Part shown: one piece after another, positions 1-64,000 of the stretch
How positions within the stretch are numbered: the stretch's first letter is position 1
How the letters are laid out: each line of letters begins with the position of its first letter
DNA from: Brevibacterium sediminis
Lineage (GTDB): Bacteria; Actinomycetota; Actinomycetes; Actinomycetales; Brevibacteriaceae
Direction: 5' to 3'
NCBI RefSeq assembly: GCF_013623905.1
Contig: NZ_JABKDD010000016.1
Coordinates: forward strand, 1 to 64,000
Length of the DNA: 64,000 nt
Position numbers and translations under genes: made by a program
The notes under the pieces: model-generated
The model's database searches: none
Told to the model about the DNA's origin: nothing
What the model saw: only the letters and a program-made list of their open reading frames with translations

Positions 1-62
1 TGGAAGGGCAGCCGTGGACGTCTGTAGTGCGTGGTCATGGGGGTGTTCCTTCGTTCAGTGGA

Positions 63-99
63 AACACCCGGTCTGATAGTGCTGGTCAGACCGGGTGTT
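63..99. terminator. Perfect 14-bp stem hairpin, probable terminator
   Basis: Arms at 63-76 and 86-99 are exact reverse complements around a 9-nt loop. The hairpin lies about 150 bp beyond the last gene of the minus-strand riboflavin operon and could end it; there is only a short T-run on either side, so factor-independent termination is likely but not certain. I see no gene in the rest of positions 1-247. Confidence 0.55.
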
Positions 100-247
100 G
101 CACTAGAACCTAGAAACCGCCACACCCAAATGGGCAATCTGCGCACACTTATCTTTTGGGGAAGCAGGTTCTGCTGTCCGATCGGTCTGAGGAAGCTGGG
201 GTCGGCCGACCCGCTCGCCCGAGGAGGCCCCCGCCACTCAGCCCTGC

Positions 248-718
248 TCAGATCTGAGGGTACGGCGCCAGGGCCTGAACGGTGACGAGAGCGGCGGTCA
301 TCGCCTCATGTCCCTTGTCCTCGACCGAGCCCTCGAGCCCGGCACGGTCGAGTCCCTGCTGTTCGGTGTCGCAGGTCAGGACGCCGAAGCCGACCGGCTT
401 GCCGGAGTCGATGGCGACCCGGTTGAGGCCGTCGGTGGCGGCTTGGCAGACGTAGTCGAAGTGCGGGGTGCCGCCGCGGATGACGACTCCGAGAGCGACG
501 ACCGCGTCGAAGTGCGGTGCCAGGCGGGCCGCGGCGACGGGCAGTTCGAAGCTGCCGGGCACGCGGATGAGTGTGGCTTCGGCTCCGGCCTCGGCGGCGG
601 CGCGCTGGGCCCCGTCGACGAGCCCGTCCATGATCTGGGTGTGCCAGGAGGCGGCGACGATGGCGACGCGCAGGTCAGCGGCGTCGACGGTGAGTTCTGG
701 TGCTCCGGAATGAGCCAT
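248..718 (-). CDS. ribH: 6,7-dimethyl-8-ribityllumazine synthase
   Basis: Lumazine synthase condenses 5-amino-6-ribitylamino-uracil with 3,4-dihydroxy-2-butanone 4-phosphate in the penultimate step of riboflavin synthesis in the cytosol. The 156-residue product has the usual family length. Recognisable blocks are the N-terminal strand followed by ASWH, the GSFELP phosphate and substrate loop, the [14 protein letters not shown] catalytic segment with its histidine, and GVLTCDT near the end. It is the last gene of the minus-strand rib operon, 63 bp behind ribBA, and AAGGA precedes the ATG at a good distance. Assignment is firm. Confidence 0.96.
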
Positions 719-781
719 GATCGTGTCCTTTGTTCGAAGGCTAGGAAGAGCCTGGTTCGTGTCTCTGTGTGGGGCCGAGGT

Positions 782-2167
782 TCAGCTGGCGACGGCCCCG
801 GCTGTGCCCGCGCTCGTACCGGATGTGCCCGTGACCTCCGGCAGCGAGAGCACATGGTGCATGCGTTCGCGCTTCGTGGCCAGGTAGTGCGTGTTCTCCG
901 GCCGCGCCGCGACCTCGAGCGGAACCACAGCTTCGACCGTGATGCCCAGCTCTTCGAGAGCCGAGGTCTTCGCCGGGTTGTTCGTGAGCAGGCGGATGCG
1001 AGTCAACCCGAGCGAGCGCAGGATCGTCGCCGCGGCACGGTAGTCGCGGGCGTCGTCGGTGAACCCGAGGTCCCGGTTCGCATCCACGGTGTCCCGCCCC
1101 TGATCCTGCAGGGCGTACGCGCGCAGCTTGTTGCTCAGCCCGATTCCGCGACCCTCGTGCCCGGTCAGGTAGAGCACCGCCCCGCCGTGTTCGGCGATGA
1201 GGCCGAGCGCCAGGTCGAGCTGCTCACCGCAGTCACACCGGTGCGAACCGAAGACGTCCCCGGTCAGGCACTCCGAATGCAGCCGCACGAGAGGTGCCGG
1301 ACCCGCTGAGTCGGAATCCGGGGACCCCGCAAACACGCCGAGGTGGTCATGCCCGTTGATCGTGAACGCGCGGGCCCGCAGGCTGCCGTGCTCCGACGGC
1401 AGAGCCACCTCCGCGGTCGCCTCAACCGATTCGTCCCCACCAGGGGCACCGGCGATGTTCACCGAGGCGGCCGCCTCAGTGCGGGAATCGTCCGAAGGCG
1501 AAGACACGGACGCCGCGGAGTCGTTGGACTCATCCGCGTCACGCAGCTCGAGGTAGGCGATGAGCTGTTCGATCGAGACCATGACGAGGTCGTGGGCGTC
1601 GGCGAAGTCGCGCACCGCGTCGAAGCGCATCATCGAACCGTCGTCGTGGACCACCTCGGCGATCATCGCCACCGGCTGAGCACCGGCCAGGCGCGCGAAC
1701 TCGACTCCGGCCTCGGTGTGACCTGGACGTTCGCGGACCCCGCCGTCCTTGGCGATGAGCGGGAAGATGTGGCCGGGCCGCGAGATCGCAGTCGGATCCG
1801 GACCGGCGGCGGCGAGGACTCGACCGGTCTCGGCGCGTTCGGCGGCGCTGATGCCCGTGGTCACCCCGACCGCGTCGCAGCTGACCGTGTAGGCGGTGCC
1901 CTTCGGATCCTCGTTGTCGGTGACCATCGGCGGCAGACGCAAGGACGCGGCTCGGTCGGCGGTCATCGGTGCGCAGATGACGCCCGAGGTGTGCCGGACG
2001 AAGAAGCCCATCGTCGTGGGGTCGGCGAACTCGGCGGCCATGATGAGGTCGCCCTCGTTCTCCCGGTCCTCATCATCGACGACGAGGATGGGTCGGCCGG
2101 CGGCGACGGCTGCGATGGCCGCGTCTATGGGATCGAGGCGGCTGGCGTGGGCGATGGGATCAGTCAT
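782..2167 (-). CDS. ribBA: Bifunctional 3,4-DHBP synthase / GTP cyclohydrolase II
   Basis: The protein supplies both precursors of riboflavin: the N-terminal half makes 3,4-dihydroxy-2-butanone 4-phosphate from ribulose 5-phosphate, and the C-terminal half opens GTP. The acidic DDEDRENEGDLI motif at residues 31-42 marks the RibB active site; a cysteine cluster (CLTGDVFGSHRCDCG, near residues 299-312) binds the GTP cyclohydrolase II zinc. I chose the ATG at 2167 because AAGGAG precedes it and because it overlaps the end of ribE by 8 bp, which suggests translational coupling; a 30-codon upstream extension is unlikely. An acidic Ser/Asp-rich linker of about 40 residues joins the two halves. Confidence 0.95.
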   Translation of the reverse strand: MTDPIAHASRLDPIDAAIAAVAAGRPILVVDDEDRENEGDLIMAAEFADPTTMGFFVRHTSGVICAPMTADRAASLRLPPMVTDNEDPKGTAYTVSCDAVGVTTGISAAERAETGRVLAAAGPDPTAISRPGHIFPLIAKDGGVRERPGHTEAGVEFARLAGAQPVAMIAEVVHDDGSMMRFDAVRDFADAHDLVMVSIEQLIAYLELRDADESNDSAASVSSPSDDSRTEAAASVNIAGAPGGDESVEATAEVALPSEHGSLRARAFTINGHDHLGVFAGSPDSDSAGPAPLVRLHSECLTGDVFGSHRCDCGEQLDLALGLIAEHGGAVLYLTGHEGRGIGLSNKLRAYALQDQGRDTVDANRDLGFTDDARDYRAAATILRSLGLTRIRLLTNNPAKTSALEELGITVEAVVPLEVAARPENTHYLATKRERMHHVLSLPEVTGTSGTSAGTAGAVAS

Positions 2168-2876
2168 GATCGACTCCTTGCTGGGTGCTGTTCGAAGGTG
2201 ATGAGCCCGCCGAGGCGGGGCTCGAGTGAGTGGGGACCGCGTCGGCGGCGCCGCCATCGGTGCGGAAGGACAGGAGGCGTGCGGTGTACTTCGCGAGCAC
2301 GTCGACCTCGACGTTCACGGCCGCGCCTACCGGCAGCTCGCCGAACGTCGTGTGTGCCAGGGTGGCTGGAATGAGGCCGACCTCCACCCACGCCGAGGGT
2401 GCGCTCGGTTCGGACACGGCCGTCAGCGTCAGCGACACACCATTGAGCGCGATCGACCCCTTGATCGCGGTCAGCGGTGCGAGGTCGTTCGGGATCCCGA
2501 TGCGCAGGGTCGACCAGTCGGGTCGGTCGATGCGGTTGAGGAGTTCGCCGCGTCCGTCGACGTGTCCTTGGACGACATGCCCGTCGAAGCGCCCCGAGGC
2601 GGGCGTGCAGCGTTCCAGGTTGACGCGGTCGCCCGTGACCAAGGAGCCGAGCCCGGTCAGGCGCAGGGTCTCGCCCATGACCTCGGCGGTGAATAGGCCG
2701 GGACGCTGCTCGGTGGGCTGCCTCGTCGAAGTCAGGCAGACTCCGTTGACGGACAGCGAGCCGCCGAGGTCGAGGTCGGCGACGAGGGGGCCGGCGTCGA
2801 TGGTGATCGCTGCCGAATCGTTCGTGTGCTCGATGGACTCGACGGTGCCGAGTTCTTCGATGATTCCGGTGAACAT
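2160..2876 (-). CDS. ribE: Riboflavin synthase, alpha chain
   Basis: Riboflavin synthase dismutates two 6,7-dimethyl-8-ribityllumazine molecules into riboflavin and the pyrimidine substrate of RibH. The 238-residue sequence starts with the diagnostic MFTGIIEELG and holds two similar lumazine-binding barrels, the second around GHVVQGHVDGRG. The C-terminal tail is Ser/Pro-rich and slightly longer than usual. GGAG lies upstream of the ATG. It follows ribD by 53 bp and its stop overlaps the ribBA start. The product is known as RibE in many genomes and RibC in E. coli. Confidence 0.95.
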   Translation of the reverse strand: MFTGIIEELGTVESIEHTNDSAAITIDAGPLVADLDLGGSLSVNGVCLTSTRQPTEQRPGLFTAEVMGETLRLTGLGSLVTGDRVNLERCTPASGRFDGHVVQGHVDGRGELLNRIDRPDWSTLRIGIPNDLAPLTAIKGSIALNGVSLTLTAVSEPSAPSAWVEVGLIPATLAHTTFGELPVGAAVNVEVDVLAKYTARLLSFRTDGGAADAVPTHSSPASAGSSPSNSTQQGVDHD

Positions 2877-2929
2877 GTGACTCCAGATTCTTCAGGCGGT
2901 GGTCGGTGGTGGTTGGGGGAGTGCGGCGG

Positions 2930-4024
2930 CTACGTACCTGGTTCGGGGGAGCCGGTTTCGGTAGGTTCCGGATCCGCAGTTGTGAAGTGCAGCAGGAAGT
3001 CCGGGCCGAGCCGTGACACCGCCTGTGTCTCCGTGTCGTCGGGGATCAGCTGCAGCGCCTCGGACAGGGTGCCGATGTCCAAGCCGTCGACGCTGCTGCG
3101 GCCGGGGCCGATGAGCAGCGGAGCCTGATAGCAGAAGACCTCGTCGACGACACCCGCGGAGAAGAACGCGCCGAGCACCGTCGGCCCGCCTTCGACGAGG
3201 AGGTGGCGCACTCCGGCGGCGTACAGTTCGTCCAAGGCCGCACGGACATCGTGGGTGCGCAGCTGCAGAGTGTTCGGATTGAGGGCGAGAAACGATGTGA
3301 CCGGCAGTTCCGAGGTGCCGAGCACGACGGGCCGCGGCTGGTCGTCGAGTGAGATTCCGTCCGGGCCGCGGGCATTGAGACGCGGATCGTCGGCCACGGC
3401 GGTGCCGGTGCCGACGAGGATGGCGTCGACTCGGGCCCGGACCTCGTGAGCGTGTGCGCGAGACTCCGCGGAGGTGATCCACTGACTGGTTCCATCGGCG
3501 GCGGCGACGGCCCCGTCGAGGCTCTGTGCGATCTTCGCCGAGACGAACGGGCGGGCCTCGGCCGTCGACCGGACCCAGCGGGCATTGAGTGCGCGGGAGT
3601 CCTCTTCGTGCAGTCCCGAACGGACCGTCAACCCCGCCTCGGCGAGGGTCTTTCCGCCGCCCGCGGCCAGGGGATTCGAGTCGGGGGAGGCGAAGACGAC
3701 GGAGGGGATCGCAGCGTTGATGATCGCCTCGGTGCAGGGGCCGGTCCGGCCGTGATGGGCGCAGGGCTCGAGCGTGACGAACAGTGTCGAGGTGGTCAGA
3801 TCGATGTCGAGGTCGTGGGCGGTGGTGATCGCGTCCACCTCGGCGTGGGGAGTGCCCGCACCTCCGTGGTGACCGGTGACGATCTGGCCGTCGGCTGTCA
3901 GGATTGCCGCGCCCACCAGCGGATTCGCTCCGCGAACACCTTCGCGGGCCGCACCCAGGGCAGCGGTCATCGCCGCGGATTCGAGGTCCGTGAATTCCGC
4001 TGCGTCGCCTGGCTGCGCGCCCAT
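2930..4024 (-). CDS. ribD: Bifunctional diaminohydroxyphosphoribosylaminopyrimidine deaminase / reductase
   Basis: RibD carries out the second and third steps of riboflavin synthesis. The deaminase zinc motifs are visible as HAE at residues 60-62 and PCAHHGRTGPC at 87-97; the NADPH-dependent reductase domain begins near residue 150 (FVSAKIAQSLDG). Total length is 364 residues from the chosen start. An upstream in-frame ATG at 4078 has no Shine-Dalgarno, whereas the ATG at 4024 follows GGGAGG and seven T residues. That Shine-Dalgarno is itself part of the riboswitch hairpin, so expression is probably controlled at both termination and initiation. First gene of the rib operon. Confidence 0.94.
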   Translation of the reverse strand: MGAQPGDAAEFTDLESAAMTAALGAAREGVRGANPLVGAAILTADGQIVTGHHGGAGTPHAEVDAITTAHDLDIDLTTSTLFVTLEPCAHHGRTGPCTEAIINAAIPSVVFASPDSNPLAAGGGKTLAEAGLTVRSGLHEEDSRALNARWVRSTAEARPFVSAKIAQSLDGAVAAADGTSQWITSAESRAHAHEVRARVDAILVGTGTAVADDPRLNARGPDGISLDDQPRPVVLGTSELPVTSFLALNPNTLQLRTHDVRAALDELYAAGVRHLLVEGGPTVLGAFFSAGVVDEVFCYQAPLLIGPGRSSVDGLDIGTLSEALQLIPDDTETQAVSRLGPDFLLHFTTADPEPTETGSPEPGT

Positions 4025-4055
4025 GAAAAAAACCTCCCGAGCCTTCGCCGGGAGG
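4025..4055 (-). terminator. Riboswitch expression-platform hairpin overlapping the ribD Shine-Dalgarno
   Basis: On the minus strand a 7-bp GC stem (4049-4055 with 4033-4039) is followed directly by seven T residues at 4026-4032 and then by the ribD ATG. It has the form of an intrinsic terminator, yet its 3' arm is also the ribosome binding site. The hairpin is the likely OFF structure when FMN binds the upstream aptamer. Confidence 0.75.
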
Positions 4056-4142
4056 GAGGATATTGCGGGTGCAACCATCAGGGCGTCTCAGTCGCGTGCG
4101 ACGGTGCGGTCGATTGCACCAGACACAGCGGCCGAGGCCACC

Positions 4143-4264
4143 ATGCTCCTCCCATCCAGACTCTGACTGTCGGTTTCGGAATTTCACCGAATCAACCGCC
4201 TGCACGAATGCGAGCGGCTCGCGGACTATGACCGCCGGTACGGAATTTCACCGTCCCCGGAACA
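4143..4264 (-). ncRNA. FMN riboswitch (RFN element)
   Basis: The minus strand reads the hallmark RFN blocks in order: GGGGACGGTGAAATTCCG, then ACCGGCGGT, a variable stem with GCGAGCC, a second GGTGAAATTCCG, then CCGACAGTCAGAGTC and GGATGGGAGGAG. These match the conserved core of the FMN aptamer known upstream of rib genes. About 120 nt separate it from ribD, occupied by the antiterminator region and the terminator at 4025-4055. It should repress the rib operon when FMN is plentiful. Confidence 0.95.
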
Positions 4265-4433
4265 TGTGAGGCCAGAGTAGCATGACCATCACCGAGGCGG
4301 CCGCGAGGTCCGTCACATGGTGACATCTGGGCGGGGTGGGAGCGGTTTTGCGTGCGGATGGGGTGGAGTGTCTCCGTGGTCCGGGCGGGCCGGCGTTCGC
4401 GAGCGACGCGAAGGCGCTCGCGGTGACCATGAT

Positions 4434-4472
4434 TTGCCGAAATGCATAACCTGGGTATATAAATAAGTTATG
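4434..4472 (+). promoter_or_regulatory. Promoter and autoregulatory palindrome of the MarR gene
   Basis: CATAAC at 4445-4450 and GTTATG at 4467-4472 are exact inverted repeats around a TATATA centre, and the second arm contains the ATG of the MarR gene. TTGCCG at 4434-4439 and TATATA at 4456-4461 fit a promoter that would start transcription at or just before the ATG. This is the expected layout of an autorepressed, leaderless marR gene. Confidence 0.6.
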
Positions 4473-4958
4473 GATGATGTGGATTCGGCTGAACTCGTGT
4501 CGCGGCTCGTTGTCGTCTCGTCGCGCCTGACCAGAGCGTTTCGACGAGTGATCGGCAATGAGAACTCGCTGGCGGCGCTGCGTGCGCTCGCAGTCGTCGA
4601 GCAGTATCAGCCCGTACGGGTGGGCCATTTCGCGCAAGGATATCTGAGCTCTCAGCCCGCGGCGACGAAACTCCTCGCCAAACTCGAAGAAGCCGGACTC
4701 GTCGTGCGCGAACCCAGTCCCACGGACGGCCGGGCGTCGCAGTTCTCTCTCACCGAAGCCGGACGGGCGAGGCTGGCGGAGAACCGGTCGATCATGATCG
4801 AGCAGATGCAGCCCTACTTCGAGTCGCTGAGCGTCGAGGAGAGGCAGAGCGTCGATCGTGCGCTCGGACTGGTCTCGGACTTCCTCAAGGACCGCCACCC
4901 GGTCGACGGCGTCGACGAACCCGCCGACGAATCGGACTCCGACTCGGCCGCGGGCTAG
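4470..4958 (+). CDS. MarR-family transcriptional regulator
   Basis: A 162-residue winged-helix regulator. The MarR core is visible from about residue 30 to 115: a helix-turn-helix with SSQPAATKLLAKLEEAGLVVREPSPTDGR, where the DGR wing is typical, followed by LTEAGRARL. The C-terminus is acidic and disordered. No Shine-Dalgarno precedes the ATG, which sits in a palindrome, suggesting a leaderless autoregulated transcript. The downstream MFS exporter starts 89 bp later on the same strand, so the regulator probably controls drug or metabolite efflux. The ligand cannot be told from sequence. Confidence 0.88.
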   Translation: MDDVDSAELVSRLVVVSSRLTRAFRRVIGNENSLAALRALAVVEQYQPVRVGHFAQGYLSSQPAATKLLAKLEEAGLVVREPSPTDGRASQFSLTEAGRARLAENRSIMIEQMQPYFESLSVEERQSVDRALGLVSDFLKDRHPVDGVDEPADESDSDSAAG

Positions 4959-5047
4959 CCGCAGCACACACCTCAGTTTTTCAACCACGCTTCCGAATCG
5001 GACTTCGCAAGCGGAACGCACCATAGGAAAGGAGACGCGACCAGCAG

Positions 5048-6361
5048 ATGAGAGCGTCAGCAGACAACGAAACAACAGGGGACGAAACACCCGGCGATTC
5101 CGGGGCGGGAGCGTCGATCCTTCGCCAGCCGCGTGCCGTCTGGGCGGTCGCGTTCGCCGCGGTCATCGCCTTCATGGGCATCGGCCTGGTCGATCCGATC
5201 CTGCCGGCCATCTCGGCCGAGCTCGACGCCACCCCCGCCCAATCGATGCTGCTGTTCACCAGCTACCTGTTCATCACCGGCGGAATGATGTTCTTCACGA
5301 GCTTCCTGTCTTCGCGCATCGGTGCGAAGACCACGCTGCTCATCGGTCTCGTGCTCATCGTCGCGTTCGCGGCTCTGGCTGGATTCTCCGGTTCCGTCGA
5401 CCAGATCATCGGTTTCCGTGCCGGTTGGGGGCTGGGCAACGCGCTGTTCATCTCCACCGCTCTGTCGACGATCGTCGGTGCCGCGTCCGGTGGTGCTGAG
5501 AAGGCTATCATCCTCTACGAGGCGGCTCTCGGCGTCGGCATCGCCACCGGCCCGCTGCTCGGCGGACTGCTCGGCGGCATCTCCTGGCGCGGACCGTTCT
5601 TCGGCACCGCAGTCCTCATGGCCATCGGCTTCATCGCCATCGTTGTGCTGCTGCCGGGAGGAACGAGCTCGAATGGGGCCTCGGCGGAGCCGATCAAGCT
5701 CAGCGCTACGTTCCGTGCGCTCGCCCGTCCGGGTGTCGCCATCCTCGGCGTCTCCGCTCTGCTCTACAACTTCGGCTTCTTCATCCTGCTGGCCTACAGC
5801 CCGTTCCCTGTCGAGGCTGCCGCCGCGAAGCTGGGCATGGAGGACTTCGGCGCCATGGGCCTCGGCTACGTCTTCTTCGGTTGGGGCATCTGCGTGGCGA
5901 TCACCTCGGTGTTCGGTGCTCCCGTGCTGACCAAGCGGATCGGACGTCGTCGCAGCCTCATCGTCACCCTGGTCGCACTGGCCGTGCTACTGGGCGTGAT
6001 GTCCTTTCTCGTCGAATCGCTGGCCGGGATCATCGTCTGCATCATCGTGGCGGGCATGCTTCTGGGCGTGCTCAACACGGTGTTCACGGAATCGGCGATG
6101 GAGGTCAGCGACCTGCCTCGTCCGGTCGCCTCGGGGACCTATTCGGGTGTGCGTTTCATCGGCGGTGCCGTTGCGCCGATCGTCGCCGGTGCGGTGTCGG
6201 AATCGATCAGTGCGGGTTCTCCGTACCTCTTCGGTGCGGGGGCCGTGCTGCTGTCGGTCGTCGTCATCTCGCTCGGCTGGAAGAAGCTGCGTCGCGTCGA
6301 CGGGCATATCGATGAGTCGTCGGTCGACGAGGCTTATGCCCTCACCGGAGGCGACGCCTGA
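5048..6361 (+). CDS. MFS efflux transporter
   Basis: A 437-residue polytopic protein with about 12 hydrophobic segments after a 28-residue polar N-terminus. FTSYLFITGGMMFFTSFLSSRIGAK resembles the loop 2-3 motif of the drug:H+ antiporters, and YEAALGVGIATGPLLGGLLGG matches motif C of the exporter branch, so export rather than import is likely. GGAAAGGAG lies upstream of the ATG. It is cotranscribed with the MarR gene and ended by the hairpin at 6437-6470. The substrate is unknown. Confidence 0.88.
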   Translation: MRASADNETTGDETPGDSGAGASILRQPRAVWAVAFAAVIAFMGIGLVDPILPAISAELDATPAQSMLLFTSYLFITGGMMFFTSFLSSRIGAKTTLLIGLVLIVAFAALAGFSGSVDQIIGFRAGWGLGNALFISTALSTIVGAASGGAEKAIILYEAALGVGIATGPLLGGLLGGISWRGPFFGTAVLMAIGFIAIVVLLPGGTSSNGASAEPIKLSATFRALARPGVAILGVSALLYNFGFFILLAYSPFPVEAAAAKLGMEDFGAMGLGYVFFGWGICVAITSVFGAPVLTKRIGRRRSLIVTLVALAVLLGVMSFLVESLAGIIVCIIVAGMLLGVLNTVFTESAMEVSDLPRPVASGTYSGVRFIGGAVAPIVAGAVSESISAGSPYLFGAGAVLLSVVVISLGWKKLRRVDGHIDESSVDEAYALTGGDA

Positions 6362-6436
6362 GGCGAACTCGCCTGCAGGCAGTGCTGATCGTCGACGAGG
6401 TCGAGCCTTTTCGAAGCGGCAGCGGCTCGCGGATCA

Positions 6437-6470
6437 CGGCGTCCGAGGAATCATTCCTCGGGCGCCGTTT
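6437..6470 (+). terminator. Intrinsic terminator after the MFS gene
   Basis: A near-perfect stem (6437-6451 with 6453-6467, one G-U pair) is followed by TTT. It lies 76 bp beyond the MFS stop codon. Confidence 0.75.
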
Positions 6471-6656
6471 CCGTGTCCGGACCATGACAAATGAGTGAAT
6501 CATGCGCTGTGTTGCAGATCTGAAACCGGTTCGACACATGATCGATGGAATGCCTGGTGCAGAATAGAGTGCGCGCTTCCTGAAGATCGGCTGAGCATTT
6601 TCGGCCCATCGACGTCGGAGCGCGATCGGAAACGTCACCTACAAATGAAGGTCATC

Positions 6657-7223
6657 ATGTCCTACGACGCGAATGCAGCATACAACTCCGGCGCACCCGG
6701 TCAAGGAGCTCCCGGTGCCGCCGGCCAGGGCTATGGAGGGCAGGGCTTCGGTGGAGCGCCACGCGGTGCCGCCAGCCCCGATGACCTCTCACTGCCGCTC
6801 TACGGCGCTTCCTTCGGCCAGGCCGTCAAGCGCTTCTTCAAGAACTACGCGAAGTTCAGCGGGCGGGCCTCGCGCAGCGAGTTCTGGTGGGCGACGCTGT
6901 TCTGCGTTCTCGTTGCGCTGGTGCCCTACATTCTTGTCATCATCGGAGCGGTGATGATGGCGGCGTCTGCTTCTGCCGATCCCTACGGGGGCGGGGCGCC
7001 CTCGGGCGGTGGCATTGCACTGATGGGCATCGGAGGGGTCCTTCTCGGCGTGTTTGTCCTGGCCACGATCGTGCCGTCGATCGCTGTCTCCTGGCGCCGC
7101 CTCCACGATGCAGGCTTCTCCGGCCTCTTCTACCTGCTTACCCTGACCTCTATCGGCGGAATCGTTGTGCTCGTTATGGAGATCATGCCGCCCAAGCCCG
7201 AGGGTCAGCGCTTCGACGTCTGA
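6657..7223 (+). CDS. DUF805 membrane protein
   Basis: A 188-residue protein of the DUF805 family. The first 60 residues are a Gly/Ala/Gln-rich repeat-like tail; the DUF805 core begins at FFKNYAKFSGRASRSEFWWATLF, contains several hydrophobic segments, and ends with the typical IVPSIAVSWRRLHDAGFSGLF block. I chose the ATG at 6657 because AAGG precedes it by five bases; the ATG at 6645 is also possible. The family sits in the inner membrane and has no established biochemical role. Confidence 0.85.
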   Translation: MSYDANAAYNSGAPGQGAPGAAGQGYGGQGFGGAPRGAASPDDLSLPLYGASFGQAVKRFFKNYAKFSGRASRSEFWWATLFCVLVALVPYILVIIGAVMMAASASADPYGGGAPSGGGIALMGIGGVLLGVFVLATIVPSIAVSWRRLHDAGFSGLFYLLTLTSIGGIVVLVMEIMPPKPEGQRFDV

Positions 7224-7304
7224 TTTCGAGGTCTGACTGCGGCGCCTGTGCTCGGGCGGAGCATCACGTCTAGTTGCTGACACGTAACACAGCTGCGCAA
7301 CCAT

Positions 7305-7366
7305 AACGCCCCGTCAGTGTCATCTCGCACCATTGCAATGGTGCGAGAAGCCACTGGCGGGGCGTT
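7305..7366. terminator. Large bidirectional snap-back terminator
   Basis: Nested inverted repeats: 7307-7319 pairs with 7352-7364, and 7324-7335 pairs perfectly with 7336-7347. The structure lies between the convergent DUF805 and TDT genes and can serve both strands. Confidence 0.75.
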
Positions 7367-7417
7367 GTGCTGTTGGGAGGGCGCATTGCGAAGACCCCGC
7401 CGAGGAGGTCCGAGCGG

Positions 7418-8497
7418 TCAGCGACTGCGGAGGGTTCTGACGAATGACGTGACCATGGTGACGAAGACGATCGCCCAGACGGTCAGTGCGATCCAGTACC
7501 AGTGGAGCCCGATCCATTCGATCGCCGGCACATGATCCGACCGGCCCAGGTAGATGCTCGCCACGGCGTACATGCCGACTGGGAACACCATGCTCCACAG
7601 CCCGGCCGAATAGGTCATCGGCACCCGGTGGACGGCATGCCTCCAGGCTCCTGCGGCGACGAGCGCCGGGACGAGCCACGTGGCGATCGCCCACAGCAGC
7701 GCCGAGGAGGCGCCGACCAGTACACGTGTCGCTTCGAGCAGGGGAGCGTCGCCGAGATCGAGAATCCGGGAACCCGCAACGATCGTGATTGCCAGTGCCC
7801 CCATCGTCACCCAATACGGAGCATCGAGGTCCTTGGGCCCGAACCGATGCCGAAGCACGCGCACGCCGATCGCAATCACGCAGACGACGTAGAGCGCCAG
7901 TCCAACCGCCCACATGACCACCGCCGCGAGCGCGAGGAATGCGACCAGACCGGGCTCGAGATATGCGGTGTTCGGAAGCTCGATCCCCAGGCTCGCGGCG
8001 ACCACCGCCACTGACTGAGCGGCCACCGCCCACACAAGCCACGTGCCGTTCACCCCTGCAGATACCGGCCGTGTGCTCGACCCGAGGATCGCGGTGAAGG
8101 GAATCCCGTACCCGAGCACCAGCCAGAGCAGACCGCCGAGAGCGAAGAAGGCGAGGGCCAGCGGGATCAAGCCGAAACCGACGAGCCCCGTCGCCAGGAC
8201 ATTCGTGCCTGCCACAGCGGTGAAGAACCCGAACGCCCGGGAGGGATCATGCAGGTCGGCGCGAACAGCTTCTGGATATCGGAGGATCCGCACCACGGTG
8301 AGTACGGTGAAGAACACATACAGAGCGACGGCGATCCAGAACAGACCCACTGACAGCGAGTGCAGCTCTTTGAGCTCGGCACCGATCGACACGATGCCGG
8401 TCGCCATCACCGAGGCGAAACATCCGGGAGCCAGCGTCGAAGGGCTCAGCCCCCACCGTCTGTGCAGTCCGGTGAGGTTGCGATCGGCCGTGCTCAT
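7418..8497 (-). CDS. TDT-family (TehA/SLAC1-like) transporter
   Basis: A 359-residue protein with about ten hydrophobic helices. The N-terminus LAPGCFASVMATGIVSIGAE is typical of the tellurite-resistance/dicarboxylate transporter family, whose members export organic acids or sulfite or act as anion channels. GAGGAG precedes the chosen ATG; an upstream in-frame extension of 57 codons has no family similarity. It stands alone, convergent with the DUF805 gene. The substrate cannot be told; tellurite resistance is only a historical name for the family. Confidence 0.85.
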   Translation of the reverse strand: MSTADRNLTGLHRRWGLSPSTLAPGCFASVMATGIVSIGAELKELHSLSVGLFWIAVALYVFFTVLTVVRILRYPEAVRADLHDPSRAFGFFTAVAGTNVLATGLVGFGLIPLALAFFALGGLLWLVLGYGIPFTAILGSSTRPVSAGVNGTWLVWAVAAQSVAVVAASLGIELPNTAYLEPGLVAFLALAAVVMWAVGLALYVVCVIAIGVRVLRHRFGPKDLDAPYWVTMGALAITIVAGSRILDLGDAPLLEATRVLVGASSALLWAIATWLVPALVAAGAWRHAVHRVPMTYSAGLWSMVFPVGMYAVASIYLGRSDHVPAIEWIGLHWYWIALTVWAIVFVTMVTSFVRTLRSR

Positions 8498-8730
8498 CCG
8501 CTCCTCATTCTCGTCGTCGTGTGTCGAGGGACATCGACGTCTTCGATAGTACGACCCCACCCCTGAAACCGCGTTGCAGTCCCGCCCTCCTGAACCGTTC
8601 CGCGGTCCCCACCGAGAGGCCACCCGAGAGTCCGCCCGATGGCCTCTGTCCAGCGAATCGATGTGCAATTCGTGACATCTGGGTCTTCTCGAGTCACTCT
8701 CGCGTCATTTTCATGAGAGAATTCACTGGT

Positions 8731-8746
8731 GTTACCAATGGGTAAC
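8731..8746. promoter_or_regulatory. Inverted repeat GTTACC-N4-GGTAAC in a 378-bp intergenic region
   Basis: A perfect 6-bp inverted repeat lies between the divergent TDT gene and the P-loop/YhgE pair. It has the size of a TetR or GntR operator but no regulator gene is adjacent. Otherwise I see only promoter-like sequence in 8498-8875, including a possible TAGTCT -10 box near 8794. Confidence 0.35.
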
Positions 8747-8875
8747 TTCGCGTGGAATCGCCCGCTCCACAACCTCACGTGCCGGTGGTGGCGTAGTCTG
8801 CAGTCACCTGCGCGCAGCAGAATTATCCGGCACTGACCGGATCGACGAGGGCACAGACGATTGGGAGCGATGGCT

Positions 8876-9733
8876 ATGGAGAGCACAACGGACACTCTCG
8901 CCGAGGACACCGACATCGACGCGCCAGCGGTCGCGCTGCACGGTTGGTCGCTGTCCGGCAAACAGGGCGATGTGTTCACCGATATCGACCTCGAGGTGCC
9001 GACCGGTGCCATCGCTGTCGTCCGTGGTCCCGCCGGCAGCGGGAAGACCTCTCTCCTCCTGTCCTTGGCTGGAAGGATGCGGGTCTCCGCGGGGGAGGGC
9101 CGCCTCGGCGATACCGATATCCGCAAGCAGGCCCGCAACGTGCGCGGGCAGGTTGCGGTCGGACATATCGGCGGGCTGACGGACCTTGAGGACGATTTCA
9201 CGGTTGCGCAGCACGTCGCCGAACGACAGATCATGCTCCAGCCCTGGTACAAGCCGTGGGCGTCGAAATCGACCCTGCGTGAGGTCATCGGTCTCATCCG
9301 GGACACCTTCACCACGGCTACGGAGATCATTGACGAACTCCCGCCGGGGACGTTCTCGAAGCAGGACGCCCAGCGCGCGGACTTCCTCATCGACGATGAC
9401 GGAGAGGTATTCGTCTCCGAGCTGAGTGAGCTGCAGAAATTCTTCCTCGAATTCGGGCTGGCGAGCCTCAGCCGCCCACCCGTCGTCGTCATCGACAACA
9501 TCGACTACCTGCGCGAATCCGCCGACCGAGCCCGTGCTTGGGCCGGGATCCTCATCTACCAGCAGCTGCGCAGATCACGGGATCCCGAGAACCCGCTCAC
9601 GGTCATCGTCTCCTGCGAGGACTCGAGCGAACTCGACATCGCCACCAGATCGCTCGGCTTCCGCGCGGAGCCGTCGCTGGTCGAACTCGAACTGCCGCCC
9701 CACCCTCCCGCTCATCGCGGGTCCAAACACTGA
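8876..9733 (+). CDS. ABC-like P-loop protein with degenerate ATPase motifs
   Basis: A 285-residue protein built like an ABC ATPase. GPAGSGKT (Walker A) lies near residue 52. The signature region reads LSELQKF in place of LSGGQ, and the Walker B strand is PVVVIDNID, with Asn where the catalytic Glu is expected, so hydrolysis is probably weak or absent. Start: the ATG at 8876 has GGGAG eight bases upstream, better than the TTG at 8861 or the ATG at 8870. The YhgE/Pip gene follows 40 bp later and the two probably work together at the membrane. I cannot name a function. Confidence 0.75.
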   Translation: MESTTDTLAEDTDIDAPAVALHGWSLSGKQGDVFTDIDLEVPTGAIAVVRGPAGSGKTSLLLSLAGRMRVSAGEGRLGDTDIRKQARNVRGQVAVGHIGGLTDLEDDFTVAQHVAERQIMLQPWYKPWASKSTLREVIGLIRDTFTTATEIIDELPPGTFSKQDAQRADFLIDDDGEVFVSELSELQKFFLEFGLASLSRPPVVVIDNIDYLRESADRARAWAGILIYQQLRRSRDPENPLTVIVSCEDSSELDIATRSLGFRAEPSLVELELPPHPPAHRGSKH

Positions 9734-9773
9734 ACTGCCTGCCCCACGTATACGAATCCGAGGAGATTCCCGA

Positions 9774-11951
9774 ATGTTCTCCCTGCCCTGGTTAGAACTC
9801 TCACGATTCAAACGCCACACGATCACGCGCTTGGCGATGATCGTCATCATCGTCATCCCGTCGATCTACGGCGGGCTGTACCTGGCCTCGAACTGGAACC
9901 CGACCGAGCACCTCGACAAGCTGCAGGCGGCAATCGTCAACGAGGATACCGGCGCGGAGAAGCCCGACTCGGACGGAGAGAAGCTCAACGCCGGTCAGGA
10001 GCTCGTCGACGAGATCACGCCGAAGGGCGAAGGCGGATTCGACTGGCAGGAGACCAGCCAAGAGGAAGCCGACGAGGGACTGGCCGAAGGGAAATACTTC
10101 GCGGTCCTCGAGATCCCCTCGGACTTCTCCGAGATGCTCGTGTCGACCGGAGGTGACGATCCGCAGCAGGCAGGGCTGCGGCTGCGCACCGACGACGCCC
10201 ACAACTTCATCGTCGGACAGGTGGCCGGGACCATCCTCTCCGAGATCAAGGGCGGACTGAGCAAGACGACGACCGCCGAGTACGTCAACCAGGTCTATCT
10301 CGGATTCAACGACATCCATTCGGAGACGGAGAAAGCTGCAAACGGTGCGTCCGACCTGCACGACGGAGCAGGCCAACTCCACGACGGCACCGGAGAGCTC
10401 GTGGACGGGACGACGAAGCTCGACAAAGGAATCGGAACGCTGCAGACCGGGCTCATCGACCTCGATAAGGGTGCGGGCGAGCTGAAGAAGGGCAGCGGCG
10501 ACCTCGCCGACGGGGCCGATACCCTGGCGAAATCCACCACCGAAGCGAAGAACGGCTCGAAGAAACTCGCCGACGGTGCCGGGCAGGTCGCCGACGGCAC
10601 CTCAGAGCTGCGAGATACCGCCGATGAGGCGACGAAGAAAGCCGAGGACGTCAAACGCAAGGCCGATGACGTCGTCGACGGAGCGCGACCGAAGCTCGAG
10701 CGCGCCGAAGGGGACTTCGACGACGCCCGCACCACCGTGCGCGGGGACATGGACGACCGGATCAAGCAGCTGCAGGAGGACTATCCGGACGACCCGAACG
10801 TCAAGAAACTCGCCGAGGATGCCAACGGCCTCGGCGAGGACCTCGATTCCGCACACCAGCGCGCCTCCGATGCCAAAGATGAAGCCAAGAGCCTCGAGGA
10901 CAAGCTGACCGACGCGGTCGACGGCGTGATGGACAAGATCCGCACGGCCGATAAGAAGATCGGTCAGCTCGACGACGGAGCGCAGAAGGTCGCGACCGGT
11001 GCCGATGACCTCCACTCCGGACTGATCAAGCTCGACGCCGGAGCGGGCAAGCTCGCCAAGGGTGCCGGTGACCTGCATGACGGGGCCGTCCAGCTCAAGG
11101 ACGGCACGGCGAAGGCCAAGGACGGAGCCGGTGATCTCAAGGACGGATCGGAGCAGCTCGTCGACGGGTCAACCGAACTCGATAAGGGTGCGGGCAAGCT
11201 TGATGACGGCTCCGGAGAACTCGCCGACGGGTTGGAGAAAGGACTCGAACAGATCCCGACCTACGACAAGAAGGACCGGGAGAACCGTTCGGATGTCGTG
11301 GCGGTTCCCGTCGATGCAGACAAGGTCAAGGACAACGCCGTCGATGCCTATGGCGAAGGACTGTCTGCGTTCTTCGTCTCCCTGGCTCTGTGGATCGGCG
11401 GAATGATCACCTACATGGTGCTCAACGCCATCCCATACCGAGCACTGTTCTCATCGGCCACCTCGTCGCGCATCGCATGGGCCGGCTACGTTCCCGGGCT
11501 GCTGTTCGGCATCGCCCAAGTCGCGGTCCTCTATGCGATCCTCGCCTTCACCTTGGACTTCTCGGCCGGTTCGTGGTTGTGGACGCTGCTGTTCTCGATG
11601 CTCGTGGCGGCCTGTTTCCACTCCGTGCACCAATTGTGTGTCGCGGCCTTGGGTGGTGTCGGCAGGCTGATTGCCCTGGTTCTGCTGATGCTGCAGATCG
11701 CATCGGCAGGCGGAACCTATCCGGTGGAGACGGCGCCGAAGATCTTCCAGATCATCTCGCCGTTCCTGCCGATGACGCACGCGGTCAGCGGTCTGCGCAC
11801 ACTGGTTGCCGGTGGTGACATGTTCATCGCCGCGCAGGCGGCAGTGGTGCTGCTGCTGATGACTGCAATCTGTCTGGTCGCCACAACCGTGGTCTGCAGC
11901 CGCAAGCGTATGGTCACGCTCACTCAGCTCCACCCGAGTCTGCAGCTGTAG
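9774..11951 (+). CDS. YhgE/Pip-family membrane protein
   Basis: A 725-residue protein: one membrane segment near residues 18-36, a long extracytoplasmic region of about 490 residues, then five or six membrane segments from residue 525. The middle carries many copies of a short LxDGAxxLxxG heptad-type repeat, split by a charged coiled-coil around residues 285-400. This is the architecture of the YhgE/Pip (phage infection protein) family, related to type VII secretion accessory proteins and ABC-2 permeases. AGGAG precedes the ATG. The start is set by that site and by the loss of similarity upstream. Function in this organism is unknown. Confidence 0.88.
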   Translation: MFSLPWLELSRFKRHTITRLAMIVIIVIPSIYGGLYLASNWNPTEHLDKLQAAIVNEDTGAEKPDSDGEKLNAGQELVDEITPKGEGGFDWQETSQEEADEGLAEGKYFAVLEIPSDFSEMLVSTGGDDPQQAGLRLRTDDAHNFIVGQVAGTILSEIKGGLSKTTTAEYVNQVYLGFNDIHSETEKAANGASDLHDGAGQLHDGTGELVDGTTKLDKGIGTLQTGLIDLDKGAGELKKGSGDLADGADTLAKSTTEAKNGSKKLADGAGQVADGTSELRDTADEATKKAEDVKRKADDVVDGARPKLERAEGDFDDARTTVRGDMDDRIKQLQEDYPDDPNVKKLAEDANGLGEDLDSAHQRASDAKDEAKSLEDKLTDAVDGVMDKIRTADKKIGQLDDGAQKVATGADDLHSGLIKLDAGAGKLAKGAGDLHDGAVQLKDGTAKAKDGAGDLKDGSEQLVDGSTELDKGAGKLDDGSGELADGLEKGLEQIPTYDKKDRENRSDVVAVPVDADKVKDNAVDAYGEGLSAFFVSLALWIGGMITYMVLNAIPYRALFSSATSSRIAWAGYVPGLLFGIAQVAVLYAILAFTLDFSAGSWLWTLLFSMLVAACFHSVHQLCVAALGGVGRLIALVLLMLQIASAGGTYPVETAPKIFQIISPFLPMTHAVSGLRTLVAGGDMFIAAQAAVVLLLMTAICLVATTVVCSRKRMVTLTQLHPSLQL

Positions 11952-12100
11952 GCCGGGCCGGTTGCAGGGTCGTGCCTTGGGGTGCGGGCTGCAGAGTTGT
12001 TGCGGGACACGGGGCTGCTGCGGACTTACAGGCCTGATCGCAGCGCGGGCGTCGCAGCGCGGGCGTGGCCCGTTGCGGATGCCAGACGCTGTCGGCGCAT

Positions 12101-12158
12101 TTGTTTGGTCGATCCACGGTGTTTTCGCTGGGCGAAACGCCGTGGATCGACCAAACAA
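12101..12158. terminator. Large bidirectional hairpin between convergent genes
   Basis: Arms 12101-12128 and 12132-12158 pair almost perfectly, with one mismatch and one bulged T, around a 3-nt loop. It separates the YhgE gene and the minus-strand AAA ATPase gene. I see nothing else in 11952-12290. Confidence 0.7.
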
Positions 12159-12290
12159 TCCAGCGAAATCCAGTCGGGAGGTGATCAAGCAACCATCGCC
12201 GAGGTGTTTGGGGGTCTCCAGGGTGCAAACGGCGCGTGTCAGCAGAGTAAGGAGTGGGTCGCCTCTGGCGTTGCGGGCGTAGGCGGCGCC

Positions 12291-13040
12291 TCAGTCTTCG
12301 AGGTAGCGCAGGTATCGCTGCGGGTCGTGGAGGAAACGGCGCCAGTGATCGACCATGTCGAGGTCCTCCCACGCGGATTCGCGCAGTCCCCAGTCGCCGA
12401 CCTCGACGATCTTCGCGTTGTCGGCCCGGGCGAGGACGGGGGAGTGGGTGGCCATGACGGTCTGCAGGCCCTTCCGCTGGCGTTCGCGGATGAGCTGCAG
12501 AAGAGTCAGCGAGGCCGTGAACGACAGCGCGCTCTCCGGCTCGTCAAGGATCCACAGTCCTAGCTCCATGAAACGGCTTGTGAGCATGTCGACGAACATC
12601 TCGCCGTGCGATCGCCGGGCATAATGATGGCCGCGCATCGAGCCGACGCCCATGAGATAGGCCATGTTCTCGTGCATCGTTTCGGCGCGAAGGAAGAATC
12701 CGCTGCGATTCGTTGTCGCTCCGCGCACGATCTGCAGGTGTCCACTCAGCTCGGGAGGCGCCTCCACGTGATCGCGCACCTCCCAATCTGAGCCGCCGCC
12801 GTGCGGGAGGTCAAGAGCCGTGGCGATGGCCTCGATGATGGTCGACTTGCCCGAGCCGTTCTCGCCGACGAAGACGGTCGTCCGATCGAATTCGAAGCCG
12901 GACAGAACGTCGCGAACGGCCGGTAGATCACGCAGCCAGGGACTCAGCTTCGGAGGAGACAGGGCATGCTCGGCCACAGAACGCAGTGGCAGGTCGATGC
13001 GGGGATCCATGTCTGCGACGGTACCGATGGGCACTGACAT
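12291..13040 (-). CDS. AAA family ATPase (ABC-type nucleotide-binding fold)
   Basis: A 249-residue soluble protein with GENGSGKS (Walker A) at residues 59-66, LWILDEPESALS (Walker B and D-loop) near 165 and a MATHSPVL switch histidine near 195. It has no obvious signature LSGGQ and no membrane partner beside it. Such single-domain ATPases resemble the RecF/SMC-like AAA_21 group and are widespread in actinobacteria with no settled role. Start: the ATG at 13040 is used; an internal ATG ten codons later is also possible. It lies 34 bp from the lysE stop and may be cotranscribed with it. Confidence 0.8.
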   Translation of the reverse strand: MSVPIGTVADMDPRIDLPLRSVAEHALSPPKLSPWLRDLPAVRDVLSGFEFDRTTVFVGENGSGKSTIIEAIATALDLPHGGGSDWEVRDHVEAPPELSGHLQIVRGATTNRSGFFLRAETMHENMAYLMGVGSMRGHHYARRSHGEMFVDMLTSRFMELGLWILDEPESALSFTASLTLLQLIRERQRKGLQTVMATHSPVLARADNAKIVEVGDWGLRESAWEDLDMVDHWRRFLHDPQRYLRYLED

Positions 13041-13073
13041 CGGCGACGACGTCGGTCGCCTCGGCGCAACGTC

Positions 13074-13673
13074 CTATCCCAGCGCCAGCCGCGCGGCCAG
13101 CAGCACGAGCACGACGGCGATGATGACATCGAGGACCTGCCAGACTCGCGGCCGCCCCAAGTAACGGGAGAGCCCACGGGCGCCGTAGCCGATGACGAGG
13201 AACCAGCTGATCGAGCCGAGCATTGCCCCGAATGTGAACGGCCACACCCCGTCCGAACCCTGCTGATTCGCGAGATTGCCGAGCATGACGACGGTGTCGA
13301 TGTAGACGCCGGGGTTGAGGAACGTCAGCGCCAGAGTGGTGACGATGATGGACTTGAGAGACCGTTGATGAGTGTCCGCCTTCAGCCCGGTGGCTTCTCG
13401 CGCCGATTTCAGGCTCGTCCACGCGAACCACAGCAGGTAGGCCACGCCCAGCCAGCGCAGGACTTCGAGCGCCCACGGCGCGAGCAGAACGATCGCCCCG
13501 ATCCCCACCGTGCCCGCTGCGATGAGCAGCACGTCGGCGACGATGCAGATGGTGACGACGACGCCGAGGTGCTCGCGCCGGATCCCCTGCCGCAGCAGGA
13601 GTGCGTTCTGCGGGCCGACGGCGATGATGAGGGACCAGCCGGTGAGGAGTCCGGTGACGAGATGAGTGAACAC
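13074..13673 (-). CDS. LysE/ArgO-family amino-acid exporter
   Basis: A 199-residue protein with six hydrophobic segments. GWSLIIAVGPQNALLLRQGIRR is the conserved N-terminal motif of LysE and ArgO, which export lysine and arginine from the cytoplasm; LTFLNPGVYIDTVVMLG is the second conserved block. I chose the GTG at 13673 because family members begin just before this membrane segment. The gene is divergent from a LysG/ArgP-type activator, the classical arrangement in which the activator senses intracellular lysine or arginine. Confidence 0.9.
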   Translation of the reverse strand: MFTHLVTGLLTGWSLIIAVGPQNALLLRQGIRREHLGVVVTICIVADVLLIAAGTVGIGAIVLLAPWALEVLRWLGVAYLLWFAWTSLKSAREATGLKADTHQRSLKSIIVTTLALTFLNPGVYIDTVVMLGNLANQQGSDGVWPFTFGAMLGSISWFLVIGYGARGLSRYLGRPRVWQVLDVIIAVVLVLLAARLALG

Positions 13674-13743
13674 GGACTCAACAGTAGAGACCGATAGTTC
13701 AGAAGAAAAACAACAGAATATGGATCTGATGCACAATTACTTC

Positions 13744-14643
13744 ATGAACATCGATCACGTCAAGGCGCTCGCCGCCGCTGTCGACGAAGGCACCGTCGAA
13801 GGGGCGGCCTTCGTTCTCGGCATCACCGCCTCGGCGGCGAGCCAGCGCATCCGCACACTCGAGTCCCGCCTCGGGCAGGTGCTCATCCGACGAACGAACC
13901 CGATCACCGTCACCGAGGCGGGGCAGGCGATCCTCCGTTATGCTCGGCAGGTTGAGCTGCTCGAGTCCGAGGCGCTCGACCGGCTGCACGGCATCGATGC
14001 CGACTCCCTCGGGCTGGGCGGATCCGGTGACCGGGGTCGTGAGCCCACGGTGCTTCGGGTGGGGGTGAACGCCGATTCGATGGCGACATGGTTTCGCCCG
14101 ATCTTCGCCGAGGCGGCCGGCTGGGACGATGCCGTCGTCCGCATCGAGATGGTCGATCAGGACAAGGCGCTGCCGCTCTTGGCCTCGGGAGAAGTGCTCG
14201 GCACGATCACCTCGACCGCGACCGGCGGGTACGGGACGTCGGTCGCCGAGCTCGGGACGATGCGCTACACCGCCGTGGCCGAACGCTTCCTGTTCGATCG
14301 GCATTCCACCGGCACCGAGGCGGATCTGACCAGACTGCCGATGGTGAATTTCGGACAGGACGACGATCTGCAGTTCGAGTTCCTCAGGCGCTGCGGAGTC
14401 GAGGGCCGGCCCCCGATGTCGGTCGTGCCGGGCTCAGCGGAGTTCGCGGCCGCCGTGGAGGCAGGCCTCGGGTGGGGGATGGTGCCGGTTATGCAGCTCG
14501 ACGGTCTCGAAGCCGACCTCGTCGAGATCGGCGCGGAGCCGCATATCGACGTGCCGCTGTACTGGCACCACTGGACTCTGGCCTCGGACAAGCTCTCCCG
14601 ACTGACCGACGCACTGCGTCGCGCGGCCGCCGTCATGCGGTGA
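13744..14643 (+). CDS. LysG/ArgP-type LysR-family regulator
   Basis: A 299-residue LysR-type protein. The helix-turn-helix covers about residues 1-60 (HVKALAAAVDEGTVEGAAFVLGITASAASQ...), and the rest is the effector-binding domain. The short first helix and the ITASAASQRI recognition helix are typical of LysG/ArgP. It is divergent from the lysE gene with about 70 bp between the starts, so it probably activates that exporter when basic amino acids accumulate. Start: 13744 matches the family N-terminus; ATGs at 13720 and 13729 are possible and no clear Shine-Dalgarno decides between them. Confidence 0.87.
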   Translation: MNIDHVKALAAAVDEGTVEGAAFVLGITASAASQRIRTLESRLGQVLIRRTNPITVTEAGQAILRYARQVELLESEALDRLHGIDADSLGLGGSGDRGREPTVLRVGVNADSMATWFRPIFAEAAGWDDAVVRIEMVDQDKALPLLASGEVLGTITSTATGGYGTSVAELGTMRYTAVAERFLFDRHSTGTEADLTRLPMVNFGQDDDLQFEFLRRCGVEGRPPMSVVPGSAEFAAAVEAGLGWGMVPVMQLDGLEADLVEIGAEPHIDVPLYWHHWTLASDKLSRLTDALRRAAAVMR

Positions 14644-14680
14644 TTCGGGGGCGGAGCTGAACTGCCCTCTGTTGATCCGC

Positions 14681-15265
14681 TCAGGAGCTGAGGAGCTTGC
14701 TGATCGTCCACTTGACCTGCTCATGTGCGGCGTCGACGGTCATGGTCTCGGGAGAGATGATCGAGTGCAGGGCGATGCCGTCGACGGTGGTGAAGAGTGC
14801 TGTGGCGGTCGGCGCCACCTCAGTCGGGTCGAGATGCCCCTCCTCGGCGAGCAGATTCAGCCAGCGATGCAGGCTGTCATAGGTGACACGGTGACCGTGT
14901 TCGAGGAGGCGCCGGGACACTGCCCGCTTCTCCGCTCCAAGGGCATGCAAGTGCATGGAGAACCAGGTTTCGAGCTGCACATCTCGATGCTCATGAGTCG
15001 GCAGGAACTGGGCGCAGCACTCATAGAGCCGGTTGGCCGGGTCGCGGTTCGCATCAGCGATGGAGAAGTCCTTGACGACGGTGTCGATGGAGCGCCGAGC
15101 GACTGCTTCGTGGAGGTCTGCCTGGGTGGGGAAGTAGTGGCGCAGAGTCGATGGTCCGACCCCTGCTTCCTTGGCCACGGCGCGCACACTGAGGTTCGCA
15201 TGCCCAGGCTGCGACCCCTCAGCCAGGCGAATGGCTGCGGCGACGATTTCATCTCGCTTCGACAA
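14681..15265 (-). CDS. TetR-family transcriptional regulator
   Basis: A 194-residue regulator starting at a TTG preceded by GAGGAG. The TetR helix-turn-helix is at residues 8-48 (LSVRAVAKEAGVGPSTLRHYFPTQADL). The C-terminal ligand domain is variable. The gene is divergent from a small membrane exporter, and a perfect palindrome at 15311-15325 lies between them, so it most likely represses itself and that exporter. Confidence 0.88.
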   Translation of the reverse strand: MSKRDEIVAAAIRLAEGSQPGHANLSVRAVAKEAGVGPSTLRHYFPTQADLHEAVARRSIDTVVKDFSIADANRDPANRLYECCAQFLPTHEHRDVQLETWFSMHLHALGAEKRAVSRRLLEHGHRVTYDSLHRWLNLLAEEGHLDPTEVAPTATALFTTVDGIALHSIISPETMTVDAAHEQVKWTISKLLSS

Positions 15266-15310
15266 CCGTGACTCCTCGCTTCATTGACAACGATGCTTTA
15301 ACTCAGTGTA

Positions 15311-15325
15311 TAGTACGTTGTACTA
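15311..15325. promoter_or_regulatory. Probable TetR operator
   Basis: TAGTAC-GTT-GTACTA is a perfect 6-bp inverted repeat with a 3-nt centre, located between the divergent tetR gene and the small exporter gene. The sequence GTACTAGTAC continues the symmetry to 15330. It probably overlaps the exporter promoter. Confidence 0.6.
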
Positions 15326-15413
15326 GTACGGTGTGCCAAGGCGCCGATGCGGCGCGGCAGGAACAGTGTGCTGACCCGACCAGAGGACCCCAACAGAAGA
15401 AGAGAGAGCCCTC

Positions 15414-15887
15414 ATGATCGACAGTCTGCAGGAATTCGCCGGAAACATCCCCGACTGGCTGCAGTGGGCAGGCATTCTGCTCGTCTCGGCCATCCCTTTC
15501 GTCGAGTCGTATTTCGGCGCTGTCATCGGCGTCGCGATCGGACTCCACCCCGTGGTCGCCATCCTCATGGCCATCATCGGCAACGTCATCTCAATGCTCG
15601 CCTTCGTCTATGGGGCCGGTGCCATCCGCGACAAGGCGACGAAGAACAAAGAGGTCGAGGAGAAGCCGAAACGACAGCGGCTCAAGCGCATGTTCGACAA
15701 ATTCGGCGTGCCGGGAGTCTCGCTGCTCGGCCAGACGCTCCTGCCCTCGCAGATCACCTCGTCAGCGATGGTCGGCTTCGGTGCGAACCGCAATGTCGTA
15801 GCCTTCTGGCAGGTCATCTCGATCATCCTCTGGGGCGTCCTCTTCGGAGTGCTCGCCACCCTGGGCATCGAGCTGGCGCTGCGCTGA
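15414..15887 (+). CDS. Putative small multidrug export protein
   Basis: A 157-residue membrane protein with about four hydrophobic segments, similar in layout to the family named putative small multi-drug export proteins (Pfam Sm_multidrug_ex). The motif LLVSAIPFVESYFGAVIGVAIGL at the N-terminus and PGVSLLGQTLLPSQITSSAMVGFG in the second half are characteristic. It is divergent from a TetR gene, which supports a role in efflux. The family name is weakly founded and transport has rarely been shown. Confidence 0.72.
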   Translation: MIDSLQEFAGNIPDWLQWAGILLVSAIPFVESYFGAVIGVAIGLHPVVAILMAIIGNVISMLAFVYGAGAIRDKATKNKEVEEKPKRQRLKRMFDKFGVPGVSLLGQTLLPSQITSSAMVGFGANRNVVAFWQVISIILWGVLFGVLATLGIELALR

Positions 15888-15981
15888 GGAGCCGCAGCAA
15901 AGGCAAAGTGAAGGACATGCTTTGCCCAGGCCAACTGGGGGATGGGCCTGCCGTGTCACACCCTCCACCTAGACTGGCCCC

Positions 15982-18120
15982 ATGACGGAATCCACCCCGA
16001 CATCCCCACCGGTTGCAGGCTCACCCGGCGCCCCTGACGATTTCGCGATCGAGGCGCAGCGGATCCTGGCCGAGCTCACCGCGAACCCGAACGCGCAGTT
16101 CCGCGATGGCCAGCTCGAGTCCATCCGCGACCTCGTGCAGGCGAAGAAACGCGTCCTCGTCGTCCAGCGCACCGGGTGGGGCAAGTCAGCGGTGTACTTC
16201 GTGGCCACTCGGATGCTCCGGGCCTCGGGCACCGGGCCGAGTCTCATCATCTCCCCGCTGCTGGCGCTCATGCGCGACCAGATCGCCGCGGCCGAACGTG
16301 CCGGAGTCCGTGCCGCCAGTCTCAACTCCTCGAACGTCACCGAATGGGATTCCGTGCTCGAGGACCTCAAGGCCGGCAGTCTCGACGTCCTCCTCGTCTC
16401 CCCGGAACGGCTGAACAATCCGCAGTTCCGCGACGAAGTGCTGCCCCAACTGCTGGCCTTCCTCGGACTCATCGTCGTCGACGAAGCCCACTGCATCTCC
16501 GATTGGGGCCACGATTTCCGCCCCGACTACCGCCGCATCGGCCGGATTCTGTCCGAACTGCCACGTGACACCCCGGTACTCGCGACGACGGCGACAGCGA
16601 ACTCCCGCGTCGTCACCGACGTCGCCGAACAGCTCGGCGACGACACCACAGTCGTCCGCGGTGAACTCGCCCGAGATTCCCTGCGCCTCGGCGTCCTCCC
16701 AGGGCTCGACGCCAGCTCCCGCATCGCCTGGCTGGCCTCCCATCTCAACGACTTCACCGGGTCCGGAATCGTCTACACGCTCACCGTCTCCGCTGCCGAG
16801 GACATCACCCGAATGCTGCGCGAACAAGGCCACGAGGTCCGCGCCTATACGGGCCGGACCGATGCCGAAGAACGCGCGGAACTCGAGCAGCAGCTCAAGG
16901 ACAATCGGATCAAGGCGCTGGTGGCCACCTCGGCGCTGGGCATGGGATTCGACAAACCGGACCTCGGATTCGTCATCCACATCGGCGCGCCCTCCTCAGC
17001 CGTGGCTTACTACCAGCAGGTCGGCCGAGCCGGCCGCGCCACAGACTCCGCCGATGTCCTGCTGTTGCCCGGAGCGGAAGACGAACAGATCTGGGAGTAC
17101 TTTGCGACTGCGTCGATGCCCAATCAGGACGATGCGAACGCCGTGCTCGCAGCCCTCGCCGAGGCGGACGGCCCCCTGTCCGTGGCCCGCTTGGAAACTT
17201 TGGTCGGAACCAAACGCTCCCGTCTCAACTTGCTGCTCAAGACCCTCGAAGTCGAAGACGCGGTGTCGAAGGTCAAAGGCGGGTACGTCTCGACCGGGTT
17301 GGGGTGGACGTATGACCGGGAACGCTATGAGAAGGTCGCGGCCGTCCGAGCCGAAGAGGCCCAGGCCATGCTCGATTATGAGGCGACCGGGCAGTGTCGG
17401 ATGGAGTTCCTCATCCGTCAGCTCGACGATCCCGACCCGAAACTCTGCGGCCGCTGCGACAACTGTGCGGGAGTGTGGTTCTCTGCCGAGATCTCCGACG
17501 AACAGCGCCAAGCGGCGGCCGGGAACCTGCACAAGATCGGCCTGCCCATCGAACCGCGCAGTACCTGGCCTAGTGGATTGGCCAACATCGGGGTTCCGCT
17601 CAAGGGTCGGATCCCCGCCGAAGATCTCGCCGAGGAAGGACGCGCCATCGCCCGCCTCTCCGACCTCGGACAGGGGCAGAGCCTGCGATCGTTCCTCGCC
17701 CCCGATGCTCCCGACGCCGAGGTGCCCGGCCAGATCGGCAAATGGTGCCTCGAAGTGCTCGGGCAGTGGGACTGGAACACCCGCCCCGAGGTGGTCGTAT
17801 CGATCCCGAGCAATCGCCGTCCAGTGACGGTGCGGTCTCTGGCCGCGAATCTCGCCGCGGCCGGCCGACTCGTGGACGGCGGGGAACTGCTCCAGGTAGG
17901 CGATCACGGCACCCCTGATGTCAACAGTGCTTTCCGCGTCAAAGACCTCTATGAGGCCTTCGTTGTTCCTCCGGAAGTCGAGGAGGCAGTGGCCGGGAAG
18001 TCAGTGTTGCTGGTCGACGACGAGGTCGTCTCGCGGTGGACGATGACGGTCTGTGCACGATTGCTGCGGCGGGCAGGAGCCACCTCGGTGCTGCCGTTCG
18101 CCCTTGCACTCCGGGCCTGA
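15982..18120 (+). CDS. RecQ-family DNA helicase with phosphoribosyltransferase-like C-terminus
   Basis: A 712-residue superfamily 2 helicase that should unwind DNA 3' to 5' in repair. Walker A appears as QRTGWGKS at residues 63-70, DEAH near 166, the arginine-finger motif QVGRAGR near 340, and four zinc-binding cysteines at about 472-497. After the winged-helix region the last 130 residues are not a standard RecQ HRDC domain; SVLLVDDEVVSRWTMT near 675 resembles the PRPP-binding loop of phosphoribosyltransferases such as ComF. A TAGACT -10 box seven bases before the ATG and no Shine-Dalgarno suggest a leaderless transcript. Confidence 0.88.
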   Translation: MTESTPTSPPVAGSPGAPDDFAIEAQRILAELTANPNAQFRDGQLESIRDLVQAKKRVLVVQRTGWGKSAVYFVATRMLRASGTGPSLIISPLLALMRDQIAAAERAGVRAASLNSSNVTEWDSVLEDLKAGSLDVLLVSPERLNNPQFRDEVLPQLLAFLGLIVVDEAHCISDWGHDFRPDYRRIGRILSELPRDTPVLATTATANSRVVTDVAEQLGDDTTVVRGELARDSLRLGVLPGLDASSRIAWLASHLNDFTGSGIVYTLTVSAAEDITRMLREQGHEVRAYTGRTDAEERAELEQQLKDNRIKALVATSALGMGFDKPDLGFVIHIGAPSSAVAYYQQVGRAGRATDSADVLLLPGAEDEQIWEYFATASMPNQDDANAVLAALAEADGPLSVARLETLVGTKRSRLNLLLKTLEVEDAVSKVKGGYVSTGLGWTYDRERYEKVAAVRAEEAQAMLDYEATGQCRMEFLIRQLDDPDPKLCGRCDNCAGVWFSAEISDEQRQAAAGNLHKIGLPIEPRSTWPSGLANIGVPLKGRIPAEDLAEEGRAIARLSDLGQGQSLRSFLAPDAPDAEVPGQIGKWCLEVLGQWDWNTRPEVVVSIPSNRRPVTVRSLAANLAAAGRLVDGGELLQVGDHGTPDVNSAFRVKDLYEAFVVPPEVEEAVAGKSVLLVDDEVVSRWTMTVCARLLRRAGATSVLPFALALRA

Positions 18121-18122
18121 GG

Positions 18123-18419
18123 TCAGTTCGACGAGCCGTCCCGGAGCTGACCCCAGCCGAACTCGGTCTCCGATATTTCATCTCGAAGATCTTCGAAGAA
18201 TCGATCTCGCGCCTCATCCATGTTTTCGTACATATAGGAATCTGAAACGATGACGCTGAGAGTCTCTCCGCATGCCTGAATAGACGCTACGAATCGATCG
18301 AGCCTAGACCCCTCAGATTCGATAGTAAGTTGTTCGAATTCGGCATCAGTAAGCAGCTTCTGAATCGCTGGAATTACTATGTATTCGATCCTGCCGTTCA
18401 GTTCCGTGCTGATGTCCAA
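18123..18419 (-). CDS. Small hypothetical protein, possibly immunity-like or a remnant
   Basis: A 98-codon frame with a TTG start, less GC-rich than its neighbours. The open frame runs further upstream for about 24 codons without an ATG or GTG, so it may be a C-terminal remnant of a longer gene. The end of the product (SETEFGWGQLR) recalls short hypothetical or immunity-type proteins that end in FGWGQLR, but I cannot name the family. It is convergent with recQ, with 2 bp between stops. The following 18420-18612 is AT-richer and holds no gene I recognise. Confidence 0.45.
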   Translation of the reverse strand: MDISTELNGRIEYIVIPAIQKLLTDAEFEQLTIESEGSRLDRFVASIQACGETLSVIVSDSYMYENMDEARDRFFEDLRDEISETEFGWGQLRDGSSN

Positions 18420-18612
18420 ATGGATCCGCTCTCTTTGACTTCCAGTCGTGCGACGCTCTCGGCCGTCGGCTTGTTGGTTTCGAGCTTAAACGTCGGCGAA
18501 TGAAGATGCCATAAATACAGAGACTGTCGCGATGTTCATTCTGAGACTATTCAGCGACCGCATGATTTCAAAGCTCACCATCAAGCGTGCTGGATGACTT
18601 ACAGCGGTAGCT

Positions 18613-19098
18613 CTAACTCCTCTGCAGGTCTCTGACCAGGCGCGGAGTTGACCGGCGGCCGACCTTCACTGTCCACTTCGACCACGGGTAGGAGAGTCGG
18701 ACATGGAAATAGTTGATGTATTCGGCGGCAGCGAACTGCCAGATGACGATGATGAGAACCGCGCTGAGCGAAAAGCCGGGCCAAGCGACGACGATGCCGA
18801 TGAGTGAGGTGAGAAGCACCAGCGGATTGATGACGCGCAGAAACCGATAGATTCGAGCGACCGGTCTTGGAATCGGGGCCGGCAGATGATGCCGGGCGAT
18901 CAGCCAGTAGATTCCGGCCTGGACGAGGATGAAGAGCAGCGGGGACAGCGCTGCCTATAGCGCTGCTTCGGCTCGATCGGCCGTGACGAAAGCGAGCCGC
19001 GTCGGAACGACAGCGAAGACCGCCGCGGCGACGATCTCCCCGAGCCCCAGGCTGAGGAATCGTCGCCGCAGCGGTGCAAAACGATCGGTGTCAGTCAC
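18613..19098 (-). pseudogene. Small membrane protein gene interrupted by an in-frame amber codon
   Basis: One reading frame runs from a GTG at 19098 to the stop at 18613 (161 codons), with a single TAG at 18957-18955 (codon 48). Both sides read as membrane protein: LGEIVAAAVFAVVPTRLAFVT before the stop, LFILVQAGIYWLIARHHLPAP and the conserved-looking FAAAEYINYFHVRLSYPW after it. No frame change is needed to join them, so one base substitution would explain the break. The family is a four-helix hypothetical protein I cannot name. Confidence 0.65.
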
Positions 19099-19167
19099 AG
19101 CCGGATCAGCGACTGCCGAAGGGCAGTCGACCAGAACAGTGCCGGGCCGCCTCGGCGAGGCTGACGG

Positions 19168-19929
19168 TCACAGATTCTGCTGGAGCTGGAACGTCGCGCC
19201 TTCCGGATCGGTGACCGTGACGATGCGTCCGTACGGGGAGTCTTCCGGACCGGCGAGCACCTTGCCGCCGAGCTCGGTCACCTTCGCTGCCGCAGCATCG
19301 GCGTCTTCGACGTTGAAGTAGGTGCGCCAATAGGAATTCTGTGCCCATTCGCTGGCGTCACAGATTCCGGCCACGGCATCGTCGCCGTCGCCGTGCGTCG
19401 AGTACGGGAAGCCCTCCATCGGAGTGATGTCGAATGAGAAGACCTTGGCATAGAAATCATTCGCTGCCTGGTAGTTCGTCGTCATGAGTTCGAACCACAC
19501 GGGAGTTCCCGGTGAGAGCGGAGTATCGAAGCCGGAGAACTCGCCGGGCTGCCACATGCCGATGGGCGAACCCGTCGGATCGACGACGACGGCCATCTGG
19601 CCGAGCGGGCCGACGGGCATGGGTCCGACGACGTCCGCAGCACCGGCACCCAACGCTGCCTGGTGGACTCCGGCGATGTTCCCAGTGTGCAGGTAGGTCG
19701 ACCAAGCCGTGGGCATCTCCGGACTCGGGGTGCCGTCCATGTTCATGGCTCGCATGGCGCCGCCGACGTTGCCTCCGTCCTTCGTGATCATGTTGTAGTG
19801 GCCGAAGTCCTCACCCATGTCGGTGAATTCCCAGCCGAAGAGCTGATTGTAGAAGTTCTGGGCGGCCTCGAAGTCCTGGCAGACATAGTCGATCCAGATC
19901 GGCTGGCCTTCGCGGGGGTTGGCAGGCAT
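19168..19929 (-). CDS. Tandem-domain VOC (glyoxalase/bleomycin-resistance fold) protein
   Basis: A 253-residue protein with two vicinal-oxygen-chelate domains, roughly residues 8-120 and 135-250. Each opens with a WIDYVCQDFEAAQNFYNQLFGWEF type motif and ends with a VTDPEGA/VVDPTGSPIGMWQ strand. Several actinobacterial proteins of this form (for example the 27-kDa antigen Cfp30B type) have no known reaction. Metal-ligand residues are not complete in either domain, so enzymatic activity is uncertain. GAGGAG precedes the ATG. Confidence 0.85.
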   Translation of the reverse strand: MPANPREGQPIWIDYVCQDFEAAQNFYNQLFGWEFTDMGEDFGHYNMITKDGGNVGGAMRAMNMDGTPSPEMPTAWSTYLHTGNIAGVHQAALGAGAADVVGPMPVGPLGQMAVVVDPTGSPIGMWQPGEFSGFDTPLSPGTPVWFELMTTNYQAANDFYAKVFSFDITPMEGFPYSTHGDGDDAVAGICDASEWAQNSYWRTYFNVEDADAAAAKVTELGGKVLAGPEDSPYGRIVTVTDPEGATFQLQQNL

Positions 19930-19995
19930 TGCGTCTCCTCTTGTGATGGGTGGAGGTGAGTTGCAGTGAATAGTGCCGACGGCAGGGGGATGACC

Positions 19996-20769
19996 CTACT
20001 GCCAAGCGCGCGTGAAATCCGCGAAGCAGTCGGTCAGCGCCGCCTGCAGAAGCGGACCGAAGGTCACGCGCCCGACCCCGAGCTCAGCGAGCTGTGAGAG
20101 GTCGAGTTCTTCGGGCACCGCGCCCTTGATCGGGTGCGCGGTGACATTGAGCGGCAGAGTGATCTGCGCGAGGATCGACTTGAGTGTGCCCACATCGGGC
20201 AGGCGGACGGGGTAGACGGAGTCCGCGCCGGCGTCGGTGCACAGACGCAGACGTCGAACCACCTCGGCGGTGGGATCCCCGAAGTCGCCGGGATATTTGA
20301 ACACATCTGTCCGGGCGTTGATGACGACGTGGACCCTTTGAGCCTCGGCCGCTTGGCGCAGACTCCAGATGTATTCGGCATGCTCCTCGGGACTGCGCAT
20401 GCTGCCGCGACTGTGCACCGTGTCCTCGATATTCACACCGACCGCTCCGGCCTCGAGGAGACCGGCGACGAGCTCGGGAGCGGGGGTGTCGTATCCGGAT
20501 TCGAGATCCGCGGTGACGGGAACATCCACCGCGGAGGTGATCCGCGAGATACCCTCGAGCGCCTGCTCGAGCGTCATCTGCTCACCGTCGCCGTGGCCGA
20601 GCGAATCGGCGAGTGGGTGCGACCCGACGCTCAGAGCGTTGAAACCGACGTCGACCATCGCACGAGCCGACCAGGCATCCCAGACAGTCGGCAGCACGAG
20701 AGGTTCGTCCTGGTGATGTCCCTGCAGAAGGGTGAAAGCGCGTTCGGCGAGAACCGTGTAATCGACCAT
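19996..20769 (-). CDS. Isocitrate lyase / PEP mutase family protein
   Basis: A 257-residue TIM-barrel enzyme. Family blocks are PTVWDAWSARAMVDVGFNALSVGSH, ADLESGYD near residue 86 (metal-binding acidic residues), GVNIEDT, and VVINARTDVF. The KKCGH catalytic motif of isocitrate and methylisocitrate lyases is missing, so it belongs to the broad group of uncharacterised PEP-mutase-like proteins that may cleave or isomerise 2-oxo acids or phosphonates. The ATG at 20769 is chosen; an upstream ATG adds 11 residues. Confidence 0.82.
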   Translation of the reverse strand: MVDYTVLAERAFTLLQGHHQDEPLVLPTVWDAWSARAMVDVGFNALSVGSHPLADSLGHGDGEQMTLEQALEGISRITSAVDVPVTADLESGYDTPAPELVAGLLEAGAVGVNIEDTVHSRGSMRSPEEHAEYIWSLRQAAEAQRVHVVINARTDVFKYPGDFGDPTAEVVRRLRLCTDAGADSVYPVRLPDVGTLKSILAQITLPLNVTAHPIKGAVPEELDLSQLAELGVGRVTFGPLLQAALTDCFADFTRAWQ

Positions 20770-20892
20770 GGTCAATACTTTTCCACTGTTGTGCCTCGAC
20801 ACGCCAGGGGTCGGACTGGTTCACCAGAAGGTTTCAGGCAGGCGCAGTGATAGCGTGAACAACATCCGATGTCGCCGTACGGAGGAGCAGAG

Positions 20893-21603
20893 GTGGCCGG
20901 TTCGGGCACCATCCGCGTTTCGCCCAAACCCGAGCGGGTATGGGCACTCCTCGCCGTGCTTGCCAGCATGGCCACGATCCTCATCGAGATTCCCGCGGCA
21001 CTGATGTCCGAAGGCGGCTATTCGTTCACTCAGCAGCCCATCAGCCATCTGGGGATGACCGGATGCGGGGACTGGGGAGACGTCGGAACCCCGATCGAGG
21101 TCTGCTCACCGGCCCATCCCTTCGTCAACGGTGTTTCCATCATCGCCGGATCGATGCTCGCGATCATCGCCTTCATCTGGCACGACTGGATCGCCCCGAG
21201 TCGCTGGGGCAGGTGCGGATCCTTCCTACTCGCCGCCGGCGGAATGCTGTTGGCCGGAACCGGGATGGTCCCCGCCGATATCGATCCGACTCTGCATGCT
21301 GTCTTCGGTTTCGGCGGATCCGGAATCCAGAATCTCGGTCTGCTCGCCGCAGGCATCGCCTTGACTCATTGGCCCGAGAAGCGCTGGATCGGTCCCGTCG
21401 AATTCGGCGGGCTCACGCTCGGACTGGGCGCGTTCGGTCTCGCCGGAGCACTGTTCTTGGCTGCTCCCGAGACCTGGAACCTGCCCGTCGGCATCGTCGA
21501 GAGAGCCGCGTCCTACCCGTTCCTCATCTGGTTCATCCTCGCCGGATGGATGCAGCTGCGTGACGCCTCCAGGCGAAAGCGCGAACTCACCTCCGGGCGC
21601 TGA
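20893..21603 (+). CDS. DUF998-family membrane protein
   Basis: A 236-residue protein with six or so hydrophobic segments and the FTQQPISHLGMTGCG and TGMVPADIDPTLHAVFGF blocks typical of DUF998. GGAGGA lies seven bases before a GTG at 20893, which I prefer to the ATG at 20869 that lies upstream of that ribosome binding site. Convergent with the amidase gene, with 4 bp between the stop codons. Function unknown. Confidence 0.8.
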   Translation: MAGSGTIRVSPKPERVWALLAVLASMATILIEIPAALMSEGGYSFTQQPISHLGMTGCGDWGDVGTPIEVCSPAHPFVNGVSIIAGSMLAIIAFIWHDWIAPSRWGRCGSFLLAAGGMLLAGTGMVPADIDPTLHAVFGFGGSGIQNLGLLAAGIALTHWPEKRWIGPVEFGGLTLGLGAFGLAGALFLAAPETWNLPVGIVERAASYPFLIWFILAGWMQLRDASRRKRELTSGR

Positions 21604-21607
21604 CGAT

Positions 21608-23332
21608 CTACAGCCGCGGAGTCCGCGGCGGCACCTGGCGACGGTCGCCGGTCGCCTCGAACGCTGCGGCGATCTCGATGAGCGCAGAATCGTCCCAGCC
21701 TCGTCCGGCGATCGTCAGGCCCACGGGAATCCCGGTATCGGACATGGTGCCCATCGGCACCGTCACCGAGGGAATGCCCAGATGCCTGGGCACGAGGTTG
21801 CCGTTGGCCACCCACGTGCCGTTGCGCCATCCCAGGTCCGCGGAAGCTTCATTGACGTCCATGTCCGATGGTCCCACATCGGCCATCGCCGGGAAGATCA
21901 CCGCATCGAGGCCCCGCTCGTCCATCCATTCCTCGAGGTCGACCCGGCGGGTCTCCTCGAGCCCGCGCACACCGGATTCGAGCTCCGGGATCTCCGTGAC
22001 CGAGGCGTAGCGATTCGTGCGCACCTGCTCCGGGTAGGTTGCGATGTCATCGTCGAACCCGACGTAGCGATCCGGCAGCGCACCGGGTGGGTGGGGGAAG
22101 ATCAAGGCTCCCTCCACCTCGGCGAGGGTGTTCAGTTTGGGGTCGCCGTTCGCGGCGAGGAAGTCATCCCATCCCCACGACGAGAGGTCGTTGATCTCCC
22201 GGTCGAGGTAGGCGGCGGTGACGAGCCCCCGCGTCGCGATCGTCGGCGCACCGGGCCGGTCGCCCTCGTATTTGCTCACGACCGGGAAGTCGGTCTCGAC
22301 GACCTCGGCGCCTGCGGATTCGAGATCGGCTCGCGCCGCCTGCCAGGCCTCGATCACCGAGGCGCGCGTCTCGACTCGCTGTCCCGTGGGCCCGCCGATA
22401 CCGCCGTCCGGGTTCGTCCCGGCCTCGTCATCGGCATTGATGTACATCCGCGGCACGCCGAGGCGTTTGCCGGCCAGCACTGCCTGTGCCGCCGCGACGG
22501 ATTCCGGCAGCAGTGCGGCATAGGAGTCCGGGCGCACCGCGCTCGCCTTCGGGATATCCACCCACGGTTGGACGCGCCAGAAGTCCCCGCGAGTCTGTTC
22601 GTCATCAGCGACGATGACGTCGAGAACCTCCGCCAGATCGGCCATCGTGCGAGTGTGAGGGACGACGACGTCCATCGTGGGCACGAGCGGCCAGTTTCCG
22701 CGCACGCTGATGACCCCGCGCGAGGGTGTGTAGGCGATGAGCGCATTGTGCGACGCCGGTGCACGACCCGATGACCAGGTCTCCTCGCCGAGGCCGAATG
22801 CTGCGAAGCTCGCCGTCGTGGCCGTGCCCGATCCGTTCGAGGAACCGGAGGCGAAGGCGCTGGTCAGCCAGTCGGCGTTGTAGGGGCTTTCGGCCCGACC
22901 ATAGAGTCCGCGCTGCATGCCGCCGTTGGCCATCGGCGGCATGTTCGTCAGGCCCAAGCAGATGGCGCCGCCGGCGCGCAGCCGTTCGATCGTGAACGCA
23001 TCTTTCTGCGCCACGAGGTCGGCGAAGGCCGGAGACCCGGAGGCCACGGTGAGGCCCGCGACCATATAGCTGTCCTTCGCGGTGTACGGAATTCCGTCGA
23101 GGGGGCCGAGAGTCTCACCGGCTGCACGTCGTTCGTCGGAGGCGGCCGCCTCGGCGAGGGCTTGCGGGTTCTTCACGATCACGGAGTTGAGTTTCGTGTC
23201 GGTGTCGGGACCGTCGAACGCGGCGATCCGGTCCTGATAGGCCTCGACGAGCTCCACCGAGGTGGTGCGGCCGTCCTCGAGGGCGACTCGCAGATCGGCG
23301 ATGGACGCTTCGACGACATCGAACTTCGACAT
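21608..23332 (-). CDS. Amidase-signature family hydrolase
   Basis: A 574-residue member of the Ser-cisSer-Lys amidases, which hydrolyse C-N amide bonds. The catalytic lysine is K86 in YTAKDSYM; the cis-serine is probably S165 in the GSSNGSG loop; the nucleophile is probably S188 in LGEETWSSGRAPA. The usual DxGGS oxyanion stretch is TWSS here, a variant seen with SRGVISVRGNWPLVPTMD behind it. This is not the GatA subunit, as gatB and gatC are absent and the signature differs. Substrate unknown. Confidence 0.85.
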   Translation of the reverse strand: MSKFDVVEASIADLRVALEDGRTTSVELVEAYQDRIAAFDGPDTDTKLNSVIVKNPQALAEAAASDERRAAGETLGPLDGIPYTAKDSYMVAGLTVASGSPAFADLVAQKDAFTIERLRAGGAICLGLTNMPPMANGGMQRGLYGRAESPYNADWLTSAFASGSSNGSGTATTASFAAFGLGEETWSSGRAPASHNALIAYTPSRGVISVRGNWPLVPTMDVVVPHTRTMADLAEVLDVIVADDEQTRGDFWRVQPWVDIPKASAVRPDSYAALLPESVAAAQAVLAGKRLGVPRMYINADDEAGTNPDGGIGGPTGQRVETRASVIEAWQAARADLESAGAEVVETDFPVVSKYEGDRPGAPTIATRGLVTAAYLDREINDLSSWGWDDFLAANGDPKLNTLAEVEGALIFPHPPGALPDRYVGFDDDIATYPEQVRTNRYASVTEIPELESGVRGLEETRRVDLEEWMDERGLDAVIFPAMADVGPSDMDVNEASADLGWRNGTWVANGNLVPRHLGIPSVTVPMGTMSDTGIPVGLTIAGRGWDDSALIEIAAAFEATGDRRQVPPRTPRL

Positions 23333-23475
23333 GATCTTCCTCCGGGCACTCGACGGTGCGTGCGCGATGTGGGTGTGTTCCTGCCCAGAGTAGCGCCGAT
23401 TCGCCGAGGATGGGCTGCGGATTTCGTTGTTTGCCGGGCACTGAGAGCGGTATTCGCGGTCTGTACGATCGAGGC

Positions 23476-24099
23476 ATGACGGTCAACGCGATCATTCTCA
23501 CCGGCGGTCGTTCGCGACGCTTCGACGGCGTTCACAAACCCGGCGTCGAGGTTGGCGGACGGTCGACGATCTCCCGGATCCTGCAGAGCATCCGCGGTGC
23601 GGCAGCTGACACCGAGGTGTGGGTGGCCGGACCCGCAGACGGACTCTCGGCGGCGGAGCAGAAAGGGGTCCGCTTCGTTCGGGAAGAACCCGAGTTCGCA
23701 GGCCCTTTGGCCGGGATCGCGGCCGCAGTCGCGGCGATGCCGCCTGAGGCGGACTTTCCGGCCGAGATGGCCGATGTCACCCTTGTCCTGGCCGGGGACA
23801 TGCCGCTGATCACGGCGGGCCACCTCGGTGTGCTCATCTCTGCGTGTCGTGCCACCGGACGTCCGGCCACGGGCGCCGACGATCGGGGAAAGACGCAGTT
23901 CCTCTGCGCGGCCTGGCCGACTCGGCTGCTGCGTGCCCGTCTCACGGAGATCGGCGACCCGACGGATGGGGCGGTGAAGCTGCTCTTCGCGGGACTCGAG
24001 CCGGTCGCGGTCGCTGTGGACCCGGAGGTAGTGAGCGACTTCGACACTGCAGCCGAGCTCGAAGCGATTCGAACCCGGCTCAGCCCTGACGGGCCTTGA
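23476..24099 (+). CDS. MobA-like nucleotidyltransferase
   Basis: A 207-residue protein of the MobA fold, which transfers GMP or CMP to molybdopterin cofactors. [14 protein letters not shown] at residues 7-20 is the NTP-binding loop; LAGDMPLI near residue 99 is the metal-binding DMP motif; DFDTAAEL near the end is conserved in MobA. The gene is short and without other molybdenum genes here, so another nucleotidyltransferase role is possible. No good Shine-Dalgarno is present; a TACGAT box ten bases upstream suggests a leaderless transcript. Its last 20 bp overlap the convergent rpmJ. Confidence 0.78.
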
Positions 24100-24202
24100 A
24101 TCGAGGATTCTTCTTGTTGATGACGTAGACGCGGCCGCGGCGGCGGACCACCTGCGAACCGGGCAGTGACTTCAGTGAACGCAGCGAACGACGAACCTTC
24201 AT
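24080..24202 (-). CDS. rpmJ: 50S ribosomal protein L36, zinc-independent paralogue
   Basis: A 40-residue protein, [17 protein letters not shown]... ending in [12 protein letters not shown], which is the L36 form without the four zinc-binding cysteines. In actinobacteria such paralogues are made under zinc starvation and replace the zinc-containing form, freeing zinc. AAGGAG precedes the ATG at nine bases. A Zur-box-like palindrome lies 16-37 bp upstream. It overlaps the 3' end of the MobA-like gene on the other strand by 20 bp. Confidence 0.92.
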
Positions 24203-24218
24203 GGATGCGACTCCTTAG

Positions 24219-24240
24219 TGAGAATGAGTATCATTAGAGA
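24219..24240. promoter_or_regulatory. Zur box between rpmJ2 and the COG0523 gene
   Basis: TGAGAATGAGTATCATTAGA contains the perfect core AATGA-GTA-TCATT and resembles the known actinobacterial Zur box with alternating AAT/TCATT. It lies between two divergent genes of the zinc-starvation response and could repress both. Confidence 0.75.
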
Positions 24241-24271
24241 TAATACTATGTTCTCCAGCGAAGGGAAGCGA

Positions 24272-25276
24272 ATGCAGGGATCAGACGAACGCGGCCGGAG
24301 TCCCATCGTCGACGGAATCGAAGCGATCGCCGTCGTCGGACTCTGCGCGGCTGAGCGCAGGCGCTATGCGATGGGTCTGGCCAGGGATCGCGGTTTTGTC
24401 TTCGTCCCCGCGGAGCAGACGGAACAGGGCATCGAGGCGATCGACCGCCTCGTCGATCTGCTCGGAATGACATCCGGGGTGCACGGGTTCGTCCTCGAAT
24501 ACGGGGAGGACGCGGATTGTGCGGAGATCATCGGAGCTCTGAGTGCTCCCGACACGCGAGCCGTGCTCACCGACCTCGTCTGCGTGCTCGACCTTGCCTG
24601 CCTGCGCAGCGATCTCGATTCGGAAGCGCGCGCCGGAGCCCTGGTTGCGCAGATCGAATTCGCCTCGACACTTGCTCTGCTGGCGCCCGATGCTGCCGAC
24701 TCGGCCGGGGCCGAGGCGGCCATCGGGCTGATCGCGCACCTGGCACCTGAGGCCGAGCGCTTTCTCCTGCGCGACGGCGCGGTGCATGAGCCGGTGTGCT
24801 GGCAGTTCGGGCACCGACCTCCCGCCGCGGGGTGGACGGCGATACTCAACTCGGAGTTTCGGCCCCCGGCTCGGTCGGGAGGTGTCCGCGCCTGCCGTTT
24901 CGAACAAGCGCGACCCTTCCACCCGCAGCGACTGCAGGCGGTGCTGAGTGCGGCTCTCGGCGAAGGCTGCTGGGGGCGAATCGTCCGTTCGGCCGGCTTC
25001 GCGAAGCTTGCCTCCCGACCCTATGTGACCGCGCATTGGGATCAGGCAGGCACGCTGCTGACGTTCTCACCGCTGACCGCTGATCCGCTGCCCGGTGCAG
25101 AGCTGTTGGCGCTCGGTCAGGATCTCGCCTTCATCGGCTTCGACCTCGACGAGGCGGGGCTGTGTGAAGCGCTCGACCGCGCCGTCCTCACCGATGCTGA
25201 GCTTCTGGCGGGTCCGATGGCCTGGCTGGAGTATCACGACGAGTTCCCCGCATGGGACTCCGCGCACCGCGGATGA
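24272..25276 (+). CDS. Degenerate COG0523 (CobW-like) protein, putative zinc-starvation factor
   Basis: A 334-residue relative of the CobW GTPases. The N-terminus VVGLCAAERRRYAMGL sits where the P-loop should be, but it lacks GxxGxGKT, and there is no CxCC motif, so GTP binding is doubtful. The C-terminal CobW_C domain is well kept: RFEQARPFHPQRL, AGFAKLASRPYVTAHWDQAG and a FIGFDLDEAGLCEALDRAVLTDAEL stretch. Start: AAGGGAAG precedes the ATG at 24272; two upstream in-frame ATGs lie in or next to the Zur box. Divergent from rpmJ2 and probably under Zur. Confidence 0.75.
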   Translation: MQGSDERGRSPIVDGIEAIAVVGLCAAERRRYAMGLARDRGFVFVPAEQTEQGIEAIDRLVDLLGMTSGVHGFVLEYGEDADCAEIIGALSAPDTRAVLTDLVCVLDLACLRSDLDSEARAGALVAQIEFASTLALLAPDAADSAGAEAAIGLIAHLAPEAERFLLRDGAVHEPVCWQFGHRPPAAGWTAILNSEFRPPARSGGVRACRFEQARPFHPQRLQAVLSAALGEGCWGRIVRSAGFAKLASRPYVTAHWDQAGTLLTFSPLTADPLPGAELLALGQDLAFIGFDLDEAGLCEALDRAVLTDAELLAGPMAWLEYHDEFPAWDSAHRG

Positions 25277-25321
25277 CGCCAGCGGTCTTAGTCTGACGCC
25301 GGGGCGGTGCTCCGGTTGCGC

Positions 25322-25723
25322 TCAGCCGGACGCCCGACATTCGGCGCACAGGCCGAAGATCTCGAAGACGTGGTGTGTGATCTCGAAGCCGTTCGATGCC
25401 GCAATCTGACGCATCCAGTCCTCACTCGGCGGGTCGATCTCAACGGCGGTGCCGCAGCGCTCGCAGACGAGATGGTGATGGTGCTCGGTCTGCGCGCAGG
25501 CGCGGAAGAGCTGGGTCTCGGCGATGGTGATCGTATCGGCGTCGCCGCCGCGTGCAAGCGCATTGAGCTGCCGGTAGACGGTGGCGAGGCCGACGCTGGC
25601 CCCTTCGTCTTCGAGGCGGCGGTGGAGCTGTTTGGCGGAGACGAAGCGGGTCTCGGTCTCAAGGGCAGAGCGGATGAGTGCCTTCTGTGCGGTGCTGCGC
25701 GTCTTCTTCTGCGGAGCTGCCAT
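25322..25723 (-). CDS. zur: Fur-family regulator, probably Zur
   Basis: A 133-residue Fur-type repressor. The winged helix covers residues 8-75 (VSAKQLHRRLEDEGASVGLATVYRQLNAL); HHHHLVCERCG and FGLCAEC give the two cysteine pairs of the structural zinc site. Placement among rpmJ2 and two COG0523 genes with Zur-box-like palindromes points to zinc rather than iron as the ligand. GGAGGA precedes the ATG. It converges on the degenerate COG0523 gene and is divergent from the intact one. Confidence 0.85.
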   Translation of the reverse strand: MAAPQKKTRSTAQKALIRSALETETRFVSAKQLHRRLEDEGASVGLATVYRQLNALARGGDADTITIAETQLFRACAQTEHHHHLVCERCGTAVEIDPPSEDWMRQIAASNGFEITHHVFEIFGLCAECRASG

Positions 25724-25805
25724 GGGAGTCCTCCCTTATCGTCACTGTCGAACTCATCGTCGACGTCACAGGGGCATATGCATGAACGCGCATATGCGAG
25801 AGAAA

Positions 25806-25826
25806 TAATGAAACACGTTACCATTA
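25806..25826. promoter_or_regulatory. Possible Zur box upstream of the second COG0523 gene
   Basis: TAATG at 25806-25810 and CATTA at 25822-25826 frame an imperfect palindrome (TAATGAAAC and TTACCATTA arms). It is weaker than the site at 24219 but lies in the divergent region between zur and the COG0523 GTPase gene. Confidence 0.4.
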
Positions 25827-25950
25827 ACGGGCGGTTCACCCACACCTCTACGATTGACCCCGTACCGAGAACGGGGCCCGCGCGCACAGCGGAACCCGCG
25901 CTGTCGAGCCACCGAGCACGAAAAGCGAGCACGACCACCGAGGAGGCGCA

Positions 25951-27129
25951 ATGAGCGGCCCCACCCGCAGACCGGCGATCCCGGTCATCCTGCTCACCGG
26001 CTACCTCGGTGCCGGAAAGACGAGCCTGCTCAACCACCTCCTGCGCCACCCTGACGCCCGCATCGGCGTCATCGTCAACGACTTCGGCGACCTCAACATC
26101 GACGCCGGACTCGTCGTCGGCCAGGTCGACGAACCGCTGTCGATCTCGGGCGGATGCGTGTGCTGCCTGACCGATGACTCCGAACTCGAAGACGCGCTCG
26201 TGGCGATGACGAACCCCAAGCTGCGCCTCGACGCAATCATCGTCGAGGCCAGCGGATTCGCCGAGCCCCTGACCCTGGCCCGCATGATCACGCGCATGGG
26301 CCACCACCGATTCCACCTCGGCGGGGTCATCGACGTCGTCGACGCCACCATGTACTTCGACACCATCGATACCTCGAGCCTGCCGCCCCTGCGCTTCGCC
26401 GCGACGACATTGGTGCTGGTCAACAAGCTCGACCAGGTGCCCGCCGTCGACCGTGAGAACACGGTCGAGGCCGTGCGCGCCCGCGTCCACGAACGCAATC
26501 CGCGCGTCATCGTCATCGGCACCCACCACGCTCGCCTCGACCCCACTCTCATCTTCGACCCGGGCGAAGGAGAGCAGGATCCTCGCCGAAGCGGCTCCGA
26601 CGACGGTGACAACCCGATTCAACCTGAGCTGCCGATCCGGGAACTGCTGCGTCAGGCCTACGCCGAGGCGGCAGCCGACGAGCTCGGTGACGACGAGGCC
26701 GACGCGGAATCCCTGCCGCATCGACATGCCCAGTCGGTGACCGTCACCGGCAGCGGTCCTGTCGATCCGGATGCGGTGATGGATTTCGTCGAAGACCTCC
26801 CGCCCGGGGTGTACCGCGTGAAGGGCACCGTGCTCGCGGCTGTGGGATCTCGCAGGCGCAGCTTCGATGTGCAGGCTGTGGGTCCGAACGTCTACGTCGC
26901 CGAGGCGCCCCGACCTGTCCCGAAGACGCCGTCCTTAAGCGCGGGGAATGGTGATCGGCCGGATGCCGACAGCGTCCTCGTCGCCATCGGAGAGGACTTC
27001 GACACCGAGGCGGCCGAAGCCACTCTGACCGCCGCCCTCAACAGCGACGCCGCCGGAGGCCTGGATGTCGCGGCATCAGGCAGTGACCGTTCCGAACGCC
27101 TCCTCCACCACGTCCGCCTCCACACCTAA
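25951..27129 (+). CDS. COG0523 (CobW/ZigA-type) GTPase, putative zinc metallochaperone
   Basis: A 392-residue G3E-family GTPase. GYLGAGKT at residues 17-24 is the P-loop, CVCC at 69-72 the metal-binding CxCC motif, and VNKLDQ near 155 the guanine-specificity motif. The C-terminal CobW_C domain is interrupted by acidic and His-containing stretches (SLPHRHAQS), usual in metal chaperones. GAGGAGG lies upstream of the ATG. Such proteins deliver zinc to target enzymes during starvation; the adjacent zur gene supports this. The hairpin at 27129-27192 begins at its stop codon. Confidence 0.88.
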   Translation: MSGPTRRPAIPVILLTGYLGAGKTSLLNHLLRHPDARIGVIVNDFGDLNIDAGLVVGQVDEPLSISGGCVCCLTDDSELEDALVAMTNPKLRLDAIIVEASGFAEPLTLARMITRMGHHRFHLGGVIDVVDATMYFDTIDTSSLPPLRFAATTLVLVNKLDQVPAVDRENTVEAVRARVHERNPRVIVIGTHHARLDPTLIFDPGEGEQDPRRSGSDDGDNPIQPELPIRELLRQAYAEAAADELGDDEADAESLPHRHAQSVTVTGSGPVDPDAVMDFVEDLPPGVYRVKGTVLAAVGSRRRSFDVQAVGPNVYVAEAPRPVPKTPSLSAGNGDRPDADSVLVAIGEDFDTEAAEATLTAALNSDAAGGLDVAASGSDRSERLLHHVRLHT

Positions 27130-27192
27130 TTGCTACCTGACGGCGGCCCAGCAACCTCGCGCCAGGTTGCTGAGCCGCCGTCAGGTAGCAAT
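27129..27192. repeat. 60-nt palindrome, copy A, upstream of the RND gene
   Basis: Long inverted repeat with arms of 28-29 nt around CGCGCC-type centre. Apart from two or three bases it is the same sequence as 31139-31198. It begins at the COG0523 stop codon, so it may act as that gene's terminator. The rest of 27193-27452 holds no gene I can see; it should contain the RND promoter. Confidence 0.85.
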
Positions 27193-27452
27193 AGGGGAAT
27201 GGTAATCCTCCGGTTTTCCTCCGTGTTTCCTGAGGGTGGTCTGGGGGACAACTCCCGTGCCGGGCACCCGTGACCGCTTCTAGGGTCGGAGCGTGCCCCA
27301 CCGAACGGCCGTGATCGACCTGCCGGGAACAGCAGTGAGAATTCATCCTTTTGGGGGACACCGTTGCCTACTTTTGGGCGATCCGCTGAGGCGATCCGCT
27401 TGGAAGACTGACTGGAGCGCCCTGCTCACACCCCCGAACCCGGAGGACCCCT

Positions 27453-30400
27453 GTGCACCTGATCACCCGGATGAGTCTGAAGAACCGCCTCATCGTCGGA
27501 TTGCTCACCCTCGTGATCGCCGTCTTCGGCATCGTCGCGACCACCTCACTCAACCAGGAGACGATGCCCTCGGTCGACCTGCCCGGCACTTCGGTGCAGG
27601 CCACCGTCCCCGGCGCTTCTCCGGAGGTCATCGAGGAGACTGTGACCAAGCCCCTCGAAACCGCGCTCGACGGGGTCGGAGAGCTCGAATCGGTGACCAC
27701 CTCCACCTCGTCGGGGATGATGACCGCCGAGGTGACTTGGCCCTTCGGCAAGGACTCCGAAGAGATGACCGACGCCGTCCGCTCGGCCGTCGACGGAGTG
27801 AAGTCCGACCTGCCCGCCGATGCCGAAGCCGAGGTGCTGTCGTATCAGATGGATGAGGTCCCGGTGACGATGTTCGCCGTCTCCGGCGGAGACTCCGCCA
27901 CCCTCGGTGACCGTCTCGAGACCGACCTCGTCCCCGAACTCCGCGCTCTCGACGGAGTCTCGAACGTCGAGGTCACCGGCCAGGACGAGCAGCGAGTCTC
28001 CATCACGTTCCGCCCCGAGGACGTGGCGGAGAAGAACGTCGTCGAATCCTCCGTGCCCGATGAGCTCGAAGCCGCCGGTACTGTCGTTCCCGCTGGCCAG
28101 AGTTCACAGGGCGACACGTCGATGGCCGTCGAGGTCGGCACCGAGGTCGACGCCGTCGAGCAGATCGAGAAGACGCCTCTGCGCACCGCGGACGGCACCG
28201 TACTGCTGGGTGAGGTCGCCGACGTCGACCTCGACTCGGTCGAGAAGACCTCCCTGTCCCGTGCCGACGGCAAGGACTCCGTGACTGTGTCGGTGACCAA
28301 AGACCAGGACGCCAATGTCGTCGACGTCTCCCACAAGGTCGCCGACACCCTCGACAAGGTCGGTCCGAAGCTCGGTGAGGACACGGAATTCTCGACGATC
28401 TTCGATCAGGCTCCGGAGATCGAGAAATCTATCCACGACCTCTCCGTCGAAGGCGGACTCGGCCTGATCTTCGCGATCTTCGTCATCCTCGCCTTCCTCG
28501 GCTCGTTCCGTTCGACCATCGTCGCCGCGATCTCGATCCCGATGTCGCTGCTCATCGCGATGATCGGCCTCATGGTCGGCGACTACACGCTCAACATCCT
28601 CACCTTGGGCGCCCTGACGATCGCCGTCGGCCGCGTCGTCGACGACTCCATCGTCGTCATCGAGAACATCCGGAGACGCCAGGGCACGAGCGACCTGACG
28701 GTCGAAGACATCGTCGCCAGCGTCAAACAGGTCGCCGGTGCCATCACTGCCTCGACCCTGACCACCGTCGCCGTGTTCCTGCCCATCGCGTTCGTCGACG
28801 GCATCGCCGGACAGCTGTTCCGGCCCTTCTCCGTCACCGTGTCCTTGGCACTGCTGGCCTCCCTCGTCGTGGCGCTGACGATCGTCCCCGTGTTCAGCTA
28901 CTGGGTCCTGCGTCGCAGCCCCAAACCGCTCTCGCCCAAACGGCAAGCCGCCACCGACCGCAGCTATGAGCTGTGGGCCGCCAAGCAGCACCGCCGCTCG
29001 GTGGCCCGTGCCGAACGCCGCCAGAAGTCGATCGAGAAGAAGAACGCCAAACGCGCAGCCAAGGGCAAAGACCCGCTGCCGGACGCGACCGTCGAACCCG
29101 TCGTCGCCCCTGCCCCCGTAAACGGTGAGGCTTCCGGCCGAGTCGATCGTCTCCAGCAGCACAGCCTGCCGGCGATCATCTCCGCCCTGCACCACCCCTG
29201 GAGGACCATCGCCTTCTCCGTCGTCATCTTCATCGTCACGATGATGGGTGCGACCTTCCTCAAGACGGACCTGCTCGGATCGGCCGGGCAGAACTCCGTG
29301 TACATCACGCAGACCCTTCCCGCCGGCGCTTCGCTCGAAGCCGGTGACAAGGCCGCGAAGCGCGTGGAAGCCGTGCTCGGCGATGACCCAGACGTCGAAA
29401 CCTACTCGACGACGGTCAACGGCCCGGAATCCGGAGCGGAGAACCAGTTCAACGTCACCCTGGCAGAAGACTCCGAGGCCGAGGTTGCGACGAACCGCAT
29501 CCGCACCCAACTCGACGACCTAGGGAAGGACGCAGGCGAGATCGACGTCCAGGATGCCGGCGGATCCGTCAGCGAGGACGTCGAGGTCACCCTCTCGGGC
29601 ACCGACCTGGGTGCGCTGCGAAAGGCCGCCGATGAGGTGACGAAGAAGATGGCGGACACCGACGGCGTCCAGTCCGCCCGCAACGACCTCGCCGCCGATC
29701 AGCCGGTCATCGAGGTCGACGTCGATCGGGAGAAAGCCGCCGACTACGGATTCAGCCAGGCCGAGGTCGGTCAGGCCATCGCCGCCGCACTCCACGGCGT
29801 CGAAGCCGGCACCATCACCCTCAACGGCCAGGAACGCGACATCACCCTCGCTTCGACTCATCCGGATGCGACCCCGGACGAGATCCGTGCTCTCGAACTG
29901 CCCGTCACCGAGGTGCAGACGCAGAACGCCCAGGAGGATGCGACGGATCGGGTCGAGGAGAAGACCGACGCCCGCGCCGAGGAAGCCAAGCGCAAGGCCG
30001 CTGACGAATCGGCCGAGCAGCTTGAGTCTGCCCGTGAAGCTCGTGACAACGCGGCCGACCAGCTCGAACAGGCCCGCAAGGCCCTGCGCGATGCCGAGAA
30101 TCCGCCGCCGGCTCCGAGCCCGGGCGACATGGCTGCCGACCAGGTGGAACAGGCCCGCGAAGGCGTCGAACAAGCAGAGAAGGGACTGAAGGAAGCCAAC
30201 GACGCCATCGACGACCTCGTCGACGGCCAGCGTGAACAGGAGCAGAGCCAGGAGGAGGAAGAAGCGCTTGCCGATGAGCAGGCCGCCATCCCCGACATCA
30301 AGGGCGAACCGATCACCGTCGACGAGATCGCGGAGGTGAAGAAGACCGAGACCCCGGCGACGATCGACCGTGCCGACGGAGACCGGAAGGTCACCGTGTT

Positions 30401-31130
30401 CGCAACTCCGTCCAGCGGTCATCTCGAAACGGTCACCGCTGCGGCCACCGATCTGACCGAGACCATGGATCTGCCCGACGGAGTCAGTTTCGACGTCGGC
30501 GGTGCCAGCCAGGAGCAGGCGGAATCCTTCGGTCAGCTTGGTATGGCGATGGCCGTGGCGATCGTGCTCGTGTTCCTCGTGATGATCGCGACGTTCCGCA
30601 GCTTCGTCCAGCCGCTCATCCTGCTGGTGTCGATTCCGTTCGCAGCGACCGGAGCCGTGCTGCTCCTGCTGGCGACCGGCACACCCTTGGGCATTCCCTC
30701 ACTCATCGGTCTGCTCATGCTCATCGGCATCGTCGTGACGAACGCGATCGTGCTCATCGACCTCATCAACAAGCTGCGGGAGGACGGACTCGACCTCATG
30801 GACGCGATCGTCCACGGCACCCGACTGCGCCTGCGCCCGATCCTCATGACCGCGGCCGCGACGATCTTCGCCCTCGTGCCGATGTCGCTGGGGCTGACCG
30901 GTGGGGGAGTGTTCATCTCGCAGCCCCTGGCGATCGTCGTCATCGGCGGGCTCACCTCGTCGACGGTGCTCACGCTCATCCTCGTCCCCGCCCTCTACCT
31001 CCTCGTCGAACGGCGCAAAGAGGTCCGGGCGGCACATAAGGAGGAGAAGCGCGCCGAGAAACGGGCGGAGAACCAAGCGCGGATCGAAGCGGAAACCGCC
31101 GAGGTGGCCCAACGTTCCGACGACCACTGA
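27453..31130 (+). CDS. RND-superfamily efflux pump (AcrB/SwrC-like) with coiled-coil insertion
   Basis: A 1225-residue proton-driven exporter. One helix near residue 12-30, a large extracytoplasmic domain, then helices 2-6 at about 331-485, helix 7 at 583, a second extracytoplasmic domain, and helices 8-12 at about 1028-1188. GRVVDDSIVVIENIRR holds the paired aspartates of the proton relay. Two insertions are unusual: a Lys/Arg-rich cytoplasmic loop at about 487-563 and an Ala/Glu/Arg-rich coiled-coil at about 830-945 inside the second outer domain. GTG start after GGAGG. No membrane-fusion protein or regulator is beside it. Confidence 0.9.
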   Translation: MHLITRMSLKNRLIVGLLTLVIAVFGIVATTSLNQETMPSVDLPGTSVQATVPGASPEVIEETVTKPLETALDGVGELESVTTSTSSGMMTAEVTWPFGKDSEEMTDAVRSAVDGVKSDLPADAEAEVLSYQMDEVPVTMFAVSGGDSATLGDRLETDLVPELRALDGVSNVEVTGQDEQRVSITFRPEDVAEKNVVESSVPDELEAAGTVVPAGQSSQGDTSMAVEVGTEVDAVEQIEKTPLRTADGTVLLGEVADVDLDSVEKTSLSRADGKDSVTVSVTKDQDANVVDVSHKVADTLDKVGPKLGEDTEFSTIFDQAPEIEKSIHDLSVEGGLGLIFAIFVILAFLGSFRSTIVAAISIPMSLLIAMIGLMVGDYTLNILTLGALTIAVGRVVDDSIVVIENIRRRQGTSDLTVEDIVASVKQVAGAITASTLTTVAVFLPIAFVDGIAGQLFRPFSVTVSLALLASLVVALTIVPVFSYWVLRRSPKPLSPKRQAATDRSYELWAAKQHRRSVARAERRQKSIEKKNAKRAAKGKDPLPDATVEPVVAPAPVNGEASGRVDRLQQHSLPAIISALHHPWRTIAFSVVIFIVTMMGATFLKTDLLGSAGQNSVYITQTLPAGASLEAGDKAAKRVEAVLGDDPDVETYSTTVNGPESGAENQFNVTLAEDSEAEVATNRIRTQLDDLGKDAGEIDVQDAGGSVSEDVEVTLSGTDLGALRKAADEVTKKMADTDGVQSARNDLAADQPVIEVDVDREKAADYGFSQAEVGQAIAAALHGVEAGTITLNGQERDITLASTHPDATPDEIRALELPVTEVQTQNAQEDATDRVEEKTDARAEEAKRKAADESAEQLESAREARDNAADQLEQARKALRDAENPPPAPSPGDMAADQVEQAREGVEQAEKGLKEANDAIDDLVDGQREQEQSQEEEEALADEQAAIPDIKGEPITVDEIAEVKKTETPATIDRADGDRKVTVFATPSSGHLETVTAAATDLTETMDLPDGVSFDVGGASQEQAESFGQLGMAMAVAIVLVFLVMIATFRSFVQPLILLVSIPFAATGAVLLLLATGTPLGIPSLIGLLMLIGIVVTNAIVLIDLINKLREDGLDLMDAIVHGTRLRLRPILMTAAATIFALVPMSLGLTGGGVFISQPLAIVVIGGLTSSTVLTLILVPALYLLVERRKEVRAAHKEEKRAEKRAENQARIEAETAEVAQRSDDH

Positions 31131-31138
31131 CCACTCCC

Positions 31139-31198
31139 TGCTACCTGACGGCGGCCCAGCAACCTTGCGCAAGGTTGCTGGGCCGCCGTCAGGTAGCA
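31139..31198. repeat. 60-nt palindrome, copy B, downstream of the RND gene
   Basis: Perfect palindrome: 28-nt arms around GCGC. It lies 8 bp after the RND stop and 12 bp before the stop of the convergent GntR gene, so it can terminate both. The sequence is nearly identical to the copy at 27129-27192. Confidence 0.85.
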
Positions 31199-31210
31199 AT
31201 TGGGGGTGGG

Positions 31211-31996
31211 TTAGGTGTCGGAGAGGCCGGGTAAGCGTGAGGCGGCGAAGCGGATGTGCTCTTCGGTCAGGGCCGCAGCCTCCTCGGCGCGACCGGCGGT
31301 GATGGCGTGCATGATTCCGTGGTGTTGGGCTTGCAACTTCGCCATCAGCGCCTGCTGGTCGTCGACGCGGCTGAACGAGGAGAAGATCGACTTCCGCAGA
31401 GAGGTGCGGATGGCCCCGGTGAGGTCTGAGAACAGCTGATTGCCCGCCGCCTGCGCGATGGCGACATGGAACGCGGTGTCCGCGTCGTTGAAGGTCTCCA
31501 GGCTGATCCCGGGAGTGTCCATCATCGCCAGCTGCGCATTCACCTCTGCCAGCGCGTCCTTATCGGCACGGGTCGCCGCGAGGATCGCGCTCGAGCGTTC
31601 GAGCTGGATGCGCGTCTCCGTCACGTCATCGATGCTGAAGTTCGTGAGCGCCACATGAAGGCGGAGGAACCGGGTGAGCGCGGCCGAGGGCATGGCGGCG
31701 ATGAACGTGCCGGCACCGCGGCCGGACCCACCCGAGGACCGGACGACTCCGAGACTGTCGAGCACGCGCAGCGCCTCGCGCACACTGGCGCGACTGACGC
31801 CGAGCTTCGTCGCCAGGTCCCGTTCGGCAGGCAGAGGGTCTCCGACCCCCAGCGAACCGGCCATGATCTGCTCTTCTACGGCATCGATGACGAGCTCATA
31901 GGTGCTCGCACGGTTCACGGGTTTCCATTCGGGACCGGCGGCCGCCTCGGCGCCGCCTGCCTGATCCGGGCGGACCTCGTTCGTGTCATCATTCAT
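31211..31996 (-). CDS. GntR/FadR-type regulator, probably LldR (lactate-responsive)
   Basis: A 261-residue regulator with a GntR winged helix at about residues 32-100 (LPAERDLATKLGVSRASVREALRVLDSLGVV) and an all-helical FCD effector domain with DADTAFHVAIAQAAGN, the metal-binding type. The ATG at 31996 follows GGAG by six bases; a GTG four codons upstream is less likely. It is divergent from an L-lactate permease and dehydrogenase, and a FadR-type operator lies at their promoter, so repression relieved by lactate is the likely mechanism. Confidence 0.85.
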   Translation of the reverse strand: MNDDTNEVRPDQAGGAEAAAGPEWKPVNRASTYELVIDAVEEQIMAGSLGVGDPLPAERDLATKLGVSRASVREALRVLDSLGVVRSSGGSGRGAGTFIAAMPSAALTRFLRLHVALTNFSIDDVTETRIQLERSSAILAATRADKDALAEVNAQLAMMDTPGISLETFNDADTAFHVAIAQAAGNQLFSDLTGAIRTSLRKSIFSSFSRVDDQQALMAKLQAQHHGIMHAITAGRAEEAAALTEEHIRFAASRLPGLSDT

Positions 31997-32088
31997 GGTC
32001 GTCTCCACCGCGCCATCATGTCATGCCTCTCGTTGCTCGTCGTCCTGCTCGTGGGGATGCGACCGGAACCGCCGCCGGAAGAAAACAG

Positions 32089-32140
32089 TTGACGCAGATC
32101 ACACCCTCGTCTTATGCTCAGATTAATGGTCTGACCTCAT
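32089..32140 (+). promoter_or_regulatory. Lactate operon promoter with LldR-type operator
   Basis: TTGACG at 32089-32094 and TATGCT at 32113-32118 are 18 bp apart. ATGGTCTGACCTCAT at 32126-32140, centred on the GGT-CTG-ACC symmetry of FadR/PdhR/LldR operators, covers the expected start of transcription. Confidence 0.65.
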
Positions 32141-32235
32141 GAAGGCCATACTGAAAGTTTTGATCGTTCGAGTTCGGAGCGCGTTCACAGGGGAACGGAC
32201 CCGATGTGGGCAGGCCCGGCCGATTTGGAGAAGCC

Positions 32236-33924
32236 ATGTACACACCTGAAGTCGCACCGGTGGCCGACAGCCTGCTGTGGTCGTCCCTGTTGGCGATCCT
32301 GCCGCTGCTGACGATCTTCGTCACCCTCGGCGCACTCAAATGGAAGGCCCATTGGGCCGGACTGACCGCGGTCGGCGTCGCTCTGATCGTCGCGATCGCC
32401 GCCTACGGAATGCCGGTCGGACTCGCCGCGCTCTCGGCGACACAGGGGTTCGCCTTCGGACTGTTCCCGATCATGTGGATCGTCATCACCGCGATCTGGC
32501 TCTACGAACTCACCGTGCGCTCGGGCCACTTCGAGGACTTGCGGCTGGTCATCAACGTCATCTCCGATGACCCGCGCATCCAGGCCATCATCGTCGCCTT
32601 CTGCTTCGGCGGCCTCCTCGAAGCGCTCGCCGGATTCGGTGCCCCGGTGGCGATCACCGGTGTCATGCTCGTCGCCGTCGGCTTCACCGCTATGCGAGCG
32701 GCCGTCGTCGTCCTCGTTGCCAACACCGCGCCCGTGGCCTTCGGCGCCATCGCCATCCCGATCATCACCGCCGGCACTCTGACGGGAATCGACTACCAGG
32801 ACATCGGCGCCATGGTCGGTCACCAGACCCCGTTCCTCGCCGCAGTCGTGCCGCTCTTCCTCGTCCTGCTCGTCGACGGGCGTCGCGGGCTGAAGCAGAT
32901 CTGGCCGCTTGCCCTCGTTGTGGGCATCGCCTTCGGCCTCGCCCAGTACGTCTCCGCCACGTTCCTCTCCGTCGAACTCACCGACATCATCGCCTCACTC
33001 GTCGGCCTCGCAGCCGTCGTCATCATGCTGCGCTTCTGGAAACCGAAGGGCGGTCAGGACGCACTCGACCGCATGGCCGATGAGCGCGAATACGAAGGCG
33101 CCGATGCTCCCGATGCCGGCGGTGCCTCTGCTGCCGTTGCCACCGATGTGAAGAAGGAGACCGCGCCGCTGACCGGGTCCCGAGTCGTCCTCGCGCTCTT
33201 TCCCTATCTGCTCGTCATCGTCATCTTCTCCGTGGCCAAACTCGTGCCGGTACTCAACAACTGGCTGGCATCGACCGATGTGAAGATCCCCTGGCCCGGA
33301 CTGGATGGGAACATCCTCAACGCCGCCGGCGAAGTCTCGACGAGCACGGTCTACAACTTCCAATGGCTGTCTTCCCCGGGCACCCTGCTGCTCATCTCCG
33401 GCATCGTCGTCGCGATCGTGTACAAGATGTCGGCGAAGGACGCCGTCGATGTCTTCATCGTCAACGTCGTGAAGATGAAGTTCTCGATCCTCACCGTCGG
33501 CTCCGTTCTCGCGCTGGCCTATGTCATGAACCTCTCGGGCCAGACGATCACCATCGGAACCTGGATCGCCGGCACCGGAGCCTTCTTCGCCTTCCTCTCG
33601 CCGATCCTCGGCTGGCTGGGCACTGCTGTGACCGGTTCGGACACCTCGGCGAACGCACTGTTCGCGACCTTGCAGCAGACCGCCGCACACGAGGCCGGGC
33701 TCAACCCGCTGCTGCTCGTCGGCGCCAACAGCTCAGGCGGTGTCCTCGGCAAGATGGTCAGCCCGCAGAACCTCACCATCGCGGCCACCGCCGTCGGTCT
33801 GCTCGGCAAGGAGGCTTCGATCCTCCGTCGCGTCATCGGCTGGTCCCTGGGCATGCTCGTCGCCATGTGTCTGCTCGTCGGACTCCAGTCGACGGTGCTG
33901 TCCTGGATGGTCCCCGGCTCCTGA
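32236..33924 (+). CDS. lctP: L-lactate permease
   Basis: A 562-residue polytopic symporter of the LctP family, which takes up lactate (and often glycolate) with protons. The block [22 protein letters not shown] is the family hallmark, and [22 protein letters not shown] near residue 460 is another. A charged cytoplasmic loop lies around residues 270-315. GGAG precedes the ATG at 32236; an upstream in-frame extension lacks similarity. It is the first gene of the lactate operon, 88 bp before lldD. Confidence 0.93.
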
Positions 33925-34012
33925 ATTCGCGCGGTGCCGTCACGTCGATCGGACCACCCACACCAGCCACCACCCACTTCTCAACCACCGCCTAATCAAA
34001 GGAGCGAAAAAC

Positions 34013-35281
34013 ATGGTCAAGAGGCAGATTCCTCAGCCGGCCGAGATCTTCGAGCTGATGAAGTTCAAGAAGTTCGAACTCGACCCGAAGAAGCGTCGCT
34101 TGGAGAATGCGCTGACGATCGAGGACCTGCGCAAGATCGCGAAGCGCCGAACCCCGGCCGCGGCGTTCGACTACACGGATGGGGCCGCCGAGGGTGAGAT
34201 CTCGATGGAGCGCTCGGTCCAGTCCTTCCGCGATATCGAGTTCCACCCCTCGATCCTCAAGGACGTCACGAACGTCGACACCTCGACCCAGATCATGGGC
34301 GGCAGCTCGGCCATGCCCTTCGGCATCGCGCCGACCGGCTTTACCCGACTCATGCAGACCGAGGGTGAGACCGCCGGCGCCGGCGCCGCGGGGGCTGCGG
34401 GCATCCCGTTCACGCTCTCGACGCTGGGCACGACGTCGATCGAGGACGTCAAGAAGACCAACCCGCACGGGCGCAATTGGTTCCAGCTCTATGTGATGAA
34501 GCAGCGCGACATCTCCTACGGCCTCGTCGAGCGGGCGAAGAACGCCGGGTTCGACACTCTCTTCTTCACCGTCGACGCTCCCGTCGCCGGTGCCCGACTG
34601 CGCGATACGCGCAACGGCTTCTCCATTCCGCCGCAGCTGACCCCGCAGACGATCCTCAACGCCATCCCTCGTCCCTGGTGGTGGTGGGACTTCCTGACCA
34701 CCCCGAAGCTCGAGTTCGCGTCCCTGTCGGAGACCGGCGGCACCGTCGGCGAGCTCCTCGATTCGGCGATGGACCCCTCCATCAACTTCGATGACCTCGC
34801 CGAGATCCGCGCCATGTGGCCCGGCAAATTCTCCGTCAAGGGCGTGCAGACGCTCGAGGATGCGAAAAAGCTCGCCGACCTCGGCGTCGATTCGATCGTC
34901 CTGTCCAACCACGGCGGGCGCCAGCTCGATCGCGCGCCCGTGCCCTTCGAACTCCTCCCCGAGGTGGCTCGCGAGATCGGCAAGGACGTGGAGATCATCA
35001 TCGACACCGGAATCCGCAACGGCGCCGACATCGTCGCGTCGTTGGCGCTGGGCGCGGACTTCACGCTCATCGGCCGCGCCTACCTCTTCGGCCTCATGGC
35101 CGGCGGTCGAGCAGGAGTGGACCGGACGATCGAGATCCTCGGCGAGCAGGTCGAGCGCACCATGCGCCTGCTCCAGGTCGCCGATGTCTCCGAGCTCAAC
35201 CCGTCCCATGTGACCCAGCTGCGTCAATTCAACCGCGACGAGCGCGCGGAGATCATCAGCTCCCGCCCGGCCAAGGGCTGA
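34013..35281 (+). CDS. lldD: FMN-dependent L-lactate dehydrogenase (quinone-linked)
   Basis: A 422-residue alpha-hydroxy-acid dehydrogenase that oxidises L-lactate to pyruvate and feeds electrons to the respiratory chain. [13 protein letters not shown] near residue 298 holds the catalytic histidine and arginine; [13 protein letters not shown] and [10 protein letters not shown] are FMN-site blocks; [18 protein letters not shown] is the phosphate-binding region. AAAGGAG precedes the ATG, which replaces a longer open frame that runs into lctP. Length and membrane-associated loop fit LldD rather than soluble lactate oxidase, but the two are not fully separable here. Confidence 0.9.
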
Positions 35282-35283
35282 TT

Positions 35284-35337
35284 CGCCGAGGCGGCCCCGC
35301 CGGGGACAATAAGATCACCGAGGCGGCCCCGCTGGGG
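35284..35337 (+). repeat. Two direct 22-nt repeats after lldD
   Basis: 35284-35305 and 35316-35337 differ at two positions only and share GCCGAGGCGGCC-like cores (CCGAGGCGGCCCCGC). The unit is spaced by 10 nt (period 32). The same GAGGCGG core recurs elsewhere in the window. Confidence 0.7.
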
Positions 35338-35363
35338 TCGCCCAGACGGCTCCATAGGCAGAG

Positions 35364-35410
35364 AACGGACGGCCGGCAGCGAGAAGTATCGTCGTTGCCG
35401 GCCGTCCGTT
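35364..35410. terminator. Bidirectional terminator between lldD and the binding-protein gene
   Basis: A perfect 15-bp GC-rich stem (35364-35378 with 35396-35410) with a 17-nt loop, located between two convergent genes and followed by T residues on the plus strand. Confidence 0.7.
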
Positions 35411-35424
35411 TCGTGTTCAGGTGC

Positions 35425-36456
35425 TCACTTGCCGAATTCGTCCTCGATGCGGTCGAGGACGTTCGTGGCGGAGTAGTAGTCGAGGCGGAATGAGTCGAGG
35501 CCCATCGGGTAGACGGCATCGTTCTTCACCGCCGGTGTGCTCTCGACCAGCGAGTTCTTCGCATATGACGCGGCGGTCTTCTCGTTCGCGTTGAACAGGA
35601 ACACGGATTCGCCGGTGACGGCCTTCGACAGGTTCTCACCGGTGACTTCGACGATATCGGCGCGTTTGCCCATTTCTCCTTGGCCGGCTGTGCCTTCGGG
35701 GACCTCGGCGAGTTCGAAGCCGACCTCTTGGAGGAGCTTGCCTTGAGCGGATTCCGGTGTCCAGATGTTCGCACTGGCGCCGGATCCTCCGCCCTTGGCC
35801 TTCTCGTTGAAGATCATGCCGGTGACCGGCTGCTTCGGGGCGTCGATGGCGGACTTGACCTCCTCGGCGCGGGAACCGAATTCGTCGTTGACCTTCTTCG
35901 CCTCATCCTCGTGGCCGGTGATCTCACCGAGCTTGGTGGTGACCTCCTGCCAGTCCTTGTCGCCGTAGTCGATGACGACGGTCGGGGCGATGTCGCTGAG
36001 CTGATCGTAGATGGCGTTCGCTGAGTCCTGGCCGGTCTTCGAGACCACGATGAGGTCGGGTTCCTCGGCGAGCACGGCCTCGACATCGGGGTCGCCCTGG
36101 TAGAGGGCTTTGACGTCCTTCTCCTTCGCGACGTCGCTCCACTGCGTGAAGAAGCCCTGGTCGTCGGCAGCGGGGGAGTTGGGCATGGTGGCCCCGGAGG
36201 CGGTGACCGGTGCGTCGACGGCGAGGAGGCTGCCGGTGAGAGTCACCGAGGTGGAGACGACCTATTCGGGAGCTTCGTCGATGGTCACTTCGTGGCCGGC
36301 GTCGTCCGTGATCGTCAGGGGCCATTGACCGTCGGCGGCGGCGTCGCCATTGCCGGAGTCGGAAGAGCCGGACCCGCCGCAGGCGCTGAGGCTGAGAGCG
36401 GTGGCGAGGGTGACTGCGGCAAATACGCGTGTGCTGCCGGGTTTGACGCGGGACAT
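35425..36456 (-). pseudogene. Siderophore-binding lipoprotein gene interrupted by an in-frame amber codon
   Basis: One frame of 343 codons from the ATG at 36456 to the stop at 35425 encodes an iron-siderophore periplasmic-type binding protein. A lipoprotein signal with the lipobox LSAC is followed by PLTITDDAGHEVTIDEAPE, then TAG at 36264-36262, then VVSTSVTLTG in the same frame. Related proteins read PExVV at this point, so a single CAG-to-TAG or similar change is the simplest explanation. The part after the stop lacks a signal peptide and could not be secreted if translated alone. An iron box lies upstream. Confidence 0.8.
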
Positions 36457-36485
36457 AGGGGACCTTTCGAGAATGTTCGCTTGCG

Positions 36486-36504
36486 AAGATGAGCCTAACC
36501 TAAG
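36486..36504 (-). promoter_or_regulatory. DtxR/IdeR iron box of the interrupted binding-protein gene
   Basis: On the minus strand TTAGGTTAGGCTCATCTT matches the left two thirds of the actinobacterial iron box (TTAGGTTAGGCTAACCTAA). It overlaps the TAGGCT -10 element and lies about 30 bp before the ATG. Confidence 0.8.
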
Positions 36505-36572
36505 TAGGCCCGGGAGACTGCATTCGTGGTGCGATTCAGCGGAAGGTGCGGCGTGTCGAGCGAAGTATCCAC

Positions 36573-36590
36573 TTAGGGTAGGCTCATCTT
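36573..36590 (+). promoter_or_regulatory. DtxR/IdeR iron box of the intact binding-protein gene
   Basis: TTAGGGTAGGCTCATCTT matches the iron-box half and is a near copy of the site at 36486-36504 in opposite orientation. It ends one base before the GTG start, so the TAGGCT -10 element implies a leaderless transcript blocked by iron-loaded DtxR. Confidence 0.8.
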
Positions 36591-36591
36591 C

Positions 36592-37620
36592 GTGAAATCG
36601 ACTCTGAAGAATCGGGCGGTTGCTGCGGCCGCCTCAGCTCTGACTATTGCTCTGCTCGCTGTCGGCTGTGCCGCCGAGGGTGACAAGGGCGCCGACGGGG
36701 ACGCCGGAAACAAAGATGTTGCGACAGGAGGCGAGGCCTTCGGCACTGCTGATGAGGAGACTGCGAAGCTCGGCAGCGATGCCGAGGCCGGGGTCTTCCC
36801 GCGGATGGTCAAGCATGCCAATGGCACGACGGAGATCGAGAAGAAGCCCGAGCGCGTCGTCGTCCTCGACACGGGAGAGCTCGACGATGTCCTGTCGCTG
36901 GGCATCACACCCGTCGGCATGGTGACGACCGAAGGCGCCAGCCCGGTGCCGAGCTATCTCGAAGACCAGGTCAAGGGAGTCGAGACGGTCGGCACGATTC
37001 AGGAGCTTGATCTCGAGAAGATCGCCTCACTCGAACCTGACCTCATCCTCGGCAGCCAGCTGCGCGCCGACAAACTCTATGACGAACTCGACTCCATTGC
37101 TCCGACGGTGTTCTCGATCCGTCCCGGTTTCCCGTGGAAGGAGAACTTCCGCCTCGTGGGTGAGGCGATGGGCATGGAAGACGAGACGACGAAGGAGCTT
37201 GAGGAGTACGCTCGCGAGGCTGGAGAGCTCGAGGACTCCGTCGACGGCGACCCAACGATCTCGCTCGTGCGTTTCATGCCTGATCGCCTCCGTCTGTATG
37301 CGAACCAGTCGCTCATCGGAGTCATCCTCCACGATGCCGGGTTCAAGCGCCCGAAGAACCAGGACGTCGACGAGCTCGCCGTCGAGATCTCTCCGGAGAA
37401 CCTCGACCAGGCGGCCGGCGATTATGTCTTCTACACCAGCTATGGCGATCCGGAGGCGACCGGGGAGAAGAAGGCACTCGAATCGAGCCAATGGAAGGGT
37501 CTCGACGCGGTCAAGGACAGCAAAGCCATCCGCGTCAATGACGATGTCTGGTTCCTCGGACTCGGCCCGACCGGGGCCGGTCAGATCCTCGATGATCTGG
37601 AGGACCACCTCGGCGAGTGA
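36592..37620 (+). CDS. Iron-siderophore ABC transporter substrate-binding lipoprotein
   Basis: A 342-residue FecB/FhuD-type binding protein. The signal peptide ends in the lipobox LLAVGC (Cys26), so the mature protein is anchored to the membrane. EKKPERVVVLDTGELDDVLSLGITPVGM and SLEPDLILGSQLRADKLYDEL are typical of the two lobes of class III binding proteins. The GTG start directly follows an iron box and has no Shine-Dalgarno. No permease or ATPase gene is adjacent, so the rest of the importer must be encoded elsewhere. Confidence 0.9.
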   Translation: MKSTLKNRAVAAAASALTIALLAVGCAAEGDKGADGDAGNKDVATGGEAFGTADEETAKLGSDAEAGVFPRMVKHANGTTEIEKKPERVVVLDTGELDDVLSLGITPVGMVTTEGASPVPSYLEDQVKGVETVGTIQELDLEKIASLEPDLILGSQLRADKLYDELDSIAPTVFSIRPGFPWKENFRLVGEAMGMEDETTKELEEYAREAGELEDSVDGDPTISLVRFMPDRLRLYANQSLIGVILHDAGFKRPKNQDVDELAVEISPENLDQAAGDYVFYTSYGDPEATGEKKALESSQWKGLDAVKDSKAIRVNDDVWFLGLGPTGAGQILDDLEDHLGE

Positions 37621-37698
37621 ATCTCCGAGAGATTTCGCAGTGACGGCGAAGAAATCGCCTCTATGCTGACTCTCATCATCTGACTCGGAGAGGTCACC

Positions 37699-38400
37699 AT
37701 GGGATCAGCAGCCGCTGCGAGAGGCGACGACGGGTTCGTTAAGGAACTCGACCGGAATTTCAAAGGGCGCGAAAGCGGCCCATCGGGCAGTGCTGCGGTC
37801 ACTCCTCTCGTTGTCATCGGCGGGGTTCCCGGGGCAGGCAAGACCGAAGCACTCAGAGTATTACGGGGCCGATCGCCTCGGGTGCGGTCGGCGGACCCGG
37901 AGGGCGTGCGACGTCAGCTGCGTCAGTGGATGCCGTGGTTGCCATACGCGCTCGTTCGACCGATTCTTCACACGATCGCCCACCTCCGCGCGCTTGCGCT
38001 CATGCTCAACAAGGGCGGCGGACCGCTGGTCATCCATGATCCGGGCACCCGCCGATGGAGTCGCCGACTCATTGTGAGCCTCGCAGGGATTCTCGGATAT
38101 CGACCGATGATCGTCTTCATCGATACGGATCGAAATTCCGCGCTTCGCGGTCAGGCGCAGCGGAAGAGGGTCGTCAGAGGCCGCGCCTTCGATCGCCATT
38201 GGAGGCGCTGGGGCGAACTGCGCGAGCGCATCCTTCGTGGTGACAGCCTCGGTGACGGTGAACCCTGGGATCGTGTCGTGCTGTCGCATCGGGACGCTGT
38301 TGTCGATGATGTTCTCGGCCTGCTCGATACCGCAGCGGCTGTAGGATCTCGTTACTCTTGTCAGAAGCTCACCGAGGTGACCTTGGACATGACAACTTGA
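37699..38400 (+). CDS. P-loop kinase-like protein of unknown function
   Basis: A 233-residue soluble protein with GGVPGAGKT (Walker A) at residues 41-49. VRSADPEGVRRQLR and a later QRKRVVRGRAFDRHWRRW, rich in Arg, recall small-molecule kinases of the zeta-toxin/AAA_33 type, with a lid of basic residues. GAGAGGT precedes the ATG. No toxin or antitoxin neighbour is visible, so I would not call it a toxin. Its last codons form the left arm of the hairpin at 38389-38431. Confidence 0.7.
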   Translation: MGSAAAARGDDGFVKELDRNFKGRESGPSGSAAVTPLVVIGGVPGAGKTEALRVLRGRSPRVRSADPEGVRRQLRQWMPWLPYALVRPILHTIAHLRALALMLNKGGGPLVIHDPGTRRWSRRLIVSLAGILGYRPMIVFIDTDRNSALRGQAQRKRVVRGRAFDRHWRRWGELRERILRGDSLGDGEPWDRVVLSHRDAVVDDVLGLLDTAAAVGSRYSCQKLTEVTLDMTT

Positions 38401-38436
38401 GGAGACCACTTTCGTCTCACTAAGTTGTCATTTTCT
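38389..38436 (+). terminator. Terminator hairpin at the end of the kinase-like gene
   Basis: ATGACAACTT at 38389-38398 and AAGTTGTCAT at 38422-38431 are exact inverted repeats followed by TTT. The right arm with GTCTCACTAAGTTGTCA (38414-38430) is 15/17 identical to 46490-46506, so this may also be a mobile-element end. Confidence 0.6.
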
Positions 38437-38719
38437 TCCAGTACCTACCACAGAGTAGATGAAAGCCTAAAGATGAGCTATCGCGGTGCAACATTGCGTA
38501 AAGGAGTGAGCGCCCGCTTTGCGGTCAAGTCGCTCGGGTAAAGTCATATCACCTACGAGTGTTCGACGACGAGCAGGATCCGCCTACTGTCAAGGGAGCT
38601 TGGATTGACCAGGTCCACGCTCGTCAGCGATCTCAATGTCTGACCTCTGCCTGCCAACATCAGGGCTCACAGGCGGTGGAAGTGCATCCGATCTCATTTA
38701 ACCTGTAATCATGCCATGA

Positions 38720-38929
38720 AAGTCATACGACGTTCGCACACTGAGGGCGAAAGCCATCTCCTCGCTGCGGACTGGCGTCACAGCGTTCAACGCACTGGAA
38801 AACAATGGAAGAGTGACCACAGTCTTGATCCATCTTAAGCACTGTTTCGAAATGCTCCTCGAAGCAGCGCTGCTCGCTACTGGAGACAAGAATGTCTTTG
38901 ACAAAGGGAAACGAGTAGCCACAGATTGA
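38720..38929 (+). pseudogene. Fragment of a DUF3644-type protein
   Basis: Sixty-nine codons bounded by stops on both sides read KAISSLRTGVTAFNALENNG, then a segment with HLKHCFEMLLEAALLATG and NVFDKGKR. This resembles the N-terminal part of DUF3644 proteins, in which a conserved helix with HxxHAxEMLLKA-type sequence follows the AFNSxxx segment. No start codon and no C-terminal part are present. Family recognition is from memory of its pattern and should be treated as moderate. Confidence 0.5.
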
Positions 38930-39008
38930 ACCGTCCTTAGTTTGATTGAGGGTGTGACAGATATCCGGAAGGACGGCCCTTTTACCGAACCCGAAGGATC
39001 CTACCGAG

Positions 39009-39328
39009 CTCCACGCGCGTACCACACGGTTGGCGGTGGAAGCTCGCCGAGACCCTGCGATGCGCAACGGGGCGATCGCTCGGATCGCTGAACAGACCGG
39101 TGTCCACAAGGAAGCTCTACAGACGTGGGTCAAGCGCGCTTAAGATGACGATCTGCCCACGACGCCGATCGACTCCACAGCTCGGATCCGGCAACTGGAG
39201 GCTGAGAATCGGGGGCTGAAGAAGGCGAACGAGATCCTCCGGTCAGCGACCGCGTACTTCGGCAAGGCGGAGTTCGACCGCCTACGGAAGTGATCGTCGC
39301 TTTCCTCGACGAGCACAAAGACCTATAG
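39009..39328 (+). pseudogene. IS3-family transposase orfA relic with the start of orfB
   Basis: The frame ending at 39293 reads ARIAEQTGVHKEALQTWVKRA, then a TAA at 39141-39143, then STARIRQLEAENRGLKKANE and ILRSATAYFGKAEFDR. This is the helix-turn-helix and leucine-zipper part of IS3-group OrfA. OrfB begins by overlap at 39290 with VIVAFLDEHKD and stops at 39326. The rest of the element is missing, so it is an old remnant. Confidence 0.85.
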
Positions 39329-39391
39329 GGCACTGCGCTACACACGACCAATGACCCTGAAGCCGAAGCGGCCGGCATCCGTGAAGTCGAC

Positions 39392-39688
39392 TTGGAGATA
39401 AAGTTCTACATGGGAAAATATGACCTGGCCGACAAATCAAACGTTAACCGCACCCGAGCCACAGCTCTGCGCAGGCACTTGGGACTAGACAATGACGACG
39501 ACCATTTTTCGCACCTCTTTCGACTAGGTACCCAGAAAACGTTGCGACACTCGGACAACGCGCTACGAGCGATGCGAGATGCGCTACGCCAAGTTGATAT
39601 AGAGAGGGTCTGGGCAGCGCACCGTCCTATCTCAGCAAAAGTAGCCGACAGTCTTCCTGCATGTGACCAACTAGGCAGCGCCCAGTAG
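39392..39688 (+). CDS. Short hypothetical open frame in the decayed region
   Basis: Ninety-eight codons from an ATG, rich in Arg, Asp and Leu, with AT-richer codon use than the core genes. I see no known motif, no signal peptide and no membrane segment, and no convincing Shine-Dalgarno. It may be a gene fragment like its neighbours. Confidence 0.3.
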   Translation: MEIKFYMGKYDLADKSNVNRTRATALRRHLGLDNDDDHFSHLFRLGTQKTLRHSDNALRAMRDALRQVDIERVWAAHRPISAKVADSLPACDQLGSAQ

Positions 39689-39760
39689 GTAAAAGTAAGG
39701 AACTACGCTCTGATCGCCTCAGAAGGGGCCGGATGACCCGCATTGTTTGACTGTGGAGCT

Positions 39761-40426
39761 TCAGCCAGCATCGCGATCTACCATCAGGTCCGCGACGACC
39801 GGCGCGAGTGCGACACCCAGGGCGTGGTGCTGGTCGGCGTCGAGATGCACGCCGTCGTGCTTGCTGCTGGTGGTGATCGTGTTCGAGTCGAAAAAGACGC
39901 AGTCGGTGTCTTCGCTGACCTGTCGAATTGCCTGCGCGAGACCCTGTGCGGCGATATCCCCGCCCGCGAACTTCGGGCCGATCGGTCCTCGAGGGTTGTC
40001 AAGCTGCGGGGGCGCGATGACGAGAATCGGCGGGGTAGGCATCCCGGGCTCGATCGGCGCTGTCCTGATCGCGTTGATGAGCGCTGCGATGCCCATCGCG
40101 GAGTGCCAGGGTTTGTGCTGGTGCATGGATTGGAAGTCGTTCGTGCCGAGTAGGAGAATCACGAGGTCGAGCGGGGATTGCGCTTCTATGACCTGTTGGA
40201 TGCCGCTGAGGGCGTTCCGCCCAGGTTTGTATGGGTCGTCGAAGGCGGTGCGACGCCCGTTGAGACAATCCTCCGTAAGCCGGATGCGACCGTCCCTTCC
40301 CGCGTTGAGCGCGGCGTGCAGGACTCCGGGCCAGCGCTCTTCGAAGGGAAGTCGCTGCCGAGTCGTCGGGACTATGCCCCAGGTCAGCGAGTCCGAGTAC
40401 ACAAGGATGTGCTTCGTCGTTGGCAT
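39761..40426 (-). CDS. SGNH/GDSL-family hydrolase
   Basis: A 221-residue esterase-fold protein. YSDSLTWG at residues 9-16 is the serine block I (GDS replaced by SDS, as in many arylesterase-like members), LLLGTNDFQ near 93 is block III with its Asn, and DGVHLDADQH near 195 gives the catalytic Asp and His. There is no signal peptide, so it acts in the cytosol. GGAGACAAG lies upstream of the ATG. It is followed upstream by the ArsR-type regulator on the same strand, 38 bp apart. Confidence 0.88.
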   Translation of the reverse strand: MPTTKHILVYSDSLTWGIVPTTRQRLPFEERWPGVLHAALNAGRDGRIRLTEDCLNGRRTAFDDPYKPGRNALSGIQQVIEAQSPLDLVILLLGTNDFQSMHQHKPWHSAMGIAALINAIRTAPIEPGMPTPPILVIAPPQLDNPRGPIGPKFAGGDIAAQGLAQAIRQVSEDTDCVFFDSNTITTSSKHDGVHLDADQHHALGVALAPVVADLMVDRDAG

Positions 40427-40464
40427 CTTGTCTCCTTTGCGTTGCCGTCGTTCTCTTTACGCGT

Positions 40465-40992
40465 TCACGGGTCCGGAAGGAGGATCGTGGCGAGGTTGAC
40501 GCGTTGCTGACCGTCCTCCCGTTCCGTCAGGTAAGGGGCCAGTAGCTCGGCGAGGCTGGACTGGATCGTGGCGAGATCCTCCCTGTTCACGTACAAGGGC
40601 GTTCGCGCGAAACCGACCAACTCACGGGCTTCGGGAGAACCCGCGCTGAGGAAACGATCGAAGTCACCCGTGACGTCTCCCAAGAAAGTCAGGAAGGCTG
40701 TGTTTAGCTGCGCGCTGCTCATCGCAGAAAGCTCGGCGTGGTCAATCGCTGCCATCCGGTCCCCTAGCGCCAAGGTTCGCTCGATCGCGCCACGAGATCT
40801 GCGCTCATTGACCACGGCGACAACCTCGGCATCGAGGAGGGCCGCTACATGTCGATAGAGCGTGGCCTGCGGGATATCCGGGAGCGCCTCGCGCAACTGT
40901 GCCGTCGTGCGGTTGCGACCACCCAGCTGCTGGATGATCCGTAATCGCACGGGGTGCAGCACGACCTCTGCCAGAGCAGTCTTGTCCGGCAC
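40465..40992 (-). CDS. ArsR-type winged-helix regulator
   Basis: A 175-residue regulator with the HTH near the N-terminus (LHPVRLRIIQQLGGRNRTTAQLREALPDIPQATLYRHVAAL) and a helical C-terminal domain. The pattern is that of the HTH_20/ArsR group that controls neighbouring ABC transporters. It is divergent from the PH-like/ABC genes, and a perfect 15-bp palindrome lies between them. The SGNH gene may form one transcript with it. Confidence 0.82.
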   Translation of the reverse strand: MPDKTALAEVVLHPVRLRIIQQLGGRNRTTAQLREALPDIPQATLYRHVAALLDAEVVAVVNERRSRGAIERTLALGDRMAAIDHAELSAMSSAQLNTAFLTFLGDVTGDFDRFLSAGSPEARELVGFARTPLYVNREDLATIQSSLAELLAPYLTEREDGQQRVNLATILLPDP

Positions 40993-41007
40993 CTTGACTC
41001 CTCACTG

Positions 41008-41022
41008 TTATCATTATGATAA
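41008..41022. promoter_or_regulatory. Perfect palindrome, probable operator of the ArsR-type regulator
   Basis: TTATCA-TTA-TGATAA lies 15 bp before the regulator start and 41 bp before the divergent PH-like gene. It is well placed to repress both. Confidence 0.65.
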
Positions 41023-41063
41023 TGTTCTCGTTACGATTCTATTCTAGCGATCAGGAGAGAACG

Positions 41064-41423
41064 ATGACGAACATCACGTACGACCAAACGGGAGTACACG
41101 TGCAGTTTCCCGGCTGGGAGGCGACGATGACGGGCTTGCCGAAGCTGTCAATTCCGAGGGCGGCGATCCGTGGTGTAACGAGCGAGCCGGGATGGACTTC
41201 CGAGATCCTCGGGATGAAATCCGGTCTCGTCATCTCTGGCTACCGCAAGCTGGGCACGTTCAGACACCCTTCGGGAGTGCGGCGCCTAGTCTCGATGAAG
41301 CGCGGTCACCCGCTGCTGCGGATCGCCGTCGACCGGGCCGCCGTCGGGTTCGACGAGGTCCTCCTGAGCACCGATGCTGCAGAGTCGATCGCGGCAGACC
41401 TCCGATCGGACGTGCACTCTTGA
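41064..41423 (+). CDS. Hypothetical PH-domain-like protein
   Basis: A 119-residue protein without membrane segments. The order of strands around HVQFPGWEATMTGLPKLSIPRAAIRGV and FRHPSGVRRLVSMKRGHPLLRIAVD recalls bacterial PH-like proteins seen next to ABC exporters. AGGAGAG precedes the ATG. The stop codon overlaps the TTG start of the ABC ATPase gene (TTGA), so the genes are translationally coupled. Confidence 0.65.
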   Translation: MTNITYDQTGVHVQFPGWEATMTGLPKLSIPRAAIRGVTSEPGWTSEILGMKSGLVISGYRKLGTFRHPSGVRRLVSMKRGHPLLRIAVDRAAVGFDEVLLSTDAAESIAADLRSDVHS

Positions 41424-42138
41424 ACGCTGCGATCGAGGTAGAGGCGCTCTCAAAACGGTTCGGGGCAGTCGTTGCGCTCGAAGATGTCACCTTGAAGGTC
41501 GAGAACGGGCGCGTCGTCGGGTTCCTCGGGCCCAATGGGGCAGGGAAATCGACGCTCATGCGCGCACTACTCGGCCTAGTTCGCTCCGACAGCGGTGAGG
41601 CTCACATTGCTGGCCTTCCGTATGCCCACCTGCCTGCGCCCGCAAAGACCGTGGGCGCGGTCCTGGACATTGCCTCAGCGCATCCACGCATGACGGCACG
41701 CGCTCACCTTCACACGTACGTGGCACTCGGAGGAATGGACCGGTCGCGGGTCGACACCGTGTTATCCCTCGTGGGGGCGCAGTCGTACGCCGATCGTCGG
41801 ATCGGCACCTTCTCCACCGGGATGCGCCAGCGCCTCGCGCTGGCCACCGCGATGCTCGGCGACCCGGACATCCTCGTGCTCGATGAGCCGTCGAACGGTC
41901 TCGACCCAAGCGGAAGCGCCTGGCTTCGCACATTCCTGCGCGAGTTCGCCGATGCTGACGGCGCGCCGTACTGCTCTCCAGCCATGTGCTCAACGAGGTT
42001 GAGCACACGATCGACGACGTCATCCTCATCGACCGAGGCCGCACCGTCTGGGCTGGCGCACTCGAACGACTCGTAGCGCAAGATGCTCCCCTCGAAGAAG
42101 CCTTCCTGCGCCTCACGCAGAAAGGACTCCTCCTATGA
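41420..42138 (+). pseudogene. ABC-2 type exporter ATPase with a frameshift
   Basis: From the TTG at 41420 the frame encodes GPNGAGKST (Walker A) at residues 37-45, FSTGMRQRL (signature) near 135 and ILVLDEPSNGLD (Walker B) near 155. After DGAP the frame becomes senseless, while the next frame continues the family sequence with LLSSHVLNEVEHTIDDVILIDRG to a TGA at 42138. One base is missing around 41959-41967. The stop overlaps the permease ATG (ATGA). Either the gene is broken or the read has an error; programmed slippage is less likely. Confidence 0.85.
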
Positions 42139-42929
42139 ATGCCGTCTATGGCGAAGTCGCGCGACTGAGCGGCACCGGAGTAGCACTGCGGTCGACACTG
42201 GTTGCGCTCGCGTGTGGTGGCGGATTGCCGCTTCTCCTTGCGCTCACCGGACCGCAGAACGCCCAGCCTCCCATGCCGGACATCGACACCCCCGAAGGCG
42301 TTGGATTCGTGCTCGGCATCGGAACCGTGCTTCTGTTCGTCCCCGCGCTGATCGGGACCATCGCGATCACAAACGAGTATCGACACCGCACGATCGGCAC
42401 GACGTTCCTCGTCGTTCCTCGTCGGGGTCGAGTACTCACAGCCAAGCTCGCCGTGTACACAGCGCTGGGCATTGTCTACGGAATGGTCGCATCCCTGTCG
42501 GCCTTCCTCGCCCTGATCGTCGCAACATGGATGCGCGGTGTACCGCTGGGCGTCAATGTGGTGAATCTGGTACCGGCACTCATACAGCTCAGCCTCGCCG
42601 CTGCCGCCTACATGCTGCTTGGAGTAGGGATCGGCGCGTTGGCGCGTTCACCCTTCGTCGCGATCGGCGTCGTGCTCGGCTACTTCCTGTTCGTCGAGTA
42701 CGTCCTGATGATGGTTCCCGGCGTCAATGCGATCTACCCGTTCCTGCCGGGCGGCGCGACGGCATCGCTGACGAGTTTCGACTTCCTCACCGGCGCGATC
42801 GCGAGCCAGACAGCGCTGACGCCTGCGACGATGGTCTCACCTGTGCTCGGCGCTGCGATCCTCGTGGCATACGCGGTCATCGCGGCGATTCTCGCCATCT
42901 TCGTTCCCCTTCGGCGAGACCTGAGGTGA
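42135..42929 (+). CDS. ABC-2 type transporter permease
   Basis: A 264-residue membrane protein with six hydrophobic segments, including TIAITNEYRHRTIGTTFLVVPRRGRVLTAKL, the conserved loop of ABC-2 exporter permeases (EYRxxTIxTTL type). It overlaps the ATPase gene by 4 bp, so both are translated together. The pair probably exports a peptide or drug under the upstream ArsR-type regulator. Function now depends on whether the frameshift in the ATPase gene is real. Confidence 0.85.
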   Translation: MNAVYGEVARLSGTGVALRSTLVALACGGGLPLLLALTGPQNAQPPMPDIDTPEGVGFVLGIGTVLLFVPALIGTIAITNEYRHRTIGTTFLVVPRRGRVLTAKLAVYTALGIVYGMVASLSAFLALIVATWMRGVPLGVNVVNLVPALIQLSLAAAAYMLLGVGIGALARSPFVAIGVVLGYFLFVEYVLMMVPGVNAIYPFLPGGATASLTSFDFLTGAIASQTALTPATMVSPVLGAAILVAYAVIAAILAIFVPLRRDLR

Positions 42930-42960
42930 ACGGATCCAGGGTCTCGCCGAACGGGAGCCT

Positions 42961-43368
42961 CTATGGCTGCACATACGCGCTCGCGTAGTCCTCACTGGGA
43001 GCCACGGGCTGGATGATGTCGAGCAGCACACCATCGGGGGCAGCAATGATGAAGTGCCGCTGACCGAAGTCCTCGTCGCGAAGCGGTAACACCACGTTCA
43101 CCTCTGTTCTGCCGGCCAGCTGCTTGTGGACGGCATCGACGTCGCTGACTTCGAGGTTGACGATCACTCCTCGGGGAAGTTCACGGTATCCGGCCGGCAC
43201 CGTGGAGTGATCGTGAGCCAAGATCGCCAGCTCGAACTCGCCTAAGCGCAAGCTGACATACCAGTCGGATTCAAAGGTCGTCTCAAAACCGATGAAGTCG
43301 CGGTAGAAGGACGCCGCGGCGTCGACATCGCGAGACATGAGCACGGGATAGAGGCTGGTGACGGACAT
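42961..43368 (-). CDS. VOC-family protein (glyoxalase / bleomycin-resistance type)
   Basis: A 135-residue single-domain VOC protein. SLYPVLMSRDVDAAASFYRDFIGFE opens the first half, and FGQRHFIIAAPDGVLLDIIQP closes the second. Small members bind or inactivate toxic compounds, including bleomycin-type drugs and fosfomycin, but key metal ligands are not clear enough to say which. AAGGAG precedes the ATG. It is divergent from a TetR gene with symmetric motifs between, so it is probably induced by a ligand of that regulator. Confidence 0.85.
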   Translation of the reverse strand: MSVTSLYPVLMSRDVDAAASFYRDFIGFETTFESDWYVSLRLGEFELAILAHDHSTVPAGYRELPRGVIVNLEVSDVDAVHKQLAGRTEVNVVLPLRDEDFGQRHFIIAAPDGVLLDIIQPVAPSEDYASAYVQP

Positions 43369-43376
43369 TGCACTCC

Positions 43377-43430
43377 TTTACGTACGATATGCATGTAACG
43401 AAGCCAGCATACATACACACTGTACGTAAA
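43377..43430. promoter_or_regulatory. Paired TetR operator half-sites
   Basis: TTTACGTA at 43377-43384 and TACGTAAA at 43423-43430 are exact inverted repeats 38 bp apart. Each is next to a further imperfect mate (ATGTAA at 43394, ATACAT at 43409), so two operators, one per divergent gene, are likely. Confidence 0.55.
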
Positions 43431-43441
43431 GGAAGAGGACC

Positions 43442-44020
43442 ATGCCCCGCGCCTCCGCAGCCGACGCCGCCCAGACAGCCCAACGCATCCTCGATTCCGC
43501 GAAGGAACTCTTATCAGCGCGAGGCTTCAGCGAAGTCTCCGTCGATGATGTCGCCCGGGACGCCGGGGTCACACGGGGGGCGGTCTACCACCACTACCGG
43601 AACAAGGTCGCGCTGTTCGGCGAAGTCGCCGCCCGACTCCAAGCCGACGTCGCACGAGCTGTCGTCGCGGCGGCCGAGAATGCAGACCCGCAGCCTCACG
43701 AACAGCTCAAGGCCGGGTCGCACGCATTCCTCGATGCGATCACGAACGGAGCCGCCATGCGCATCCTGCTCATCGATTCACCAGCAGTGATCGGCTGGCA
43801 GGAATGGCGCCGACTTGACGCAGAGAATTCGGCGACGCATCTGCGAGAGGCACTACGTGAGGCAGGAGTTGCAGAAGACATCCTCGATGCGTCGACCGCG
43901 CAACTCTCCGGCGCGATGAACGAAGCAGCCCTGTGGACAGCCCAACAGAACGACATCGACCTGGCTCGTCGACAGTCTCATCGGGCCCTTGACAGACTGC
44001 TCACGGCCTACGTGTCATAG
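43442..44020 (+). CDS. TetR-family transcriptional regulator
   Basis: A 192-residue regulator. The HTH lies at residues 12-58 (ILDSAKELLSARGFSEVSVDDVARDAGVTRGAVYHHYRNK), close to the AcrR/TtgR type. AAGGAAGAGG lies upstream of the ATG. It is divergent from the small VOC gene, which it likely controls, and its stop overlaps the convergent MarR gene by 6 bp. Confidence 0.88.
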   Translation: MPRASAADAAQTAQRILDSAKELLSARGFSEVSVDDVARDAGVTRGAVYHHYRNKVALFGEVAARLQADVARAVVAAAENADPQPHEQLKAGSHAFLDAITNGAAMRILLIDSPAVIGWQEWRRLDAENSATHLREALREAGVAEDILDASTAQLSGAMNEAALWTAQQNDIDLARRQSHRALDRLLTAYVS

Positions 44021-44491
44021 AGCCGACTCTGGAGCATGGGAGAGTTTTCCAGAGATTCGCACGATGTCGAGGAGGTCGCGCGCGTCGAGCCGATCGGCGA
44101 AGCGGCGGCACACGGATTCCAAGTGCACGGCAGTCGCTCCACGAAGGGCGTCGAGACCGAGGGGGGCGAGTACGAGCAGACAGCCGCGACCGTCTGCCGG
44201 GTCGGGATCACGGCGAATCAGCTCTCGCGCTTCCATCCTGCCGGCGTGACGCGAGAGCCTGCTCCGCGACCACCCCATCTTCTGCGCTTGGGCATGCAGT
44301 GTGCTCGTCATCTCCGGCGCTTCGACCAGGGTGCTGAGCACCTCGTAGTCGGGCTCCGAGAGACCCGACGCTGCAAGGTCGTGCACCACACCGGCCTGCA
44401 CTGCGATCGTCATGCGACGAAACGCGCGCCAGGCGACTTCCTCATCCTCGTTCAACCACGGCGCCGCGGACCCCATCCTTTTCGTTGACAT
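44015..44491 (-). CDS. MarR-family regulator, divergent from the FMN reductase-GNAT gene
   Basis: A 158-residue MarR protein; the winged helix spans about residues 40-115 with MGWSRSRLSRHAGRMEARELIRRDPDPADGR. The start ATG lies in TTACATGTCAA, an inverted copy of the start region of the gene on the other side. No Shine-Dalgarno is present and a TAGAAT -10 box lies six bases before the ATG, so the transcript is probably leaderless. It should repress itself and the divergent oxidoreductase in response to an unknown ligand. Confidence 0.85.
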   Translation of the reverse strand: MSTKRMGSAAPWLNEDEEVAWRAFRRMTIAVQAGVVHDLAASGLSEPDYEVLSTLVEAPEMTSTLHAQAQKMGWSRSRLSRHAGRMEARELIRRDPDPADGRGCLLVLAPLGLDALRGATAVHLESVCRRFADRLDARDLLDIVRISGKLSHAPESAL

Positions 44492-44528
44492 GTAATCATT
44501 CTACGATCTATGCTCGTTTACATGTCAA
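44485..44528. promoter_or_regulatory. Interleaved bidirectional promoter with mirror-image start regions
   Basis: TTGACATGTAA (44485-44495) and TTACATGTCAA (44518-44528) are exact inverted repeats. On the plus strand TTGACA (44485-44490) and TATGCT (44509-44514) are 18 bp apart and TATGCT ends seven bases before the ATG at 44522. On the minus strand TTGACA (44528-44523) and TAGAAT (44503-44498) are 19 bp apart and TAGAAT ends six bases before the ATG at 44491. Each -35 box thus overlaps the start codon of the opposite gene, and both arms are probable MarR sites. Confidence 0.75.
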
Positions 44529-45580
44529 TAAAATCTCCTAGAGTCGTGATCCTCACGTGCAGCACCAGGCCAGGAGCTATGGGCCCGGCGGTTGCAGACT
44601 GGCTCCTGCGAACCCTCACCCCCGACGCCGACGCACTCGGCGTCGAGCTTCAGCATGTGTCGTTGCGCGATCTCGACCTCCCGTTCTTCGACGAGGAGGA
44701 ACATCCTGCTGTTGGCGCCTACCGAAACCCGCACACCAAAGCGTGGAGCAAGATCGTCGACGAGGCGGATGGCTTCATCGCGGTCACGCCGGAATACAAC
44801 TACGGCATGCCCGCGACGCTCAAGAACGCCCTCGACTACCTGAGCCAAGAATGGGCATGGAAGCCCATGGGGTTCGTGAGCTACGGCAACACCTCGGCAG
44901 GCACCCGATCCGTGCAGCACGCGAAACAGGTGATAACGACACTTCGTCTCGTCCCACTCGGCTCGACCGTCGCCCTGCGCCTGAAAGACACGATCGATTC
45001 GACCGGGGTGCGCTCGGGCGCACAGCTGACCGCGTCAGCGAACAGCTTGCTGGAAGAGCTGATCAGACTAGCTCACGCACTCAAGCCCATGCGGGAGGCT
45101 GCACGGCCAGGTAACGGAGTTGGGCCGCTGCCCGGTAGCTATACACGCCCGTTGACTCCCAACGACGCACCTCATGTACTGGTTCTGCAGCGATGCTGCT
45201 GGGTCGACGAGGCGTTGAGCAACGAAACACTAGACCTCACTCCGTTCACCGAGACCCTCGACGACGTGCAGGCCTGGCTCACCGACTGGGAGACGATCGG
45301 ACTCTGGCTCCACGGTCGTCTCATCGGAATGGTTCGCGCTCGACGCGCATCGCGAACAGGGTACATCGGCAGACTCGCCGTCGTTCCCGATCTCTACGGA
45401 CGGGGAATCGGGCGCTGGCTCCTCCGGCACGCGACGGATGCTCTCGCCAGCTCCTGCGACCGGATAGAGCTCAGCACCGGATCGCGGAGCACGAAGAACA
45501 TCCATCTGTACACGAGCGAAGGATTCGTCCAGCAAACCGAGAATCCCGAAGGAGCAGTCGATCTTGTCAAGCGTTTTTGA
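44522..45580 (+). CDS. NADPH-dependent FMN reductase fused to a GNAT acetyltransferase
   Basis: A 352-residue two-domain protein. Residues 1-185 form a flavodoxin-like FMN reductase: VVILTCSTRPGAMGPAVADW at the phosphate loop and TPEYNYGMPATLKNALDYL near 85-105. Residues 205-352 form a GNAT domain, with LAVVPDLYGRGIGRWLLRHA near 285 carrying the acetyl-CoA pyrophosphate loop (RGIGRW). The ATG at 44522 is preferred over 44510 because it mirrors the MarR start and fits a leaderless transcript. Likely role: reduction and acetylation of a toxic compound, controlled by MarR. Confidence 0.82.
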   Translation: MSIKSPRVVILTCSTRPGAMGPAVADWLLRTLTPDADALGVELQHVSLRDLDLPFFDEEEHPAVGAYRNPHTKAWSKIVDEADGFIAVTPEYNYGMPATLKNALDYLSQEWAWKPMGFVSYGNTSAGTRSVQHAKQVITTLRLVPLGSTVALRLKDTIDSTGVRSGAQLTASANSLLEELIRLAHALKPMREAARPGNGVGPLPGSYTRPLTPNDAPHVLVLQRCCWVDEALSNETLDLTPFTETLDDVQAWLTDWETIGLWLHGRLIGMVRARRASRTGYIGRLAVVPDLYGRGIGRWLLRHATDALASSCDRIELSTGSRSTKNIHLYTSEGFVQQTENPEGAVDLVKRF

Positions 45581-45623
45581 AGCGAGGTCCGGTGGACTGA
45601 CATTCGGCTCCCTGCGAATGCAC

Positions 45624-46333
45624 CTACGTGTCGTCGCCCGCTTGAGGCATCGGCAGGCTTTCGAGGAATGCTCTTGCTGCGGGGGTGGAGTTGAAGCTGC
45701 TCCACGCGAGGTACTCGATACGGGTGGGGCCAGCTGTCACCGGGATCGTTCGAAGGTCGTTGCTGCCGGCGGGGAGGACAGCTGGTGAGAGCAGGGCGAT
45801 CACGAGGCCCTGCCTGACCAGGTCGACGATGAGGTCGGCGCTCATCGCTTCGAAGGCGACCTCGCGATGGACACCAGCGGCCTGGAATGCGAGGTCGGAG
45901 GGAACTAGGCCGGGTGTTCCCTCGGGAAAGTCCACGAACACTTCATCGGTCAAGTCTTCCAACCGTAGTCTGCGACGCCGAGCCAGTGAGTGTTCAGCGG
46001 CGACGACGACGATGAGCCGCTCCCTGGCAAGAACGCGCGCGTTCACGCCTTTCGGGGGTGCGCTGTCGGGCAGCCCGAGCACTGCGACGTCCATACGGCC
46101 CTCGCTGATCGCGGTGATGAACTCATCGCTACCGCCGCCTCGGAGCTTGATCCGCACCGCAGGGTGGGCGCGATGGAAAAGCTCCAGTACAGTAGGTATA
46201 TCGATGGTGGTCACCGTCGGAATCACACCGATCGTGAGACTGCCTCGAATCTGCCCGTCCGCCTCCGCCGCCTCGGAGACCGCCCGTTCAGCCGCATCGA
46301 GACTCTCTCGTGCTCGTGCCAGGAATTGTTCTC
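45624..46333 (-). pseudogene. LysR-family regulator lacking its DNA-binding domain
   Basis: The frame holds the linker helix (FLARARESLDAAERAVSEAA) and the whole effector domain (LTIGVIPTVTTIDIPTVLELF to the stop at 45624), about 235 codons. Upstream of E-Q-F a TGA at about 46334 ends the frame, and the first 60 residues with the helix-turn-helix are absent. Sequence beyond 46334 bears no similarity to LysR, so the gene was cut by an insertion or deletion here. Confidence 0.85.
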
Positions 46334-46586
46334 ATGGCCCTCGATTGACAGGATCGTGAGAAATTTTGACACGCGATGGCCAAGAAAGTGACACCTCGAA
46401 CGAGAAGCTACATTTATTGTATGACCTGGCGGAACTTGTCAGTCGAGCACCGCGCTGACCTGCGATGTGACCCATGCATGAGACGTCATGTCTCACCAAC
46501 TTGTCAAGCTCCATGCTCGTGCTTCCCAGTTCAAACATCCACGGTAGGACGCAGCTGCCCCGAAACAGACAGCGATAGTGTCATAT
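46334..46586. other. Foreign 250-bp segment next to the truncated LysR gene
   Basis: No gene is evident. TTGACA-like repeats occur at 46345 and 46367 (TTGACAGG and TTTTGACACG), followed by AAGTGACAC, a pattern seen in insertion-sequence ends. TGAGAC and GTCTCA around 46479-46495 form a palindrome, and GTCTCACCAACTTGTCA at 46490-46506 is 15/17 identical to 38414-38430. Probably the remains of a mobile element. Confidence 0.45.
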
Positions 46587-46988
46587 TCAGCGGGTTGCCT
46601 GTTCGTCGACTCCAGGTTTGGTGCTGTCTGCGATTTTGAGCCAGACCACTCCAGCGATAATCACTGCCAGCCAGATAGCTGTGGTCCACGTAAGATGCTC
46701 GTCGAAGAACAGAGGACCGAAGACGGCTGCTCCGACGGCCCCGATGCCTGTCCAGACCGCGTACCCGATGCCGACGTCCACATGCTTGAGCGCGACACTG
46801 AGGAAGAACATCGTTAGAAGGAAGAACACCACCGCAAGAGAAGACCAAATCGGGTCGGTGAAACCTCCGCTGCCGTTGACCGAGAGAGCATAGCCGATCT
46901 CGAATCCGCCGGCGACCAGTAATGCGATCCATGCGCGGCCATTCTTTGCGGGCTCAACGGTGTCGGCGGCTGGAGCCGGGGCGTTCAT
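46587..46988 (-). CDS. SMR-family efflux protein, longer subunit
   Basis: A 133-residue protein with four hydrophobic segments of the small multidrug resistance family. AWIALLVAGGFEIGYALSVN places the essential glutamate in the first helix (E30), and VDVGIGYAVWTGIGAVGAAVFG is the conserved third-helix block. Charged extensions flank the core at both ends. AAGGAGG precedes the ATG. It follows a second SMR gene by 35 bp; such pairs (EbrAB, YkkCD) work as heterodimers that export cationic drugs or guanidinium. Confidence 0.9.
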   Translation of the reverse strand: MNAPAPAADTVEPAKNGRAWIALLVAGGFEIGYALSVNGSGGFTDPIWSSLAVVFFLLTMFFLSVALKHVDVGIGYAVWTGIGAVGAAVFGPLFFDEHLTWTTAIWLAVIIAGVVWLKIADSTKPGVDEQATR

Positions 46989-47023
46989 GAGGCCTCCTTA
47001 CTGAGCTGAGAAGAGTGGGGGGG

Positions 47024-47344
47024 TCAAGCGGTTCCCGAGAAGTTGAGGCCGATGACCCCGGCGATCACGACGGTGATCCCGAGTGCCTTCTTCCACGTGA
47101 TCTTCTGAGAGAGAATGAGGGCACCGATAATGACGATTCCAACCTCGGCGAGTGAGGTCCAGAGTGAGTAACCGATGCCGACATCGAAGGTGAGCAGGGC
47201 GAGGCTGAGGAAGTAGGTTCCGATCGCGCCGCTGATGAGGGTGACGATGGTCCACCGGAGGTCGGTGAAACCGTTTGCTTTGCCGGCAGAAATCCCGACG
47301 GCGATCTCAAAGACGACGGCGATAGCAAGGTAGAACCAGCTCAT
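47024..47344 (-). CDS. SMR-family efflux protein, shorter subunit
   Basis: A 106-residue four-helix SMR protein, the standard family length. MSWFYLAIAVVFEIAVGISAGKANGF carries the glutamate E14, and FDVGIGYSLWTSLAEVGIVIIG is the partner of the conserved block. Different loop charges from the downstream SMR protein fit opposite orientation in a heterodimer. AAGGG precedes the ATG. No guanidine riboswitch is evident upstream. Confidence 0.9.
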   Translation of the reverse strand: MSWFYLAIAVVFEIAVGISAGKANGFTDLRWTIVTLISGAIGTYFLSLALLTFDVGIGYSLWTSLAEVGIVIIGALILSQKITWKKALGITVVIAGVIGLNFSGTA

Positions 47345-47433
47345 GACGATATCCCTTTCACTGTGGCAAGTGCCCTACGCCGACCAAGCCAGGATCACTG
47401 CGCGGTGGGTAGCGAGCCGGGTCCTCAGGTATC

Positions 47434-48492
47434 TCACTCGGCACCTGCGGTCGTATCTGCCCCGAATGGATGAGACGAGACGTCGATGAGGACCTTGCCG
47501 ATGGCATTGGCTTGAACAGCGTCGTGAGCGTCGGAAGTCCGGTCCAGCTCGAATCGTGTCAGAGGCAGTCCGGCTTCTTCGCCCACGGGCAATGCCCGGT
47601 CCTTGAGTGCGTTGACGATATCGTCGGCGGCGGCCCTCAGTGCTGTGTTGCCAACCGTGTACAAGAGGACGAACTGATACCGCGTGTTCGTCGCAAGATG
47701 TGGCCAGACATCGAGGTTCAACGGCTGGCCTTCGGTCGCATAGACTGCGACTGTTCCATGATTGGCCAGCACCTGAGAATCGAGTGCGGCGTTGGCACTC
47801 GGCGCAACCTCAACGATCTGGTCCACGCCGTTGGCTGCGATCTTCCGGATTTCAGCGGCGGCAGCGCCCTCTCGATAGTTGATGACGTGATCTGCTCCCG
47901 CGGCTGAGGCGAGTGCGGCCTTTCGCCGGGAACTGACAGTGGTGATCACTTCGGCTCCGGACCAACGCGCCAGTTGGATGGCAGCATGCCCGACGGCCCC
48001 TGCGCCGCCGGTCACCAGGATGGTTCGTCCTTGAAGAGTTCCCGGCCCGAGCCGTGCTGGTCCCGAGTCGGAAACGGTCAATGCCCTGTGGGCCGTCATG
48101 GCGGGCACGCCGAGAGCGGCGCCGACATCGAAGCTTGCGGTGTCTGGGAGGTGGACGACCCTTTCTTGTGGCAGGACAGTGTATTCCTGCGCGGTCCCTG
48201 TGGGGCGCTCGTGAGCGGCGAGGTGGACCCAGACGCGGTCGCCCACGGTAAGGCCCTCGACTCCGGGGCCGATGGAATCGACGATCCCGGAGCCATCCTG
48301 GTTGGGTACACGGGCTTCGCCGGGCGTCGACGTCGAGGAGGGCCCGCCTGCTCGTCCTTTCCAGTCCGTCGGATTGACTCCGGAGACGACGATCTTGACT
48401 CGGACTTCTCCGGCTCCTGGGGCGGGTACCTCGACGTCGACGTATTCGAGAACCGTTGAGTCGCCGTACCGCGTGTGGATGACTGCTTTCAT
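47434..48492 (-). CDS. NADPH:quinone reductase-like medium-chain oxidoreductase
   Basis: A 352-residue zinc-free MDR protein: GroES-like N-terminal domain (VSGVNPTDWKGRAG) and a Rossmann domain with ILVTGGAGAVGHAAIQLARWSGAEV near 160-185 for NADPH. The family reduces quinones or enones. It lies on the minus strand with the Dabb gene upstream (75 bp) and the SMR pair downstream; all may belong to a stress response. AAGGC is a weak Shine-Dalgarno before the ATG. Confidence 0.88.
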   Translation of the reverse strand: MKAVIHTRYGDSTVLEYVDVEVPAPGAGEVRVKIVVSGVNPTDWKGRAGGPSSTSTPGEARVPNQDGSGIVDSIGPGVEGLTVGDRVWVHLAAHERPTGTAQEYTVLPQERVVHLPDTASFDVGAALGVPAMTAHRALTVSDSGPARLGPGTLQGRTILVTGGAGAVGHAAIQLARWSGAEVITTVSSRRKAALASAAGADHVINYREGAAAAEIRKIAANGVDQIVEVAPSANAALDSQVLANHGTVAVYATEGQPLNLDVWPHLATNTRYQFVLLYTVGNTALRAAADDIVNALKDRALPVGEEAGLPLTRFELDRTSDAHDAVQANAIGKVLIDVSSHPFGADTTAGAE

Positions 48493-48567
48493 ATGGGCCT
48501 TCGCCTTCTGCGCATACGTGATCGCTGGTCGGATAGAGGGTGCGTGAGGTCTGATGACAAGTCCTGA

Positions 48568-48966
48568 CTAAGCGTTTGCCTGGCACGGATCGCGCGGTGG
48601 CGCGACCACGTCCACCAGTTCTGGGAATTCTCGCAATCGACGTTCGTGCAGTCCTGCGATCGCGTCGCCGATCGTCGGGTCGGTGTCGTCGGTGATGTCG
48701 AACATTGTGAAGTCGTCGAGCAGGGGCCAGCCGAGTCTGTCCGTCTCCAAATGGGCCGGATGGGTGATGAACTGCCAGTAGGCGTCGAGGTCGTTGAGTA
48801 TGAAATTCGCTCCCCAGGCGCGGTCCTCACCGTGGGCCCGTCCAACGTGCGCGGAGACCACAGCCGGCACCGCGACAGCCTGTCTTCTCAGGCTGTTGAG
48901 AAGGTTGTCGAGCTGTTCGTCTGAAACTCCCGACTTGATATTGAAACGGATGACGTGATGGATCAC
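48568..48966 (-). CDS. Dabb-family stress-responsive barrel protein
   Basis: A 132-residue dimeric alpha-beta barrel protein. VIHHVIRFNIKSGVSDEQLDNL opens like other Dabb proteins, and YWQFITHPAHLE is the typical second-helix block. The GTG at 48966 has AGGAG before it and lies at the family start; an ATG 27 codons upstream is less likely. It is divergent from the TetR gene at 49103 and so may be under its control together with the oxidoreductase. Confidence 0.8.
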   Translation of the reverse strand: MIHHVIRFNIKSGVSDEQLDNLLNSLRRQAVAVPAVVSAHVGRAHGEDRAWGANFILNDLDAYWQFITHPAHLETDRLGWPLLDDFTMFDITDDTDPTIGDAIAGLHERRLREFPELVDVVAPPRDPCQANA

Positions 48967-49050
48967 GGGAACTCCTAGTAAACGGAAGGCTGTCCAGTGC
49001 AACTGGGCCAGTGGCCGTGAGGGGAAGGCACGGTCTGCGTGGCTCAATTC

Positions 49051-49082
49051 TGGTACTGAGTACCAGTTGGTACTGGGTACAT
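49051..49082. promoter_or_regulatory. Two adjacent TetR operator copies
   Basis: TGGTACTGAGTACCA at 49051-49065 is a perfect 7-1-7 palindrome; TGGTACTGGGTACAT at 49068-49082 repeats it with a few changes, two bases later. They lie between the divergent Dabb and TetR genes. Confidence 0.75.
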
Positions 49083-49102
49083 AATAAGACTAACCTGATC
49101 TC

Positions 49103-49687
49103 ATGACAACACCGTCCTCTCTGCGTGCCCGCTCTCAGTCGCGGATACGGCAGGCCATCATTGACGCTGCGTATGACCTCTTCGCTGAATGCGATTTTGA
49201 TGCCGTTAGCGTTTCCGAGATTGCTGAGCGTGCCGCGGTGGGGCGGACGACGTTCTTCCGGTATTTCGGCGATAAGCAGGAAGTGCTCTTCGCCGACGAA
49301 GGGCAAGTAGCAGAACTGCTCGTTGCGGAGGCGTCAAGGGTCGGTACATCACCGACATCGACTCCATTTCATCGGGCGCGTTGCGCCTTACGAGCGGTTT
49401 CTGTCCACCTGGTCGCTGGCGGGGAGCGGTTTGCACTGCGGTCTCGCCTCGTGGCTGAGAATCAGTCTCTCAGGGACCGCGAAGAGCGGAAACTGCTGTG
49501 GTTGAGCGGAGTTCTCGCTGAAGCCTTGAAAGAGTGTGGCGCCACGACGCAAGAGGCGAGGTTGTCGACGGAGATCGCCTTCGGAGTCTTTCGGGCCGCA
49601 AGATACCATGGTTCCATCGACAGTATTGATCTCGTCCGGCGCGTCGATGACTCGTTCGAGCAGACCATTCGCATGTTTGATCCATAG
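49103..49687 (+). CDS. TetR-family transcriptional regulator
   Basis: A 194-residue regulator with its HTH at residues 16-63 (IIDAAYDLFAECDFDAVSVSEIAERAAVGRTTFFRYFGDKQEVLF). No Shine-Dalgarno lies before the ATG; the tandem operators end 21 bases upstream, where the promoter must be. It most likely represses itself and the divergent Dabb/oxidoreductase genes. The 200 bp after its stop contain nothing I recognise before the IS element. Confidence 0.87.
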   Translation: MTTPSSLRARSQSRIRQAIIDAAYDLFAECDFDAVSVSEIAERAAVGRTTFFRYFGDKQEVLFADEGQVAELLVAEASRVGTSPTSTPFHRARCALRAVSVHLVAGGERFALRSRLVAENQSLRDREERKLLWLSGVLAEALKECGATTQEARLSTEIAFGVFRAARYHGSIDSIDLVRRVDDSFEQTIRMFDP

Positions 49688-49891
49688 AGGGTGCTGTGGC
49701 TGGCAGGGTATGCCTGTCTGCGGGCTTGGCCGGTATCAGCGACTTCTTCTTGGCTTTGGTGGCGACTGCTCGCAACTAGCCTGGAAATTTCACGTGATCG
49801 CTCGGTTGGGCGGTGTATGGCAGTGCCTCTCTGACGGGAGATGCTTGGCTTGTTGAAGTCAAGTCGGCCGAGTCTGCTGAGTGCCCCACCA

Positions 49892-51614
49892 CTTAGCCTT
49901 GATCCACCGATCTGCTTGCAGGCAAGGGGTGCGGCTGGATTCGAGCGCGAGCATGACGTGCGGGCAGGAGGTAGCGTCTCGGTCTCTCACCGGTCTCTTC
50001 CACAAATGTTTCCCAAGGTCTCCTCCAGACCCTGCGGCGTTGTGCTCGAGCAGGAGCGGATCGGTCAGGACAATACCGTCGTCGGTGGACTCAGAACCGC
50101 TTGCCAGAGTCGTGCGAAGTCCGTCGCCCACGGCCACTTCGTGGGCAGGTGCAGGATCAGCTTCCTGGCACGGTGAGCAATCCGGGCCGGGATGCTGATG
50201 ATCCGTGTTCGCAGTGTCTGGGCGCGTACTTTGCTCATCCGTCCGCCGATGAGTCCGGCAGCGGCCCGCAGCAGGTTGTGAGTGATCGCTGTGATCGTCA
50301 CCCAGGCGGCGTTGGCGTTGAACACCCCGGAGGGCATATGCGCCAGGGCACCGTTCTTCAGCTCCGCATTGATCTGCTCGATGATCGCGTGCTTGCGGTG
50401 CATGTGATCAGCAGCGACAGTGTCGAAACGATCCCGGTCGACGGTGGTGAAGAACGCGTGATAGCGGAACAAGTCGGATAACGGATTCTGCCCGGCAGCG
50501 CGTTTGGTCTCGTTGAGCTCCGGGATACGGCGGACGACCAAGCGGCCAGTGGTGTGCAGGGACTTCTTCTTCGAGGTGAACGCGGTGAACGGAACCTCGG
50601 CGACTTCAGCCTTACTGACCCAGGCTCCGGAGTCCTCGTCGTAGATCGCTTCGGGATACTCGATGCCAGTCCATGCGTCATCGCTGATTGTTCCGATCGC
50701 TGCTTTGACCCGCTTGTCCATGCGCACGGTGATCGACACATGAGCCCCGGCATCATGGGCGGCTTTGGTCACGGTCGATGAGTAGTACGCCGAGTCAGCG
50801 CGAACGAGCACCGCAGCACCAGGGTTGATGCGTTTGGTGGTGGCCAGAGCGTCGGAGACGAACTTATCAGCACCACGTGCTGAGAAGGTCGAGCCTTTGC
50901 GCAGGCGCTGGCCCACGATGAGCTGGTTGGAGCTGCTGGTTGACGCGGTAGCCAATAGCGTGTTGAGGCCGCGACTGCCCTGGTAGCCGAACCCAGCTCC
51001 CTGCTTCGACGCAGAGTGAATGTCGATGACGGTGTCGTCGACATCGACGAAGACTGTCGATGATTGCGCGTTCTCCTGACTGGCGGGCAGCAGAGGCGTG
51101 TGTTCATTGAGATTGGTCAGGAAGCGGGAGGAGATGGCGTCGAGTTGTTTCACGTGGCCGAAGGCGAACGAGCGGAGGAACGAGCCCAAAGTCGAAGGGG
51201 CATAGACGCGGTCGAAGGGGTGTTTCATGCCGCCGTGGCGGAGAATGTTCATGTCATCGATCGAGTCGGCCCCGGCAGCCATTCCCGCAACCAGTGTGGC
51301 CAGCTTCGCTGCCGGATTCGCGCCCTTATCGGCCCCGGTGGTGGTCACGGTCAGACGGTTTTCGGCGAGGTCTGGCAAGCCGGCGTTCTGGGCCAGGGCC
51401 ATGATCGGGACGAGCCCGGTGGCAGCGGTGAGATTCGTGTCGTCGAAAGAGTGGGACACAGTCGTGGGGGAGTGATTGAATAGCACTTGAGAGGTGCCCC
51501 TTTCTGAGCGGGATATGGAGACTTAGAACATCATTATTTTCCCAGCTCAGGAGGGGTATTTCTATTTCACGCGGGGCCCGGTCTGGCTACTCGCATCGGT
51601 GGATCAAGGCTAAG
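49892..51614 (-). mobile_element. IS1380-family insertion sequence, complete
   Basis: CTTAGCCTTGATCCACCGAT at 49892-49911 is repeated as an exact reverse complement at 51595-51614, defining a 1723-bp element with 20-bp terminal inverted repeats around one transposase gene. The flanks read ACCA on the left and ACCT on the right, so a short target duplication is possible but not exact. The element sits between a TetR gene and a stretch without a recognisable gene. Confidence 0.85.
50065..51486 (-). CDS. IS1380-family transposase
   Basis: A 473-residue DDE transposase. STVFVDVDDTVIDIHSASKQGAGFGYQG, near residue 143, holds the first acidic motif, VLVRADSAYYSSTVTKAAHDAGAH near 238 the second, and the ENAELKNG-like INAELKNGALAHMPSG near 400 the glutamate motif. 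Length is usual for the family and the frame is intact, so the element may be active. GTG start with a purine-rich stretch (AAAGGGG) upstream. Confidence 0.92.
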   Translation of the reverse strand: MLFNHSPTTVSHSFDDTNLTAATGLVPIMALAQNAGLPDLAENRLTVTTTGADKGANPAAKLATLVAGMAAGADSIDDMNILRHGGMKHPFDRVYAPSTLGSFLRSFAFGHVKQLDAISSRFLTNLNEHTPLLPASQENAQSSTVFVDVDDTVIDIHSASKQGAGFGYQGSRGLNTLLATASTSSSNQLIVGQRLRKGSTFSARGADKFVSDALATTKRINPGAAVLVRADSAYYSSTVTKAAHDAGAHVSITVRMDKRVKAAIGTISDDAWTGIEYPEAIYDEDSGAWVSKAEVAEVPFTAFTSKKKSLHTTGRLVVRRIPELNETKRAAGQNPLSDLFRYHAFFTTVDRDRFDTVAADHMHRKHAIIEQINAELKNGALAHMPSGVFNANAAWVTITAITHNLLRAAAGLIGGRMSKVRAQTLRTRIISIPARIAHRARKLILHLPTKWPWATDFARLWQAVLSPPTTVLS

Positions 51615-51982
51615 ACCTGGAGCGAACCCCAGGGCGCTTCACCGCTATCTGCGAGTGCTGGGGCGTCTCGTACACGCCCATAAGGTCGTCGAGTGGTCGT
51701 GGAAGAGAATCGCTAGGAATCGCCGAGCCTTGTTCTGGTCGATGACGCTCATTCGCGACGAGCGGGGCCTCGCCCCCGCCTCCACCGCCTAGCTGTACGA
51801 AACTGGGCTGCGGCTCCGTGCGCCGCCCTCGTTTGAACATATCAGGGCTAAGAAGACCACCAACGGAACGATTAAGCGCCCCCTCAACGTGTGGGAGAGC
51901 GGGCATTCCGCCTCAACGGTCAAGAGCTCCAGCGGGGCCGTGGTCCTGGGCCGTTCGGCCTAGGAAGGGCCGCGGGTAGTGC
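51615..51982. other. Intergenic stretch right of the IS element
   Basis: No gene is supported. Short open frames exist on both strands without starts or known motifs. The stretch may be an old remnant joined to the IS, or the 3' region of a lost gene. Confidence 0.4.
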
Positions 51983-53161
51983 TCAGGGTTCGAGCAGGCG
52001 CTTGAGGTCTTTTGCGAATTCTGACGGCTCTGAGCTTGCGCCGAGGTGGTTACCTGGCATGTCGACTAGGGGCAGTCCTAGACGTTCAGCGAGCATTTGG
52101 GTTGCCCGCCGCGCGAGTTGATGATGGCTCAGTGAGCCTGCACACAGCGTAATCGCAACACGTCGGATGGCCTCAATATCGGGTACGTAAAAGACTGATG
52201 GACCGGCCATCTGCCCTAGAAAGTAGCGATTCTTTTCGAGTTCCTCGGCAGGTAGCTCGGGCATCGACATATGGGCGGGAGGTGTCTGATCTGGTCCCGT
52301 ATGGTGGGCAGCGCCACTGAGATCAAAGAACTCCTGCACTGCCCGCTGGGGATCAGCCTCCGCGGCTTCAAACACCGCTGCAGCTCTGTCCGCTAGCTTC
52401 GAATCAGCCACGAGGGACACGAGCGGCGGCTCATGCAACACGGCCCGGCCAACCATTTCAGAATACTGCTTGGCCAGTTCCAACAGCGTCACGGCGCCGC
52501 CACTGGTTCCGACGAATAGGGCGGGCCCTCCGGTGAGCCGGTCAACAAGCGCAGCAAGATCCTCGGCAAGTACCTCGGGCGTGGGTGCAGCCATCCCCAG
52601 GACTGCACGACTGGCACCGACACCACGCGGGTCATGGGTGACGACGGTATAACGGTCGGAAAGCTCATGCGCTAGCGGTGCGAAACCAGCCCGCCCCGCC
52701 GGCGCACCGACCAGAAACAACAGAGGCCCCTCCCCCTGGACGTCGAACGCAATCGTGCAATCTGTTCGCTCGAGAAGGTTCACCGAACCGGTGATTCGAT
52801 CGCTGAAATCCATGATCTTCCGCGTAATTACATCGAGCGCTCGGTCGAGCTCCTCACGCCTATCCTGGACGCGACGGCGATGGGCTGTCAGTAACTCCAC
52901 TCGAAGTCCGGCCAGATCAGCCACCTTGTTGTCTGCGCCCGTGAACTGCGCGATATCAGCCAGAGGCATCCCCGTCTCACGGAGATGAACCAGCATGCGG
53001 ATCAACTCGACGTCGGCCGTCGTGTACTGACGGTGTCCCGCACTGTCGCGTCGTGGAGACGGTATGACCCTCTGGCGCTCGAAGTATCGTATCGTGTCCG
53101 GTTCCAGACCGATCCGTGCCGAGACTTCGGCAATCCCAAACAGCTCATCTCGTTCACTCAT
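51983..53161 (-). CDS. MerR-type regulator fused to an alpha/beta-hydrolase
   Basis: A 392-residue fusion. Residues 5-75 are a MerR winged helix (FGIAEVSARIGLEPDTIRYFERQRVIPSPRRDSAGHRQYTTADVELI), residues 76-120 a dimerisation helix, and residues 135-392 an alpha/beta-hydrolase. The nucleophile elbow is GTSGG with S220, and GNHLGASSEP places a histidine at H372. The hydrolase may sense or destroy the inducer. A perfect palindrome lies just upstream of the ATG. No target gene is adjacent, so autoregulation is the only visible link. Confidence 0.85.
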   Translation of the reverse strand: MSERDELFGIAEVSARIGLEPDTIRYFERQRVIPSPRRDSAGHRQYTTADVELIRMLVHLRETGMPLADIAQFTGADNKVADLAGLRVELLTAHRRRVQDRREELDRALDVITRKIMDFSDRITGSVNLLERTDCTIAFDVQGEGPLLFLVGAPAGRAGFAPLAHELSDRYTVVTHDPRGVGASRAVLGMAAPTPEVLAEDLAALVDRLTGGPALFVGTSGGAVTLLELAKQYSEMVGRAVLHEPPLVSLVADSKLADRAAAVFEAAEADPQRAVQEFFDLSGAAHHTGPDQTPPAHMSMPELPAEELEKNRYFLGQMAGPSVFYVPDIEAIRRVAITLCAGSLSHHQLARRATQMLAERLGLPLVDMPGNHLGASSEPSEFAKDLKRLLEP

Positions 53162-53176
53162 GCCTCAAGCTTCACC

Positions 53177-53194
53177 CCTGAACCGAGGTTCAGG
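53177..53194. promoter_or_regulatory. Palindrome upstream of the MerR-hydrolase gene
   Basis: CCTGAACC-GA-GGTTCAGG is a perfect inverted repeat 15 bp before the start codon. Its size is typical of MerR operators, and it probably serves autoregulation. Confidence 0.65.
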
Positions 53195-53498
53195 TCAAAC
53201 GAAGGGAATGCTGAAGGTTTGTTTGACTCTGACCTGACCCATGGTTTGGTTTCCACTCGAAGTCCGCCAACCACAATCGATCGAGTTCTAACCGGCTTTC
53301 GAACGGTATATGGTCGTTTGTGGTCGCGGACCAAAACAAACCGGGGTAGTGACGTTGACGCGCGTATGATCTGGGCGACCGGACCGGTAGTCCCTTCGAA
53401 AGTCGGGTGCTGTCCACAGCGCCCACAGTGGTGGCTACCGATGTGCCCTCCTCGGTGAGGTACATCAGTTCCGTGTCCAGCAACGTCTTCGTTGTCAT
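53190..53498 (-). pseudogene. N-terminal fragment of a TnsA-like transposase endonuclease
   Basis: From the ATG at 53498 the frame reads MTTKTLLDTELMYLTEEG and, further on, RHYPGLFWSATTNDHIPFES and RLELDRLWLADF. The FWSATT...FESxLExDRLxLxDF pattern is that of actinobacterial TnsA-like heteromeric transposase endonuclease subunits, in which the Glu and Asp belong to the nuclease core. Similarity ends at about 53235, so only about 88 of some 220 residues remain. Four short repeats lie directly upstream, as expected of a transposon end. Confidence 0.65.
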
Positions 53499-53516
53499 GT
53501 TTCCAGCATCCTCGCA

Positions 53517-53585
53517 CCGACATGAAACTGGGAACACCGACACGCCTCCGACGCGAAATTGAGATTCCGACACGAAATCCGAGAA
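53517..53585. repeat. Tandem CCGACAYGAAA repeats, probable Tn7-like transposon end
   Basis: Four contiguous units begin at 53517, 53537, 53548 and 53567 with CCGACAT, CCGACAC, CCGACGC and CCGACAC; three of them continue with GAAA and an AT-rich tail (total 19-20 nt), the second is cut to 11 nt. They lie 19 bp upstream of the TnsA-like fragment and resemble clustered transposase-binding sites. Confidence 0.6.
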
Positions 53586-53645
53586 CCTACAGCGGCTGTC
53601 TGAAAAGAAATCCTCTCCCGCCGGAATAAAACCATCCTCAGCAAA

Positions 53646-53757
53646 GTTGAGTCTGGTGTACGCAACTTTGATGAGGCCGACTTGACGGTCGGAACCTCGA
53701 AGAGAATACTTGAGTCCGGTTGGCTCAATGTGTGCGGTCGAGTGGTTCTGACTCAAG
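53646..53757 (+). promoter_or_regulatory. Three HAIR (HspR-binding) elements upstream of dnaK
   Basis: Copies of the HspR-associated inverted repeat CTTGAGT-N7-ACTCAAG lie at 53646-53666 (GTTGAGT/ACGCAAC, with extended AAAGTTG/CAACTTT arms), 53709-53729 (CTTGAGT/GCTCAAT) and 53737-53757 (GTCGAGT/ACTCAAG). Each keeps the 7-nt spacer. HspR, encoded at the end of the operon, should bind them with DnaK as co-repressor. Confidence 0.85.
53682..53710 (+). promoter_or_regulatory. Probable dnaK promoter
   Basis: TTGACG at 53682-53687 and AATACT at 53705-53710 are 17 bp apart, between the first and second HAIR elements; the -10 box overlaps the second. Confidence 0.55.
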
Positions 53758-53823
53758 AACCGGAGCCGCCCGATCGCACACATTCGAGTCGCAGGAACTC
53801 ACGATCTGTAAGGAGAGAAAACT

Positions 53824-55686
53824 ATGGCACGTGCAGTCGGAATCGACCTCGGAACCACGAACTCCGTCGTCACCGTCCTCGAGGGCGGCGACCCGAAGGT
53901 CATCGCAAACGCGGAAGGCGGTCGCACGACCCCGTCCGTCGTCGCAGTCAACAAGAACGGCGACTCCCTCGTCGGTGAGATCGCCAAGCGCCAGGCCGTC
54001 ACGAACATCAAGAACACCGTCGCATCGGTCAAGCGCCACATGGGCACCGACTGGTCCACCGAGATCGGCGGCAAGAAGATGACGGCCCCCGAAGTTTCGG
54101 CCCGCATCCTCCAGAAGCTCAAGCACGACGCCGAAGAGTACCTGCAGGAGAAGGTCACCGACGCGGTGATCACCGTTCCCGCATACTTCAACGATGCTGA
54201 GCGCCAGGCAACCAAGGATGCCGGTGAGATCGCCGGCCTCAACGTCTCGCGCATCATCAACGAACCCACTGCTGCCGCTCTTGCCTACGGCCTCGAGCGC
54301 GGCAAGGAAGACGAGCTCATCCTCGTCTTCGACCTCGGTGGCGGTACCTTCGACGTCTCCCTGCTGGAAGTCGGCAAGGACGAAGACGACTTCTCCACCA
54401 TTCAGGTCCGTGCGACCTCCGGTGACAACCGCCTCGGCGGTGACGACTGGGATCAGCGCATCGTCGACTGGCTGGTCGAGCAGGTCAAGAACAACTACGG
54501 CGTGGACCTGACCAAGGATGCCACCGCTCTGCAGCGCCTCAAGGAAGCCGCAGAGCAGGCCAAGAAGGAACTGTCCTCGGCCACCAGCACGAACATCTCG
54601 CTGCAGTACCTGTCGATGAGCGAGAACGGACCCATCCACCTGGATGAGACCCTCACCCGTGCGAAGTTCGAGGACCTGACCAAGGACCTCCTCGAGCGCA
54701 CCAAGGCTCCGTTCCACGCAGTCATGAAGGACGCCGGTGTCTCCGTCAGCGACATCGACCACGTCGTCCTCGTGGGCGGTTCGACCCGTATGCCCGGCGT
54801 CTCCGCCGTCGTCACCGAACTCACCGGAGGCAAGGAGCCCAACAAGGGCGTCAACCCCGATGAGGTCGTCGCCATCGGCGCCGCCGTTCAGGCCGGTGTC
54901 CTCGTGGGTGAGCGCAAGGACGTCCTGCTCATCGACGTCACCCCGCTCTCGCTCGGACTCGAGACCAAGGGCGGCGTGATGACCAAGCTCATCGAGCGCA
55001 ACACCCCGATCCCGACCAAGCGCTCGGAGACCTTCACCACCGCTGAGGACAACCAGCCCTCCGTGTCGATCCAGGTCTTCCAGGGTGAGCGTGAGTTCAC
55101 TCGCGACAACAAGAACCTCGGCACCTTCGAGCTGACCGGTATCGCTCCGGCTCCGCGCGGTGTGCCGCAGATCGAGGTCGCCTTCGACATCGACGCCAAC
55201 GGCATCGTCCACGTGTCGGCCACCGACAAGGGCACCGGCACCGAGCAGTCGATGACGATCACCGGCGGTTCCGCACTGCCGAAGGAAGACATCGACCGCA
55301 TGGTCCGCGAGGCCGAGGAGCACGCAGAAGAGGACAAGAAGCGCCGTGAGGCTGCCGACGTCCGCAACAATGCGGAGAACCTCGCCTACCAGACCGAGAA
55401 GCTGCTGACCGACAATGCCGACAAGCTGCCGGAAGAGCTCAAGACCGAGATGCAGGGCGATGTCGACGCCGTCAAGGAAGCCCTCAAGGGTGAAGACGAC
55501 GACGCCGTGAAGAGCGCCTACGACAAGCTCGTGGAGAACCAGCAGAAGATCGGCGAAGCCATCTACAGCCAGCAGGGCGGTGCCGAAGGCGCCGAAGCTG
55601 CCGGTGAAGGCGCAGCCGATGCGAGCGCAGACGACGATGTCGTCGACGCCGAAGTTGTCGACGATGAGGATGAGGAGAAGAAGTAA
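53824..55686 (+). CDS. dnaK: Molecular chaperone DnaK (Hsp70)
   Basis: A 620-residue ATP-dependent chaperone. [12 protein letters not shown] at the N-terminus, [14 protein letters not shown] near 170 and [13 protein letters not shown] near 315 are the Hsp70 signatures. The substrate domain follows at about 365-500, and the C-terminus ends in an acidic [14 protein letters not shown] tail. AAGGAGAG precedes the ATG. The stop codon overlaps the grpE start (TAATG). First gene of the dnaK-grpE-dnaJ-hspR heat-shock operon. Confidence 0.98.
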
Positions 55687-56360
55687 TGACTGCCGAGGGC
55701 AACGACAAGTCGTCCGAGGAGCCAGGCTTCACCTTCAGTGACAAGCGCCGGGTCGATCCGAACACCGGTGAGGTCCGTCCCGAGGCCGACGCCCAGTCGG
55801 CCTCGGCCGGGGCCGGCGAGGAGCCGACCGCGGACCCGAATGCCGAACAGGCTGCCGCGGCCGATGCCAGCGACCTCGGTGTGGACATCCCGTCCGATGC
55901 CTCGGGTCTCGAGGACATCGAGCCGGAGGCCGAGCCCGAACCGGGTTCTGAGGCAGCGGGATACCTGGCCGACCTCAAGCGCATCAACGCCGAATATGCG
56001 GCCTACCGGATGCGGGCCGACCGCGAACGTGAGCGTGCGGCGCTCGGCGGCACGATCAAGGTCGTCGAGGCCCTGATTCCCGTGCTCGACGAGGTCAAGC
56101 TCGCTCGCGACAACGGCGATGTCACCGGGCCCTTCGAGACCCACGTGAACAAGCTCGTCGAATCGCTGAACAAGCTCGGCGTCGAACAGTACGGAGAGGT
56201 CGGCGACGAGTTCGATCCGAACATCCACGAGGCGCTCATGCAGCAGCCTTCGGATGAGGTCGAGAATCCGACGCTCTTCCTGGTCATGCAGCCGGGCTAC
56301 CGGATCGGGGAGCGCATCATCCGCGCCGCCCGCGTCGGTGTCCAGCAGCCGGAGGACTGA
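55686..56360 (+). CDS. grpE: Nucleotide exchange factor GrpE
   Basis: A 224-residue cochaperone that releases ADP from DnaK. A disordered acidic N-terminus of about 95 residues precedes the coiled coil (YLADLKRINAEYAAYRMRADRER), and the beta domain ends with NPTLFLVMQPGYRIGERIIRAARVGV, the diagnostic GrpE block. Its ATG shares one base with the dnaK stop, so translation is coupled. Confidence 0.96.
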   Translation: MTAEGNDKSSEEPGFTFSDKRRVDPNTGEVRPEADAQSASAGAGEEPTADPNAEQAAAADASDLGVDIPSDASGLEDIEPEAEPEPGSEAAGYLADLKRINAEYAAYRMRADRERERAALGGTIKVVEALIPVLDEVKLARDNGDVTGPFETHVNKLVESLNKLGVEQYGEVGDEFDPNIHEALMQQPSDEVENPTLFLVMQPGYRIGERIIRAARVGVQQPED

Positions 56361-56391
56361 GCAGCGACCATGATCGCCGAGGCGGCCGCCC

Positions 56392-56423
56392 GCCCCGCAC
56401 GCCGGTTCACCGACGTGCGGGGC
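56392..56423 (+). other. Hairpin between grpE and dnaJ
   Basis: GCCCCGCAC (56392-56400) and GTGCGGGGC (56415-56423) form a 9-bp GC stem with a 14-nt loop but without a T-run. It may act as an attenuator or RNA-processing site that lowers dnaJ and hspR levels relative to dnaK. Confidence 0.5.
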
Positions 56424-56541
56424 CGGGGAACCGCCTCGGCGGCGGTCCGGATCTTCGGGGCATCGCCCCGGGGATGCGGATTGTGAGAGGACAAGTGAAT
56501 ACCCTGATGACAGGATTGATTGGAAGGAAAGGAGGTGCCAG

Positions 56542-57558
56542 GTGAATACCGGACCTCAGAATGATTGGTTCGACAAGGACTTCTACAAAACCCTCGGCGT
56601 CTCCAAGGATGCTTCCGACGCCGAGATCAAGAAGGCTTATCGCAAGCTCGCGCGCAAGTATCACCCGGACGCCAACCCCGGTGATGAGAAGGCCGAGGAG
56701 AAGTTCAAGGAGATCGGCCAGGCCCACCAGGTGCTCTCCGACAAGGAATCCCGGGCCCAGTACGATCAGGTCCGTGCCATGGGCGGCGGCGCCAGGTTCA
56801 GCGCCGGTTCCGGTGGACCCGGCGGGGCTGCCGGCGGCGGATTCGACGACGTGTTCTCCGACCTCTTCGGAGGCGGCGGACGCACCCGGACCCGCACGAC
56901 CTACGGCGGTGGGGGAGACGTTCCCCCGGACCTGGCGGATCTGCTCGGCGGATTCGGCGGAGGCTTCGGCGGTGGCGGCGGATACGGCGGCTACCAGCCT
57001 CCGGTCAAGGGCGGCGACATCAAGTCGAGCACGACGCTGTCGTTCACCGAAGCCATCGACGGCGCCTCGGTGAAGCTGAACATGCCCGGCGGGAAGCCGC
57101 TGACCGTGCGCACCCCGATCGGGGTCAAGGACGGACAGAAGATCCGCCTGGCCGGCAAGGGCAAGGCCAGCCCCAACGGCGGCGAGCCCGGAGACGTCAT
57201 CCTCACCGTGCACGTGAGCCCGCACCCGGTCTTCACCCGCGATGGTGACAACCTGCGGATGGATCTGCCGATCAGCTTCGACGAGGCGGCCCTCGGCGCC
57301 GAGGTCAAGGTGCCGACTCTGGGCGGGATGCCCGTCAAGGTCAAGGTCGCACCGGGTACACCGTCGGGACGGACCCTGCGCGTGCGGGGCAAAGGTGTGA
57401 AGACGAAGAAGGGCACCGGCGATCTGCTGGCGACAGTCGAGATCGTGGCGCCGAAGAACCTGTCCAAGGAAGCCAAGCAAGCGGTCGAGTCGTTCAAGGC
57501 CGCCACTGAAGGTGAGGACCCACGCGCCGGCTTGCTGGACAAAGCCAAGGCCAGCTGA
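56542..57558 (+). CDS. dnaJ: DnaJ-type chaperone without zinc-finger domain
   Basis: A 338-residue J-protein. The J domain covers about residues 13-78 with HPD at 41-43; a Gly/Phe-rich region follows to about 150, and the rest is the two-lobed substrate domain ([20 protein letters not shown]...). The whole protein has no cysteine, so the CxxCxGxG zinc centre of classical DnaJ is absent and it resembles CbpA. GTG start after AGGAGG. It stands in the dnaK operon, so it is the operon's cochaperone despite the missing domain. Confidence 0.92.
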
Positions 57559-57572
57559 GGTGGTGAATCACA

Positions 57573-58013
57573 ATGCACATTTCATCGAGTGCGGCGGTGT
57601 ATGTCATCTCGGTGGCCGCGGATCTGGCGGGCATGCACCCGCAGACGCTGCGGCAGTATGACCGACTGGGTCTCGTCTCTCCGGAACGCACTGCGGGCCG
57701 GGGCCGGCGTTATTCCGGGAAGGACATCGCCAAGCTGCGACTGATCCAGCAGCTGTCGCAGGACGAGGGAGTCAACCTCGTCGGGATCAAGAAGATCATC
57801 GACCTGCAGAATCAGGTCGATGCGCTCAAGAGCCGCAACGAGGAGCTTGAGGACGAGGTTCGGGCACGCCGGTCGGTGCAGGAACGCGATGCGCGTGTCT
57901 TCGCGGCCGGAACCGTGGGCGGAGACGTCGTCTCGATCTCGAGGGGACGACGCCCACAGGGTCGCCCTGAGCCGGGAGCTCTGGTGCTGTACAACCGGTA
58001 CCGACGCGGCTGA
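57573..58013 (+). CDS. hspR: Heat-shock repressor HspR
   Basis: A 146-residue MerR-type repressor. AAVYVISVAADLAGMHPQTLRQYDRLGLVSPERTAGRGRRYS is the typical HspR winged helix, followed by a dimerisation helix (IKKIIDLQNQVDALKSRNEELEDEV). In actinobacteria HspR represses dnaK operons through HAIR sites with DnaK as co-repressor; three such sites lie upstream of dnaK. GAGGTGG lies before the ATG, and the hairpin at 58053 ends the operon. Confidence 0.95.
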   Translation: MHISSSAAVYVISVAADLAGMHPQTLRQYDRLGLVSPERTAGRGRRYSGKDIAKLRLIQQLSQDEGVNLVGIKKIIDLQNQVDALKSRNEELEDEVRARRSVQERDARVFAAGTVGGDVVSISRGRRPQGRPEPGALVLYNRYRRG

Positions 58014-58052
58014 TCCTGACGAGGCCCGACTGGGACGCTGAGAACAGCGTCG

Positions 58053-58096
58053 AGGCGGAGTGCGAACCGAACTTTCGGTGCGCACTCCGCCTTTTC
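58053..58096 (+). terminator. Terminator of the dnaK operon
   Basis: A 12-bp stem (58053-58064 with 58081-58092) containing an inner ACCGAA/TTCGGT stem is followed by TTTT. Confidence 0.85.
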
Positions 58097-58162
58097 GCGT
58101 TGCTCGACGAATCCAGTTCATTGCGGCGCAGAAAAGTACACGTGTTGTGCGACACTGACTCT

Positions 58163-59038
58163 GTGAACGAGAAAGAGAAGGTTCGACAGGTCGCCGACAG
58201 TGCCGATTCGGCGGCTCAGGAAGCCGCGGACAGCCGCTGGTTCGAGCGTGTGGCCCGCGCGGGCTTCATTGCCAATGGGTTGGTCCACGCGATCCTCGGT
58301 GCGACGGCCGTGACGATCGGCCTGGGGCAGGGCGGCGGCGAAGCCGACCAGGCCGGAGCGGTCGGACAGATCGCTTCACAGCCCTTCGGCCTGGTGCTGA
58401 TCGTGATCTGCTTCCTCGGCTGTGCGCTGATGGCGTTGTGGTGCTTGGTCAACGCGTTCTTCGGTGCGTCGTCGCTGCGCGGTGCCGGAACTCGCGACCC
58501 GCAGGAGAAGCAGGGGAGGAAACAGTGGATCGACTTCTTCTCGACGGTCGGTTCTGCCATTGCCTATGTTGTGGTTGCCGCGACCTTCTCCCAGTTCGTC
58601 TTCGGCGGAGGATCGGACTCGGGCAAAGTGAGCTCACAGGCCTCGACGACCGTGGCGAAGGCCCCGGGCGGACTGTATATCCTCATGGCTGCCGGCGCCG
58701 TGATTGCGCTCATCGGCATCGTGTTCTGTATCAATGGTCTGCGCCGGAAGTGGAAAGATGAGCTTCGTCGGCCGCGCAGCGCGTTCACCCGCTTCCTCGT
58801 CGGATTCACCGGTGTTGTCGGGTATCTGGGCAAAGGTGCGACGCTGCTGTCGGTGGGCATCCTCATCGTGGTGTCTGCGGCGACCGGTGATCCGGAGGAG
58901 TTCACTGGTATCGACGGTGCGCTCAAGGGCATGCGCGATCAGCCGTTCGGGCCGTATCTGCTGTTGGCCGTGGGTCTCGGCCTGGTCCTCTACGGGGTCT
59001 TCCTCGCCCTGCGCTCGAGGTACGACCGCATGGAATGA
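58163..59038 (+). CDS. DUF1206 membrane protein
   Basis: A 291-residue protein with about six hydrophobic segments in three repeats of one pattern, each opening with a GFIANGLVHAILGATAV-like block (ARAGFIANGLVHAI, GSAIAYVVVAATF, VGYLGKGATLLSVGI). This is the DUF1206 family, found mostly in actinobacteria and cyanobacteria, with no known function. I chose the GTG at 58163 because the protein family starts there; no Shine-Dalgarno is present, so the transcript may be leaderless. Confidence 0.82.
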   Translation: MNEKEKVRQVADSADSAAQEAADSRWFERVARAGFIANGLVHAILGATAVTIGLGQGGGEADQAGAVGQIASQPFGLVLIVICFLGCALMALWCLVNAFFGASSLRGAGTRDPQEKQGRKQWIDFFSTVGSAIAYVVVAATFSQFVFGGGSDSGKVSSQASTTVAKAPGGLYILMAAGAVIALIGIVFCINGLRRKWKDELRRPRSAFTRFLVGFTGVVGYLGKGATLLSVGILIVVSAATGDPEEFTGIDGALKGMRDQPFGPYLLLAVGLGLVLYGVFLALRSRYDRME

Positions 59039-59066
59039 GCTGTCTTCTGCTTTGTTGCAGCGAAAA

Positions 59067-59106
59067 GAAGAAGGGCGCGAACCCAACTGGGTTCGCGCCC
59101 TTCTTC
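59067..59106. terminator. Bidirectional terminator
   Basis: A perfect 18-bp stem (59067-59084 with 59089-59106) and 4-nt loop, with purine/pyrimidine tails on each side, lies between the convergent DUF1206 and surface-protein genes. Confidence 0.8.
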
Positions 59107-59155
59107 GACTCACGCCCGCCTCAGTCGAGCCGGCATGTTCTCAAGTCGGTCGCTA

Positions 59156-60484
59156 TCAGATCTCAGCGGGATCTTTGGCAACCTTCTTGCGGCGCATGGT
59201 CATGGCGACTGCAACTCCACCGATGAGGAGGAGGCCGGCGCCGCCGACCAGGCCGGTCAGCTCGGTACCGGTGCGGGGCAGGTCGCCGCCGTTGCCGGCG
59301 TCTCCGTTGTCGCCATCATCGTTTCCGCCGTTACCGTCTTCATTGCCGTCGCCGCCACCGGCGTTCGGGTCTTCCTCGACCGAGAAGTCACCGGTCAGTT
59401 CGTCATCGCCGCAGGTGACGGTGACGTCGTATTCGCCGACGTAGGCCGATGCGTTGGAGGCGCTGGTGCCATAGACGTTGACGTTGGCCTTGCCTTCGTC
59501 GTCAGCCTGGACGGTCTTGTCGAAGGCGGTGACGCTCGACTCGCCCTTGGGATTGACGAGGAAGCGGACGTCTTCACCGGGTTCGCAGTTCTCGACGGCG
59601 AGGGTAACGCCCTTGTCTTCCTTGACGAAGTCAGCAGGCGTGATCGACTCGGGGGAGACGGTCAGCTTGGCTTCTTCAACCGGAGCGGTGGGCTCTTCGG
59701 TTTCGTCTTCGGTGATGACGAAGTCCTGAGCCGGGGAGTTGGTTTCCGACTCCTGGTCGACGCCCCAGACGGAGTAGTCGCCGGCCGGAAGCGCCTCGTC
59801 GCCCTCAAACTTCAGGGTTGCGGAGATCTTTCCTTCGTCGTCGGCTTCGACTTCATTGGTCGCGAACGGCGACGTTGCGTTGCCGCCGACGACGGTGACC
59901 TTGCTGTTCGGGGTGAAGCCCTCACCGGTGACCTTGATGCCGTTCTCTGCGAACTCGCTCTCCGTGAACTTGTCGGCGTTGAGCGAGACCTTCGGGTCGA
60001 CCTCGGGAGCCTCGGGCTCGTCTGTGTCGTCGACGACGGAGAAGCTCAGCCCGTCATAGGTGCGCTCCTCGCCATCGCGAGTGATCGTGACGGAGAAGTC
60101 GACCTTGCCGTTCTCGATGTCTTCGGCGGGCTGAGTCGAGTAGATGTTGTATTCGAAGGTATCGCCCTCAGCAGTTCCGGCTTCGCCGGTGAGCGAATCC
60201 GAGATCTTGTCTCCGGCTTCAAGACCGGTGATCGTGACGACGATTCCCTTGTCCTTGTTGGCGAGGTCCTCGGCGGTGATCTCCTTGGGGGAGGTTGTCA
60301 CCTTCGCTTCGATGGCCTGCGCCTCAGCCTCAGGCGACTCCGAAGGAGTGCTCTCCTGGGCGTCGCCGGAGTTCTTGACGACAGTGTGCGAGTAGCTGTC
60401 CGAACCGGGAGCAGCGATGACTGGGGATGCGGCCAGGCCGGTGATGGCGATGGCCACCGCGGGGGCGAGGGCGAGCTTCTTCAT
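59156..60484 (-). CDS. LPRTG cell-wall-anchored surface protein, paralogue 1
   Basis: A 442-residue secreted protein. Signal peptide 1-24 (MKKLALAPAVAIAITGLAAS), then about four beta-rich repeat domains, an acidic Gly/Asn/Asp linker, and the sorting signal LPRTG at 402-406, a hydrophobic helix and RRKK tail, so sortase should attach it to peptidoglycan. The domain ending in GDYSVWGVDQESE recurs in the neighbouring paralogue. AAGGAAAT precedes the ATG. It may be an adhesin or envelope structural protein; no ligand motif is visible. Confidence 0.85.
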   Translation of the reverse strand: MKKLALAPAVAIAITGLAASPVIAAPGSDSYSHTVVKNSGDAQESTPSESPEAEAQAIEAKVTTSPKEITAEDLANKDKGIVVTITGLEAGDKISDSLTGEAGTAEGDTFEYNIYSTQPAEDIENGKVDFSVTITRDGEERTYDGLSFSVVDDTDEPEAPEVDPKVSLNADKFTESEFAENGIKVTGEGFTPNSKVTVVGGNATSPFATNEVEADDEGKISATLKFEGDEALPAGDYSVWGVDQESETNSPAQDFVITEDETEEPTAPVEEAKLTVSPESITPADFVKEDKGVTLAVENCEPGEDVRFLVNPKGESSVTAFDKTVQADDEGKANVNVYGTSASNASAYVGEYDVTVTCGDDELTGDFSVEEDPNAGGGDGNEDGNGGNDDGDNGDAGNGGDLPRTGTELTGLVGGAGLLLIGGVAVAMTMRRKKVAKDPAEI

Positions 60485-60658
60485 GTATTTCCTTAGAAAA
60501 TTACAGCTGGGTGTGAAGTATTACGAATGTAACAGTAATGCAACATTCACCACACACATAGTTGTGGTCGTTTTGTTCAGCACTGACGTCGGCTCTGTTG
60601 CAGAGTTCATTCTTCATTCACCCTGAACACCCGGTTCGTCACAGACTGCAGAACAGAA

Positions 60659-60694
60659 GGAGGGGCGGCTCAGCGTGTGCTGAGCCGCCCCTCC
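60659..60694 (-). terminator. Terminator of the second surface-protein gene
   Basis: A perfect 16-bp stem (60659-60674 with 60679-60694) and 4-nt loop, followed on the minus strand by a T-rich stretch (TTCTGTTCT). It lies 31 bp after the stop of the gene at 60726-62642. Confidence 0.8.
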
Positions 60695-60725
60695 CTCTCG
60701 ATTCAGGTCATCCGCCTGGCTCGGA

Positions 60726-62642
60726 TCAGAAGCTCGTCGGAGTCTGTCCGAACTTGTTCTTGCGGCCGGTCAGTGCGATCGCGGCACCACCGACGAGGAG
60801 GAGCAGGGCTCCCGTCGTCAGTCCACCGAGGTCGGCACCGGTGCGAGGCAGCTGGCTGCCGTCATCTCCACCGCCGTTGCCGGCATTGCCGTTGTCCCCG
60901 CCGTCAGATCCGCCGCCATTGGCGCCTTCGGTAACTGTGAAGGAGTCTTTCATGGTGTCGTCGCCGCAAGTTGCGGTTGCGGTGTACGCACCGACGTAGG
61001 CGGAGACATCCGACGAGGTGCCGAAGACGTTGACCGAGGCATTGCCTTCGTCGTCAGCTTTGACGGTGTTCTCATAGGCCGTGACGTTGATGCCCTTCGG
61101 GTTGACCTCGAAGTGGACATCTGCGCCGGGCTCGCAGTTCTCGACGGCGAGGGTGACGCCCTTCTTCTCGTTGGCGAAGTCCGCCGCCTCGATCGTCTTC
61201 GGCGAAACCGTGAAGGAAGCCTCGGCTGGAGCTTCGGTCTCGCCGTCGTCTCCGTCGTCGCCGTCATCCTTGCCGTCGTCATTGCCGTCTTCGTTGCCGT
61301 CGTCCCCGTCGTCTTCGCCGACAACGTTGATGGTGCCGTTGAGGGTCTCCGACTCGGTGCCTTCGCGGTCGATGGTGACAGTGAATGGCACCTCGCCGAC
61401 CTCGAGGTTGTCGGGGTTGCCCTCGTACCAGAGGTGGAGCTTGTAGTCGCCGTCGGCCTCTGCCGTTTCGGCCTCACCGGTGAGGGAATCGGTGATCTTG
61501 TCACCCGCCTTCACGCCGGTGACTGTGACGGTCACGCCCTTGTCCTTGTTGGCGAGATCCTCGGCGGTGATCTCCTTCGGATCGACCTTCAGTGAGGCAT
61601 CGATCGGATCGACAGCGTCGTCTTCGGTGATGGTGAAGTCCTGAGCCGGGGAGTTGGTTTCGGACTCCTGGTCGACGCCCCAGACGGAGTAATCGCCGGC
61701 CGGAAGTGCTTCGTCGCCCTCGAACTTCAGGGTTGCGGAGATCTCGCCGTCGGCGTTGGCTTCGACTTCCTGGGTCGCGAAGGGCGACGTTGCGTTGCCG
61801 CCGACGACGGTGACAGTGCCGTTCGGGGTGAAGCCCTCACCGGTGACCTCGATGCCGTTCTCGTCGAAATCGCTCTGCGAGATCTCGGTGGTGTTGAGCG
61901 AGACCGTCGGTTCGGCCTCTGCCTGAACATCGACCTCGGCGGCGCTGGTGAGGGTCTTGGTGTCGGCGTCTTCCCGCTGTACCTGGACTGCGAAGGAAAC
62001 CGACTCCTGCGAGACCTCAGAGGCGGAACGCAGCTTCATCGTCGCGGTCGAACCCTGAGCGGTGACGGCCGGGCCGGTCAGGCCGGACTTGGCGGCGACC
62101 TTGTCGCCCTTCTCGAGGCCGGTGACCTTGACGGTCACACCGTCCTCGTGGAGCTCCTCGGCGGTGACTTCACCCGAGGTGACCTGCACCGAGGCGTTGA
62201 TGGGGTTGGCCTTGTCCTCGGACTTGTCGTCGTCCTTGGAGTCCTTGTCCTCGTCCTTGGGGGCAGGAGCGGGCTTCGGATCGACCTTCTTCGGAGGCGT
62301 CTTTGCCTCGTCCTTCTTATCCGCTTTGTCCTCGGCGGCCTTCTTCTCGTCCGCCTTCTTCTTGTCGGCGGCTTTCTTGGCAGCCTCGGCCTTTTCCTTG
62401 GCCTTCTTTTCGGCTGCCGCCTTCTCCGCGGCTGCCTTCTTCTCGGCTTCGGCCTTCTCAGCCGCGGCCTTCTTGGCCTCTTCCTTCTTCTTGGCTTCGG
62501 CCTTTGCGGCTTCAACCTTCTTCTGCTCGGCCTTCTGCGTGGAGGCGGACTGGGCAGACGTCGATTCCGCGGCAGCGACCGGGCTCGCGACAAGCCCGGT
62601 GAACGCGAGCGCGACTGCCGGCGCGAGGATGATCTTCTTCAT
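60726..62642 (-). CDS. LPRTG cell-wall-anchored surface protein, paralogue 2, with Lys/Ala-rich stalk
   Basis: A 638-residue secreted protein. Signal peptide 1-25, then about 100 residues of Lys/Ala/Glu repeats (KKAAAEKAEAEKKAAAEKAA-like) predicted as one long charged helix, a Pro-rich hinge, several beta domains of the type seen in paralogue 1, a Gly/Asp/Asn-rich linker (residues ~440-470) and LPRTG at 598-602 with a membrane helix. The helical stalk may pass the cell wall or bind acidic envelope polymers. Ends 242 bp before paralogue 1 begins. Confidence 0.85.
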   Translation of the reverse strand: MKKIILAPAVALAFTGLVASPVAAAESTSAQSASTQKAEQKKVEAAKAEAKKKEEAKKAAAEKAEAEKKAAAEKAAAEKKAKEKAEAAKKAADKKKADEKKAAEDKADKKDEAKTPPKKVDPKPAPAPKDEDKDSKDDDKSEDKANPINASVQVTSGEVTAEELHEDGVTVKVTGLEKGDKVAAKSGLTGPAVTAQGSTATMKLRSASEVSQESVSFAVQVQREDADTKTLTSAAEVDVQAEAEPTVSLNTTEISQSDFDENGIEVTGEGFTPNGTVTVVGGNATSPFATQEVEANADGEISATLKFEGDEALPAGDYSVWGVDQESETNSPAQDFTITEDDAVDPIDASLKVDPKEITAEDLANKDKGVTVTVTGVKAGDKITDSLTGEAETAEADGDYKLHLWYEGNPDNLEVGEVPFTVTIDREGTESETLNGTINVVGEDDGDDGNEDGNDDGKDDGDDGDDGETEAPAEASFTVSPKTIEAADFANEKKGVTLAVENCEPGADVHFEVNPKGINVTAYENTVKADDEGNASVNVFGTSSDVSAYVGAYTATATCGDDTMKDSFTVTEGANGGGSDGGDNGNAGNGGGDDGSQLPRTGADLGGLTTGALLLLVGGAAIALTGRKNKFGQTPTSF

Positions 62643-62864
62643 TGGAGTGCCTTCAATCTCTGTGGCGAGGGGTGTGATACGGCACTCATCCTAGGTTCTG
62701 AGGGTTTTCCAAACTATTTCTGTACGTTTTGTTCAGGTTTAAAAGCGGTAACACTTAGGTGAATTTCTTTAACCGTTTCGTGACCTACTCGTCGGTAAAA
62801 GAATGGCTGTCAGTGCCGCCTCGGCGAGGGGACGCGTCGGCCGCGCGAATTCAGCGGTTCTGAG

Positions 62865-63980
62865 CTAGACCGGCCACGCCTCGGCGCGGATCTGCTTGCG
62901 CTGTTCGACGGTGGGGACGCGGACGGTCAGGGCGGAGGGGTCGACCTCCATCTCCAGGTAGGACGACTGTCCCAGCGGGTCTCCGTCGATCTGAATATCG
63001 ACCTCGTCGCCGGCTTCGATGACGACCTTTCGGCACTTCCGGATGTTCGTGTGCAGCCCGCGTGAGGCTCGGCGGCCGGCGATCGATGCGAGCACGCCGA
63101 CCCATTGGCCGAGGTTCTTCGGGCTGACGATGAGCACGTCGAGCATGCCGTCGTCGATGACGGCCTGCGGCAGCAGCTGGATGCCTCCCTGCAATCGGCC
63201 GCAATTGCCGCCGAGCACCGAACGCACCCTGGCCGAGATCCGATATTCGTCGTCGAACGTGACCTTGACATGACTGGGTTTGCCGGTGAGCTTCCGCGAT
63301 CCCGCTTCGACGTAGGCGAGCCATCCGAGGCGGGCCTTGAGATCGTCATTGGTATCGGCCATGACCGCGGCGTCGAAGCCGAGTCCGGTCATCACGGTGA
63401 AGACATGGGTATCGCCGTCGGGGGCGATCTTCGCCGTCCCCACGTCGATCTCCCGGTTGCGTCCCCACAGCGCGATCCGCAGCGCCCATTCCGTCTTGTC
63501 GAGGACGAGGTCGATATTGCGGGCGAGCAGATTCCCGGTCCCCAACGGCACGATCCCCAGCGGAGTGGAGGTGCCGGCCAGCGCCGAGGCGACCGCGCGG
63601 ATGGTGCCGTCCCCGCCGGCGGCGATGACGACGTCGACTCCCTCGTCGAGGGCACGGACCGTGGCCCCCTCACCGGAATCCTCGGGGGTGGTCTCGAGCA
63701 CGAGCGGAGGGTTCCATCCCTCGAAACGACAGATCGCCTCGGCGGTGGCGGCCAATTTGCGCACATCGGTCTTTGTGGGATTGACGATGAGCGCGGCACG
63801 GTATCGGGCCGCATCATCGACTGCCTCGTCGGCGAGGTTCGCCGGGTGGACGTAGCGTCTCATCGTGTTGAGCGTGCGTCGCACGCCGTTGCGGCGGCCG
63901 ATGAGGAACGCGGCCACGAGCACGGCGAGGGCACCGATGACGATGACCCAGGTCATCAGGGGGTCCAACTCGATGATCAT
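62865..63980 (-). CDS. Diacylglycerol-kinase-family lipid kinase
   Basis: A 371-residue protein of the DgkB/YegS/BmrU family, which phosphorylates diacylglycerol or related lipids at the membrane. A membrane helix at residues 9-28 leads into the catalytic domain: AALIVNPTKTD near 62, GGDGTIRAV at 122-130 (nucleotide-binding), PLGTGNLLARNI near 146, and the C-terminal beta domain with DDGMLDVLIVSPK and IDGDPLG. Family length without the helix is about 300. The 222 bp before it (62643-62864) hold promoter-like AT-rich sequence only. Confidence 0.9.
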   Translation of the reverse strand: MIIELDPLMTWVIVIGALAVLVAAFLIGRRNGVRRTLNTMRRYVHPANLADEAVDDAARYRAALIVNPTKTDVRKLAATAEAICRFEGWNPPLVLETTPEDSGEGATVRALDEGVDVVIAAGGDGTIRAVASALAGTSTPLGIVPLGTGNLLARNIDLVLDKTEWALRIALWGRNREIDVGTAKIAPDGDTHVFTVMTGLGFDAAVMADTNDDLKARLGWLAYVEAGSRKLTGKPSHVKVTFDDEYRISARVRSVLGGNCGRLQGGIQLLPQAVIDDGMLDVLIVSPKNLGQWVGVLASIAGRRASRGLHTNIRKCRKVVIEAGDEVDIQIDGDPLGQSSYLEMEVDPSALTVRVPTVEQRKQIRAEAWPV

Positions 63981-64000
63981 GTCCCAAATCTACAGTGCTC

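Follow-up and report, generated by a model that had tools for sequence, protein, structure and literature searches.

Mirrored operator-like palindromes around the start codons of a divergent, predicted leaderless marR-FMN reductase gene pair in Brevibacterium sediminis

In the 64-kb stretch of Brevibacterium sediminis DNA analysed here (64,000 nucleotides, hereafter the window), a gene for a MarR-family regulator and a gene for an FMN reductase-GNAT acetyltransferase fusion are divergently oriented, their start codons lying within a shared 44-base region (44485..44528). The question raised by this locus is how two genes can be started and regulated from so few bases, and which of the elements packed into them serve which gene.

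Layout of the divergent region

The features discussed below are, in order along the window:

44015..44491, minus strand: gene for a MarR-family regulator (158 aa), start ATG at 44491, predicted leaderless; ATG in 37 of 37 ortholog cores
44485..44495, plus strand: left arm, predicted MarR operator; contains the MarR ATG and the candidate reductase -35 box TTGACA (44485-44490)
44498..44503, minus strand: marR -10 box TAGAAT; TANNNT kept in 37 of 37 ortholog cores
44509..44514, plus strand: reductase -10 box TATGCT; TANNNT kept in 36 of 37 ortholog cores
44518..44528, minus strand: right arm, predicted MarR operator; contains the reductase ATG, and a TTGACA (44528-44523) that would be a weak marR -35 box
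44522..45580, plus strand: gene for an FMN reductase-GNAT acetyltransferase fusion (352 aa), start ATG at 44522, predicted leaderless

A preliminary description of this locus had proposed two interleaved, mirror-image promoters, and the coordinates on which it was built are accurate. The two 11-bp arms are exact, TTGACATGTAA at 44485-44495 having its reverse complement, TTACATGTCAA, at 44518-44528, and both ATGs lie within them (MarR at 44491 on the minus strand, reductase at 44522 on the plus strand). The reductase -10 box (44509-44514) is found 18 bp past its TTGACA, with the ATG 7 nt further on; the marR box (44503-44498, minus strand) is 19 bp past the other TTGACA, and its ATG follows after 6 nt. 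The predicted starts at 44491 and 44522 are separated by 31 bp, and the -10 boxes (44498-44503 and 44509-44514) do not overlap. Each arm is palindromic about CATG. The centres of the two palindromes are 32 bp apart, approximately three helical turns, so that both operators would lie on the same face of the DNA. Because the operator sequence TTGACATGTCAA includes both TTGACA and ATG, each copy has more than one job. The layout is that of a divergent regulator-target pair, the target gene being adjacent and divergent and the two palindromic arms spanning both start codons.

The product of the regulator gene matches the Pfam families MarR_2 (6.4e-9) and MarR (6.2e-8) above the cut-off, and that of the fusion gene matches FMN_red (4.9e-36) and Acetyltransf_1 (4.9e-12). 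Among solved structures, the top sequence matches are 3zmd and 3zpl for MarR and, for the reductase part, YLR011wp, YieF and azo/quinone/chromate reductases.

Positions 41017-46326 of the window form a block of at least 5.3 kb which is 92.5% identical to Microbacterium sorbitolivorans, a member of another genus, and 99.2% identical to Brevibacterium sp. RIT 803 (loci L007 and L006). Both alignments end at 46326, which suggests that a cassette bounded at this position has moved horizontally. Two adjacent genes of the small-multidrug-resistance type, in tandem on the minus strand, occupy 46587-47344. Next door to the MarR pair is another divergent pair, a glyoxalase-fold gene (43368, minus strand) and a TetR gene (43442, plus strand), with an exact 12-bp inverted repeat, TCCTTTACGTAC/GTACGTAAAGGA, at 43374-43385 and 43422-43433. 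The arms of this repeat overlap the Shine-Dalgarno-like sequences of both genes (AAGGAG and AGGAAGAGG), making it a leadered counterpart of the MarR design. Elsewhere in the window two long inverted repeats (27129-27192 and 31139-31198), approximately 4 kb apart, have TGCTACCTGACGGCGGC in common.

Conservation of the promoters and start codons

Orthologs were collected by tblastn at 140 bits or more, which gave 41 loci with 37 distinct cores; a further 11 loci at 95-139 bits constitute the sister clade. Copies of the window or of L003 (L001, L006, L104) were dropped from the sets, as was L087, a partial MarR match of 124 bits in which the operator was not seen. The searches for related MarR genes covered overlapping sets of 60 genomes from the family, 396 from the phylum, 396 from the order and 394 from the class, together with sets of 150, 199, 120 and 47 genomes. 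An additional scan of named genome contigs contributed two loci, and a protein search, of which the best 120 of 860 relatives were used, served for names only. The closest named relative at the locus is Brevibacterium sp. RIT 803, with 99% MarR identity in one genome-contig scan that may omit the window's own record; a plasmid search returned one relative above 60% identity. The arm pair travels with the MarR gene across six family-level groups of Actinomycetota (f1, f2, f6, f8, f84, f105). Since the 41 orthologs are related and the tree described below is loose, the conservation counts are not independent events.

A TANNNT box stands exactly 6 nt ahead of the marR start in all 37 cores. The reductase gene is preceded by one in 36 of the 37, at a distance of 7 nt in 24 and 8 nt in 12; the sole ortholog without it, L004, has a reductase remnant of 56 aa and keeps its marR box. 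At none of the 41 loci do the 15 nt ahead of either start contain a Shine-Dalgarno-like motif (seven 4- and 5-mers of the AAGGAGG type). Both sides therefore carry the mark of a leaderless gene in Actinobacteria, that is, TANNNT about 6-8 nt from the start and no Shine-Dalgarno sequence.

Each TTGACA had originally been assigned to the opposite gene as its -35 box, a proposal that is well supported for one arm and weak for the other. In the left arm TTGACA is present in all 37 cores, and among the 36 with a reductase -10 box the spacer is 18 bp in 32 and 17 bp in 4. The would-be marR hexamer in the right arm reads TTGACA in 25 of the 37 cores, TTGTCA in 8, TTTCCA in 2, and TTAACA and TTCACA in 1 each, with a spacer of 19 bp (25 cores), 20 bp (10) or 18 bp (2). 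Where the core is one base longer, the reductase -10 box lies 8 nt from the ATG and its spacer is still 18 bp, while the marR spacer becomes 20 bp. Over 40 distinct extended cores the outer half TTGACATG is retained in 40 left arms and in 26 right arms, and the distance between arm centres is 32 bp in 28 of them, 33 bp in 10 and 31 bp in 2. The difference between the outer halves, together with length changes that spare the reductase spacer, fits an extra -35 duty for the left arm only. When -35/-10 spacing is compared in relatives, then, the reductase pairing remains intact; that of marR, with its changing hexamer and a spacer of 18-20 bp, is in part broken. The left-arm TTGACA is a credible reductase -35 box on this comparison, and its right-arm equivalent a doubtful one for marR. 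As both hexamer and spacer vary on that side, the marR promoter probably relies mainly on its -10 box, and the conservation of the right arm is probably better accounted for by its roles as operator and coding start.

On a quick MarR protein tree (unrooted, the first 12 residues excluded, 13 of 49 inner branches well supported) a single branch (SH-aLRT 99) separates the 41 mirror loci from the 11 of the sister clade. Parsimony gives the marR promoter no changes at positions -12, -11 and -7, which are the TA and final T of the -10 box; the inner columns of the box change 9 times at -10, 10 times at -9 and once at -8. Neighbouring columns have 8 changes at -5, 8-17 at -13, -15, -16, -17, -20 and -21, and 4, 4 and 2 at -14, -18 and -19, respectively. 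No change is seen either at -4 and -1, which belong to the operator, so that a low figure is not unique to the marR -10 box. The reductase -10 columns, aligned from the left arm, show 4 changes at T, 2 at A and 1 at the final T, with 4-17 in their neighbours; they are imperfect in part because four cores have a 17-bp spacer, which blurs the columns.

In the sister clade, where MarR identity is 45-52%, the in-frame MarR start is displaced to query residue 7 or 8, and in 10 of the 11 loci a TANNNT lies 6-7 nt ahead of the displaced start, which was picked from the in-frame ATG or GTG candidates at residue 5, 7 or 8 (L005 and L078 also possess a residue-5 start, without a box). The divergent side is preserved in 9 of the 11, the exceptions being L009 and L082: the right operator holds an ATG, a TANNNT precedes that ATG by 6-7 nt, and TTGACA or TTGACG lies another 16-18 bp upstream. 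A reductase match reaches to within 7 residues of the divergent start in only five of the 11 (L005, L078, L079, L080, L083), which means that the conserved divergent promoter there is not always tied to this enzyme. At L081, L084 and L085 the match is limited to a later or distant piece, and L009, L010 and L082 gave no passing reductase match.

Taken together, the -10 distances, the lack of Shine-Dalgarno-like motifs and the shift of box with start in the sister clade back the earlier claim that both mRNAs are leaderless, which on these comparisons is very probably correct. The ortholog comparison likewise upholds the placing of both start codons inside operator-like palindromes.

The strongest competing explanation is that the arms are MarR operators and nothing else, TTGACA being merely part of the operator sequence, both promoters belonging to an actinobacterial type that uses only a -10 box, and the -35 interleaving arising as a by-product. 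Promoters of this kind are known from Mycobacterium tuberculosis, in which, according to PMC3898074, a TANNNT -10 box precedes 73% of primary starts and no conserved -35 motif was found; the variable right-arm hexamer, 18-20 bp from the marR -10 box, would suit such a type as well. We nevertheless regard it as unlikely, since the left arm is the stricter of the two (TTGACA in 37/37 at a spacer of 17-18 bp, versus 25/37 on the right), length changes leave the reductase spacer intact at the expense of the marR one, and 9 of 11 sister loci retain TTGACA or TTGACG 16-18 bp ahead of the divergent -10 box.

Any palindrome centred on CATG, which is self-complementary, necessarily has an ATG on both strands. 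The ATGs might thus be there by chance, with one or both genes using a conventional leader and another start codon. For the reductase gene a candidate exists, as the list of open reading frames opens the gene at a further in-frame ATG at 44510, and in L036 the reductase frame meets a stop at codon 2, immediately behind the operator ATG, an observation that counts against the simple picture. This explanation is nonetheless very improbable. It is opposed by the complete lack of Shine-Dalgarno-like motifs on either side, by the -10 box that precedes the displaced MarR start in the sister clade, and by L064, whose intact reductase gene carries GTG at this position and so retains a start codon. An upstream in-frame ATG or GTG was found in 0 of 41 marR and 7 of 41 reductase orthologs; because the ATG at 44510 lies inside the -10 box and such an upstream codon is missing from the other 34 reductase orthologs, 44522 is the likely start. 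The marR/reductase start codons are ATG/ATG in 35 of the 37 cores and ATG/GTG in 2 (L064 and L004). Shorter reductase frames, which like the L036 stop fit the simple picture poorly, occur in L073 (226 aa) and L094 (291 aa).

Codon 2 is TCA at 70 of the 81 gene starts, from both genes, at which it could be read, and TCA accounts for 47 of 1060 serine codons (4.4%) elsewhere in those genes. From this excess it appears that selection acts on the DNA letters inside the open reading frames, and the operator seems to dictate the first codons of both genes.

Occurrence of the operator pair

When the 150 bp around the locus were shuffled 20,000 times by mononucleotide, an exact 11-bp inverted repeat with a gap of 5-60 bp arose in 14 of the shuffles, and the window has 16 places with such a repeat; with so many comparable cases, the inverted repeat by itself is weak evidence. 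The layout exceeds chance because TTGACATGTNA is confined to the arms, with exactly two occurrences in the 4.17-Mb genome, and because the layout is conserved in 41 orthologous loci. TTNACATGTNAA occurs once in the genome, at the right arm, and exact-match searches with TTGACATGTNA or TTNACATGTNAA revealed no wider regulon there. Although MarR relatives in other gene neighbourhoods (L108, L110, L115) also have MarR-type palindromes of this kind next to them, binding of the arms by some other cellular regulator is highly unlikely, given that these are the only TTGACATGTNA sites in the genome and that the pair accompanies this MarR gene in all six family-level groups. We infer, with some support from the palindromy and from co-conservation, that the adjacent MarR is the protein that binds the arms.

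A pattern scan of 226 genomes of the class, with free spacing of 20-36 bp, gave 8 matches, and a control with the reversed pattern gave 2 (G917, G963). Three of the eight (G000, G263, G962) are of this locus type and two (G854, G959) represent MarR loci of another type; the G241 match has other genes next to it, and G881 and G928 look like chance. The MarR-like genes found in G854 and G959 (L108, L110) each have a pair of perfect TTGACATGTCAA sites at a distance of 28-29 bp, and the gene diverging from them is of another kind. In a further MarR relative (L115, in G959) the facing gene, which by eye appears membrane-protein-like, has its ATG in the operator (MSTK start) and TAGGTT 6 nt upstream.

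Among distant MarR loci, copies (L105-L107, L109, L114) excluded, an operator-like pair with at most 2 mismatches per site and 24-40 bp between sites is present in 8 of 51; as L108, L110 and L115 were fetched by the pattern itself, the fair figure is 5 of 48, and the design is accordingly not general for MarR. In L011, L013 and L115 an open reading frame of more than 200 aa, divergent from MarR, begins inside the operator and has a TANNNT 6-7 nt before it. The mirror form may have been preceded by a half-form of the design, although the tree is unrooted and most distant MarR loci do not have the latter.

The proposed switch and related systems

Judged from the sequence and its conservation, the region is likely to be a divergent autoregulatory switch with one predicted MarR dimer operator in each arm, leaderless genes on both sides, and a left operator copy that is also the reductase -35 box. 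One dimer per arm is a reasonable expectation. Each operator copy would overlie both the transcription start and the start codon of the leaderless gene on its side, with the added -35 role in the reductase promoter for the left one. We surmise that without ligand MarR dimers on both arms would shut off both genes, and that MarR would be released by an inducer, for which a redox-active compound on which the reductase acts, quinone-like or other, is the probable candidate. With overlapping polymerase footprints, one promoter would fire at a time.

The category to which the locus would belong, the divergent autoregulated MarR pair, is a known one, and precedents with a single operator exist in the published descriptions of ForZ and of a RosR site spanning a start codon. 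For the duplicated mirror form, with both start codons in operators, no published case was found among titles and abstract openings, a search in which few subscription papers were covered; the two literature matches to the operator strings are unrelated by title.

RosR regulators are defined by peroxide-sensitive cysteines and by orthology to Cg1324, and the RosR consensus resembles GTTGA-N4-TCAAC. An FMN reductase gene is among the RosR targets; to our knowledge RosR forms no mirror pair with a reductase gene. RosR of Corynebacterium glutamicum is likewise a MarR regulator and has two binding sites for autoregulation, as described in the relevant passages of PMC7764795. One of the sites, as printed there, includes ATGACAAC, and altering that site changes residue 2 of RosR, from which we read the site as spanning the rosR start codon.

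The regulator ForZ of Streptomyces formicae is also a MarR protein encoded between divergent genes (forZ-forAA), with a site that is unique in the genome (PMC12421854). As here, the start site of one gene falls within the operator, which would also extend into the -35 region of the other gene, and forZ expression is reported to be leaderless, as is predicted here. ForZ has one operator, in contrast to the two mirror copies of the present locus, and the passages of PMC12421854 on the site do not state that start codons lie in it; the paper also proposes auto-activation by ForZ, unlike the repression proposed here.

CrtR of C. glutamicum is another divergent MarR autoregulator of Actinobacteria, treated in the relevant passages of two papers (PMC5401885, PMC6739363). 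One of them cites a leaderless crtR transcript, whereas the second maps the crtR start 41 nt ahead of the ATG. Unlike the predicted leaderless reductase gene, the target crtE has a leader, of 85 nt according to one paper and 114 nt according to the other. In Rhodobacter sphaeroides the repressor AcuR is similarly autoregulated, with an mRNA that starts exactly at the AUG and an inverted-repeat operator in the promoter region. It differs, as far as PMC3017554 describes it in the passages concerned, in being of the TetR family, in belonging to a single acuR-acuI-dddL operon and not a divergent pair, and in having its operator upstream of the start codon.

Symmetric bidirectional promoters, which include the repressor-target pair acrR/acrA, also drive divergent transcription by competing polymerases from one short element (PMC10268837, PMC12825309). 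In the passages describing them the starts are 7-25 bp apart, most often 18, and the -10 positions of the two strands overlap. A symmetric promoter of this (Warman) type was considered for the present locus and rejected, since the -10 boxes here are separate and too distant to overlap, and 31 bp lie between the predicted starts.

A broader reading is possible, and we offer it tentatively. The conserved part would be a 12-bp palindrome that serves as operator, as -35 box of the opposite gene and as the leaderless start and first codons of its own gene, present twice, mirrored and three helical turns apart, with repressor and target transcribed one at a time. This unit would have been kept down to approximately 60% protein identity and apparently moved between genera as a cassette, with a half-form in other MarR relatives, some of which have other targets. 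If the switch works as proposed, operator, promoter element, start codon and amino-acid codons would occupy the same bases and be kept in many Actinobacteria, an unusually dense overlap. The pair would then allow one to study, in a natural setting, how a leaderless gene is blocked by its repressor, whether through polymerase binding or at the start site itself, and what effect mutually exclusive promoters have on a regulator-target circuit. A simple pattern, in which open reading frames begin inside a pair of CATG-centred MarR sites spaced about 31-33 bp, could also be used to find similar pairs and re-annotate their starts.
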